A stretch of 64,000 nucleotides of DNA from Norana najaformis. Lineage: Eukaryota; Annelida; Clitellata; Crassiclitellata; Hormogastridae. Both the position numbers and the translations under genes were made by a program. Below, piece after piece: positions 1 through 64,000 of the stretch (position 1 is the first letter of the stretch; each line of letters begins with the position of its first letter). Location: positions 20,026,488 to 20,090,487 of the forward strand of contig OZ029917.1 of the NCBI GenBank assembly GCA_964023275.1, read 5' to 3'. Under the pieces are notes generated by a model, which saw only the letters and a list, made by a program, of their open reading frames with translations, did not search any database and had not been told where the DNA came from.

Positions 1-154
1 TTCAGGATGCCTGCATAGACGTATACATATTGATAAATTACATCGAGAAACGAGTGCCAATACTACCCTGTAGATGCCAGAAACTCTAAATCTATCTGTC
101 GTCTAACAACCAGGCGTAGGCCTAAATCCTAAAACAAATCTTCCAAACACTTAC

Positions 155-3100
155 CTCTACTCCGTCCACATCAATCGATAACGAATGCTTCACCACAAAG
201 CCAGCTATGTTCCTGAATACTTGTACTCGAGTACCGATGCCAACATACGATCCGATTCGAGACTGAAAATAGTAAACAACAGATTAAAAGTTTTATGCGC
301 AAAAAGAACTGGAAAGTATGATCATAGTAGACAATCGTTGAAATTACAGATTCCTTGCGTCGGATTAATTTCAGTTAGGCCGGTCGGCAATATCAATACG
401 TTATCAATGTTATTATTTACAAGAAAAAAGTTCCAACTGTTTGCGGTGAACGCATTCTCAACTTACCCCAAGTGTAAGACTAGCGGGAGAGCTACACAAT
501 TTTTGTGCCTGGGTAGTATGTGTTATTTCTTACTTGCTTATGCCTCAAAAGTACAGAAAATGGCTGTTATTCCCTTAAACCTTTGCTCATGTGACCAGGA
601 CAATGATGTTTCGAAATTTATGTGTTTCCAGTGAAGAAACGGGCAAATTTGCGTGTTTTCGCACAAATAAAGTAAAAAAACAACATATGAATCAATATTA
701 ACATGTATTTACACTACAGTTATACAAAAATGACCATAAAAGATTTAGAAGTGAGTAGCTTTTCGAGATTTACGCCCAATTTGATATGCAGTGGTGGCAT
801 TAGCACCTTCTGGGTCCACCAGTGGCTCCCATGTGACGTTATTCCTCCCCACAGAGAACTCGGTCCGCTGTGGCCAGTCCCGCCTGTGGTAGTGCATCTT
901 GTTGTCCCTGCTGTCTCAAAGGCAAAGATAGCAGGGAAACTTGGTAAAATCGCCTTGGAGATCCATCAGAAATGCTACCATTTTGATGTCTCCGATTACC
1001 TCCCAGCCGTACTCATCATACTGCAAGGCGTCTAGGAAGCTCTTGATGCTGTTGTAATCCTCTTCGAGGTGCACCGAGTGAGCCAGAGGAAGAGACGGGT
1101 ACTTGTTCCCGTTATGGAGCAGCACGGCTTTGAGGCTGCTGGATGAACTGTCAATGAAGATACGCCACTCGTTCGGGTTACAGTCGATTCCAATTGCCTC
1201 GAACATTGTGGCAGAAACAGAGCTCATCTTGGCTGGTGAAGAAGCTGGAAAAAGCTTGGTGACGCTTCCTCTGATCTGCGACTTGCATACTTTCATCAAC
1301 AAATTCCACTGCTTGACCCTAGACTTCAAAAGCTTGGCATTGGACTTGGTGAGACCAAGATCTCTGATCAAGTCGTTGAGTTCTTTTTCGTTGGGATAAT
1401 ATGGGTTTCTCTCCTCAGGTCGGAAATTGTAATCTGGATCTTCTTCGCTCTCTAACTTACTACTATCTTCCCAAAACGGCTGCTTTCTGTCCGTAGAAGT
1501 GGGTACAAGAAGCTCAGGGCAGTGTGGCACCGGGGCAATGCATGAAGGAAGATCGGGATATGTGGTAGCAGGTGCATTCTTGCCAGTCCGACGTTTGGAA
1601 GGATCCATCACGCAGAAGTAGCAGTTGCTTGAGTGGTCAGTGGGTTTTCGCCAAATTCTTGGCATAACAAACTTCATGGCTCTCTTTTCCCCTCTGTATC
1701 ATCCTGCAAAAGAACAAAATGAAATTGTGATCATAACAAAATAAATGTATTTATCCATGAATAAAGTGAAGGACATTGTTGCAACATAATTTATATATCA
1801 TATATTTGCCCAAACACATTGAAAATTTTTAAAACTTTCATAACATAAGATGTCGCCATCTAAGCGAGTATCAATTGTCCATCTTACCCTCCAGCGTTTT
1901 CTTGAAGTGCTCGCAAGTGAAATGAGGTGCCCAGGGTTTGTCTTGATCCCTGACAGACATGCCGAAATATGCCTTGTAGGGTTCACACATCTTAGCAGAT
2001 GCTTCCACTGTGTAATTTTCAGCTCTTGTATTGATAAATTGGCCGCAGACATAGCAAAATGCGTTTGCCGGATGCTTGGAGCCTCTTGATGCTGTATCTC
2101 AGATATGTATCCACTTAGGCAGCTACAACTAAGCTGAAGTGGTGGGCTTAAGGGCGCTGTATTTATACTGCTATTTATATTTCTGGAAGGTTCCAGTAGG
2201 TTCTCGGACGTTCTAAAATATTCTCGAAAGTTCTCGAAAGTTCTAGGAGTTACTCCAAGTTTACTGGCACTGAATTCATCGTGAACTTCTGTAAAGGTTG
2301 TAAATTTCTGAATATCACTGTCCTGGTCACAAAAGCAAAGTTTGTGGGAAATAATAGCCATTTTCTATACCTTTGAGGCACAAGCAATTAGGAAATAACA
2401 CTTACTACCCAGGAATAAAAATAAATAAAAATTTGTTACATGGTAGGCCTATTTTGTAGCCTTTTCGATCATTGATCCAAATTATCAACTATTGCCTACG
2501 TTCTGTTGAAAGTTCATAAATGCTCTTCAGAGACTACATATCGACATTTTAGTAATAAAATGTTTATATTTTAAACCAACAAACCCTACATTTGTTGCTA
2601 GAGGAACATATACTAAAGGTTTGGCAGTGCTGACTGGCTTCCGTGCTTAACCGACATAGACCTATGCCTAGTCCGGGGTTTACGACTTCAGTAGCCAACT
2701 TTGCCCAATACATCAGTTCACAGTTCGTTCATGACATTTAGGCGTAGACTCAGAATCGGACTGTGAATAAGCTGGTTCTCTAGACAGCTTTTTTGGCGAT
2801 TACGATTTCGATTAGAATCTAAACTCACTTTATCAGGTTGCTTAGATTACTAACCTTTGGTTTATCCTTCAAGTGACCATCAATTTACTACTACTACTGT
2901 ATACCACTACCACTACTACCACTACTACCACTACTACTATTATTATTATAAGAAGAAGAAGATTTTGTACAGCGCAAGTTAATATAACCAAATACACAGC
3001 AAATATGGCCCCACTGCATTTCGCCTCTGCTTGTAGGTCTTCATTCATTGATTCCAGTTACAACTCGCACTGCGTCTAGGACTTATAATCGTATATTGTA

Positions 3101-3422
3101 ATAAGGCTATGCTTATGTAGGCCTTCAGCCCTATCATAGAAAAATTCAGTGCTGTGCTCTATATTAGCTTATTACCCAAGCAACACACGCACATTGGAAC
3201 AATGTTATCCTAACGTTGTTCCAGCGTGTGTGTGTGTGTGTTGGATTGGTAGGCCTATACAGGACAGCCTACCAGAACGTCTGCCAACTTCAGAACGCCC
3301 ATCATGAAGTGAAACTTTCCTCTGGATGACACTGAGTAGCCGGGAGGCAGAGGAGAATACACCAAGTACGACACAACAGCCGTGAGTATAGCACATACGA
3401 CAAGAAATCTCTTCAAGCCCAT
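155..3422 (-). CDS. Arylacetamide deacetylase/NCEH1-like esterase, copy A (partial, exons 1-2)
   Basis: Only the first two coding exons are in the window; the rest lies past the left edge. Exon 1 is 3422 down to 3273 (50 aa): MGLKRFLVV start, a hydrophobic signal-anchor at about residues 5-22, then PLPPGYS, ending at a GTAGGC donor. Exon 2 is 262 down to 155 (36 aa, SRIGSYVGIGTR...), bounded by a TTTTCAG acceptor and a GTAAGT donor. Both exons match exons 1 and 2 of the complete neighbour (6034-10599) in length, phase and most residues, so this is a tandem duplicate. Family knowledge: these are type II ER-membrane serine hydrolases with a lumenal alpha/beta-hydrolase domain acting on lipid esters. 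The catalytic exons are not visible, so activity cannot be judged. Intron 1 holds a 1.9 kb transposon-like insertion (508-2413). No stop or frameshift occurs in the two visible exons. Confidence 0.85.
508..635 (+). repeat. Left terminal inverted repeat of the 508-2413 element
   Basis: Begins CCTGGGTAGTATGTG and runs through a short open stretch (ATGGCTGTTATTCCC, then GTGACCAGGACAATGATG). It pairs with the reverse complement of 2413-2285. Confidence 0.7.
710..2095 (-). pseudogene. Decayed copy of a multicopy invertebrate 'WREP/CYFC' gene family (function unknown)
   Basis: An upstream piece (about 2080-1890) encodes a CYVCG...GDQDK.WAPH-like segment (here FCYVCGQF and RDQDKPWAPHFTCEHF). The main piece (1677-916) encodes MPRIWRKPTDHSSNCYFC, then LNDLIRDLGLTKSNAKLL, then FIDSSSSSLKAVLLHNGNKY and FTKFPCYLCL. 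This pattern is familiar from an uncharacterised family present in many copies in Hydra, aphids and other invertebrates; the match is from memory. The copy is dead. A TGA at 916-918 stands where the family has Trp (CLW-DSRD). Homology continues past it (DSRDNKMHYHRRDWPQRTE) to VDP, after which the family's MPPLHIKLG motif resumes in another frame near 790, so at least one indel is also present. The join between the two pieces is not clean. No catalytic function is known to me. Confidence 0.7.
2285..2413 (-). repeat. Right terminal inverted repeat of the 508-2413 element
   Basis: On the minus strand it begins CCTGGGTAGTAAGTG and contains ATGGCTATTATTTCC and GTGACCAGGACAGTGATA, which match the left repeat. 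The ATG here (at 2361) opens a minus-strand reading frame running into the element, so the repeat may have supplied the start of the element-borne gene. Confidence 0.7.
2765..2822 (+). repeat. Degenerate terminal fragment of the LINE 3' end family
   Basis: Reads GTGAATAAGCTGGTTCTC and ends in GCGATTACGATTTCGATT, matching the last ~60 bases of the better copies (for example 3955-4262) with losses. Confidence 0.4.
2885..2962. repeat. Trinucleotide microsatellite cluster (ACT/CCA/ATT/AAG)
   Basis: Successive runs of ACT, CCACTA, TAT and AAG triplets. This is simple-sequence DNA in intron 1 of esterase copy A, with no sign of coding function. Confidence 0.85.
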
Positions 3423-3954
3423 CTTCAAACTCTATTCAAACAATAAATCAGTAAACCGCATATAATAACCAATTAATAAGTTATTACAGAAAGAGCCAAA
3501 GAATAACGTTTGCCGTTCCATATATCACTAATTGTCTCAGCACAGTTTCAGAATTCTGAAGGATGATTTCTACGTCGTTTTAAAACGAAATAGAAATACT
3601 CAAATGCAATTACAGAATTTGACTTGTATATAAGCTCTATGTATGGGCAATTATATTGACTGTGTAACATTAATTCCTAGTTCATTTAGGGCAGTCTAGC
3701 CGTGGCAAGCGGAGAACAAAGAGAAACAGGAGATGGTAGATCAGACGGACTATTGCACACAGGCCAAGTACAAAGAGAAACAAAAATCAATGAGATGAAA
3801 CGATACAGGACAAAAGTATGCATAGGTAAAACAGGAAAACGCAGACGCTCATGAAGATAAGAATCACAAGATTGAGAAGACAGTATCTATGACAGACACA
3901 GGCAAGAGTGAATACAAAGGTAACAGTGAATATAAAGAAGGACAGAGACGAGAA

Positions 3955-4262
3955 AAACTAGAAAAACTTCACCGCTTGCAATTTCTGCTTCGGCCTTTCA
4001 CTCAAAACTCAAAACATTCCTCTTCCACAGATCATACTCTGACACCCCTTCTTGCTCTTACCTCTCTCTTCTCTCCAACCCCAAACACCACCCACCGTAG
4101 CTGCCACGCTGTCTCTCCGTCTGACTTTTGGATCTTGACCTGGAACCGAACCTTTTTGCCTATCAATTTTGTTTTGACTGAGCGCCTGTGAATAAGCTGG
4201 TCCCCGCGGCGCGGCTTTCGTTGGGCGCTGTAGAAATCTCGCAATTACGATTACGATTACGA
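3955..4262 (+). mobile_element. 5'-truncated LINE 3' end
   Basis: Matches the 3' part of the fuller copy at 29740-30205: GCTTGCAATTTCTGCTTC, then TTGGATCTTGACCTGGAACC, GCGCCTGTGAATAAGCTGG and GGGCGCTGTAGAAATC. It ends in repeated ATTACG units, a short tandem tail of the kind seen at the 3' ends of CR1-like LINEs. Confidence 0.8.
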
Positions 4263-5574
4263 GAATAGCTGTTACATTCCATTAGAAAGTGGAAGAAGGG
4301 AGATGATAGAGATTATGCAGATTGGAAAGTAAGAGGTGAACGAGCACAGGCGGAAACAGATGAGAACAGAGGAGAGCGATGACGGCATATTGTGGCATAA
4401 ATATCCAAACAATTATGACGCACCTTTCAGGTTAAGACCCAACAGGGCACTCGCAACTTTCCCCAGGCTATAATTCACACACGAGACTGACACCTATTTG
4501 TAGACTACGCGCGCTGCGATACAAAGTATCCGACCTCAACTGACAGATCGAGGATCTAGGGCGAATGTTTGGCTGGCGATCTATTTGTTTACAGGTTCTG
4601 TACATGAATGCAGCTGGAGTCTATTTCTATCCTGCTTGTCTGCTGCTCGACGGACGCATAGCTATGTCAGTGACCCAGATATTGCACAACACACACGTGC
4701 ATGTATTTGTATGCAGAGAAACCGTTCGATGAGGGACAGGGAAGCAGATGCCCCAAAGTTTAGAGTAGGAGCACGCCACTGTTTCTGCGACTTAATTTTT
4801 CATTCACCATTTACTTACCTACCTGCCAGTCTGTGGTGATGAACTAACGCAGTCCTAACTGAGTTGCATACGAGGAGTCCGGAGTTCAATGTTCAGTGGC
4901 TCGTCACTTCTTGTAAGACGACAATCACATTGCTGTAACCTTGCTTTAATACTAGAGTGGCCAAATTACCATTACCCCAATCCTCCCTCTCTTTCTACCT
5001 CTACATCTAGGGCTATGAGGTTTTAGGTTCAGCATCAGGTTCTCGCTAGGCTGTAGAGTGCACGTTATGCTCACTGTCAGTATTTCTTTACAACTTCTCT
5101 GACTTGACACACAGGGCTCGTGAATAAGATGTTGCAATGCGCTTAGCATTTTAGTAAAGCTTTACAAATTTAATGGTTACAATTAAGCAGCGATTTAGAA
5201 ATGAAGTTTACGATTACCGTAACGATAACCAGGCTATTTGCAGATCTGTGCGGAACAAAGAAATTGCTTCAACTCAAATAAAAATATTAACAGATACTGA
5301 GAGCAATTTGAAGAATGATTATGGCACTCTTTAGATTCTAAATTTTCAACGGATTTCCATAAAATTTGACAGATGCCAGGTTCTCATGTTGCCAAAGTTT
5401 ATAATTAGGGAACCGCACTGTATGTATGTAAGTATTAATGTATCCATATACGTGTACATGTATGACTGAACGAATAAATTTATACATGCATACTGGAGTG
5501 AGCGAGTAAGTGAATATTAAAGGTCTTATGTTGCACATGAGCTTAGCTTACACAAACCAGTGTTTGCTCAAATG

Positions 5575-5935
<361 letters not shown>

Positions 5936-6033
5936 GGTATGTACGTCTATATATGTTTGTGTGTATATGCATGTTTGCATATTTACAGTCTGTCTGTATA
6001 TATGCATAGATGCATGTATAATTTCGCCCCTAT

Positions 6034-9000
6034 TCACAGATTCTCTGCTACGAATTTCGTAATTTCCCCGAAGATATAGACGGCCTCTGGAAACATTCCG
6101 ACGAAATTGGCGATACCATGAAACCCGTTTTCAGCATTGTATAATGTAACTCTGTTTTTCGCCTCTTTCAGTCTAATGCCGTAAAGCCAGCCCTCGTCTC
6201 GCAGAGGGTCGTAGTTGGCCGTAAAAACAAAGGCGTCGGGAAGGTTTTCCAGGTTATCAGCAACAAGAGGCGAGTAATATGGATTCAGCATCTTTCCTTT
6301 GATCTCATTCCACACCTTTTCGTCTCCATCCGGGTTATCCGGTTTCACAAACCCGGAAAGAAACTCTTTGGGAAGCTTTTCCAGATTCATATAAGTTTTT
6401 GCGATCGTCTGCCGGAAGCTCTTTGTCACGTGACGGTTATCCAAATAATCATCTATGTGGTCATGGTTTCCGTCAATGTACATGGCCGTGAAGAAGGTCA
6501 TCATGGCTCTGGTCAGCAGAGGACCATCGCTATTCTGTAGCATTGAAGGCAGATTGAAGTCCAGGCCTTGAGTGACGGGATATATGAGGACTTGAAGTTT
6601 GATGCGAATGGGAAATTGTTCATCGCGGAGCCTCAAGGATACGGTGGCTGCCAAATTTCCGCCAGCGCTCTCACCTATAATAAACAATGTAGACAACCTT
6701 AACGGGCCCCTATATTGACAAAAACCAGCTCCATATTGCATATAACGTCAAACTCTAGAAGAAAATTTAGCATAGGAGTGAGTTAGCGAGTGCGTGAGTG
6801 AAAGATTAAGGTCTTTTGCTATAGCTTACATAAGCCTACACGAACGAGATCGTTTATGCGTTAATACAAATAAATTAATTCTTACCAGCCACGGCAACTC
6901 GTTTCGGATCTACGTTAAAATCTGCAGCATTCTTCAGAAAGTACTTTGTTGCAGTGGTACAGTCGTCTATGGCGGCTGGAAAGGGAAACTCTGGAGCCAT
7001 TCGATACCTGAAAGATTTCGACCAATCAGCAATGAGGTTAACTCATGGGTACACCGGACTGGAAAGTCTTGGGTAGAGAAATGTTCAAGCTAAAAATATA
7101 CTCCCATTATGACACCTAATGAGATAGACTAACGTTAATACACCCACTGTCGTAAAGCTGCATATAATCTTCTGAAAAGCACTAAAGAAAAGGAGGTCAT
7201 TGTGGGCTAAAGCTAGACATCAATGTGACTTTTTAGCGGCGTGATACAAAATGAATTTTCCATAGATGAATCTATATGCTGATGCTTGCCATAAAAACTA
7301 CATCAGGGATGATTGCTTTTTAGAGCTCTAAAAAGGCACTATATAAATGATGCACTGTAATAATTAAGAATGAACGAAGGCTGAAAAGATTAATATTGTC
7401 TGCGGTTATAGCGCCATGAAAGTCGTGTTAATTGTTTGATAAGTTGAGAGTCATGATAATAGAACAGATTTCTTACTCCACTGAAGCAACAACAGTTTTG
7501 GTTTCTTTGCACAGCTGCTTCGTTATTGAATCAACAGAATCTGGAAAACATTTTATCAGAACAGTATATATACAGTATAGTAAATGATTTCGATATGGGA
7601 AATGCCGAGGACATTGTCTAAAACATTTACAGTTTATATGTTAGTGTTGTGATTTACCGATCGTTAGTCCGTATGTCTAATTTACCCATTCGCTTAGGCT
7701 TTTGCCCTTTGGCTACTTATGTGCGTAGATGTGATATTTAACATGTACACATATTAAAAGGCGTCTCAACCTGAAATAGGGAGTTACGCACGATGTGTCA
7801 TAGAAATTTCAGAAGGGAAAGGAAAATCGCTTTTAGGAGAAACAAAAATTCCGAGGCATTAGTCTAAAAGGCGAATGGTCTTAATGAGGCCGTATATTCA
7901 TGACGTGGAAAGTAGAAGAAAAATGTCATCTAAATTCTGAAAGACTAAAACGTTATCAGCGTTTTTCATAGTTATTATATGAGGCAATGCTATTAATTTA
8001 TATAACCTCCCAGAATTTTTTCAGGATACGCATCGGTGTCTATAATAATAGAAAGTGAAAATGATCTAACCCCAGTACTTAAAGCTATGCATTTGCTTCC
8101 TGTTAGGCAAAGCATATATTTCAAATTGGGACTTATATTTTATAAAATATATCGAATTCTGGACAACCACAATATTTAAACTCAGTCCTCATCCTCACAC
8201 TTATTATTCTACCAGGTCATCTGATTGCATTTATCTGGTTTTATATAAAACTATAACTATTTTTGGTGATCGAGCTTTTTCGGTAGTTGGACCTATAGTT
8301 TGGATCTCTCTTCCTGCATCCGTTCGTTCTGCTCAATGTCTAACGTCGTTTCAGTCTCACTTAAGATTCATCGTTATCAATTGGTTATCCACCTTACGCT
8401 GCCTCTCTGTTTCAGTGGAAAGACTTTCTGGATCGCGGCTTGGAGTTTTTGAGCCATCGGTTGATGTCTCGTGCTATAGACAACGGTTTCATAGACGTTA
8501 CTAATTAATTAATCTAACATATAAGGTATGAGATATAAGGATATAAGATATATGGCCTCTTGAGTTATAACTAATTGTAAAATAGCCCGTTCATGACTTT
8601 AAAATATAGTCTTTGTATAAAGTTTGCATATGTTTACTAACCAATGCTACCGTAAGTCCAGCCTCCGCCGTGGTAATACACGATTCCCGGTAATGTTTCG
8701 TTAAGTACATCCGAAGGCTGGTATATTCTAACTGGGATTCCATCGAAAAGCATTTCACGAGTCTATAACAGCCACAAAAATGATATGGATCGATAGAGTC
8801 ATTATTGCACGAGGTTTTAAGATTTTCTAACATTCTGCGCTTGAAGCAAACGAATCAAACGAGACAGTGTTGACCAACAATAATTAATTAACAATTAAAA
8901 CAGACCCCTTATTGCTTAAGATCATTTTACCGAGAAACTCTGGTACTCAGTTGATTCGCGTATGGAGGCCTATTTATGCAGCAGTATGATAACAATTTGC

Positions 9001-10599
9001 AAGATTTAGCATGTACGCATGAGTCTATCTAGTTACGTTGCCGGCTTGATTAGGCGTATACTTAGTCGAGAGTGACAAGATTCATTATATATGAAGCAAG
9101 CTTTGATGAGAACTATCCAAAAGAAAGAATGCAAGCAGACTTAATTTCTAATGGATAAAGTTTGACCTCAGCGTTTCTTTCCACCAATCACAGTCGTTAT
9201 AGGCTACACGAGACCGACAATCAATGAATTCGTATTTTGTTCAGAACAAAGAATATTTATGTTATTCAAATTAGTATACCTGATTTTCATACCGTGAAAA
9301 ATGCGCGACGTTCGGATCACAGGAAACCAGTGTTTACGTAGCTTATAGCAAAAGGATCAAGATATTGAGACGCTGGTATCTTCAGAAGTTTGATCCAGAA
9401 ACCATCGCTATATGCTGAGACAGGAGGTACCAGAAATTCTAAATCTTTTGATTGTGTAACAACGAGGCGTAAACAGAAGCTTAAAATCTCCCCAAAACTT
9501 ACCATAACTCCCTCTAAATCAGTCGTTACGCCAGGCTTCATCATTAACGCATCAATGCTTCTGTATATTTGTGCTTGAGTACCGAAGCCAAGGTACGATC
9601 CAAGGCGAGACTGAAAGCAGAGAACAACCGGTGAGCATTACATCCACAAAAAGAACTGGAAAGATTGAACATAAGGCTTCATTCAAGTTTCAAAGATTGT
9701 GTGTTTGATCGATTGGCAATCAGTTATACCAATGGCTATACTACAGTAAAACGGATTCTTCACACATCTTTAACTCATTGTAGTGAGATTGGTCTGTACT
9801 AATAAGTAATAAGAACGTCTACGGCGCCGATGTAAAATGAGCAAAAGACCGATGGCGCATCGAAATCAAGCCGATGTTACTATTACTATAAATGACATTA
9901 ACTCAATAATACAATGAATAGGTTATAAATAGACCTAATAATATTTATAAGAATAAGATTAACGACAGTAATGATTGTAAGATTATAATAGTCTTGATAT
10001 GTCTGGCCAAACTAAAAATTAAAACTAGTAAAATAATAACAATCAAGTGGGTGCGGAAGAGATGACTCAATAAACCACTAAAATCGCGAAATCATACACT
10101 TTTCTTTATTGAACATTAGATTTTCTGTGAGCATCCGAAGCCTAACAGGTTTTGGGGGCAACTCAACGGCGTTCCCTCCCCCTAAACTCAAAAGAAGTTC
10201 GTGGGATTAGCTCCTACATTGGTCTACCCTTGGGCGAAGCGTCATTACATTTTGCTCCTACCCTATTATTTTCCCCTCATTGCTTCCAAACACAAGTCGC
10301 ACAGTGTCTGTTGACCACTTCATTTAACCATCCAACAACACTTAAGCACTTGCGCAGTTCAGCGTTCTGTATCCTACAGAGACTACAAATTGAGAAAGAC
10401 CTGTAATACATATTTTAGTGTCCTGCGATTATGAAGCAGGTTAGCCTACCAGAGCGTCTACCGACTTCATAATGGCCATCATGAAGTGAAACTTTCCTCT
10501 GGATGACACTGAGTAGCCGGGAGGCAGAGGAGAATACGCCAAGTACGACACAACAGCCACGAATATCGTACAGACGACAAGAAATCTTTTCAAACCCAT
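6034..10599 (-). CDS. Arylacetamide deacetylase/NCEH1-like esterase, copy B (complete, six exons, 401 aa)
   Basis: Exons on the minus strand: 10599-10450, 9610-9503, 8762-8642, 7540-7477, 7007-6886 and 6674-6034. All have AG acceptors and GT donors, and phases fit throughout (1206 nt including stop). The protein has an N-terminal signal-anchor (about 5-22, RFLVVCTIFVAVVSYLAY) and then an alpha/beta-hydrolase domain of the hormone-sensitive-lipase-like group. HGGGW at 117-121 is the oxyanion-hole motif. GESAGG places the nucleophile at Ser191. YDPLRDEG gives Asp344 and GFHG gives His374. These positions and the length are very close to vertebrate AADAC (about 400 aa). Family role: hydrolysis of lipophilic esters, acetylated arylamines or neutral cholesterol esters at the ER membrane. 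AADAC and NCEH1 cannot be told apart from sequence alone. All catalytic residues are present, so it looks functional. Confidence 0.93.
8060..8500 (+). mobile_element. L2/CR1-like LINE fragment (reverse transcriptase C terminus)
   Basis: Plus-strand translation shows LPVRQSIYFKLGLIFYKIY and, after a frame change, FGDRAFSVVGPIVWISLP followed by a CLTSFQSHL segment. This is the usual C-terminal signature of CR1/L2-type reverse transcriptase proteins (…FSVAGPRLWNSLP…FK..LKT). Stops and frame changes show it is dead. It lies in intron 3 of esterase copy B, in the opposite orientation. Confidence 0.7.
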
Positions 10600-11970
10600 C
10601 TTCACTCTATTCAAACTATAGACAAGGAAATCGCATTTAAATAAGCGATATTTTAAGAATAATTCATTACAAAAAAGCAAAAGATTTTGCTGATAGTCTC
10701 CAAACAGTTTTTTGGATCATGAGAGATCATTTCTACCTCTGGTGAAAACGAAATAGAAGTACTCATGATATTATAAATAGGCATTTTAACTGTACAGTAA
10801 TTACAATTTATTTTCATTTGATTTTATTGCTCACAAAGACAACAAAATAAGAATATTGTACATAAGATACACGTGGGATACAAGAGCAGACCCAAAAAGA
10901 ACGAAATTCCGCTTATTAGGATCGCTTATGACACATGAAATACTATTTGAAATGACGAATGATCAATTTAGTATCTGAAGTCCAACTGAACTTAAACAAA
11001 CAGAACCACCATGTGAAGGATCTAAAAACTTAAATAACAATTTAACAAAAGGAATTAATTCATTAATTCATAAGAATTTACTTATTATGTTCGTTCAGAT
11101 ATGCGCGTATATAATCTTAAATAATTTTAAATTGGGAAGAATACGGATATCATGAAATACATTGCTCCACAAAGATGGTCTAACGGATTTAATAGAAAAG
11201 AGTTCAGTGCTAGTGCGGGCGTAACTTCTATGATAATTAGCCTAAATTAGGCCCACCCTTCGATCTAGTATTATGAGTGTGATAGGCCCTTACTCAAAGT
11301 TTCATGAAAAATAACCAAAGAAGGCAGAATTTTACCAATCTGCAGTTTGTTACTATTTTCAAAATATCAAGGTTATGAAATTTTTTCCCTATAGGAGTAA
11401 GGAAATCTTCATAAAATAATGCGGAGAACTCGTTTTTGAAGCAGAAATATTCTCTTTGATCGAGATGGATAATAGATGCCCATACAAATGTTTAATTAAT
11501 TACTATTTATAATGACAATATGAACCAAATTTCTAGTCAGTTAATTAAGAAATTACAGGAGTGGAAGACAGAGAGAGGAGAAAGAAAGAGAAAATGCGAC
11601 AACTAGGAAAGGCTAGGGTTCAAGGTCAAGTTCATAGAGAAAGTAGAAAGAATATGGAGGAGAGGATAGAGGAGCAGATATAAATGTTAAAAGCTCGGAA
11701 AAAACGGAGAAGCATCTGAGAGATTAGAAGATTTATGAGATAGAGAAGAAAATAGTAAGGAAAATCAGTAACAAGTAGGCCTCTAGATACATGGGAAAAA
11801 TAGAGAAGAGAGAACTTAGAGAACAGCAGAAAGATGACATAAGTGAGGGTCAGAAATAAGACTACAGTTATAATAGGTGGGATAGATAGAGATGATTATT
11901 GCTTAGCCACTTTTATAACGCCAGTGTATAATGCACCAGTCATCAACCGATGACGCACCAAGAGCAAAAA

Positions 11971-12085
11971 TGAAAATGCATAGGTTTTATATAGCGACCG
12001 AATGGCCTCCATCCTGCTCATTTTGCAATGAATTTATCGGGTGAGTTCCTTCACCACCGCTGCCCGTTTGAATGGGCGCCACTCC
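11971..12085 (-). mobile_element. tRNA-derived SINE, 3' part
   Basis: Shares ATATAGCGACCG.ATGGCCTC, CTGCTCATTTTGCAATGAA and GCCCGTTTGAATGGGCGCC with the full copies at 13684-13955 and 52645-52890. It faces the next copy head to head. Confidence 0.7.
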
Positions 12086-12164
12086 AAACCATAGTCAGAC
12101 CGATATCCAGAAAGTCAGTCCATTAAGACAGAGACGTATTCTTTGGTAAATAATGAACGTCCAT

Positions 12165-12300
12165 CCACGCGGACCTTAAATGGGTTGGCGCCCATTCAAA
12201 CGGGCAACTGTGGTGAAGGATCTCACCAGATCAAATCATAGAAAAATGCGCAAGGTCGAGACCATACAGTCGCTGTAGAAAAATGTGCAAATTTACATTT
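12165..12300 (+). mobile_element. tRNA-derived SINE, 3' part, inverted relative to 11971-12085
   Basis: Reads GCGCCCATTCAAACGGGCAA, GTGAAGGATCTCACCAGATC and AAAATGCGCAAGGTCGAGAC, the reverse complement of the preceding copy. The pair is separated by about 80 bp and could fold into a hairpin. Confidence 0.7.
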
Positions 12301-13251
12301 AATGAAAGAGGTTACGAGGCATATGAAATTAAAGGAAAGAATGCGAACTAATGTTGTTTGTTTAACGACGCCGTCTTCCATTTGCCTTTAAGTCTGACAG
12401 TACAGTGGCCCATAAATACATCTGTAGCCATAAAATTGCGATGCACCGTATCCAGCTCAGAAGCTAAACTTTCCGTAGACTCACCAGGGCACTCGGTAGT
12501 TGCTATGACACGCACACAAGATTGACGCCGATTCCTTGTTTTTCTCGTATTCAGATACAAAAATAACTGACCTCGACTAACCTATAAATGATCTCAGACC
12601 AATTATTACAACCAGCCTAGTCTATGTACAGACCTTGTGAACGAAAATAATATATTGTAATTTAACCGGAGACTGTTTCTGTCCTCGAACCAAACGGAGG
12701 GCGGAGCTCATGCCCTAGATAAGAACGTTGCATTAGCTGTCACCTACCCAGATATTACACGCAAAACATTCCTATACACAAAAGCACACACACACTAGAA
12801 CACATAAGTGTCGATTGGTGGGAAACAGAGAGGGCATATCGCCAAATTTTATGCTGAGGGGCACCAGTGGTTATTTTCAACTTATTTTTATGCTTCGAAG
12901 TATTTGCCATATTTACTTAAGAAATTTTCTACTGGCAAATTATCGCTAGCGTAGCTGTCTTGTCCTGGGCTGTAAGGAACCCAGATTTCACTATAGACAT
13001 CGCATTTGTACATGACAACAGCTTAGTGTCCATACAGACTTGTCTCGTTTACTAGTACGGATCATGTATGATTCTCTGGACCCCGTTTAGTGTCTTCGCA
13101 AGCCTCTCTCGAAAGGTTGAAATATGTATGCTACCAGTTTGTTTGAGTATTGCTTGGTCCTCTCCGCCCTCCTTCAAACAGTTGACCCAGTAAGTCAGTA
13201 TGGCGCGTATTTCTTTAGCGCGTTCAGCTGTCTGCCTGCGCGAGTGATCGG

Positions 13252-13556
13252 AGACAATCGTAATCGTAATTCCAAGATTTCTACAGCGCCCAACGAAAGC
13301 CGCGCCGCGGAGAACCAGCTTATTCACAGGCGCTCAGTCAAAACAAAATCGATAGGCAAAAGGGTTCGGTTCCGGGTCAAGATCCAAGAGTCAGGCAGAG
13401 AGACAGCGTGGCAGCTACCGTGGGTGATGTTTGGGGTTGGAGAGCAGACAGATAAGAGGAAGAAGGGGTGTCAGGATAGGATCTGTGGAAGAGGAATGTT
13501 TTCAGTTTTGAGTGAAATGCCGAAACAGGAATTGCAAGCGGTGGAACAAGCGTAAA
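13252..13556 (-). mobile_element. 5'-truncated LINE 3' end
   Basis: Starts (plus strand) with CAATCGTAATCGTAATTCC, the tail. It continues with ACAGCGCCCAACGAAAGCCG and the CTCAGTCAAAACAAAATCG core, then GTGATGTTTGGGGTTGGAG, and ends near GCAATTGC...AAGCG. It is the same family as 3955-4262 and 29740-30205. Confidence 0.8.
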
Positions 13557-13683
13557 ACTATATTCATTGGCAACAATTCAACCAAGATTGTGGATAAAAG
13601 CACAAACGCCTTGAGTGATAAGGCAACTAGTTCCAAAGGGCAAGGGGACAACGCAGCCACTGACAAGGTGGTCTTCTAAGTTT

Positions 13684-13955
13684 ACTGGCTTGGTTAGCTA
13701 CATTGGTTAACGCGCACGTCAAGGCGCCTCTGAGCGTGAGGATGTCGGTTCGCATCCCGGTCGTGGCTTATTTAATTAAGAGTTTTGCATGATTTGAATC
13801 TCGGGCTAGCCCGGTCCGTAGGCCTACACGGGAACCTTAGATGGCGGGCTACCCATTCAAACGGGCAGCGGTGATGAAGGATCTCACCCGATCAATTCAT
13901 TGTAAAATGAGCAGGCCATATGATCGCTATAGAAAATCGTGTACATTTAAATTTC
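13684..13955 (+). mobile_element. tRNA-derived SINE, near full length
   Basis: The head (13684-13767) is tRNA-like. An A-box-like TAGCTACATTGGTTAACGCG is followed about 50 nt later by a B-box-like GGTTCGCATCC. The body continues with GATTTGAATCTCGGGCTAG, GGACCTT-like sequence, CCCATTCAAACGGGCAGC, GTGAAGGATCTCACCCGA and TGATCGCTATAG. The second full copy at 52645-52890 has the same order. The internal RNA polymerase III promoter is by homology to tRNA; the parent tRNA is not identified. Confidence 0.75.
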
Positions 13956-15634
13956 AACGTTTCCCCTTTCTCTGTGCTGCTGGACTCTGAGTCTGCGAAT
14001 AGATGACGCTGGATGCGATATCCTAGGCAAGGAAACTACCATCTTTCGAAAAAATGAGAGACGTACCACGGGGTTACTTCCATCATCCTCTGCAAGTCTG
14101 ACTGGTCGTTTGATGATGAGAACCAGATTTAACTAGGGTATGGTAAATTATATTAGTTAGATCCCCAGAGGGCTTGTCGTCACGTGACGTCTGGCTCAGG
14201 CAACATGCCATTCCGCGTGAGCCAACCGATGCAACCTTTGAACCAGATCATCATTGCCTAGACAGTGCGGATCTGGCTGTAGACGACTTTCAACTCTACT
14301 CGACCTGCCATTCGTCAGACGCACTTGCTTGTGTGTTATCTATAGCATACCCCAGTAACTGTAGAATCGACAAATTTACCAGATCTTACTTTGATCCACG
14401 AAAAAGTTACAATTCCATCTCTTGGCTCGACAATATACATGGAAGAAGTTGGTTAAGGTGAAAGTAATGGAGTATATGAGATGGAAAGAGTGATAGATGG
14501 ACGAACAAGTATAAAATGATGTGGAGCAGCGTATTTTATAACACGTCCTTTTTGGTTTAAGCGTTTATTAGAATACCTTGCTGCCAAGAGGTTAACTATG
14601 ATAAACTGAAAATTAACTAAAGATTACATTAGCCAAATTTAGATTCTAGTTTACACATGTTATGTTATACAATTACTTATGGCTTTATGCTACAATTTAG
14701 TTACAAAATCAGATATAGCATTGGTACGTACATGGGTCTATGTATATCAAATGAACTGTCAGAGTTGCTAATCCACTTAAATTTAATATGAGGACAAAAT
14801 TACACAAGTTCTACGGACAATTTTTTCGACAGAGACAATTCCTTTCTGCAGATTTTGTCAAAATAAGCGCTAATCGTTAACAGCAGACCAGAGCCTTGTG
14901 ATTATAAGACCTCAACCGTTAATGTAATTATAGTCTAGGACTAAAAGTTTTTGAATAAAACTTTAAATTTGAGTATTGTAATCTGCAACGAAAAAAAATT
15001 AAAATTATCTGAATAGAACGTTTAACTTTCGGTGATCGGCAAGTATAGGGCAGAAGCGGCGCAAAAAAATTCAAGTGTTATAGAACAATTTCAGTTTTTT
15101 CCCACATTTGCTGAACTTTGACAAAATTTGTGGACACCTAATGTTTTTAGTTTTTTTTACAGATTTCATGAACGCATCTGAATTCAACCAATTTCTTACG
15201 GATTATCGGCAAGCATAAAGACGTTTGGCAACCGGGCTAAATTGTGCCAAAACTTTCTCGACCTCTGCAGATCGTACATACAAGCCTGGAAACACAAAGG
15301 AAAAGCCGAACGTGCATACAACTGTATAGGCCTACAGTATATGCCGGTAATTTTTAACATTCTTATGCAATTGTAATACAAGATGAAACCCTAGAGATTG
15401 ATACGATTCTGTGTTAATATTTATATAAATTTTACTATTGCATTACAGATGTTATGGTTTTAGCTCAGATAAGAGCTGGTGAATTACGATGGGGTGACGG
15501 CCTCTCAGACATTTAACGATGAGGAATTCATAAGGAATGGAACTCGGCTGAATAGTGATCGACCGAGTTGATTGATCCGCTGCACTCAATAGCTCTGCAT
15601 TCTGTCTTTCAAACCATCTCTCGTTGTGATCTGC

Positions 15635-15735
15635 CGGTCTGTCTATATGGCTGTCTCTGTCCCTGTCTTTGTCTCTTTCTCTTCTCTCTCCTTCCTTTTG
15701 TTCTATGCCTCTCCGAATTTCTGTTGCTCTTTCTG
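15635..15735. repeat. Pyrimidine-rich low-complexity tract (CTGT/TCTC)
   Basis: Runs of CTGTCT, CTCTTTCTC and similar units. A like tract occurs at 17715-17850. No coding value. Confidence 0.7.
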
Positions 15736-17714
15736 TAAACGAACTTTCTCGGCTTCTGAATGTTGATCACTGTTTATCAGAGAAGCTGAAAAAAGAATAG
15801 ACCATGATGATCAGTGCATCAATAATCGATTTCCATATAATGAATTTTTTACTGTCTGAACTTTTCAGCTGCAGGAAGAGCAGCGCACAGCACGACAATA
15901 TACCTCTGACACCATATAGTCATTGTCTCTTCTATTGCTGCGAATAGGAGAGACACGGCTCAACAACCTCTTCTTGGAGTGCAAAAGTTCTTCTTCCGCC
16001 GTTTTCGGTCAGTCCTGAATGCAACACTAACACCAATTCTTCGCCGAGAGAGCTGAAATGGATCATGTGACATCATTTCAACAGGATAAACTCCAATGGC
16101 TCGGTATAAAGGAAAGCACAAGATGGGGCTTGAATAGAAATCAAACGGAAATCGATCCGGACACACCATATGTTTCAATATAATTGAATATTGTGTATGA
16201 ATGACCAGTGTACCACAAGACTGGCCAGTGGCCAGGCGGTACAGATATACCTGAATTTGCAGCGACGGGGATTTCACAGTGGAATAAATTAATACGTATT
16301 TTCACTAATATAAAAGGTATCCAGGGTAGCCAGGTATCCAGTAGGTGAATGAAAATTGAAAGTGCCTGAGATGCAAACCCCATAACGCATATGGGGTCTG
16401 GGAATGTCGTAAGCTCCCCAGCGAAGTCCACGGTGAAGTTCCGGAATTAAACGCATTTTTCCGAAATGATACAGACCAGGAATATCAAATACAAGAAATT
16501 GGCCAAGAAAAAATATTTATTGTATGATACTCGTATCCATAGACAGTGCAAAGTCAAAAGTCACCGATCGGGGGGAGGTAAACCTAAGAAATCTATTCGG
16601 ACAAATCCCAAGTTGATGGTCTTGGCCTAAGAGGGGTCCGGACCCCAGGATCCCCGGCCAGGTACGCTATTGACTAAATATAATAAGAATGCATTAAGGT
16701 TCCAAGCACGGGGTCCGTGCAGACAACGGTTAGTTGACGCAGACGAAATCCCGCAGAATAAAATTCTTATTTGGCGCGTAGACGGGCGAATCTTTCATTC
16801 GACTGCTTGTAGTCAAGTGACAAGCGTGAAGGATTACCAAAATCCAGAAGTTGGACAGATACATATTTTAAAGCTCTAGTTCCACCACAACGGTCAGTCA
16901 GCTGGTAGGCCAATACCTCAGACTACAGTCTATGTGTTTCGATGGTAACAGAGGCCACCTTTAGAGAGACTGAGTTGTTGTAGTTATGACACCAAACCAT
17001 GGCTGTCCGTAATTTAGTCCAAGGCGTTGCGCCTAAGCGTCGTTTATATGATAGTTAATTATATTTATATATTACAGTAGTATTAAGGTATCTTTACAGT
17101 AATAGTTCCTAGTCTCTCTCACAAAAGAAACAAATTATGCACTTATGCAGCAACATAGTTATTGCATACAGTTACACCGAAATCTTATAAAAAAGAAGAG
17201 TAGCTTAGTGAACGAATGAGGTTTGTTTTAGTAACTAGTTATTGTTTAATTTAAAAAGAACACTTGGAGCCAGTTGCAGCCGAAGAACACCTGCAACTGA
17301 GAGCTTGATGCAGACGATGTCTCCGTGCATGTGACAGGCCAATCGATATTTTGCTACGAGTGATTGGAAAAGATTTGTGTTGTGGGCTCTACGTCGGGTC
17401 TACAACATGCTGAAGCTTTCTGATCAATAAAAAGGCAGAAAGAATTCTAAAAACTTCATGTCGCCTAATTATGAACAATTTGGTTCATAAAGCTTTGTGG
17501 CGGATTTGATAAAGCAACTGCGTGTCAAGTCCTTTCGTTCAGTCGGTTTAGATATGCAGCAGGCAAAGAAGTCAGCCTAATTCTTGACGCATAATATTGA
17601 AGGAGAAATTACGACGTTGAATAAAACCAGACAAGTAACAGGTGGCTAGACGAGTTTTTTAATTAGTAAAATAAAATTGTTTTTGTGCTTATTTCTTTAA
17701 GTTTTTAATCATTT

Positions 17715-17850
17715 CTCTGTCTTTGTATCTCTCTGCATATGTGTCATTTGTCATTCTCCGTCTCTTTTTCTGCCTCTCTTTCTCTCTTTCTCTGTCGCTC
17801 GGCTGCCTCTCTGTCTCCGTTCTCAGCCTCTCTTTCTACCTTTCAGTCAT
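17715..17850. repeat. Pyrimidine-rich low-complexity tract
   Basis: TCTCTGTCT, CTCTTTCTC and TGCCTCTCTG units, similar to 15635-15735. The serine/leucine-rich open frame over it is an artefact of composition. Confidence 0.7.
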
Positions 17851-18267
17851 TCGTAACGCTGGTGCAGCTCTCATGACAACATGTTACAGTAACGAAGTTC
17901 GTAACACAGAGTACACCGATCGCCGAATAATGGTTAGAATTTATGCAATTCATACGGTGCAGTTAAGTAAAACGTTACACTTATACAAGATTCGATATAA
18001 TTTGAGGTTTCGGTTATTATGCAATACAACGCGGCATTTCCAATGCGCTTAATCTTACTGTACATCTTCAGAGACCAGGTGCGCCTTGCAAAGTCTGGAC
18101 TGCCTATCAGGGTAAATTGTAATTTTAATCGTAAATTATATAGCGCCCATTGAAGAGAAAATAATCAGTGTCTGGGGGTTAAACTCTTGAACAGTTCAGA
18201 AGGTTGGCTTGACTAGGGATGCAGGTTCTGCAACCAGCAAGAATTGCAAAGATGACTGGTGCGTTTA

Positions 18268-25404
<7,137 letters not shown>

Positions 25405-25477
25405 TTTCCTTCGATTCGTTAGGCCTCAACCTATTTTTAGGTCTAAATGTATTATTATATGGTATAATCATGTGTCT

Positions 25478-25762
25478 GCGTATTAATATATATATATATA
25501 TATGTATGTATGTATGTATGAATGTATGTATGAATGTATGTATGTATGTGTGTATGTATGTATGTATGCATGTATGTATGTATGCATGTATGTATGTATG
25601 TATGCATACTTGTATGTATGTATGCATGTATGTATGTATGTATGTATGTATATATGTATGTATGTATGCTTGTATACATGTATGTATGTATATATATGTA
25701 TGTATGTATGTATCTATGTATGTATGTTTCTATGTGTGTGTATGAATGAATGTATGTAGAGA
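25478..25762. repeat. TATG tetranucleotide microsatellite
   Basis: An AT run followed by about 60 TATG/TATGCATG units with scattered changes. It starts about 75 bp upstream of the spermidine synthase start codon and abuts a SINE on its right side. The Met-Tyr-Val-Cys and Ile-His-Thr-Tyr open frames here are not genes. Confidence 0.95.
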
Positions 25763-25925
25763 TTTAAATCTCGGACTAGTAGGGTCCGTGCACGGGGACC
25801 TTAAATGGCGTGGCGCCCATTCAAACGGGCAGCGGTGATGAAGGATCTCACCCGATAAATTCATTGAAAAATGAGCAGGGTCGATGCCATACGGTCGCTA
25901 TTTAAAACCTATACATTTAGGCCTA
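25763..25925 (+). mobile_element. tRNA-derived SINE lacking the tRNA-like head
   Basis: Reads GATTTAAATCTCGGACTAG, GTGCACGGGGACCTTAAATG, CCCATTCAAACGGGCAGCGG, GATGAAGGATCTCACCCGAT and ATACGGTCGCTAT. It ends near ACATTTAGGCC. Confidence 0.75.
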
Positions 25926-27234
25926 CATTTATGTATGCGTATATGTACGCATCTATGTATGTATGTATGCACAATAGTCCATAATAGCCTTATAACCAAA
26001 TATCAATTTATAACTGTCAGCACGAAGTCTTACGGTTTTTAAAGAGACTACATTCCAATGGGATAAAGAATTATATTACAAAGATCTGTAATCAACATAG
26101 ATCAATTACTCCGAAACAAATCCATATAGAGACCTAGGCTTATTTGATAAAGTTATACAATTTAAACTCACTTTTGGAAACTAAAGTAAATCTAATTCTA
26201 CGCAACTCACAGGCTATGCAAACCAACTGATATATTATAAGCTATTCAAAAGCAAGTTAGATTCCTTTTCTGCTTTTATACTGTTGTTCATCGACGAGTC
26301 TTACGCTGACGAACTTTCGCATAGCCAATATGGCTCAATGTATTTATTAGATACGTTAGTCTTATAGGAAGCTTTTAGTGGGCGTAGGGCCTACGTCTAT
26401 AAAACCCATACGTCTGCTTGACCGCGCGCTCTAACCCAAAAGGTCTGGTTTGATAAACACGGTTCATGGGTCAGGAAAGCTTTGTGTGAATGGCTTCGAA
26501 CCTTAGACTTGGGTCTAAATTAGATGCCCCTGTTGTGCCACGAAAGTTAATATACCACATGTGCACATATATGCCTCTTTATATAAACAGTGCCTATCTC
26601 TGAAAGATGCTTGGTACCTTAAACAGAACTCAACTCAAAGACAGGCTGAACAATATTGAGACTAGAATAGATAAGATGAGACATGGACTGACACGAGGAT
26701 ATAGTAACGAGGTCAGAAAAGATATCGAATACCGCTGCATTCCAAATAAGATTAACAGCATTTACTAATTACGGGATTGTTATCACTCAAGATACGGGAT
26801 AAAACTGATGCGTAGTGTGACGAAAGTAAGTAAGTAAGAAATTTGTTAAAATGCGATATGTCCATCAGCCTGAGTGAAAAATCGTAGGCGAACAGGCCAC
26901 AAGGCTCGTTTAGACTTATATATAGGATTTATAAACATTTGTAGTATTTATATTACACAAGAATTGAATTCTATAATAAACTGGTATTGAGGTTGTTCAA
27001 TTTTGCTTAAGTTTGTTACTAATATTTTAAAAATGAAGTCGGTGACCAAACTTTAAGCTGCAGGTCATTATCGTGCTTTGCTGCAGTCGTGAAATGGCGG
27101 TGCTCTATTTCACGCATACGGGTCAAGCAACTTGATATCATTTGATTAGCAATATATATGCCTATGCTATGCAGTACATTCGTGTGATATGTGAAAATAG
27201 CATATAGAAATCAAAGTACGTGTTCGGGCGAGTT

Positions 27235-28190
27235 ACGAAATAAATACCTACGGGAGAGATGGCATCCGGGAAACCTTTGTCGGACTCGTCAAATAAAATC
27301 TGATACGGTCGGGGAGTGAGTCAGTCCCGGAGTGTGTGGTCGGCAGACGGGCCAAGTGAGAAAAAAGAAACTGGTCATATGCTAGCCGAAACATCCACTG
27401 TATGTTCAGGGACCACCTCAAAATATGCGATTTTCAAATTTGTACCAATCCTGTTGCGAGGTCGCAGGATGGAATGATTCCGATAGCGGGAAGTTGTGCG
27501 ACACCAGAGGAAGGACACGTTCTGATGAATAAATAAGCAAATAAGCACGTATATGTGAAACTAGAGGTAAATCTACTGGATTTACCCCACCGTTTTCGTT
27601 CGAGAAGTAAGTGTAGGCCTATATAATCGCTAGTAAAAGGCAAGCTGGTCGATGCGTTTCCGAATAAGTCACAGCCAGACCAAGGGCTGTGTGATTCAGA
27701 AACCGACTTAACTGATCCAATTTTTATGGTTCGGGTCAAACTGTTACAAAGTGTCGAGACGGACTGATCTCCGATTGCGAAAAGATAAGAGGTCGCATGA
27801 AAGTCGGGAAACGACACGACACGTATGACACCCAAAGTAAGTCTGGCCCGAAGTGTGTGGTCGGCCAGAGTCCATGTATTGGAAAGAAAGTACACAGTTG
27901 TGTGTGAAACAAGGGGTAACGCTACCGAATTTACCCCACCGATGCCGTTAAGGCAACTAGTCTGTCTAAGCACCAAAGAGTCAAGCCAAACTGATTAGTC
28001 CTCTTCCTGAAAATTACAACCGCAGCGTTTGCTGTCCGGATTCCGAATCCAGCTCGAAGGATCCAATTTCAGAGTTTTTAAGCCCACCATCCAGGTCGCG
28101 AGACGGACTGATTCTGGATAGCGGAAAGATAAGGAGTTGTGTGCAAGTCGGGAGGATACGTCCGCAATATGCCTTGTCTAAATTTTGATG
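27235..28190. repeat. Complex tandem repeat, about 340 bp period, roughly three diverged copies
   Basis: Shared landmarks recur in order. GTCGAGACGGACTGATCTCC at about 27752 and GTCGCGAGACGGACTGATTC at about 28094 are 342 bp apart; a weaker version begins near 27450. GATTTACCCCACCG at 27573 and AATTTACCCCACCG at 27917 are 344 bp apart. GTGTGTGGTCGGC occurs at about 27337 and 27858. A 180-codon minus-strand open frame (27434-27976) lies wholly inside and is probably an artefact. Confidence 0.6.
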
Positions 28191-29739
28191 GGTTAAGTAG
28201 GGTTAGATGTAAAATGGGGTTCTGCCTGAACCTGAAATCTAGGGCTGAAATTTTTCCCAGCCACCCGCACGCCTTCTAGACCTCACTCGCACCCCGCACG
28301 ATACTAGTCCCACACCGGGTTTTACAACCTGGTCAACCCCATCGTATTAGGTTTACGCCTCTGAACCCCTCAAACACGCCATCACACTTCCAATTTTAAA
28401 ACACTTGGTGTTTTCCGCCCATTAACAACTTGGCCGCTGAAGCTACGCTTCCCAACCACATTTCGTAGGGCCGCTTGGGTTGATGCCCTCTCCCACTAGG
28501 CTGGCGAGGAGTTGATGCTCCGTCTATACTCGAACATTCTAGAGTCGATAATTATTAGCTTCCCATCGAGTTGACAAGCTTTTTGCCAGTCACAATACAC
28601 AACTCAGAGAATTGACTCAAGTGCAGGGAAGGGCCTTCTTGCTTATGTCGGGATAAAGGCCTTTGTTGTAAATAGCGACACGGCCAGCAAGGACAGTACA
28701 TAGGGACCTTAAATGGCGTGGCACTCATTCATACGGTCAGTGGCAATGAAGGATCTCGCCCGATAAATTCAGAGCAGGATCGAGGCCATACGGTAGGTAT
28801 AAAAAAATCATGTACATTTACATTTGCACTGACCTGGACGGTGGAGGCGCATCTTCGCCCTATGAAGTTTGGGCTATAGGCCTACTACACACAGTTTGGA
28901 GACGAACCCAAGACTATTGGCAAAAAGGCGTGGAACGGAACCGCACCGAGTAGGGGCACGACACTAATTTTTAAGATGATGAATGTATAACAAAACACGG
29001 CTGTAGAATTTAAGAGTAATAATAATGATTGAGAGACAAAAAAAGAAAAGTAAGAGAAATAACATTATATCTGGGTGTTTGGAAGCTTAGTAGGCCTACA
29101 GCGCACGAATGTAAGAAGGCTAATGACGGCACAGTAATGACTAACATCTAGCTTGTTTAGGGTCGTTTTATTTAGAGTTATTTTATATGGATAGCGCTGA
29201 TATTTACAAGATTCAGTTGTGTTTAAATTTTCTGAGTGTACTTAATTAATACTAGAGAATGCGCTAAAATAAGCTTGTGAAGTATAGTGCTATACGTACT
29301 AGTGACCTAGTTCTTCGCAACTTCATTGGTTAAAAATTGACTATCGCGCAGTCTCTGACAAACTAAATTTTGTTAATTGCGGTTTTCGCGCACATTGGTT
29401 AAAGTTGATCGTGTTATTTAGTTGCAGGCTACAATACCCGATGTAGGCCCATGTAAGGGTAAGAAATATTTAAAAGCTTTCTCAGGTCATCGTGCATTTG
29501 GCAAACGATTGATGCAAACTGCGTGCTGCTGTATTAAAGATTGCTAAATGCTAAGTTAAAGCAAGAAAGATGCGCCACAGGCTATTCCCTTTGGCCATAC
29601 ATGCTCGAATTATTTCGATAAAGTTTTCTTGAAAGAAATCGTAACGTTTTACGCAGTGCTGTGCTTTATTTTATCAGCTGCGTTGTTACTCGAGTAAACA
29701 CGACCCTTCGGTCACCGTAAAATTTAAGGTGTGCACAAT
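28191..29739. other. Intergenic stretch
   Basis: Apart from a SINE fragment at 28695-28825, I see no gene, tRNA or recognised repeat. Confidence 0.4.
28695..28825 (+). mobile_element. tRNA-derived SINE fragment
   Basis: Reads ATAGGGACCTTAAATGGCG, GAAGGATCTCGCCCGATAAA and GAGGCCATACGGTAGG, ending near GTACATTTACATTTGC. It is more diverged than 25763-25925. Confidence 0.65.
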
Positions 29740-30205
29740 ACAACCGCTTTGCTCAACCCGCTCCTCTTCTGCCCTGACACTTCTCCGCCCTCCCGTCACC
29801 TCATCCTTAAAATTTGGTAATCGCTCCATAGCCATAGCTGCCCCACCATTCTGGAATAAACTACCTCCCGAATTGCGACAGTTTTCTGACCCATCATACA
29901 AAGTCATAGATGCTCCACCGCTTGCAATTTCTGCTTCGACCTTTCACTCAAAACTGAAAACATTCCTTTTTCACAGATCGTACCCTGACACCACTTCTTC
30001 CTCTTATCTCTCCTCTCCAACCCCAAACACCACCCCCATAGCTGCCACGCTGTCTCTCCATCTGACTTTTGGATCTTGACCTGGAACCGAACTCTTTTGC
30101 CTATCGATTTTGTTTTGACTGAGCGCCTGTGAATAAGCTGGTCCCCGCGGCGCGGCTTTCGTTGGGCGCTGTAGAAATCTCAGAATTACGATTTTACGAT
30201 TCATA
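29740..30205 (+). mobile_element. LINE 3' end with reverse transcriptase C terminus
   Basis: The longest copy of the repeated LINE 3' end. Its open frame (29729-30079) contains LKFGNRSIAIAAPPFWNKLP, then PELRQFSD and STFHSKLKTFLFHRSYP. This is the C-terminal signature of CR1/L2/Rex-type LINE reverse transcriptases. The untranslated part follows (GGATCTTGACCTGGAACCG, GTGAATAAGCTGGTCCCCG, GGGCGCTGTAGAAATC) and ends in a short ACGATT tail. It defines the family for the other eight copies. Confidence 0.85.
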
Positions 30206-30627
30206 CGAGTATTTGACTTGGCAGTGTGCAGATTTAAAGAAGACATGATCCACAATCTAGGAATTACAATCAAGCGCATCAAGCAACTGGCCAGTGCATG
30301 TCAGGTGATTTTGGTCACCTGATAATGTGGACGGGCAGAATGTAATTGGTCGTGGATCCGCTCATACCTGGTTGCATGAAATATCAATGGGCGGGATGGA
30401 ATTTGTTGTTGATCTGCTGACACCAGACAGAACTAGTATCATAACTGTCGCTAACACTTGAGTAACTTTAGACTAGTTCCTTGTGTATATGCAACATAGG
30501 CATTTGTACAATACAAAACTTATCTCTGTTATTTTATGAATTCACATATTAACACTCCATCACCCGAACTACGAAGTGCTGCCCATCTTCATTAGCTGAC
30601 AGATTTATAGAATGGTCTGGTGACCAG

Positions 30628-31660
30628 ACAAAAGCACGCAGAGCAAATGCGCGCCAACCAAAGCGCGCCGACAAAAGTGTGTGCCGTCATTTTCGCACAA
30701 GACAAATGAGCGCCAACATAAGCAAGAAGACATAGAGCCATACAAAGAAATGACTATTTTATTTAGAAGACAAACAAAACGTTACTTTGATGTTATATAC
30801 TGTGAAACAGCAAATAAGGTAATGCTTTTAAAATGTTCTTTTATTATTTGAATTTTGTTATGTTTCCGTTTTGTCAAATTGTCGTTCAGTCGCTTCTGCG
30901 AGGCCGTTTACAATGGTAACATACTCGCTGCCTCCAACGACATTCCGAGAGAGCTTTGCTGAATTATTTGCCTTGGTCTGTCGACGGTGGCCATTGCTTT
31001 TCGACGCATCTCCGCTACAGTCTTCTGCACTTCGTTGTGTTCTGGATCTGGAGCATGGTTGCGTTGAGATATCACTGTACTTGCGTCTTCTGTCATCACT
31101 TTAATTCGTCCTCTACAGATCACTTTTACAGCATCTCCACGATGCACTGCCTTCGGAATTTTCTCGGTCTTTTCTATATCGAAATCCGTCAGCAATGATA
31201 TGCTCTTTAGCCTTCTGCGACCCAGTCTTCTCCATGGTTAAACAAGATTATTTCACTTTTTGAAGATTTTACATGTTGTATTTGGTATTTATAGTTTTCT
31301 TTGTTTATTCTGCGCAAATACGAGCTTTGAAGTCTCCTCGTATGATGCAGTAATTTCAACTATAAGTTTCTTTCTACTATTATTTTTACATCAAAGTGGC
31401 AGCAGCTGTTGTGTTCGCATCATATTATTGTGTATTATTCATTGCCATACAGTATATAAAGTTGCCGTCTTTATTCTAATCAATCGAAGTGTTAAAGCGT
31501 TTAACCTTTGAAGTTAGTCAATCAAAGGGTTAATAATAGTCAATGCTGCGTGCTTTTGATGGCGCTCGTTTGACGGGGCTTGTTCTACAGCGCTTAGTTG
31601 ACGGTGCGCATTTGTCGGCGCTCATTTGTCGTGTGCGCTAATGACGGGGTGCCGAATAGT
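30628..31660 (-). mobile_element. Mutator-like element remnant with repeated inverted ends
   Basis: The left end carries CAAATGCGCGCC, CGCGCCGACAAAAG and GTCATTTTCGCACAAGACAA followed by ATGAGCGCC. The right end, read on the minus strand, carries GTCATTAGCGCACACGACAA, then ATGAGCGCCGACAAATGCGC. The ends are thus inverted, built from a repeated GACAAATG.GCGCC unit. The interior encodes a FLYWCH-type finger (30845-31235), a domain often found in invertebrate Mutator-like transposons. No transposase DDE domain is visible, so it is a truncated, non-autonomous copy. Exact termini are uncertain by tens of bases. Confidence 0.6.
30845..31235 (-). pseudogene. FLYWCH-type zinc finger of a Mutator-like transposon, frameshifted
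   Basis: From ATG at 31235 the frame reads MEKTGSQKAKEHIIADGFRY and RKDRENSEGSASWRCCKSD, then hits a stop. The finger resumes in another frame as CRGRIKVMTEDAS, with QRNHAPDPEHNEVQKTVAEM and then RPRQIIQQSS. W-R-C, C-R-G-R and NHAPDP are FLYWCH landmarks. The first His of the usual HNH is Arg here. A single-base-class indel near 31111-31125 splits the domain, and a stop near 30908 interrupts the C-terminal basic region (SQKRLNDNLTKRKHNK continues in frame). It is dead. Confidence 0.7.
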
Positions 31661-31784
31661 CTGCCTTTCTTGGACGCCCTGTATAAAAGCACAAAAACAA
31701 CAATTACATGAGGGTTAGGATTTGCAGTCTATGCAATAATCATTGTTTAAATAAATATGTACGCTGCTTAGGGTGCATGGGAGA

Positions 31785-33410
31785 ATTCAGTGCAGTTCCA
31801 GGCACAGACAAAAGACAGGCTGCAGGCATGTGTGGGGCCCTTTGGAACCAGCACAGCGAATGACAATGCCGAGCGACTGATTGACTTCTGCATTGGAGCA
31901 GGTCTCAGGATCGGCTGATCGTGGTTCCAGCGCAAAGACATACGTACGTCCTGGTCCTGGTATTCGAATAATGGACATACTGGGAAGGAGTTGGTTTGCA
32001 TCCTAATTGTGTCATATCGTTGTCAATACCAGATGGAGGCTGCTGCAGAACTGCAGAGTGCAGCATGGCATGGAATTTGACACCGACCACAGAGCAGTTT
32101 TCACCAGGCTGAAGGTCAAACTGAGATACCAGAGAAGATTTCCACGAAAGTCATGATTCAACATTAATAGGTTGACGGACCCGGGCATTGAACGTGTATT
32201 TGCTGCCGACGTAGAAGAGAGGTTTGTTAACTGGGTGGTGGATGACAGCTGGGAAACGTTTTGTGACAACTTGACTGAGGCAGCTGAGAGACACCTGAGC
32301 ACTGAGAGAGAAGCCAGGAAAGAGAGTTTCAACAGCTGCTAAGGATTGCATATATCAGTCTGAGGGCAGCCTTTGATTCTGTCTGCCATGATGCCATCTG
32401 GAGGCTGCTTCTGTCTCAAGAGGTGCTAGAGTAGATTGCTGGCCTAATGAAGAATTTGTACATGGACGCACTGGCTGCGGTCTGCACTGATGCTGTAACA
32501 TCTAATTGGTTCAGGGTGGAATATGAAGTGTGACATGAATGTAGAATGGCTCCAGACCTGTTCCTGCGCCCAATGGATAAGATCATGGAGGAAACCGGGG
32601 ACCAAGGACAGCCAGGTGCACATATTGGTTCAGAGTGGTTAGCTGGTCTGGATTATGCCAATGATGTGGCTGTCCTTGCCGAGATGCTTGAAATCCTGGT
32701 CATGTCCTTCGAGATAATGGACCGGGAAGTGCATAAATGCAGACTTGAGATCAGTTGGGCCAAAACAAAAATCCAGGCTAAAGTGGACCAGTGCCCAACA
32801 TCGCATTATGTGAGTGTGGTGGGAAACCAGGTGGACCTGGTTCATGGATTTCCTACGTTGGTCGCCATGTTGAAGCTGATGGCGGCAGTGGAACTAAGGT
32901 TTGGCGGTGCATAGCCGTCGCCCGGGATTGCATAAGCAGCCTACAATGAGGAATATGGAACGCTAACATTTGACTAGACATGAAACTCCGCTTGTTCAAG
33001 GCATTTATCCTGCCAGTCCTGTATGCAGCAGAGACCTGGTCGCTTGCGAAGGATCTGGAGTCGAAAGGAGATACTGTGCATTCCCTATACAGCGTTTGTC
33101 ACCAGTGCAGAGTTATATCGCCACACTATGCATATCCCCGTGTCGGAGATGATTCAAACAAGTAGTCATGGCTGTTTGGACAGATTGCATGCTGCAAAGG
33201 TTGCCAGGAGCATGCCAAGGCCTTGCAAGCAATGATTTCCAGCCCTCCAAGAGGTTGGAAGAGACCTATTGGACACCCTCGCTATGTATGGACAAAAACA
33301 ATGGAAGCTGACCTGCACCGACTGAACTTCGGGTTACCTACGGCCCGGAGATGAGCCCAGAATAGGGATGGCTGGTTGGGCATTGTAGAAACGTTTGTGC
33401 TTCAGAAAGG
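31785..33410 (+). pseudogene. Decayed APE-type non-LTR retrotransposon (endonuclease plus reverse transcriptase)
   Basis: The plus strand shows endonuclease-like GPFGTSTANDNAERLIDFC and KDIRTSWSW (31830-31960) in pieces. Then come reverse transcriptase pieces: MAPDLFLRPMDKIMEETG, LDYANDVAVLAEMLEILVMS, ISWAKTKIQ and SVVGNQVDLV. After them come MKLRLFKAFILPVLYAAETW and a C-terminal piece around GLPTARR-stop-AQNRDGW. The order matches a LINE type common in marine invertebrates. The catalytic F/YADD is YAND, and stops and frame changes are frequent, so it is inactive. I do not assign a clade. It differs from the family ending at 29740-30205. Confidence 0.75.
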
Positions 33411-33744
33411 AGCATGCTGCTCAGTGTCTAATGCCATTTTTTCCATAAAATTACCTTAATCAGTGCGAAATAGCATAACATAAACAGTAGAAATTTATAA
33501 CAAAGCTGTACTACTGTGTTTGCTGATGCTGCTGTCCTTGCAGCTGAAATGCCTTTCCTCCATGAATACAGCAGTGATTGATCAAAAAGTACTGTAATTC
33601 TTGATATGTTTTTTCAGCCTTTTTCAAAGCGCATTTTGAGTGGATGCTGTTGTTTGCAATTCCCTTACTAAGAGCAGCACAAAGTTTGTCTTAGGATAAA
33701 TTTCTGTTTTAGGCTCCAGCTCGTGATAAGTACTACAAATACTG

Positions 33745-33850
33745 CCTCCTTCGATGGCTGCCATTTTTAATGAATCCCGTCCGGAAGTGACCAAAATCAT
33801 GTGGGAAGTGGCCATATTACGTGGCATGCATTAGCCAGTCACGTGGTGGG
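33745..33850 (+). promoter_or_regulatory. Putative promoter cluster of the 34716-39483 gene
   Basis: Within about 100 bp lie ATGGCTGCCATTTTT (YY1-like on the minus strand), CCGGAAGTGACC (ETS/GABP-type) and GTCACGTGG (E-box of the USF type). Such clusters mark TATA-less housekeeping promoters in animals. The first coding exon begins 0.9 kb downstream, so a 5' untranslated part would lie between. Confidence 0.45.
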
Positions 33851-34309
33851 GATGACTCTGGTTCTTCATTTGCTGATCACGTTGGGCGTGAGCTGATCCA
33901 CTGCATTTAAAGAGAGCGTGCAAGTAATTAGTTTGATTATCAGCAAGGTTTTGGTTCAATCACTTCTCTAGGCCAATTATACTGCTGTACACACTAATTT
34001 TTTCTTTAGATGCACACTTGAACTGAATGATTATGCAGCAACAAGATCAGTAGGGTACTGTTGACGGACCACTTAATATCTGGTGCATTATACGTGCATC
34101 AGCTTGGCTGCTTAAAACTGATGATGGGTCTGCTAATCTTTTCTTTAAAAGTTTTCTGGCCTTCAAGTACCCTAATTCAGCCAACTTCATATAGTTATTT
34201 CAGACCATACTAATGCTTAAATTAAATTATTAATGCTTAAATTCAGTGATTCATGCTGCTTTGTGACCACGTGCACCAAATTTTGGGGTTTGTAATAAAT
34301 ATTATAAAT

Positions 34310-34410
34310 AAATATTTTGCTCGTTTTGCTGTTTTACTCTCACTTATTTTGCTCGTTTTGCTGTTTTACTCTCACTTATTTTGCTTGTTTTGCTGTTTTA
34401 CTCTCACTAC
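34310..34410. repeat. Tandem repeat, about 33 bp unit, three copies
   Basis: The unit TTTTGCTCGTTTTGCTGTTT plus ACTCTCACTTA occurs two to three times head to tail, and a partial fourth copy follows. It precedes the 34716 gene. Confidence 0.8.
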
Positions 34411-34715
34411 TTGCATTGCTGTTTTGCTGATCAGTCTGTGTACCAGCACAAATTGTAAAGACTGAATCAGTGAATGAAGATTTAATGGTACATTCACTGC
34501 ATCAACCCTTGTGGCCTCTTGAATGAATGGTATGCCACTTATGTTATGCCATTTCTATGACAAACGGTGAATCGAATTTGGTAATGTAAAGAACTGTGAT
34601 TTTGGTGAATCTTTTTGATTGTATTAAAATAAGAAATGTAATTTATTCTATCCAGATTAGATGCTGTTCCTGCTGACTGCTAACTGATATAAATGACTTG
34701 CAAAGAGAAAGGATA

Positions 34716-37700
34716 ATGGATAGCCTGTCAACTGATCCTAACGATGCCCTTGTATTTCACTTCAAGTAAGTTTTTTCATTTTGTAATAAAGTTTTACTAC
34801 AGTAGATTTCTAAAAGTCAGTTAGATATATAATTGAAAATGTCATTTTAATTATCTGATAAGCAGAGCTCGAGTGCAGGTGACTAACTTTTTTGCTGTAA
34901 AGAATGCGTACCTATTAGAAATATTTTAGGTTAGTTTTATGGTTAATAAATTGTAATGATACCAGTAAGTGAATGAGTGTGTCAAACAAATACTAATTAT
35001 CGATACATAAGGTTTGTGTGTGTGATTCCTGTGAGGTTATTGCAGTATTTTTCAACATATTGAGCATGGCTGACAGTCGGTGGACAGCTGGTGTTGATTA
35101 TGCTTTAAACCAGAGCCACATTTTTATGTTGCCTGTAATTTGATTTAATGAGAAATCAGTACAGTACCTTCAGCACTTTGATGTGTTAGATGTACATTAG
35201 CAAAAAATTTCCTCAGTCATGAAGTCTGTTGATCCAAATGTGTTCAGCATCTGCGGCATGAAATTATGCAGACAACAGCCATAGCAAACGTGATTTAGTG
35301 GAATGGACTAGATTGTATTAGTGTCTGTGTGTAGGTGTACAGTATGACCTTTCTTATTTTTGCCGCTTTTTATAATATGGAAGCTAGACATGTCATAAGA
35401 AAATTCGTTTTGTCAAAACTTAGCCTTTTCTTTAGAGTAAGATGCATATTAACTGAATGCAATGGAATATTCAGTGTAGACTTTTTAAACCTTGAATCTT
35501 TTTTTACTTGTAGTCAGAGCTGTCAAGACAAGTTTGTAGGCAGTGTTTGCACTGAAAACAGACCTCTGGATGTCAGTAGCATCATTTCTAGTGGCAATAC
35601 AGGACAAGAAACTGGGCATTTGAATGTTGAAAAGGTTGAGATATGGGTGAATGGTGTTAAACGTGTTATATTCGTGCCACTTGGAAATAATCCAGGCAAA
35701 CCGAGTAATCCAAGTGAACCATGTGATTCAGATCCAAACCCAGCATCACCTGTAGTAGCTGACACCAAGACTTCTTCATGTTCTCGCAATGAGTGCTGCA
35801 GTACATTTTCTGTAACGACTTGTAGTAGTGGAGAGAATACTGTTTTGTCAAGAACTGTGAGCACGAACACTGTTGATCAGCTTCCAAATCGATGTGTTGC
35901 AACAGTAGCACCACAAATCAATCACAAACTAGGAAGGCTTTTGGTGTCATGTGCATTTGATGGTGCTTCAAAGTCTACAGAGTCTGGCATCAGGCAAGCT
36001 GCTGCAGTCGTAAAACAAGAAAAGCTCACTTCATCGACAGATTGTCTTAATGTTAGACCGGAACCAGCTGAAGCTTTGGCACTAGCTGCTTCCATCCACC
36101 AAAGACAGCACCTGACAGAAGTTCAGACAGGGTTACTAAATCCAAATGAATGCCAATATCAAGACAGACAGAGACAATTACACAGACCAAGCTATGACGT
36201 GCCGGGTTGTCTTCCTACTCTACATGGGTTAACAAGAAATGCTGTTCCTCATGCAGGATTGCATACATATGCTCCTGAAAGCAGTTCTACTACACAGTTT
36301 GCATTGCCAAATACAGATTTGTTCACTGGCCATCACAGACTGCCGACACAGATGCCTCCATATTTACTGCGTCCTATGCAAACAACATTTTTGGCACCCA
36401 GTAGTGTGGTGCTGTGTGGAAATATATCAGACAGAGGAGGGAGTAACTGTGGCAACCGCTTCTCTAATGTTCTTGGCGCACATGAACCAGTAGTTGGTCC
36501 TAATGAGCAGTGTTCAAACAGGAGTGCACAGATTCTAAATACACCTGCACTTCTGAGTAAACCTGCTGTAATGGTGCCAAATTTGCCACTTCAGAGATAT
36601 CAACACCTACTGGCAACCCTTGACCCAGCTAAACAACACAGTTATGGTAGAATTGGTGCACAAGATGGTACACAGTTACAGAATGTACATGCACCTGTGG
36701 CAAGGTTTCCCACAAGAGGAGAATATCCATATCCACAGTTCCCACTAAGACTTTCCAGCAATGAACGGATGGTGCAAGTTCCACGAGGAGATTTTCCACA
36801 TCTGCAGTTTCCAGTAAGGCTTCCCAGCAATGAACAGATGGCACAGATTGCCCGAGGAGAAATCTCACATCCACAGTTTTCACTAAGGCTTCCAACCAGT
36901 GACCACTTGGCACAAGTTGCCAGTTTCAGCATCGGACATCGATTCTTCAGTCATCATCCAAGTTACGTTAGCAGTTTTGCTCATGCAGAAAACCATGCAG
37001 GACATGAACTGTGCATTCCTTCTAGCATTGCTTCTTTTAATGCACAACCTAGTAGAATTACTCAGAGTGAGATGAATCCACTTCCACACAGTATTGGTAT
37101 TGGTCGAGCAGCTCACACCTCTGTATATCCCAAACAGCCAGAGGCATATCTTGGAGGTAACTTGGCTTTACAGAGAATGCATCAGAATCAGTCTAAGATG
37201 AGTCCTGCTGTGCCAGAAATGTCACAAATGCATCCATTACCAGACAGCTATTTGCATTATGCAAATTTGCAGGGTTGTGAGCAGGTTCCCAGTCCAAGAA
37301 TGCTGAACAACACCGAGCCGTCTACACTGCATTTGCAGAACCAAGGGAGCCACAAGTTGCTATCCACTGCTGTTGCGCAACCTCTCAGACGATCTTCAGC
37401 TGGACCGGCTCACCACGAAACCGCCCAGTTGAGTATCTTTCCGCCAATGAACAGAATAGTTTGCAGCAATGCTTGTCCGACAGAAGTTCCCCAATTCGTG
37501 CATGCACCACATGAAAATGTTGCATTTTCACAGAATGCTGTATCTTGTTCACAAACTGATCCACTGTCACGATGTGTTATGGCTCCTGGTTTAAGACCTG
37601 CTGATGTGCAAAATGCTTCCTCTTCATACACAATTCGATATCCGTCACCATCTGATAGGGCTGCTGTTTCACAGAACCTTGTAAGGCCAAGTTTGATGAG

Positions 37701-39483
37701 TGCTTGTGCTGGAGTTCCACTTAGATCAGTTTCTCAGAATCTTTCTGCTGAGTATTACCAAAAGGTTTTGTCTCCTTTTGCACAGACTACCACATATTTA
37801 CAAACACTGCCTTTTCGTGATGCATTCAATTCTCAGAGCGATGTTGCAGTTCAAAATCATGAAGTTACAGGAACGCAATCTCATGTACCAAATATCTGTA
37901 ATAATATTCAGGTTGAAGACGCTTTTCGTAATTGCCGTAACCAGTGCATGGAAACTCGTAATAGAATTGTTCCTGCTTTACTTTCATCAAATACCAGTCC
38001 AGCAGTCTGTGATCCTCAGCCATCTGCTAGTGCAGTGAGTGCAGTGTCAATGGCTTTGACGTCCACAAACAGAGCTGGTGATAAGAGTCTTGATGTAACA
38101 TTGGCTGACTCAAATAATGCATCTGCTTCTGCTAAAGCTACTGACAAGGATAAAACTTTGCCTCATTGTTCATCAGACACTGCAGTTGATGCTAGTCAGG
38201 AAGCTGTGCCTGAAATAACAGTTTCTCCCTCTCTGAAGTCTCAGCTTGAGCCTGGTAACAAATTTCAGCCAACTGCTGAACTGCAAGATCCACAAAGCCA
38301 GGCGGTCTCACTGCCAGGAAGTCCTCAGTCACCAATGTCTGAATTAATGAACTCAATAGATAAAATATCTGATGATCTTTCAATGCAGAAGTGGCTTGAT
38401 TCACTCATTGGCAATATTTCAGACTCCTCTAAGGATGGCTTTGACTGCCAGTCAAAATCAAAAACTGCACATTTGGCAGTTGTTAATCAGACTTCCAGCA
38501 AAGATACCACAACAGCCTCAGCTCATGCTTTGGTCTGTCCTCCTTCAGTGGCAAAACAAGGTGGCTTTAAGAAAAGCAAGCGAACTTGGATTGGTATCAA
38601 GTCAATTGAAGCTGAGATGTCACCAAAGTCTTCCAATGTTAAAGCCAGTCGCCGCAAGAGACGACGACTGACGATGAGGTCTAACCAGTCACCGGAAGGC
38701 AGCTGTGATGCTTCTTCAGATAGTTGGCATCCAGATAGTTTTGCTTCGTCTGAATCTTCCATGGATAGCGTTCTGACAAGCATTCCAAGCACACGGGCAT
38801 CCTGCACAGAATCATCCTGGTCTTCCGATGATTCTGTCACAATTGGAAAGCGTTGTAAAAAACGCTCTAGGAAATCTGTTCGTTCAAAGAATCAAACTGT
38901 ACATTCATGTCACAGTCACACTAGACGTTTGCGTTGTCTGTCACCTTGGCGTCGGAACTGCCCACGTTTTGGAAAAATTCAAGGTTGTTTTGTATCGCTG
39001 GAAGTACTATGTCTAAGAGGGAAAACATCTGTCAATGTGAAAAGTGCAAGTGAATTCTTGTGCTGTTCACCAAAGACCAAAACTTGCCCAGTTCAAAGTC
39101 GGTCTGAAACAGAGGACTCTTATGGTTCATGGTGTTTGTCCAGAAACAAAAAGCATTTTCTGAAACGTGATTCTAAACCAATAAGAAACACAGTCAAAAG
39201 TGGATCAGAAACTGAGGACTCCTATAGTTCACGACAACGGTCTAAAAACAAAAATCTTATTCTGAAATTGCGATATTCAAAACCAGCAAGAAATGTGGTT
39301 ATGAGTGGATCAGATACCGAGGACTCTTGTGGTTCACAACAAAAGTTTAAAACTGTAAGACATTTTCCGAAATCAAAGAATTCAAAACCAGCAAGAAATA
39401 TGGTCAAGAGTGGTAGCGAAGACTCTTGCTGCTCGTTGCAGCCATCTAGAAACAAAAAACGTTTCCTTCGTTTGCAAATCTAA
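34716..39483 (+). CDS. Unrecognised 1339 aa disordered, probably nuclear protein (two coding exons)
   Basis: Exon 1 is 34716-34765 (MDSLSTDPNDALVFHF, donor GTAAGT). Exon 2 is 35514-39483, after a strong TTTTTTTACTTGTAG acceptor. The phases join (codon AA+T) to give NQSCQDKFVGS. The open frame extends upstream to 35335, but that part lies before the acceptor and is probably intron. The protein is low in hydrophobic order and rich in Ser, Gln, Pro and His. One ordered-looking piece is VEKVEIWVNGVKRVIFVP near the N terminus. Around 420-486 are three ~26-residue repeats (PQFPLRL.SNE.M.Q..RG.). A predicted helix, SIDKISDDLSMQKWLDSLI, sits near 965. Basic nuclear-localisation-like stretches are SRRKRRRL (about 1063) and KKRSRKSVRSK (about 1130). 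The C terminus has four ~35-residue repeats built on SGSETEDS.S and SKPARN.V. I recognise no family; a nuclear regulator is a guess. It may have further 5' exons. Confidence 0.75.
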
Positions 39484-41824
39484 CTGCCTACAATTTTTAC
39501 CACTAACAGTACCAATACTTCACGAACTGAAAAATTTAATATTTGGGTGGAGGCTAATATTACAGAAATAATACTGATAATAGTCTGACTCTGAGATACT
39601 TTTATGACAGCATTAACCCTTTGAACCCGTATGGCCATAATTTTGGCTTTCCAGTCTGTGTATTATCCCTGCGTGGCCAATATATCGGCTTCAAGGTCTG
39701 TATCTTATCTCACAAGGCCAATGTACTGTCTGTATGTATGTATGTATCACTTAATTTGTAAAGCACCTTTTAAATAACTCACAAAGACATCTGTCGATGC
39801 TGTATACACAAAAAAATATGTTTACCATTGAATCAGGCATTTTTCTATGATTGGCACATATCAAAGTTCAATTTTGAGGTTTGCTTGGGTCTGTCTGACT
39901 TGTTTACAACCCTTTCACAAAATAAGGTGGTTGTTTTTGGTGTGCACATACCGGAGAGACCAATGGGGCAACTGGAAACCATAAGCGTATAGTATGTAGA
40001 GAAAAACATCAAAGATTTATAAAGTCTTACCCACCAAGGAATTAAAAGGACAATCCCTATAAGAGTGTGAGACAATTTTTCAATGCACATGTCGTAAAGG
40101 ATAATTAAGTATATGGCAAGACAGCACTTGTTGGAGTGACTACCATTCCAGAGTACTGGTGTTGAAAATATGGAGGTAAATTATGGTATAATATGTTCTT
40201 ATCCAAAAACATAGGTCAGATCAAGATTAAACCAAATAATTGTTGCTGACTGCACAAAAACTTTCATTTTTCTGCTGGGAGGGTTTCTTATGGGTGCTAG
40301 GGATGGGGACTGTTCTTGTGGGGAATATGGTTCGTACAAAACTTTGTAATGCCAGTAGCAGTATACCTTTCTTTTAAGACTACCATATTTTCCCAATTCA
40401 TAGTCACTGGACTGAATTTCATTTGTGCAAATGGTTCAGTTTAAAACTGGATTGCTTGTGTATGTACGTAAGCTGTTTCATGTCTGTGTAGACATTTTGT
40501 GTTTATTAAATTCCTCAGTTAGTCAGGCAATCCTTTGAATGTTCTACCATTGTTGTTGCGTTGGTTTTTTCCTGTGGGGCAATTGGGTATGCCTTTCTAG
40601 TTTATGTACTCATTTTTGGGCAGTTGCCCACTTTGATTTTAATTTTTTAACATGCAGTTCAAGACTTTTGGTGACCTTCCTGGAGTGCATTTCTTGAACT
40701 TTGTCGTATATTACTTGTAAAGAAGTGACCTTTTGGCTAGTCAACAGGTATTGCAGTTTTGATTTTGGAGCACTGTAAGAAATGTTTACACTGGAGAAGA
40801 TGTACAATTGAATTGTGGCTAACCCCAATGTAATTCCTTGTTTCTGAAAGATAATACAGTGTATCCAGTTCCTTTGAAAATGCTGTACAACTGGATTTTC
40901 AACAGATTAAGGCAGAAAAGTATTTATATCAGTAATGTGTAGTGAGATTGAAGTAGGCAATTCCCCGTGTGAGAATGTCATCTGCAGTGCTTTTCCTGAG
41001 TTAGCCTGTAATTCAAAGTGTCACTAGCATGATGAATACCTAGAATTATTTTTCCATGACAAAGCTTCTCTTATGTTTTGAAATCTTGATAGCAAAGCTG
41101 CTGTTATGTTTTGAAATCTTTATAGCACATAATAAACAAATACTCTCTCATCTTAATTAAAGCTCAACTTAGCTGTTTTTGGCCTTTGATGGAAGCAGAC
41201 GTATACGGTAATAAATATATCATTGCTTAACGAACATTACATTATTATTTTAATCAGGTAAAAGTGTCAATTAATGAAATAACTCAAAGTTGTCAAGAGA
41301 TATAAAGGTCAATTGAAATAGTTTTTTATGATTACCAGTGCTGTGAGCTAAATTTCTGTTGTATTTGACCGGTTTGTTTATCTAAGTTATGGATTTTGGA
41401 GCTTCATTCATGTCTTGCTGTCATTACCCTGCTGTGCTTTTATATCGCCAATGGGTTATTCTGTTACTGAGTATTGTGAAGTCTAATTTACGTTGACTAC
41501 AATCATAGCATGAGTTTATTTGTTGTGCAAGTAACTAGGGCTGTTGGTCCCAAGGTGGAACAGACATAGTGATGCAAGATAGTATGATAGTGGTTCCAGT
41601 CAAGTCTTTGATATATGTTATAATGTGAGCCTCTTTACAGTGTTGTCATTGTTGATTTGAAGACTTTTTGAGTTTAACTTTTAATTATTTTATAACATTA
41701 GATTGTGCAAAGACTTATTTAAAGACTGCAACATCTCTGCGATTTCAGATCTTTACAATTACATTAAAAATTTTGTTTTAATTTGCTGCATTATGATTTT
41801 TATAGTTGGGTTGAAGCTTGTGCT

Positions 41825-42010
41825 GTTGAAACGACGTTGGTGGATGCAGTGAAGTTAAGCATTGCTGAGACGTAAGCTCTTGAGTGGGCGACTGACTGTC
41901 CATCGAATATTGTGCCATCTGGTGCCCACTTAGCACTGCACCAAATGAGTACCAACACAGTTGGGAAGTTTAAAAGGGTGTCCTGTGTTGTGGCAGTTTT
42001 TATGCCTCAG
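41825..42010 (+). mobile_element. 5S rRNA-derived SINE (SINE3/DeuSINE-like)
   Basis: ACGTTGGTGGATGCAGTGAA, then GTTAAGCATTGCTGAGACG and CTTGAGTGGGCGACTGACTG, follows the order of the 5S rRNA internal promoter (AAGTTAAGCA..G..GGGC...AGTACTTGGATGGGTGACC). A second copy at 53690-53900 shares the head and the tail region around GGTGTCCTGT.GTTG.GGC. Confidence 0.65.
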
Positions 42011-44416
42011 CTGAAAGGTTCCTTTGACTTCAGGACAACACACGAGAAGCTATCATAGAAGTATGTACAGAATCGTGTTACCCTTTTGCCTTTTAGCAGA
42101 ATTTAGAAGGTTGTCCTGGTATTATGCTTTGTGTGTTTTGTCTTTATCTTGCGTTGAGTCCTTTGTGTTCTGTCTGATGCACTTTAGAGTTGATGTAAGG
42201 GGTTTTCAAATAGAAAGAAATGTAGCTTATATTACTGTGTACTAGTTTATTTGAGATTTTAAATTTTACTATTCTAAATTATTGTAGGCTAGAGTGTTTT
42301 CTGAAATGTAATTGGGATTTCAAAGAAATATTTTGAATTTACTTTCAGTGCTAATATTTGTGAATCTCCCAGACTGACCTGTAACAGTGTCACAGATGAT
42401 AAAAGTTGCTTAAGACCAGAGGATAAAATAAAATCGTGAAAGGGTCTGCAACGTACATTATAGAAAACTACATGACACAAATTCTTGAAATATTGTGTGT
42501 TGAATTTGGAATGATGAAATGGCTTACGTAATCTAGTCTGTGCTTCGAAATGTTGTTTATGTTAATGCAACGTGATTTGTGTAATTAAACGGTTCAGTAG
42601 CACAGATTTGTTTGAGACAATAAGTTACCAGCATATGTACCTTCAAATACAACCCTGTTTTGTGTAATTAGAAATTAGAAACTTCTGTGCTGCCTGTGTC
42701 TAATACACCCTTGTGGCACCTTGTGCCAATGGCACTCCAAAATCAAGTTGCAGTGTTGGTATCAACATTGCATTTATCTAATGCTTCATAATCAGATCAG
42801 TGTAAAATGCTCCAAAATCAAAACTCTGAGTGATTAAATAAGATTAATGATTTAATTGTAAGTGCAAGACTTAATTTCTAATATAATTTCTGCTAAGAAA
42901 TCATGTTTTTTGTAATAACGGCCAATTTCCTGAAATATCAATTTTTGCTTACATGTACTACATGTAGTTTTGTGGATACCGCACATTTAAAGAGTATTTT
43001 GTGTTAGAAGCTTTTCTGAGTTTCACCATAAAGTTTGTATTGAATTCAGACAGAGTGAGTTAGACAGGAAATATGACCATCCACTTTATTTGCTTTACCA
43101 TTATTTAGACGCCCTACCTCCAAAAGTGATATGTATGGGCTTTTACAGTTTTGTTGAGGTATTTGGTGCATTTACCTTTTAATTTATCATTTTTGTGTCA
43201 AAACTCACACAGCTTCATCCATAAGAGAGTTAAGTTGCCATTTTGGCAAGTCTGTTGCTATTATTTTCACAATAAATATTATTATACTATTCATAATTGC
43301 ATATTGCAATGCATTACCTGCCACCATAACTTGCTGCAATGGTGTAATTGTTATGAAGGTACAAATAAGAATCAATCAAAAGAGAAAATTTGTTTTGATG
43401 TTTTTGATAAGCTTAGTTTTCTTATGATGACAAATTGCTATTGCAATTGAATCATCATATTAACGATGATAATATTATATGTAAATGCTCTGCTAGTGGT
43501 GATAATGCTGTGTAAGTGCTCTGTTACAACACAATATCATCATACTTTTGTTATAGTAGTTCTGGACTAAAATCTCGTCTTTTTAGATTGCCCTTCCTCC
43601 ACAGCCTGTTATAAATTTGTACGAACTCTGGAATCTCTACTTGTTCAGTCAAAGGGATTGTGATTTTGAAATGTAGTTCACTTAGCATCATTCGTTGATG
43701 CATGTCACAATATCGGTGTTACAGTTATCTGTTATTGAACATGTTTCTGGTTAGAACTGTTGTTTGGTTTTAAAATTGAGGGCAGGTATAATATAGTAAT
43801 TAATAGACTCAGTTTATTTTAAAATTTACAGTGTGTATGTATTGTATTACTAGTGTATATGTATCAAAGCAGTTGTATATGGCTTGTTAGAACTTAGCCA
43901 AATTGCTGCTTAAACGGCTGTCTAAGTAAGTGCAATTTGAGATAAGCAGGGAATGTATGTTGAGCAGATTCAGTTGAAACAGTACATAGGCCTATAGATA
44001 TATGATGGAATGTTGTTCCAAGAGGAAGTTCTAATGCACAGGAAAGCTCAATGAACCCGTACTGATGTGTGGAAGCAAGGAACCTGCAAACCTCCTGGGT
44101 AGAAGAGCTTATGATATAGTGATCAGCAACCAGGCTGAGTGAGTGGTACCCGTCCCACCATTGCTTCCCTGGTGACGACAGATTGAGATTAAAATATGAC
44201 TGAAATCAGTTTAGGGCCAAGACAGGTACACCAAACCAGTGCTCAAGGCAGTGGGGCAAGATGTGTAGCTTGGTCAACAGTGTCAAAGGCTGCAGATTCC
44301 TTGACACTGAACCCCAATTTTAAGAAGGTTCCCGTCTTAAAGTTTTTAGCTGAGCTGATATTGTAATATGCAGAAAAACCAAAGTCGCTATATGTAAAAC
44401 TGAAAAATGGTGGAAA

Positions 44417-44892
44417 GGGGTCATCCATAAAGGACGTCCGCAAAGAGGGAGGGGTCATGCAAATGCGGACAAGGGTAGGGGTTATGGCCTATGCGGACTA
44501 CTGCATAAGAATTTGGTACATGTACATAGCTTTTAGTACAACCCGTTCTTTAAACCCGACATAGTCAGATGGCAGACACTCTGAACTGCATTGGTTCATC
44601 AATTGTAATGTTCTGTTGCATACAGCTAAAGAAACATTTCAAGTTTTCAATGTATCTTAAGTCGCATCTGTTTATATCTGTTAGATAGCCTTGTGAGGTC
44701 CTTTAAAATAAGATAGAATGAGTAGTTTATTAATGACTTTCCGGATGTTGGTCTTTTATTTTCCACTGGCCTTTTAGAGTGCAGACGTCTGCAAAAGGGG
44801 GAGGGAGGAGGGTAAGGCTAAATGCGGACAAGAGGAGGGAGGGAGCGGTCCAAAGTAGGTCATTTTTGCGGACTTTCTTTATGAACGACCCG
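44417..44892. mobile_element. 476 bp inverted-repeat element (MITE-like)
   Basis: The left end reads GGGGTCATCCATAAAGGACG then TCCGC. The right end, on the minus strand, reads CGGGTCGTTCATAAAGAAAG then TCCGC. That is about 19 of 25 matches. Internal direct repeats of ATGCGGACAAG..GAGGG occur near both ends. It has no coding capacity and would depend on an autonomous partner. Superfamily not assigned. Confidence 0.6.
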
Positions 44893-45060
44893 AAACCGAA
44901 TATGAAAAACCGAAAAGGCGATCGATAGGCTACAGTATACAAATTTTCCCTCTTAAATATTATTTTTTGTACACTGGATATTCTTCAGTAACTTAAAAAA
45001 TAATAGGGCCTATATGCGTCCCATCTCTATGCTAGCGTAGGCTAATGGCGTAGGCCTATA

Positions 45061-45210
45061 TTTCGTAATCGTAATTCCAAGATTTTTATAGCGCCCAACA
45101 AAGTCGCGCCGCGGGGACCAGCTTATTCATAGGCGCTCAGTCAAAACAAAATCGATAGGCAAAAGGGTTCGGTTCCAGGTCAAGATCCAAGAGTCAGGCA
45201 GAGAGACAGC
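45061..45210 (-). mobile_element. 5'-truncated LINE 3' end
   Basis: Begins with CGTAATCGTAATTCCAAG, then TATAGCGCCCAACAAAG, GCTCAGTCAAAACAAAATCG and AGATCCAAGAGTCAGGCAGA. Confidence 0.75.
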
Positions 45211-45781
45211 ATTTTCCTTAATGGCAGTGGTGGCGTCGTGTACTAGGGCCGCTGACTATTTGATGTAGACCTATTTCAGATCAGTGTTCTATCACAAAAT
45301 TTGCCAGATGACGAATAAGCCAAAGACCGGCAAATACTGCACATCCGTATTGTACTGTTAGCCTATATGACACTTCGGTTAATTGCTTCATTCCTTATGA
45401 GATGTCATGTACAGAACTACAGACATTTTAAGAACTGATGACATATGTAGTTGAACACATAAATTAATTACAATTTTAATTTTTTAACAGTAAAACAGCA
45501 CTGGGCATTACATGTGCGTACTGTAGGCTTACACTGCACAACAGCAACGATGTCACGATATTTACAAAAACCGGAAAAAATACCGGGCAAAAACCGATCC
45601 AGTCTTAAAGCCAATAAGCTCACTGACCCAGCTCTATTGTATAAACTTTATAAAGAGTTTCTTTCACTTGTGACTCAAATTTAAGGAAGGAGTTGAAAGT
45701 TCCCAGATGCCCTGAAAATCCAGACCAGTAGCTAGCTACGGTCTGTACGCAGTTCAGTCAAAGATTCTTAGAGTCCGCTAT

Positions 45782-45935
45782 TCGAAATCGTAAACACAAG
45801 ATTTATACAGAGCCCAAAGAAAGACAAGTCGCGGGAACCAGCTTATTCACAAGTACTATTCAAAACAAAATCGATAGGCAGGTAAGGTCAGATTCGGTTC
45901 CAAGTTAATAGTTAAGCAGGCAGACAATCAGACGG
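45782..45935 (-). mobile_element. 5'-truncated LINE 3' end, more diverged
   Basis: CGAAATCGTAAACACAAG, ACAGAGCCCAAAGAAAGAC, CAAAACAAAATCGATAGGCA and a diverged GTTCCAAGTTAATAG. It lies in the same orientation as 45061-45210, 0.6 kb away. Confidence 0.65.
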
Positions 45936-45984
45936 CTGGCGTATGTGCAGGACTGTATGGCATACATTAATTGCAACATCTGAC

Positions 45985-46045
45985 ACAGACCTAGATAAAT
46001 GTAAATGTACACGGTTTTCTATAGCGACCGTACGGCCTCGAGATA
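45985..46045 (-). mobile_element. SINE 3'-end fragment
   Basis: AAATGTAAATGTACACGG and TATAGCGACCGTACGGCCTC match the end of the tRNA-derived SINE family. Confidence 0.55.
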
Positions 46046-47516
46046 GCGCTATGGTCGCGCAGAGTTGTGTCATCGGCAAATAATGGTATATTATTTTCGG
46101 TTGAAAGGTCTATGACGTAACCAGAGAGGTACGTAGCGGCTACATGGACGCTACTTGAGGTCTGTTTATGTTTATATTAAGTAGTTTCTATTAAATGGAA
46201 ACGGTTTAGGCCTAATGGGTTTTAATCCAAGTTTTTAAGAAATCACTTAATTGACCATATAAGAGCGATTCCATAAGTTCATGTCACATATATCAGTGAC
46301 ACGGTTTGGGTGTGATAGTACTAACAAGATGTGTCACCACAATGGCAGTGAAATGAGGTTAACTGAGTACACGATAGTGAGCAAAACGGTTACGCGAAGC
46401 AGCCACATGGGTCGAGCAGACTTTCAGTATTGGAAAAATTGCAGATGCCTTGACTGACGTGGAAACTGGTGGAAATTTGTCAAATGTGGCACTGCTGGGT
46501 TACGCAACCAATCGCTTAGAGTGCAGTGAGTTGATGCCACTTGCTGATAACCTTAGCTTGACACGGATCTGCAACAGTTGCAGGTTTTGTGGAGCTTACA
46601 GTTTCTTTGGTACAGCACTGATAACTTATATGTGCATTTATGGGTGACTGGGCCTACTTCCGAGATTAGCTGAAGCACATATTCAGCAGAGCTGCTGCAT
46701 TAAGCAGTTTAGCCACTTTGTGCTTTGCATATTGGTGTGGCAAAGTGGATGGGAAGATGCACATGAAAGCATCTCTTAAATTGGCTTAGTGAAATGCGTC
46801 CCAGCTTTGCTTTGCTTCACGAAGCCTTTGCACAGTCAGCAAGCCTAAGCAGTTGCTAAACTGCTTCCCGTAACCACTTTGCAGACTGATACACCCTTAA
46901 ATGCATATTCACTTGTTGGATTTAGGAAAACCAATACGACATTTTGCAAATTTGTACCAATCAAAAACAAAAGCGGTTCACATAAACGCGTCTGGATATC
47001 CAACCCTGAGTTTTCATGTCGACCCAGACTTGCCTTTTTGGATGATTGTTGTAGAACTTGAGAGGTGTATCCTGTACATATGCAAGATTTAAGTTTAGGA
47101 AAAAGGTCAACTAGAGTAACAAGGGATAAAAGCTGGGCAGCCAAGCTGCAAGTTGGCAGATGCAGTACCTGGCAGATATCCCTCCTAATCCACCATTTAC
47201 CATTGCTAATTACACAATTAAATGAATGCAGGAAAAGCTACTTAGAAACATTTATCATATTTACTTGCCTACATATCTTTCTGTGTGTTTCTCATTAGCA
47301 TAGGTCTATGTAAACTTATATTGAGGCTTGAGAGCTAGTCGTAGTGTGGTCTGAAGCACTCAAATATTTTCATCAATTATTTCCATAAACCTTGCAGGTT
47401 TTTATCTTATTAAACAGCTCTTTGTCATCCAGCAATCTGTTTGCCAGTGGGTTAGGAGAGGAGGGATAGTGGGAAGTTTGCCCACCATAACAGCTCCTCT
47501 GTGTCCTTCCCTCTCT

Positions 47517-47531
47517 GGTCTCCTAGCAACC
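47517..47531 (+). promoter_or_regulatory. RFX X-box motif upstream of TTLL10
   Basis: GGTCTCCTAGCAACC; on the other strand GGTTGCTAGGAGACC. The half GGTTGCTAGG fits the RFX consensus (GTTGC.A.GGCAAC type), and the second half is partial. RFX factors drive ciliary genes in animals, and TTLL10 acts in cilia. The motif lies 58 bp before the first ATG of the candidate 5' exon at 47589. Confidence 0.5.
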
Positions 47532-47588
47532 AGATTTTGTTCTTCATACATTGTCTCTGGACAGCCCTTCTAACTTCAGCCAGAGCTT

Positions 47589-47999
47589 ATGAGTGAAGTG
47601 GTGCCTGCACTTATCTTAAGCAGTTCTTTAGGAATTGTTGAGTTTACAGTTATGAAATTTACGTGGTTACTCCTAAATACAGATAAGCTTAAACCAGTTC
47701 TCAGTATGGGTAATGACCCCATTTCCAACATGCATCCAGGAAAATCGGGTCCACGAAGAGCAAACAAAAAGTGCCTCTACAAATCCTGTAGTAGTGCAAT
47801 TAACAACTGCCTAAAAAGCGTTTCTAACTGTATGAAAACTGTGCTGTCTTTGGTGATAAGTTAAAGTTATTTGTCTCTATAAGATACTTTATCTTAGCAG
47901 GAGAAGCTTGACATCGGAGATGAGGACGTTGGCGGTGTCAGATGCCAACAGTCATGCCATGTGAAGGTTGTGTCTGGGGAAGAGACATTCTTTCAAAAG
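47589..47999 (+). CDS. Candidate 5' coding exons of the TTLL10-like gene
   Basis: Two open pieces. The first (ATG 47589 or 47706 to 47852) ends KSVSNCMKTVLSL before a possible GTGATAAG donor. The second (47901-47999) reads EKLDIGDEDVGGVRCQQS, then VVSGEETFFQK, and has a TTAGCAG acceptor and a GTATGC donor. Joining them would need a 48 bp intron, unusually short. The frame link to the next exon (ATG at 48465) is not clean: phase 0 here does not match the AAG acceptor at 48463. They may be an alternative 5' end, untranslated or mis-called. Nothing in them is a known domain. Confidence 0.35.
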
Positions 48000-48464
48000 G
48001 TATGCTCTTCATGTATGTTTCTTATCACACTGTTGTTATGATTCATATAAGTTTCATTGACTTCATCATTATTTTCATCATCTTTGTATAATTTATTAAG
48101 CATACTTATGTATTTATTTAAACTTAAGTTTGTGTGACATTTACTTAGATGTTCTTTACAATTTTAAGCTCTGCATAAGCAAAATGTTAATGGTGCTTAT
48201 ACTATACATTTGTTATGTTGTTATACCTTTTTATTCATCATGAGTTAAAACTGTTCCTCTTTCTAAATGAGATGTTTTTTCTTAAATTGTTGTAACTTTT
48301 TTCTGCTGGGTTTTAGAAAAATAAAAACACAAAATCACCTCAAATACTTCAGATTGAACCTTGAACTACAAGAAAATGCTAGCAGTAATGTTGTAAAAAC
48401 TAAAAAACCTGGAAAATCCTTGCAATTGGCAATTTCTGGCTTCTCATGAGTAAATCCGCTAAGA

Positions 48465-51400
48465 ATGGAGAACAAACAACCTGATAGCCCTTCACACAAC
48501 AACAAGTGTGCATCCCCCTCATCCAGGGAATCGACCTTTATTATCTACGGAAACAATGGGTCTAGTCTGTAAGTATAATTCTTCAGATAAAGGTTTTATT
48601 TTGTAATTTTGAAATGCAATATGAAGTACGGCTGTGTAATGGCAACCATAAATAGTGAATGCGAGTGATTGACTCATTACTTTCTACCCCTACGTGGTCC
48701 TAATGGATGTAGACTCTCTTCACATTTCTTCCTTTTCTGATATTGGATCTTGACCTAGAACCGAACCCTTCCTGCCTGTTGATTTTGTTTTGACTGAGGG
48801 CCTGTGAATAAGCTGGTTCCCACAGCTTAGCCTTCATTGGGTGCTGTAGAAATCTTGAGCTTACAAGTACGATTTGAGAACAGTGTCTGGTCTGCATTGG
48901 AAAAGTCAGACCAATCTTTATGTTTTCTCTCATATGGGTGGTTGAATGAAGATTTGGCTGCTGTTGGCTGCTGACAGGGTCTGTCTTCAAGGTTTCTTTG
49001 GTAATTTGATTGTCTTTTGATTCATCTGTTAGGTGTTACCAATGACATTTTACTAATGGTTGATGTTTCATCTGATCAGGAATGTGCAAAGCTAAAATGC
49101 AAGAAGGCAAATTGCTGAAGAGATTTTTGGTTGGGATTCACATTGTTCTTAACCTGGTGCCTTAAGCCTTCCTCTTGAGGTTTTGACTGGATGGCACTTA
49201 GTTTTGGCCTTGTATAAGACCCAAATGGCACTGGTTAGGTTTAGAGTGGTTTTAATACGAGGCATAATGCATAATAATTAAATATTTCACCAATAATATT
49301 TGAGTCAATAAGTGATGCCAGTCTTGTATGCAGCAGGCAACATGTGACATGTTAGCATTGTGGGAACTGTGTTTTTTTGACAAAACTTGTCATTTATTTG
49401 TACAAGTGATTTATTTTTATAGCATAGAACAAATTTTGGTGGAACTAGGTTGGAAGAAACTGGTTGACAAAAACAGCGATAACTTCAAACTCAAATGGGT
49501 AGAAAATAAAAGTTCAGTCAACTATGATGCATTCAAAGAAGGTAAATGTAAATGCAAACTGTTGGTTTCACCTTTATACCTTCATTGTTCAGTTAGATAA
49601 GTATGCATCAAAGCTGTATGACTGAAACTGATGGAAATTCTGGTTTTGGCCAAATTTCAGTGTTTTCTGCAGTTTTAGATTTGAAATTTCAAATACCTGA
49701 TTCTGTCTGCAACTGAACTTTGAGTTTAACCTGCAGTTGAAACCAGTTACAGTTACGAATTGGTATTATGACATCTTTGTGCAAGGTTGATGGGTAATAA
49801 TTCTTGGTCTGAGCAAGGTTGATGGGTAATAAATCTTAGCCTGGGCATGGGTGATACTGTAGGTAGTAATTTATGGTCTGTGCATGGGTGATAGGTCTAA
49901 GCCCTTTTATGTGCTTGAAATTCATTATATAAGTGTACAGATGCATGGGCAAGTTTACAACAGAACATTTAACATGCAGTGGTAGGTTGTTTGAGCTGTC
50001 ACCTCGTAATGCAGAATGCTGGTTGAGCTTCCCTTTAGATGTTTGCTCTTTAGAACCTTATAGCACAGAGGCTAATCACCTTAGCTTTATATGTTGCCAT
50101 TAGATAGTGGTGCCATAAAATTATAAGAAAAGTAAGTAAATAAATGTGTTTGCTACTTTATAGGTGAGCAGATGGTCAACAGAATCCCCAACTGCTTCTT
50201 ACTGACGAATAAACTTGGTCTGCTGACCAGTCTTCAGCGCTATGAGCGTGTCTGGACAATGCTAAATCTTGGCCGCATTGTAAAACTCCGCACTTCAGAC
50301 TTCATTCCAGAAACCTTTCGCCTTGATGACAGCACAGAAAGACGGATTTTCTTGGAAATTTTCAAACGTATGATTGCAAGCATTTAATACTTGTACAATT
50401 TTTAACGGCGTGTTTATCAGTAGGAGATTTTCATAGACCTGTAAGGGCTACTTGAACATTAAGACAGAATGCAATTTAACAAGAAATTAATGCCAAAGTT
50501 GTGAGCATTGGTCTAGTACTTGGAGACTGTGGCAGTCATGTATAAAACCTTGCCCAGCATCAATACAGAGGTTCAGATTCATAATCATTAGATAAGGCAA
50601 GCATGCACCAAGGGGGCCACATAAATTCAAATGCCAGAAGTTATAAAACAAGATTTGAAAGTAGTAGGTCCTATTACATCATATCTCTTTACATCATATA
50701 AGATATGTTATATTTTTAGCAAATGACATATGGATCTGTAAGCCAACTGGATTAAACCAGGGTAGAGGCATCTTCCTTGTCAGGAACCGTGAAGAATTTC
50801 GAAAGTGTGTGAATGAACGTGAAGAATTGGAGAAGAAACAGCAGAGACCTACTATGGAGCGTGTGATACAAAGGTTCGAGCAGATTTGCATGTTTTTCAA
50901 TCCCCTATCTGCCATTAAATTAAATATCAAACATATATTTGAATATTCACTTTTTGATGTATGTATTTGATTGTTTCCAGTGATTTAGCTATTTTAATGA
51001 AACAATGAAAATTTGTTTCTACTGTTCTGCAGAATGTAATGTGCCTGTGATGTCTATAACATCAGTTACCCAGAAAGCACTTTTTTGTTTTATAGGAAGC
51101 CTTTTCCACATCAAAACCATGTCTTGTTGTAGATATAGAAGCATATGACAAAGCCGTGTCATGATTCAGCATTTCAGTTTATAGCTGCATGACATTAAGT
51201 CGTCATCAAAATGTTGTGCAAACATGGCAAGGCCGTATCATGCTTCTCTGAATAATTACATATTCTTGATGTAGTATTACTAGTCTGGAGTGTGACATGG
51301 CCATGATCTCATATTAGTTTTAACACAATGACTAGGCTTAGTAAATGATATCAATTTTCTGGAAAGCTAGTCTTAACTATTCAATTACAGATATGTCACA

Positions 51401-54400
51401 AATCCTTTGTTGCTTGATGGAAAAAAGTTTGACATACGAGTCTTCATGTTGGTTGCCAGCACCGCACCATTTCTCATTCTCTTCCACAAAGGCTATGCAA
51501 GACTCTGCCTCCAAGTATACAACAACCAAACTGAAGACTTAACAGCACACCTTACTAATCAGGTATATTCATTTGGCTGGTCCATCCCACTACACTAATT
51601 AATCAGGTATTTGGGGAATGGTGAGTGACAACATAGTGGTGGCATTTAACTGCTGGATGCGTTGTGTAGCATTAGTATGATTAGCCATCATATTCACTTA
51701 ACGCTTTCTTTGCCACAGAGGTTTTCTTCTACTAGTTGCCAATTTAAAAATATGTGAATAGGAAATTACTTGTATTCCAAAATCATGAAATTAATGTAAA
51801 TTCTCATTGCAAAACACTTAGAGATGCTTAGAGTTTTTTGTAATTGTTTGTATTTTACAACAGGTGTTTGCTTATTATTTATAATGTAGTGCAGGGTGCC
51901 GGCCATAAACGGATTTGTACGTAAACCCATATTTGTGTATGTACATGGATGTTTGTAATGAAACGAACGTGATGATAATATGAAATTACCGGTAGGCCAT
52001 GAATAGTGGAACATTTATCAAATTATATGAACAATTAATAGTTTAAACATAGTTTTAGGATAAGAAGACATCCTAAGAAAGAATATTGCATAGGACATCT
52101 TATGAATGATTAATGTTTATTTACTATAAAACGTTCTATGAAAGAATTTTGCATAGGACTTCTTGTGAATGATTAGCATGAAACGACGTGTGAAGTAGAG
52201 TAGAAGATTTATTAACATAAAAGACTGAAAGACCTGATACTTGTTGACAAGTGGACTTCTGCAGATGAGGAACAGATTCGTGCATATGTAGTGCTACATA
52301 GAGGAAGAGATGAGTGGAATGCTTATGAGTGAATACAGAGGAAATTATTAAAAGCTGAGTGTTGGGTACACATATGGACGGGTGAAGAGAGGATGATCCG
52401 CTGTGTATCTGGAAAGAGCATTAAGTAAGACATTTGTTAACACGCCTTGCGTCCATTGGCTGAGCAATGAATTGTAGGCGATTTGTAATGTAAACTAGTC
52501 CATATTGGTCGGTGAAAGAATCAGAGGCGTATATAAAGGAAGGAAATACAGGAGTTGGGATTCACTCAGAGGAATCCTCTCTCAAGAAACATTGTGACAA
52601 GATAATTGAGAAACAACATCTCTAAGTCAAAAGTTAGGTTGGCTCTCTAAATGTAAATGTACATGGTTTTACATAGTGACCGTATGGCCTCAACCCTGCT
52701 CATTTTTCAATGAATTGATGGGTGAGGTCCTTCACCACCACTGCCCATTTGAATGGGTGCCACACCAGGTAAGGTGTATACTAGCCCAAGATTCAAATCT
52801 CTGAAATAAGCCACGATCAAGGGAACCAGAGATCATCACGCACAGAAGCTCCTTGCCATATGTGTTTACCGATGTAGCTAAGTAGGCCAATATGTAGTGA
52901 ACTAGGCCAATAATCTAAGAGTGTAAGTAGTAATCCTATATCTATGTCTGTAAGTAGATTTCTGTTTAAAATAAAACATCAAACTTAAGAGATGTGTTTT
53001 TGGTGAGTCGTTGCATCAAACAGCATGTCAAGAGACCCTGAAATGATGGAACAACCCCTCAATAGCACTGCTACCACCAAGATTTGTTTTAGATTGATGA
53101 GCAACGATATTTGTTTTGAAGTTTGTGCAGAGGAGAGATGCAACGTACGAGTGCTGTAAGGAAGACACCATCTGGAGCATCGAAAAACTCAACAATTACA
53201 TCAACAAGAAGGTGGCACATCTGAAAGGATTAGAAACAGACTGGGTATATAACACATTAACGGTTAGTGTATTTGAAATTACATTGATCATGGTTGTACA
53301 TGAATAATACCCTGACAGCTGAAGGCCAGTCACCTAAGCCAATTCCAAGAGGCAGCCATGTCCATGAAGTGCTAGCAACTTTGTTTTCTAAGTCTTGGCA
53401 AATGAGGCATATGAGTGGCCAATCAGCTCGACCACCTCCTGATCTTTCCTCTGATAGTGTACTCCTTTTGCAGATGAGTTTCCTATGAGATTCCAGTGAA
53501 ACAGAAATTTTGAAATATCTTTCTGTCCTGGAGGGGATTTGAACACCAAGCTCTTGACTGACAGTCCAGCGCCTTTGTGAGTTTCATGCGCTATACAAGT
53601 GCCTAAATACATACATACATACATACTAACCAACAGACTTTTGTGCACCTCTCAAACATTAAAGCATCCATTACAAATAGCTGCCAGCTTGGTGCTGTGA
53701 ATACGACGCTGGTAAGCTTGGTGCAGTTAAGCTTAGCATTTGGACGGGTGAACAACAGGCCATCTGGGCCAACTCAGTCTTGAAGCCATTATGGATTGGT
53801 ATACGAGTGCCAATGCAAGGTAAACAGTTACAAAAGGTGTCCTGTTGTTGGTTGCTTTGGTCTTGGTTTGCACTTTAGGTGAAAGATTCTTCAAGCTCTG
53901 GGAACCCATTTCTGTGTACTGGTTATTTATTTGGAGGCATGTAAACAATATTTTCATGACCTTTGACCTTTATGTAATATATTCATGTTAGCCGATTTCT
54001 TGCACTTTTCTGTAGTATTCCTAATGCTGGCCAAAGTTTGTGTAAGATTTTCAATCTGTGCATCATATCACTTCTTGTCTCAAAATTTAACCACTGTTTA
54101 GTCTACGCTGTACAAACTATAATGAATGAACTCCCAAAAGCCCTGTTAGTTGACTTATCCTTACCTTTCCCCAGGAGCATTCATTTCCAAACAGCATACT
54201 AAAAATGAACTGCTTATGCTGTCTTATCCTAAATCCTTGTTCTGCAAATACCTATAGTACCCTAAATTCTTAAGCTGCATGATCTTAACCTCGTTGGCAC
54301 TGAAACTGCAGATAGCTTTAGGCATACACAAGTGAGCTAAGTCTAGTAATGCAGCTTTGTATGGCACTGAGAAATTTATAGGATTGATGTTACATTACAT

Positions 54401-57400
54401 AGTGATGTTTCTGTTGACAGAATCGAATAAAGCAAATCACATTGTACTGCTTTCATGCTGTGAAGCACAAGCTGAAGTCAAGAGTTGGATACTTTGATCT
54501 TTATGGCCTGGACTTCTTGGTCGATGAGAATATGAAGGCAAGTAATTAAAAACTCAATGACACTGAATCAGAGCAGTGTGTGAAGGAAATTGACCTGAAA
54601 TGTAACTTAGAATAATAATTAGCAAATAGATCCTCGATACAAAAATCTGGTCTCACAGCCATCTGGCTTATTTTGCTCTGTGAAGTGACTTGGTTTAAGG
54701 ATTTCTACAGGAATTTTTAGTGAATTGATGCCGTGACAGTCACTGCCGAGGTAGATGGCAGTGCTACACATGTTGCTGAAACAATTATATTGAATATCCA
54801 ACCATGTTCATATTGTGAAGCCATGTTCACAAATGCTATGAAAATTATCTCATTTTGAGCCTCTAGATTGATTCCAATATGGATTTGTATATGTTTTTCC
54901 TGCTTTATCCCTTCTGCAGGTCTGGCTGATAGAAATCAATGCCAACCCATGCCTTGCTACTAACTGTGGGACTCTCAAAGAAGTCATACCATCTGTTGTT
55001 CAAGAGAGTTTGTGTAAGTGTTTTAAGCCATTACTGGGAGTCATGTTTATTAGTTTTGAGTGAAGAAACAATGTACTTTTATTGGACAAATGTATTCTAG
55101 GTGTTCAAAAGTTACCAGCTTGTTAGTGCACACGATGTGCAAAACATTTTTATTTTGCTTAACGTCTTTTGCCCTCTACTAGCGGTAAAATTCTCAAAAT
55201 ATTTATATTGAAGAAAGCATATAATAAGTAAACAATTTTTATTCCTGGATTTTCCTGGATACTGCTGAGCTATTACATATTTTTTAAATGCTTGTTCAAA
55301 TATGAATCTAATGTTGTACTACATGTGAAAAAATTTAAAGGGATAGTGGGTTAATTTATTTTTTATGAATTTTATGTTTGCCATTAAATTACTAAACAAT
55401 TCTATGACTGAAGTACTGAAGCTCTGTTTAAGCAGAATGTGCCAGTGTTAATGTTGGCATTTATTTTGATTGATTGATTTATTTGGCATTTATTTTGATG
55501 GTCGAAAGGACAAGACTTTAGTTCAGGAGTATGTAGATGGAAAATTGCATTGCAGAGTTACTGTGGAAGAACGTATATAATTGATTCTCTGACCATGTTC
55601 AAGTTACTTAGGCTGTGTTGCGACTGTAACTGGCTCCACTGCAAACATAAATCAGGGCATTTTGTCTTTCTTTGAAGAAAATTATGTTACTACTGATAAT
55701 CTTAAGCCGATCAGTTGTGATGGAACAGCATTTAATACAGGAACAAAGACATAACATGTCCTATCAAAGAACACCTTAAACATCCTCTGTATTGATGTGT
55801 AATTCTACACTGAAACGAGCTGCTACTGCGACATTTACCCGAAACACTTGAGGGGACTACCACAGGACCAAGAAGTTTTTCTGGTCTACTTGGCAGGTTG
55901 TTGGCAAACTGTGAAAACATACTGGTTGTTCAGGTTACAAAATAGAATCCGATTTGCCTGTTGTTAACATAGATGATCTGAGCAATGATCAACAATACCT
56001 TACTGATATTTGTACTGCAGCCAATGGTGGTCATTGCGATAAGTCGCTGTCAGACTGTCAGGAAAGATTGCCATGTCTCGTTGGATTAATTGTAATTGTA
56101 ATTCTGAGATTTCTACAGTGCCCAACGAAAGCCGTGCTGCGGGGACCAGCTTATTCACAGGCACTCAGTCAAAACAAAATCGATAGGCAAAAGGGTCCGG
56201 TTCCAGGTCAAGATCCAAAAGTCAGACGGAAAGACAGCGTGGCAGCTACTAGGGGGTGGTGTTTGGGGTTGGAGAGCAGAGAGAGAAAAGAGGAAGAAGG
56301 GGTGTCAGGATAGTTACTCTTGTTAACTGGGTATTGTGTTCATACGCTGGCACTGAAGAACTGTGATACTGTCACAGTAGTAGCCAAGTTTATAATGAAG
56401 GTTTAAACACCCATGTGGTTTACAGTAAAATCAAATCCTTCACACAAGGACGGAGTGAAAAAATCATGGACGACAATCCAGTATACCTACAGAATATTGA
56501 ACCGAACAGATCAGGGCTGTTGTCGATACGATCATTTGACACAATGGTTACTTCTGTCACCTGGAGAATATCCTTCTCGCCATGCTAACGAATGACAGTC
56601 TGTAAGAGAACATGCCTAAGACAAATTGTGCCAGCTCGGACATGCTGCTGTTTTTATTTAAGCATTTTACAAGTACAGCACAGTGAAGCTGCGTGTAATA
56701 GCTTGTTTAAAACTTAATAAAGCAGCACAAAACTTAAGACAAATATCCCATAGATTAATTATCGACTTTGTATAATTTAAAACTCTGTATTCACAGTTTT
56801 GTGGAAGACATAAATTTTTAAAAACTACTATTCTGTTGAATTTTGCAACCTACTGTGTGTTGTTTAAATTCGTATTTGAACAAGCATTTCCTAGGTCTAC
56901 TTAGATTAAAATTTTTGTTGTGACAATGACATATTGATCAATTTATGTGACTTTTTACAGACTTTTTACAAATAATATCAAAATCTGACAAATTATATCA
57001 ATGGATGGTGGAGAGCAGAAGACATCATTTAAAACTAGAAATATTTTGTGTGGCTGGTTATCTAACCAGGTTGTAACTTTTGTCCACTGTTAGATTTAAT
57101 TTGTAATATTATTATTCACATTTGAATTCTTAGTGTTCTTTATTATCATTACCAATTCAATATCCCCGCTTACGAGAAATTCCTGTAAAAAATCATAAAC
57201 CAGTTTTCTCCACACAGCAGTACAGCAAGAGGAATTGGCATACAGAGCTCTTTGAGATATTTCTGTCACATGTCAGTCTAAAAATTATGCTACTAAGTGA
57301 TGTTTTCCTGCAGAAAATTTTCTTCAAATGCAACTGATGTAAACATTAAGCATGGCATTGCTAAAATTAAGAAATTTTCTGCTTATTTTGTAGATTTAGC

Positions 57401-59639
57401 TATTGAATGTTTCGAAAAATCTCGCCGTGGCCTCCCACTTTATCCTCTCCATACTCTTAAAAACTTTCAGATTTTGTTCAACGGCAGCCACAGCAGTGCC
57501 TACCTGCATCCCAACTATCCAAGCTTAAAGCGATCTTGGTCCTTGGTTTCTCCTAGTCTGCGCAATTTCACATCGAGAGACGGCCAAGACAAGGATGACG
57601 ACAAAACAGCCAAAGATATCAGTCGAAACTACATGACATCCATCGTGTTCGAGTCTCCGGATGAACATAACTATTCATCAATTCCAGTTTCAATGTTTGA
57701 CCTGAACAAAATCGAAAATCAAAAACTCCTGGTCTATCGGTCAGATCTTACCAATTCGCTATCCGGTCCACAGAAATCCTCTACATCACTGATTCAGATT
57801 ACAAGTCCAGTTAATTTTTATTTTATGAACAGCAAACAACAGTTAGCAGATAAAGAAAGAGAAGATTACTCAATGAAACGTGAATTATCCGAAAATTTAG
57901 GCAAAGTTCAAGCGACAGTCTCTCTTGTAAGAGATAGATTGCCCAAGGACCAGACAACATCAGAGAAATTGAGCACGGACCAAACATCTGATATATCAAG
58001 CAAGGACAAAGTGACAGCAGAAAAGTCAAGCAAGGACCACGTGCTGTTGGAGAAGTTGAGCAAAGACCAGACGACAGAGAAGTCAAAAGAGGATCGACCA
58101 ACATCTGAGAAGTCAAACAAAGGTCAGACAATACAGGAAGACTCTAGTAAAAGCCAAGTCCCAGAGAGGTTAACTCCGGATCTGATAATATCAGGAAAGT
58201 CTGCCAAAAAGCAAATAACATCATATAATTCTGGAAAGGATCAAATGACATCAACCAAGCTGAAAGGGCTAATTATATCAGACAAGTTCAACAGAGGTCA
58301 TGCTTCATGGGAAAAAACGAGCTCTCAGATAGCCCACCAGATTGATGACCAAGACACATCAGAAAGGCAGTCGACTCGATCTTTATCTGATCTCTCAGGT
58401 TTTAGATCCATAATGTCACTCACAAAATCAAAGACAAATTCAGAAGATGGACCGCCAACAGTGTCTGCTAAACTGAAAGCAGAAGAATTATCTCCAACTA
58501 GCCTGACTTTGTTGGCATCTGCAAAACCTGCAAAACAGCAGACAGCACCGCTTATGAAGCCTCAGATCCAAGCAGCAGGGTCCATGCGAGCTAAGCCAGA
58601 GGAAGCAAGCACTTCAGTCGCATTTTCAAGAAATGGATCTAATATCAACTCTTTTATGAAACCAATACAATTCCTGTCATCAAGTCATTCACACCATGAC
58701 AAGAAAATTGGACCACTGGATTCAATCGTTGAACAGCTCAAGCAAGATGAGGCTCAAGCAAAAATTCAACAAGCCGTGTCACGACCAAACAGAGAGTATA
58801 GACTGGTCAACACAGACATCTTTGGCAATTCGATCCCTGACAACAGTGTGATGAGAAATTATTATTACCCAATCACAAATCATGAATATGCATACAATTC
58901 CTTGAAATCATATGAAGGCAACAGAGCTCCTGAATTCAGTCGGTTTCAGCATGTAGACAGATCAAAGACATTGTTATCAAAGATTTATCCTCGGACTAAT
59001 ATGAACTTCCTCTCAACCCAAGAAAACAAGTCATATCTGTCTCCAAATGTGTTATCCGCCTACAGTTTCACAAATGCAAAGAACCCCATTATTTCGTCTT
59101 CAGAATACGTTGCCTACCCCTCTACAGAAGGGAGAGGTATGAGGGTTAATCAAATTAAAGACCTTCCAGAAAGGAAATTTGTGCCATCTTCAGAGTATAG
59201 AGAAGTACCAGCTAACAGGATGTCGCCTGTGCCAGCGGATAAGCCATCTGACAGATATTCAGAAGTTACTGTCGACAAGAAGTCTTGGGAGCTCAAGGGT
59301 CAGATGCTGTTTAAAGAAACAAGAAATGTCCTAAAAGAAGTCATGCGTTCACCCGCTGATACGACAGAAAACACTTACAACAGTGGAGCCTGGAACCAAG
59401 GTGAGCTGGGCAACTCCGATACCATGATGCAAAATGCTATGGGATCTCTTTCTGCAACCAAATTCCTCAGAGGTTACAAGTCGCGTGGGACATGGAATGG
59501 CTCAGTGAGGGTTTTTCCTGATCCAGACGTCTGGCACGCTGGACTTCACAAGACAACTGGCAACCAAGTGACGTTCAGTCAATCACCGAACAGTGCAGAC
59601 AAGGACTGGGGACACTTTACAGTAGTCAGTCCCAAATAA
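48465..59639 (+). CDS. TTLL10: TTLL10-like protein glycylase (nine coding exons, 1113 aa from this ATG)
   Basis: Exons: 48465-48568, 49423-49541, 50164-50367, 50720-50873, 51391-51562, 53131-53262, 54421-54537, 54920-55013 and 57394-59639. All phases join (3342 nt). The TTL domain spans residues 25-395 and follows human TTLL10 motif by motif: TFIIYGNNGSS, GW.KL, LKWVE.KS, LLTNKLGLL, then IWICKPTGLNQGRGIF (Lys150), LLDGKKFDIR (Asp203-Arg210), YGLDFLVD (Asp326) and WLIEINANP (Glu339, Asn341). The ATP-grasp nucleotide and metal ligands are kept, so it looks active. TTLL10 lengthens polyglycine chains on cilia or flagella proteins; the human enzyme is reported inactive. The last exon adds about 715 disordered residues after ILFNGS. 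Around 545-655 it has degenerate KDQTTSEKLS-type repeats. Intron 7 starts with GC (AAG|GCAAGT). AATAAA overlaps the stop codon. Confidence 0.92.
48740..48890 (+). mobile_element. 5'-truncated LINE 3' end
   Basis: TTGGATCTTGACCTAGAACC, TTTGTTTTGACTGAGGGCCT, GTGAATAAGCTGGTTCCCAC and GGGTGCTGTAGAAATCTTG with a weak tail. Inside the first intron of TTLL10. Confidence 0.7.
49773..49893. repeat. Degenerate tandem repeat, ~34 bp unit
   Basis: GCAAGGTTGATGGGTAATAA recurs with TTCTTGGTCTGA-like spacing about three to four times (49780, 49815, then GCATGGGTGAT variants). In a TTLL10 intron. Confidence 0.6.
52189..53013 (+). mobile_element. Possible solo LTR containing a SINE insertion
   Basis: In one TTLL10 intron, a candidate unit starts TGTGAAGTAGAG and ends GCATCAAACA. 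Inside, in LTR order, are a TATA box (GTATATAAAGG, about 52530), a likely transcription-start region (GGGATTCACTCAGAGGAATC) and a polyadenylation signal (AAAATAAAACATC, about 52970). The interior is broken by a reverse SINE (52645-52890). I found no clear target-site duplication and no coding region, so this rests on the promoter-polyA arrangement alone. Confidence 0.4.
52645..52890 (-). mobile_element. tRNA-derived SINE, near full length
   Basis: Read on the minus strand: TAGCTACATCGGTAAACAC (A-box-like), TGCGTGATGATCTCTGG with a decayed B box, GATCGTGGCTTATTTC, GATTTGAATCTTGGGCTAG, CCCATTCAAATGGGCAG, GTGAAGGACCTCACCCATC and GAGGCCATACGGTCACTATG. It has the same order as 13684-13955. Confidence 0.75.
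53690..53900 (+). mobile_element. 5S rRNA-derived SINE, second copy
   Basis: ACGCTGGTAAGCTTGGTGCA, GTTAAGCTTAGCATTTGGAC and GGGTGAACAACAGGCCATCT correspond to the 5S-like head of 41825-42010. The tail includes GTGTCCTGTTGTTGGTTGC. In a TTLL10 intron. Confidence 0.65.
55485..56640 (+). pseudogene. Decayed copy of a second multicopy invertebrate ORF family ('FDGRKDKT' type)
   Basis: Pieces in the last TTLL10 intron read YFDGRKDKTLVQEYVDGKL, CDGTAFNTGTK, GPRSFSGLLGRLLANCEN in frame patches, and then DLSNDQQYLTDICTAANGG. After an inserted LINE 3' end (56088-56311) it resumes with MWFTVKSNPSHKDGVKKSW and, in another frame, HPENILLAML-like CHLENILLAMLTN. The order matches an uncharacterised, transposon-like family I remember from cnidarian and insect genomes; the identity is from memory. 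Many stops and frame changes show it is dead. Confidence 0.65.
56088..56311 (-). mobile_element. LINE 3' end inserted into the 55485-56640 pseudogene
   Basis: ATTGTAATTGTAATTCTGAG (tail), TTTCTACAGTGCCCAACGAA, CACTCAGTCAAAACAAAATC, GTGGTGTTTGGGGTTGGAG and GAAGAAGGGGTGTCAGGATA. Confidence 0.8.
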
Positions 59640-59650
59640 AAAAATAAACA
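59634..59650 (+). terminator. Polyadenylation signals at the TTLL10 stop codon
   Basis: CCCAAATAAAAAAATAAACA: the TAA stop is part of one AATAAA, and a second follows at once. A further pair lies near 59795 (AAAATAAAATAAAAGG), a more likely 3' end because it leaves room for a UTR. Confidence 0.4.
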
Positions 59651-61708
59651 AGTCCTTCTCAACAGCCGGCTGCCTCAACTGCCATACCTTAGGAAATAAG
59701 TATGCTCTGGTATTTCAAATAACTGCTTTTAAAAGAAATAGTTTAAACTGTCAAGCTGCAGGGAAGTTCTGTATTAATACTGTCATCTTTTCAAAATAAA
59801 ATAAAAGGCTAAACAAGCATTATAGAAAACATTCACATTCATACACACACAGATATATCGACATCTTCAGGCAACGATGATCCCCAATCCATTAGTTGTT
59901 TAAAATTTTTTTATTGTGGTGTCTACAGTAATTAACCATTTCTTTTTGTCTGCTGTTGCACAGTTTGTTTTTTATTTATTGCCGAGTTCTTACATCGATA
60001 ACACAGTTGCGTGATTACTTCTCTAACCCTCTCGATAATGCAAACCCCTACTCTATGCGCTTAAAACAGTGTGATGGAGATCAGCTGTACAAGTATCAAC
60101 ATTCAACAGGAAGCTCCAGACTGCTCAAAATTTAGATGCAGTGAGCTGTGCATTCCCATATCCCTCGTGGTTGTTGACAGTCACTGTGCTCCAAGAATCA
60201 GTTGCTTCCTGCTTGTGTGCATGGCTTTTCGTTCTCTTCTGTGTGTTTTAATTCCAGTAAACTAGCACAAATCTTACTGGAATGTTTTCTTGTTATGTCA
60301 TTCGGTTCTATTCCACACCTGAACTGTACTACATGCTCAAAAATAGCCCTGGTGTCCTGCACAGACCCGGTGGCCTGAGCAATGTCCAGTTGCTACATCT
60401 TCTACCATCTGCAAGGGAATGCCAGTTGGTGAGTGTAACTGTCGCAGACTTCTTTCAGCTATTGTAATCCTTCATTTTCAGTGCAAGACGGACCAGGAAC
60501 TCTCAGCATAGAACTCTCAACTGTGGACGGTTGGTCTCTACATGTGTGCAAGTGCTCAACAGCGGTGACTTTTCCAGTTATCTTAGCATTATTTACTTAC
60601 AGATTACAGTATTTACTTACAGATGATCTGTAACTCCATGTAGGCTAGCAAACACACTTTGAAAGGTGCTGAAAAGACACTACAATAAACTTGTTATAAG
60701 TCAACCATGTTATAAGGTGGTCTTGGCATGGCTTCCAAAGACAGCATTACAAGTTTCTGGTGTTGTAATACCTTGATAAGTGAAGTCAAAAAGTAAGGCA
60801 CAATTTTGGATAAGTCCATAAAAATCCAGAAGGCTGATCTAAGAACCTGCAGTGAATCACAAATTTTGCTGAATCAGAACTGTCTAATTGACATGCTCAA
60901 CAGAACTTTTTGTGATTTTATCTGTATTAAGAAAGACATTTTCCTCTTACTGCATATTTCTAGCTCAGTGTATAGCCATGACACAATTGCAAAAAATAAC
61001 ATTTTATATCTTTCACAATATGTGTACATTTGAATTAGAATCAAAATTCTAGCAGTCATTATAGAAACCCAAATCTTACATAGCATAGCAAGTTTAAACA
61101 CAGGAAATTACTTTCCAAGCAGTGCTGAGGTAACCAACGTGTGTTTTAATACCCAAGTACAATATCACACAATTGATTAACCTATTGGGTGCCGAAATCA
61201 CAACATGCTTAGCAATTACATTACTGGGATGGGATTTGAAGCTAATTGCTTAATAGACGTTTATATCTCTGCCCATGCACAAGGACCGATTGCTGCAGTC
61301 TACATCATTACTCATCACTGATCTGAAACGGGTATTCGAAAAGGCAGGGGAGCAGGTAGGCAAGTGACAACATTCTTACTGCACCTCATTAAAGAGTAAT
61401 AAAGGGCAAATTGCCAGATGATACAGTAGCCTTCTTGTTACAGGTGCAGTAGGTTTTAACTCATGTGGCCCATCAGTCAAGATACCATAGTACATATGCT
61501 GTGCAAGTTTACTTGACTCTGTTTGAAAAAAAATGTATCGATTGATTGATGGTCACTTGGGTGCCTGTTCAAAAAGGAGTTAGGTACTCATGTGGCACCT
61601 GACTGAGGGTTAGTGAAACCTGCACCCCACTTGCAAATTTTACAGACTTGAGATATGCTCCATAAGTATCTGCAGTCTTAGATAATATGTGCCACAGTTA
61701 GCAGATGA
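59640..61708. other. Region between convergent TTLL10 and zinc-finger genes
   Basis: 3' UTR and intergenic DNA for both genes. No exon, RNA gene or clear repeat seen. Confidence 0.5.
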
Positions 61709-63342
61709 TCAAGTGGCTTTTTCTCGAAGATGTATGCGCCTGTGCTTGTGATACGAAGCAGACCTTGAAAATGACATGGCACAATACTCGCAAATATATG
61801 GTTTCTCACCAGTGTGTGAACGCTGATGCAAGATAAGCCCCGAAGCCTTTTTGTAGCACTTCAGGCACACTTCACACTGGTAGACCTTAACTTTTCGATG
61901 CACGTTCACGTGTCGGTTCAGTTCAAGAACTTTTGCAAATTCAGCACCACAATCTCTGCACTTAAAGTGCTTTGACTCCACGAGAGCAAAACTGAAATGA
62001 TGTTTGATTTCCTCGGTAGATGAAAATTTTTCAAGGCAGACATAGCAGTGAAAATCTTTCTCATAACAGCCTAGTCTTTCACGGTGACGAGCAAGGTGAC
62101 TGGATCGTGTGAAGGACCGACCACACGTCGTGCACTGGTGAGGCTTCTCTCCAGTGTGTGTCCGACCGTGTCGATGCAGATGCGAGCGTCGGCCAAACCG
62201 GGCACCACAGATGTCGCACATGAACGTTCGGTCGCCTGTGTGTATCCTAGCATGCGATGTTAAACTTGGATTATTTATGAAGCCTTTGCCACACGTCTCA
62301 CACTTGAAAGGCCTGTCGGTCGTGGTGTTGTGACTCCAGGCATGCTTCCTGAGACTATCGTGGTCACGAAATCGCTTCCCGCAGATGTCACAGCACTCCG
62401 GTTTCTCACCAGTGTGGCAAAGCTGGTGACGTTTGAGGTGACTCCGACGTCCGAATGCCTTCTCACATACGCTGCACTTGTGATGCAGTCCAGAGTGTGC
62501 ACGGAAATGATTATGCAGAGTACTTCGCTGCCTGAAAAGTTCACTGCACACCGGACATTGGTAAGGTTTTTCACCAGTGTGTACACGTATGTGGGCACGG
62601 AGGCTGGTTGAAAGACGAAAAGCTTTTGTGCAGTATTCGCATTTGTAGGGTTTTTCACCCGTATGAACACGAAGGTGACGAATCAGATGACTAGGTTTCG
62701 GATAAACCTGATTGCAAACTTGGCATATGTGCTGCTTTCTTGCTTGCTTTTTTTGTTTCAGTTTTCCACTTCTTCTCCCTTGTCTAGAACGTTTAGGTTG
62801 TAAACATTTTTTTATGTTCACCCCTGCACATAAAAAATCAACACAGTTTATTTTAAAGCTATAAAATAAAAGCCTCATACCCTTCAAATGTTTAAATGCT
62901 TTATGTTTTCTAATACCACTAATCTAATGTGAAGCTTTCAAAGAACGGGTCTTCCAGTGACAGAAGGAAAAAGAAAAAGAAAAGGAATTATTAGGATACA
63001 ATATGCTGTTAAATATACCCAAAAGAATTTTTTAGTTAAAATTTTAGCACATTGAGAATTTGCAGTTTTCTGTTTTTCAATGTTTATTGAGTAAATATCT
63101 GAAGCAGAATTTATTTTATTTATAATCCTGTCTGAACAGTTTCAACTTGCAGTAGTCACATTGTTTGAAAAAATTTCATTTCCACACAGTACTGACAACA
63201 ATGTTAAGAAGATGGATCTGATAATTGTTAAGAAGAAGATAACTATAAGAATTCAGTGATAATTCAGATCAGTACAAAATGACTAAATTTACCCAAGTTA
63301 CTCTTATCTTCTTCAGAACAGTCAAGGTATTCAACGCCAAGC
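61709..63342 (-). CDS. C2H2 zinc-finger protein, last two exons (5' end outside window)
   Basis: The last exon is 62823-61709 with a TGTGCAG acceptor. A preceding exon, 63342-63293 (LGVEYLDCSEEDKSNL), joins in phase (G|GG) to VNIKKCLQPKRSRQGRRSGK. After this basic stretch come about twelve C2H2 fingers to the C terminus, many joined by TGEKP linkers: HICQVC, YKCEYC, YQCPVC, HKCSVC, ECCDIC, FKCETC, FMCDIC, HQCTTC, FHCYVC, FKCRDC, YQCEVC and YICEYC. The eighth (HQCTTC...HLARHRERLGC) has Cys in place of the last His, and the ninth (FHCYVC...) is irregular. Such proteins bind DNA in the nucleus and usually regulate transcription. No KRAB or other effector domain is in the visible part. The orthologue is not identified. 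More 5' exons lie beyond 64000. Confidence 0.9.
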
Positions 63343-64000
63343 CTGCAATAAAGCAGTTTTAATAATTTACCATCAGCCTTAAAACAAATTTTATCAATTT
63401 ACATTATAAAAGCTTTAGGTAAACAACAAGCATTGAGCTGTTTGAGTAATATAAGTTATCTTTTGCAGTAATTTATCTTTTGTTAATGCAATGCAGTGTA
63501 AATGTACAGTTAAACAGCAGCCATTCAACAAAACTCCTCAGCAACACTGAGCAACTATATTGATGCATACATTGGCACCACTGGCATGTTCACACCTACT
63601 AAGGCTATGAAAAAAATGGAACCTTTCAGGCTTTGATAGAATGAAGGCAAGGAAGGCTCAAAAGATTTTAAGTTCCTTGGTAACCCATTCCAACACTAAG
63701 GAACAACCACTGCAAAGCTCTAGTGCTGCACAGTGATAGCCTGAAACTGAGTAACAAGCAAATCATTCTACTGGAGACATCTGCAGTCTGGAAAGTTTCT
63801 TGTCTTTGAATATTAACACTCAACAGTTAGTCTTATAATAACACTAATAAGTAACAGGGAATATGGCCAGTTTTTTCTATGCACCATTAATAAAGATCAA
63901 AAGAGGTTGATACTGTATTGCAAAATCAATTCTGGAATTTTATGGATTTCTGCCAATATTTCAGTATAGGTTAAATTCCAAAATGACTGTATGATATTCT
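63343..64000. other. Intron or 5' region of the zinc-finger gene to the window end
   Basis: AT-rich sequence upstream of the 63293-63342 exon. I see no further convincing coding exon before the edge. Confidence 0.4.

Follow-up and report, generated by a model that had tools for sequence, protein, structure and literature searches.

What is the broken gene framed by inverted repeats in this part of the Norana najaformis genome? The stretch that we analysed, here called the window, is 64,000 nucleotides long and lies on contig 5 of a 608-Mb genome in 17 contigs. A preliminary description of it had recognized inverted ends of about 125 bp around a decayed multicopy gene and had reasoned that, if other copies carry the same ends, the gene family would be the cargo or the transposase of a terminal-inverted-repeat (TIR) transposon. 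This reasoning holds: constant ends recur, a 3-bp target-site duplication (TSD) accompanies them, and the protein combines D-D-E residues with C(2)C and H(4)H motifs. The region 478-2445 is an old and inactivated copy, shortened by an internal deletion, of a cut-and-paste DNA transposon that belongs to what we call lineage 1. Beyond the earlier description we recognize the true ends, a heat-shock array and a second lineage that looks young, the deeper finding being the heat-shock promoter. We consider it very probable that most of the long heat-shock elements (HSEs) of this genome were supplied by a CACTA-like transposon whose transposase promoter is driven by HSF and, as we infer, induced by heat.

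Element ends and dispersed copies

The inverted repeats of the window element are real. Their arms at 499-620 and 2301-2422 span 122 nt, are 84% complementary (BLAST E 4e-32) and have 1680 nt between them. The identical 11-base tips noted earlier also exist, as CCTGGGTAGTA is found exactly at 508-518 (+) and 2403-2413 (-), but they are not the termini. When 39 further copies and the window copy were fetched with their flanks and compared for their ends, conservation ran on outward of the tips. It covers about 23 bp more at the left end, or 30 in the window copy, and about 33 bp more at the right end, and the copies are alike in this outer sequence (left ...CACTAAGTAACACAATTTTTGTGCCTGGG, right ...CACCGTGTAACAAATTTTTATTTATTTTTTGTTCCTGGG). 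The tip at 508 is internal, and because conserved sequence extends beyond the tips the element spans about 478-2445, matching the outer ends of other copies, CACTAAGTAACA... (window position ~478) and ...TGTTACACGGTG (~2445). The left TIR (478..640, plus strand) lies on the C-terminal side of the gene and reads inwards from an eroded tip GACTAG, for which the family has CACTAAG and the copies CACTAAGTAACACAATTTTTGTGCCTGGGTA. On the promoter side, the right TIR (2285..2445, minus strand) has the outer tip CATGGTA for CACGGTG in the family (plus strand). Full-length lineage-1 relatives measure about 2.4-2.5 kb, and their imperfect TIRs of roughly 150 bp end in CAC..GTG.

Are these ends common to other copies? 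A BLAST search of the 64-kb window against itself found no further copy of the element inside it; many relatives exist elsewhere in the genome. A genome search with the element, in which the best 40 of 442 first-look candidates were scored, returned 136 matching pieces, the long ones mostly 82-90% identical, which bears out the multicopy nature of a gene whose frame is broken in the window. Allowing up to 3 mismatches, the pattern of the left end was found at 107 places genome-wide and that of the right end at 53, with 0 for the reversed controls of both. Dispersed copies thus share constant inverted ends.

Individual loci add some detail. About 12 kb from the window copy lies a lineage-1 copy (L013, C5:20011932-20014895) that is 89% identical to it over 1.4 kb, against about 83-85% for other long matches. 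Two lineage-1 copies on different contigs (L043 on C4 and L044 on C13) have nearly the same left flank, which points to a segmental duplication rather than two insertions. Four loci (L049, L050, L056 and L069) show a perfect or near-perfect left end followed by only 28-60 bp of homology; these may be truncated copies or else short non-autonomous relatives with the same end. In L026, a 522-aa open frame is fused behind the transposase remnant and by eye looks like the reverse transcriptase and RNase H of an inserted non-LTR element. The window itself also holds two tetranucleotide arrays, CAGG at 5718-5902 (46 units) and TATG at 25489-25758 (68 units), and two minus-strand frames that by eye resemble a C2H2 zinc-finger protein (61709-62923) and an arylacetamide-deacetylase-like hydrolase (6034-6747).

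The TSDs are 3 bp long and mostly TWA. Among lineage-1 copies with end scores of at least 33 on the left and 44 on the right, thresholds chosen after the flanks had been seen, identical 3-bp flanks occur in 9 of 24 versus 5.0 in shuffled pairs (P=0.02), a weak signal and a modest excess because TWA is preferred on both sides and this preference alone yields matches. The nine triplets are TAA (five), TTA (three) and ATA (one). This count includes L059 and L060 with extrapolated or by-eye boundaries and leaves out sub-threshold copies, one-ended copies, and L055 and L082, whose right end was not found. Flank matches of 2, 4 or 5 bp did not rise above shuffles in the 24 copies; a 2-bp TA duplication, which by eye had fitted L017 and L031, was discarded on this count, with the CAC boundary as the only one tested. 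The window copy has no TSD (TAA left, GGC right). What settles the length at 3 bp is the sister lineage 2 described below, where the duplication is exact in six of seven copies (four TTA, one TAA, one TTT) and agrees in two of three bases in the remaining one, a count from which 3 of 10 copies are omitted, one end not having been found.

The transposase gene and its sister lineage

Can we recognize the protein that is encoded between the ends? The gene runs on the minus strand. Its exon 1 remnant (1888..2097, CYVCG...DQDKPWAPH) has lost the start codon and ends in a GGTAAG that most of the copies inspected retain. A putative intron, presumably spliced, reads GTAAG...TTTTGCAG (also given as GTAAG...GCAG) and spans 1704..1887; it is missing in lineage 2. 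The exon 2 remnant (745..1703) retains D1 (FIDSS), D2 (GDIK) and CYLC and is truncated, with frameshifts and two in-frame TGA codons at tryptophan positions. At the deletion junction 774..775, 466 bp are absent in comparison with L009, or about 430-490 bp in comparison with others, and the C-terminal part is gone. None of the seven full copies compared shares this deletion, and judged by position it would have removed the region of the catalytic E. With about 466 bp missing and its frame broken, the window copy is dead.

In the copies the start codon stands in ATGGCATCAAGAGGC or a close variant, 70-82 bp downstream of the TATAAATA/array promoter; of 27 aligned copies 23 retain this ATG, and the window copy has lost it (at ~2097). 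The ATG inside the repeat, which the preliminary description had given as the start of a reading frame, is present at 2361, but it lies upstream of the TATA boxes and is not the transposase start, a different one being kept in the copies.

No intact frame was found among the fetched lineage-1 copies, the longest family frame being 412 aa (L045). A complete protein is provided by lineage 2. One such element (CACTGGTCAACA..., 2.35 kb, with a single 565-aa ORF, P0001) is inserted within a lineage-1 copy (L034/L088). This nested element is 2351 bp long, runs from CACTGGTCAACATAG to TTGTCCAGTA with TAA on both sides, and has the ends CACTGG...CCAGTA, the last base being A where others have G. The place of insertion is uninterrupted in four lineage-1 copies (the window copy, L016, L017 and L022). 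We retrieved the end regions of ten more lineage-2 copies; the seven in which both ends were found are 2325-2354 bp long.

The intact 565-aa lineage-2 transposase (L088:192-1886, minus strand, C2:7395791-7397485) lies between the ends of its element. The protein carries D264, D318 and either E513 or E516; C337xxC340 and H494x4H499 stand between the second D and E. It is 38.5% identical to the window remnant over 309 columns. These D-D-E, C(2)C and H(4)H residues are also the commonest ones in lineage-1 copies: among the copies that extend over the respective position, E513 is found in 40 of 46, H494 in 36 of 45 and H499 in 34 of 44, where five duplicate loci, the window and matches above 90% identity (lineage 2) are excluded. 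A separate first tally still includes the duplicates, and the near-duplicate pairs L033/L035 and L043/L044 are left in both. Because of this arrangement the minus-strand gene reads as one for a DDE-type transposase and not as cargo, and the core of the enzyme may adopt an RNase H-like fold.

Searches by sequence gave no Pfam match beyond chance and no PDB relative for the protein, and no paper on its motifs was found in the literature. Relatives of the element were found neither in viral contigs nor in prokaryote genome contigs nor in phages, and an Rfam search of the window returned nothing relevant. The protein family is presumably widespread in other animals as 'uncharacterized protein'. 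The present results would identify a family with no Pfam or PDB match here as the transposase of an element whose ends and target duplication are defined, and this would allow copies in other genomes to be delimited rather than annotated as host genes.

How old are the two lineages? In a six-frame search with P0001, the 77 best-scored of 6565 first-look candidates, the query's own place included, are 98-100% identical and cover the whole or nearly the whole protein; the number of candidates is not a copy count. Among these best-scoring places 64 of 77 have no internal stop, a share that does not translate into a genome-wide rate since only the best-scoring places are included. An intact ORF between the ends accordingly exists in lineage 2 but in none of the fetched lineage-1 copies. 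Going by these sequences, lineage 2 is young, the apparent outcome of a very recent burst in this genome. Lineage 1 is older, because in the promoter flanks its copies differ by about 7% from the majority sequence.

The heat-shock element array of the promoter

How might such a gene be switched on? The right TIR is separated from the TATA box by an array of about 13 alternating nGAAn/nTTCn units (2181..2244, minus strand), in which GAA and TTC alternate every 5 bp. It is directly adjoined by the TATA boxes TATAAATA (2160..2179, minus strand, at 2179-2172 and 2167-2160). A heat-shock promoter is characterized by at least three nGAAn units that follow one another in alternating orientation close to a TATA box, and the array presents this configuration. 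The only perfect 3-unit HSEs of the window are four overlapping ones that start at 2181, 2221, 2226 and 2231, all in the array. These four alone are not special; simulated windows contained at least one in 117 of 200 cases (mean 0.83, maximum 4). Exceptional are only the longer scores: the array attains 38 of 42 in a 14-unit scan, and its 5-, 8- and 14-unit scores were unreached in 200 first-order Markov windows.

Among the copies, all 29 with a full promoter (window included) have at least one perfect 3-unit HSE, 23 have a perfect 5-unit stretch and 28 have TATAAA; the set omits the partial promoters of L018, L029, L079, L081, L085 and L087 as well as loci with no promoter match. Since the copies were picked by their similarity to the window element, this retention describes conservation among copies and not an independent sample. 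The majority sequence of 28 copies matches 38 of 39 GAA/TTC core letters, and its spacers vary from unit to unit. By eye, a whole 10-bp unit has been gained in L042 and lost in L015, L017, L019, L022 and L041, six of 29 promoters in which the 5-bp phase is kept, as it is not in L014 (-8 bp). Divergence among copies amounts to 5.3% in HSE cores and 7.0% in spacers (L032 left out); the cores thus do not evolve clearly more slowly, and the copies show no sign of having been under selection after their dispersal.

The array also recurs at the genomic scale. A perfect six-unit HSE is present at 73 positions in the 608-Mb genome and at 0 in the reversed control. Of the 73, the 50 that were listed make up 44 separate arrays. 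Each of these 50 agrees with the element in at least 7 of 10 spacer bases, and 43 agree in at least 9; from 2000 random spacer sets, 61 reach 7 and none reaches 9. Because of these common spacer bases, the 50 listed long perfect HSEs look like pieces of the lineage-1 transposon.

Does the same hold for lineage 2? In the one promoter looked at (L088), no TTCnnGAA occurs in 450 bp, so that control by heat does not extend to the whole family. This promoter has TGACGTCA 140 bp and TATATAAA 123 bp before the start codon, with the near copies TGACGTAA and TTACGTCA just before TATATAAA. We take TGACGTCA beside the TATA box to be a CRE/ATF-type site.

The unusual length of the heat-shock switch on its transposase gene makes it probable that the lineage-1 transposon was activated by heat or a similar stress and scattered this switch through the genome. 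Under proteotoxic or heat stress, HSF1 trimers are predicted to bind the ~13-unit array next to the TATA box and would turn on the transposase gene. The N-terminal cysteine-rich domain of the enzyme may recognize the ends by binding subterminal repeats, the RNase H-like DDE core with its C(2)C/H(4)H insertion would cut at CAC/GTG, and the element would then insert at TWA; deleted copies could be mobilised in trans. More tentatively, and doubtful in its full extent, an animal CACTA-like transposon might have captured or evolved a full heat-shock promoter, burst under stress and become the source of nearly all long HSEs. The host would have gained a transposon-built layer of heat-responsive sites, and the sister with its CRE/ATF-like promoter would still be young and probably mobile.

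Alternative readings and relation to known systems

Could the GAA/TTC array be a neutral 10-bp minisatellite that resembles HSEs, within an unremarkable CACTA-like element that is transcribed from a conventional TATA promoter? The six promoters that differ by one whole unit hint at growth as a 10-bp tandem repeat, cores and spacers diverged to a similar degree after insertion, and the single lineage-2 promoter has no array. However, the spacers vary between units where the core stays nearly perfect, the array sits directly against TATAAATA at a short distance from the start codon, and the six unit changes hold the 5-bp phase, L014 being the exception. We therefore regard a neutral origin as improbable. 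That a host gene merely became enclosed by a local inverted duplication, with no mobile element at all, is a reading whose sole support is the window copy, which has no TSD. It is refuted by the dispersed copies with the same ends: their recurrence at 107 and 53 places excludes that the ends are found once, and the 3-bp TSDs and the nested insertion, seen next to uninterrupted copies, leave this reading a practically negligible probability.

To which transposons is the element related? According to the part of PMC12730594 consulted, EnSpm elements have CAC..GTG ends with 3-bp TSDs, and the CMCT clade has C(2)C and H(3-4)H between the second D and E. The elements described here end in 5'-CAC..GTG-3' with a 3-bp TSD, and C(2)C and H(3-4)H stand at this place in P0001 and, by the histidine counts given above, in lineage 1. 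Ends, duplication length and DDE motifs fit EnSpm/CACTA-like (CMCT) transposons, an assignment made by features and not by a tree. There are differences, however: the lineage-1 right end is CACCG and not CACTA, the elements are small single-protein ones of about 2.4 kb, and they have a strong TWA target preference and no detectable Pfam similarity. It is conceivable, if doubtful, that their place is not in EnSpm/CACTA proper but in a different superfamily that makes 3-bp duplications (PIF/Harbinger-like), or in a lineage close to CNEST/ESTA. The TWA preference would suit this placement, canonical Harbinger elements are also described with 3-bp TSDs (PMC12730594), and CNEST, with CACGG ends, is reported to group with unclassified animal transposases (PMC12810828). 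It is opposed by the combination of CAC..GTG with 3-bp TSDs and of C(2)C with H(3-4)H, the features named for EnSpm and CMCT in the excerpt of PMC12730594, and for CNEST by its 2-bp TA duplications (PMC12810828). Kolobok, described with a TTAA target duplication and RR (purine) terminal bases (PMC6004289), was dismissed, as the duplications here are of 3 bp and the ends begin with CAC.

With the EnSpm/CACTA-like reading, CNIRT6 and CNEST of Cryptococcus neoformans can be compared by their description: they are of the CMC type, their ends are CACTG or CACGG, 3-bp TSDs are described for CNIRT6, and both make more insertions at 37 C (PMC12810828). CNEST differs from the elements here by its TA duplications, and in the available text HSEs are noted for LTR retrotransposons of this fungus, not for CMC elements (PMC12810828). 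No report of an HSE array in a cut-and-paste transposase promoter was found in the literature searched (titles and abstract starts; subscription journals and Repbase lay outside the scope).

If our reading is right, there is a second kind of DNA transposon, beside the Helitrons of Caenorhabditis, with an HSE array in its transposase promoter, and a genome whose long perfect HSEs, among those listed, all look transposon-borne. That stress wakes transposons through host stress factors is an old idea, now directly testable in a non-model animal. ONSEN is a Copia-type retrotransposon of a plant.

Like the element proposed here, ONSEN of Arabidopsis is a mobile element transcribed under heat stress (PMC6927752). 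The closest functional precedent, as far as the text of PMC6927752 describes it, is Helitron1_CE of Caenorhabditis, whose Rep-helicase gene promoter has 14 HSEs in one copy, is bound by HSF-1 and is up-regulated by heat. It is a rolling-circle Rep-helicase Helitron and not a cut-and-paste TIR element, and binding and induction were measured there whereas we infer them here. What the two have in common is that a DNA transposon carries an HSE-rich promoter for its own transposase and that its HSEs are spread in the genome.
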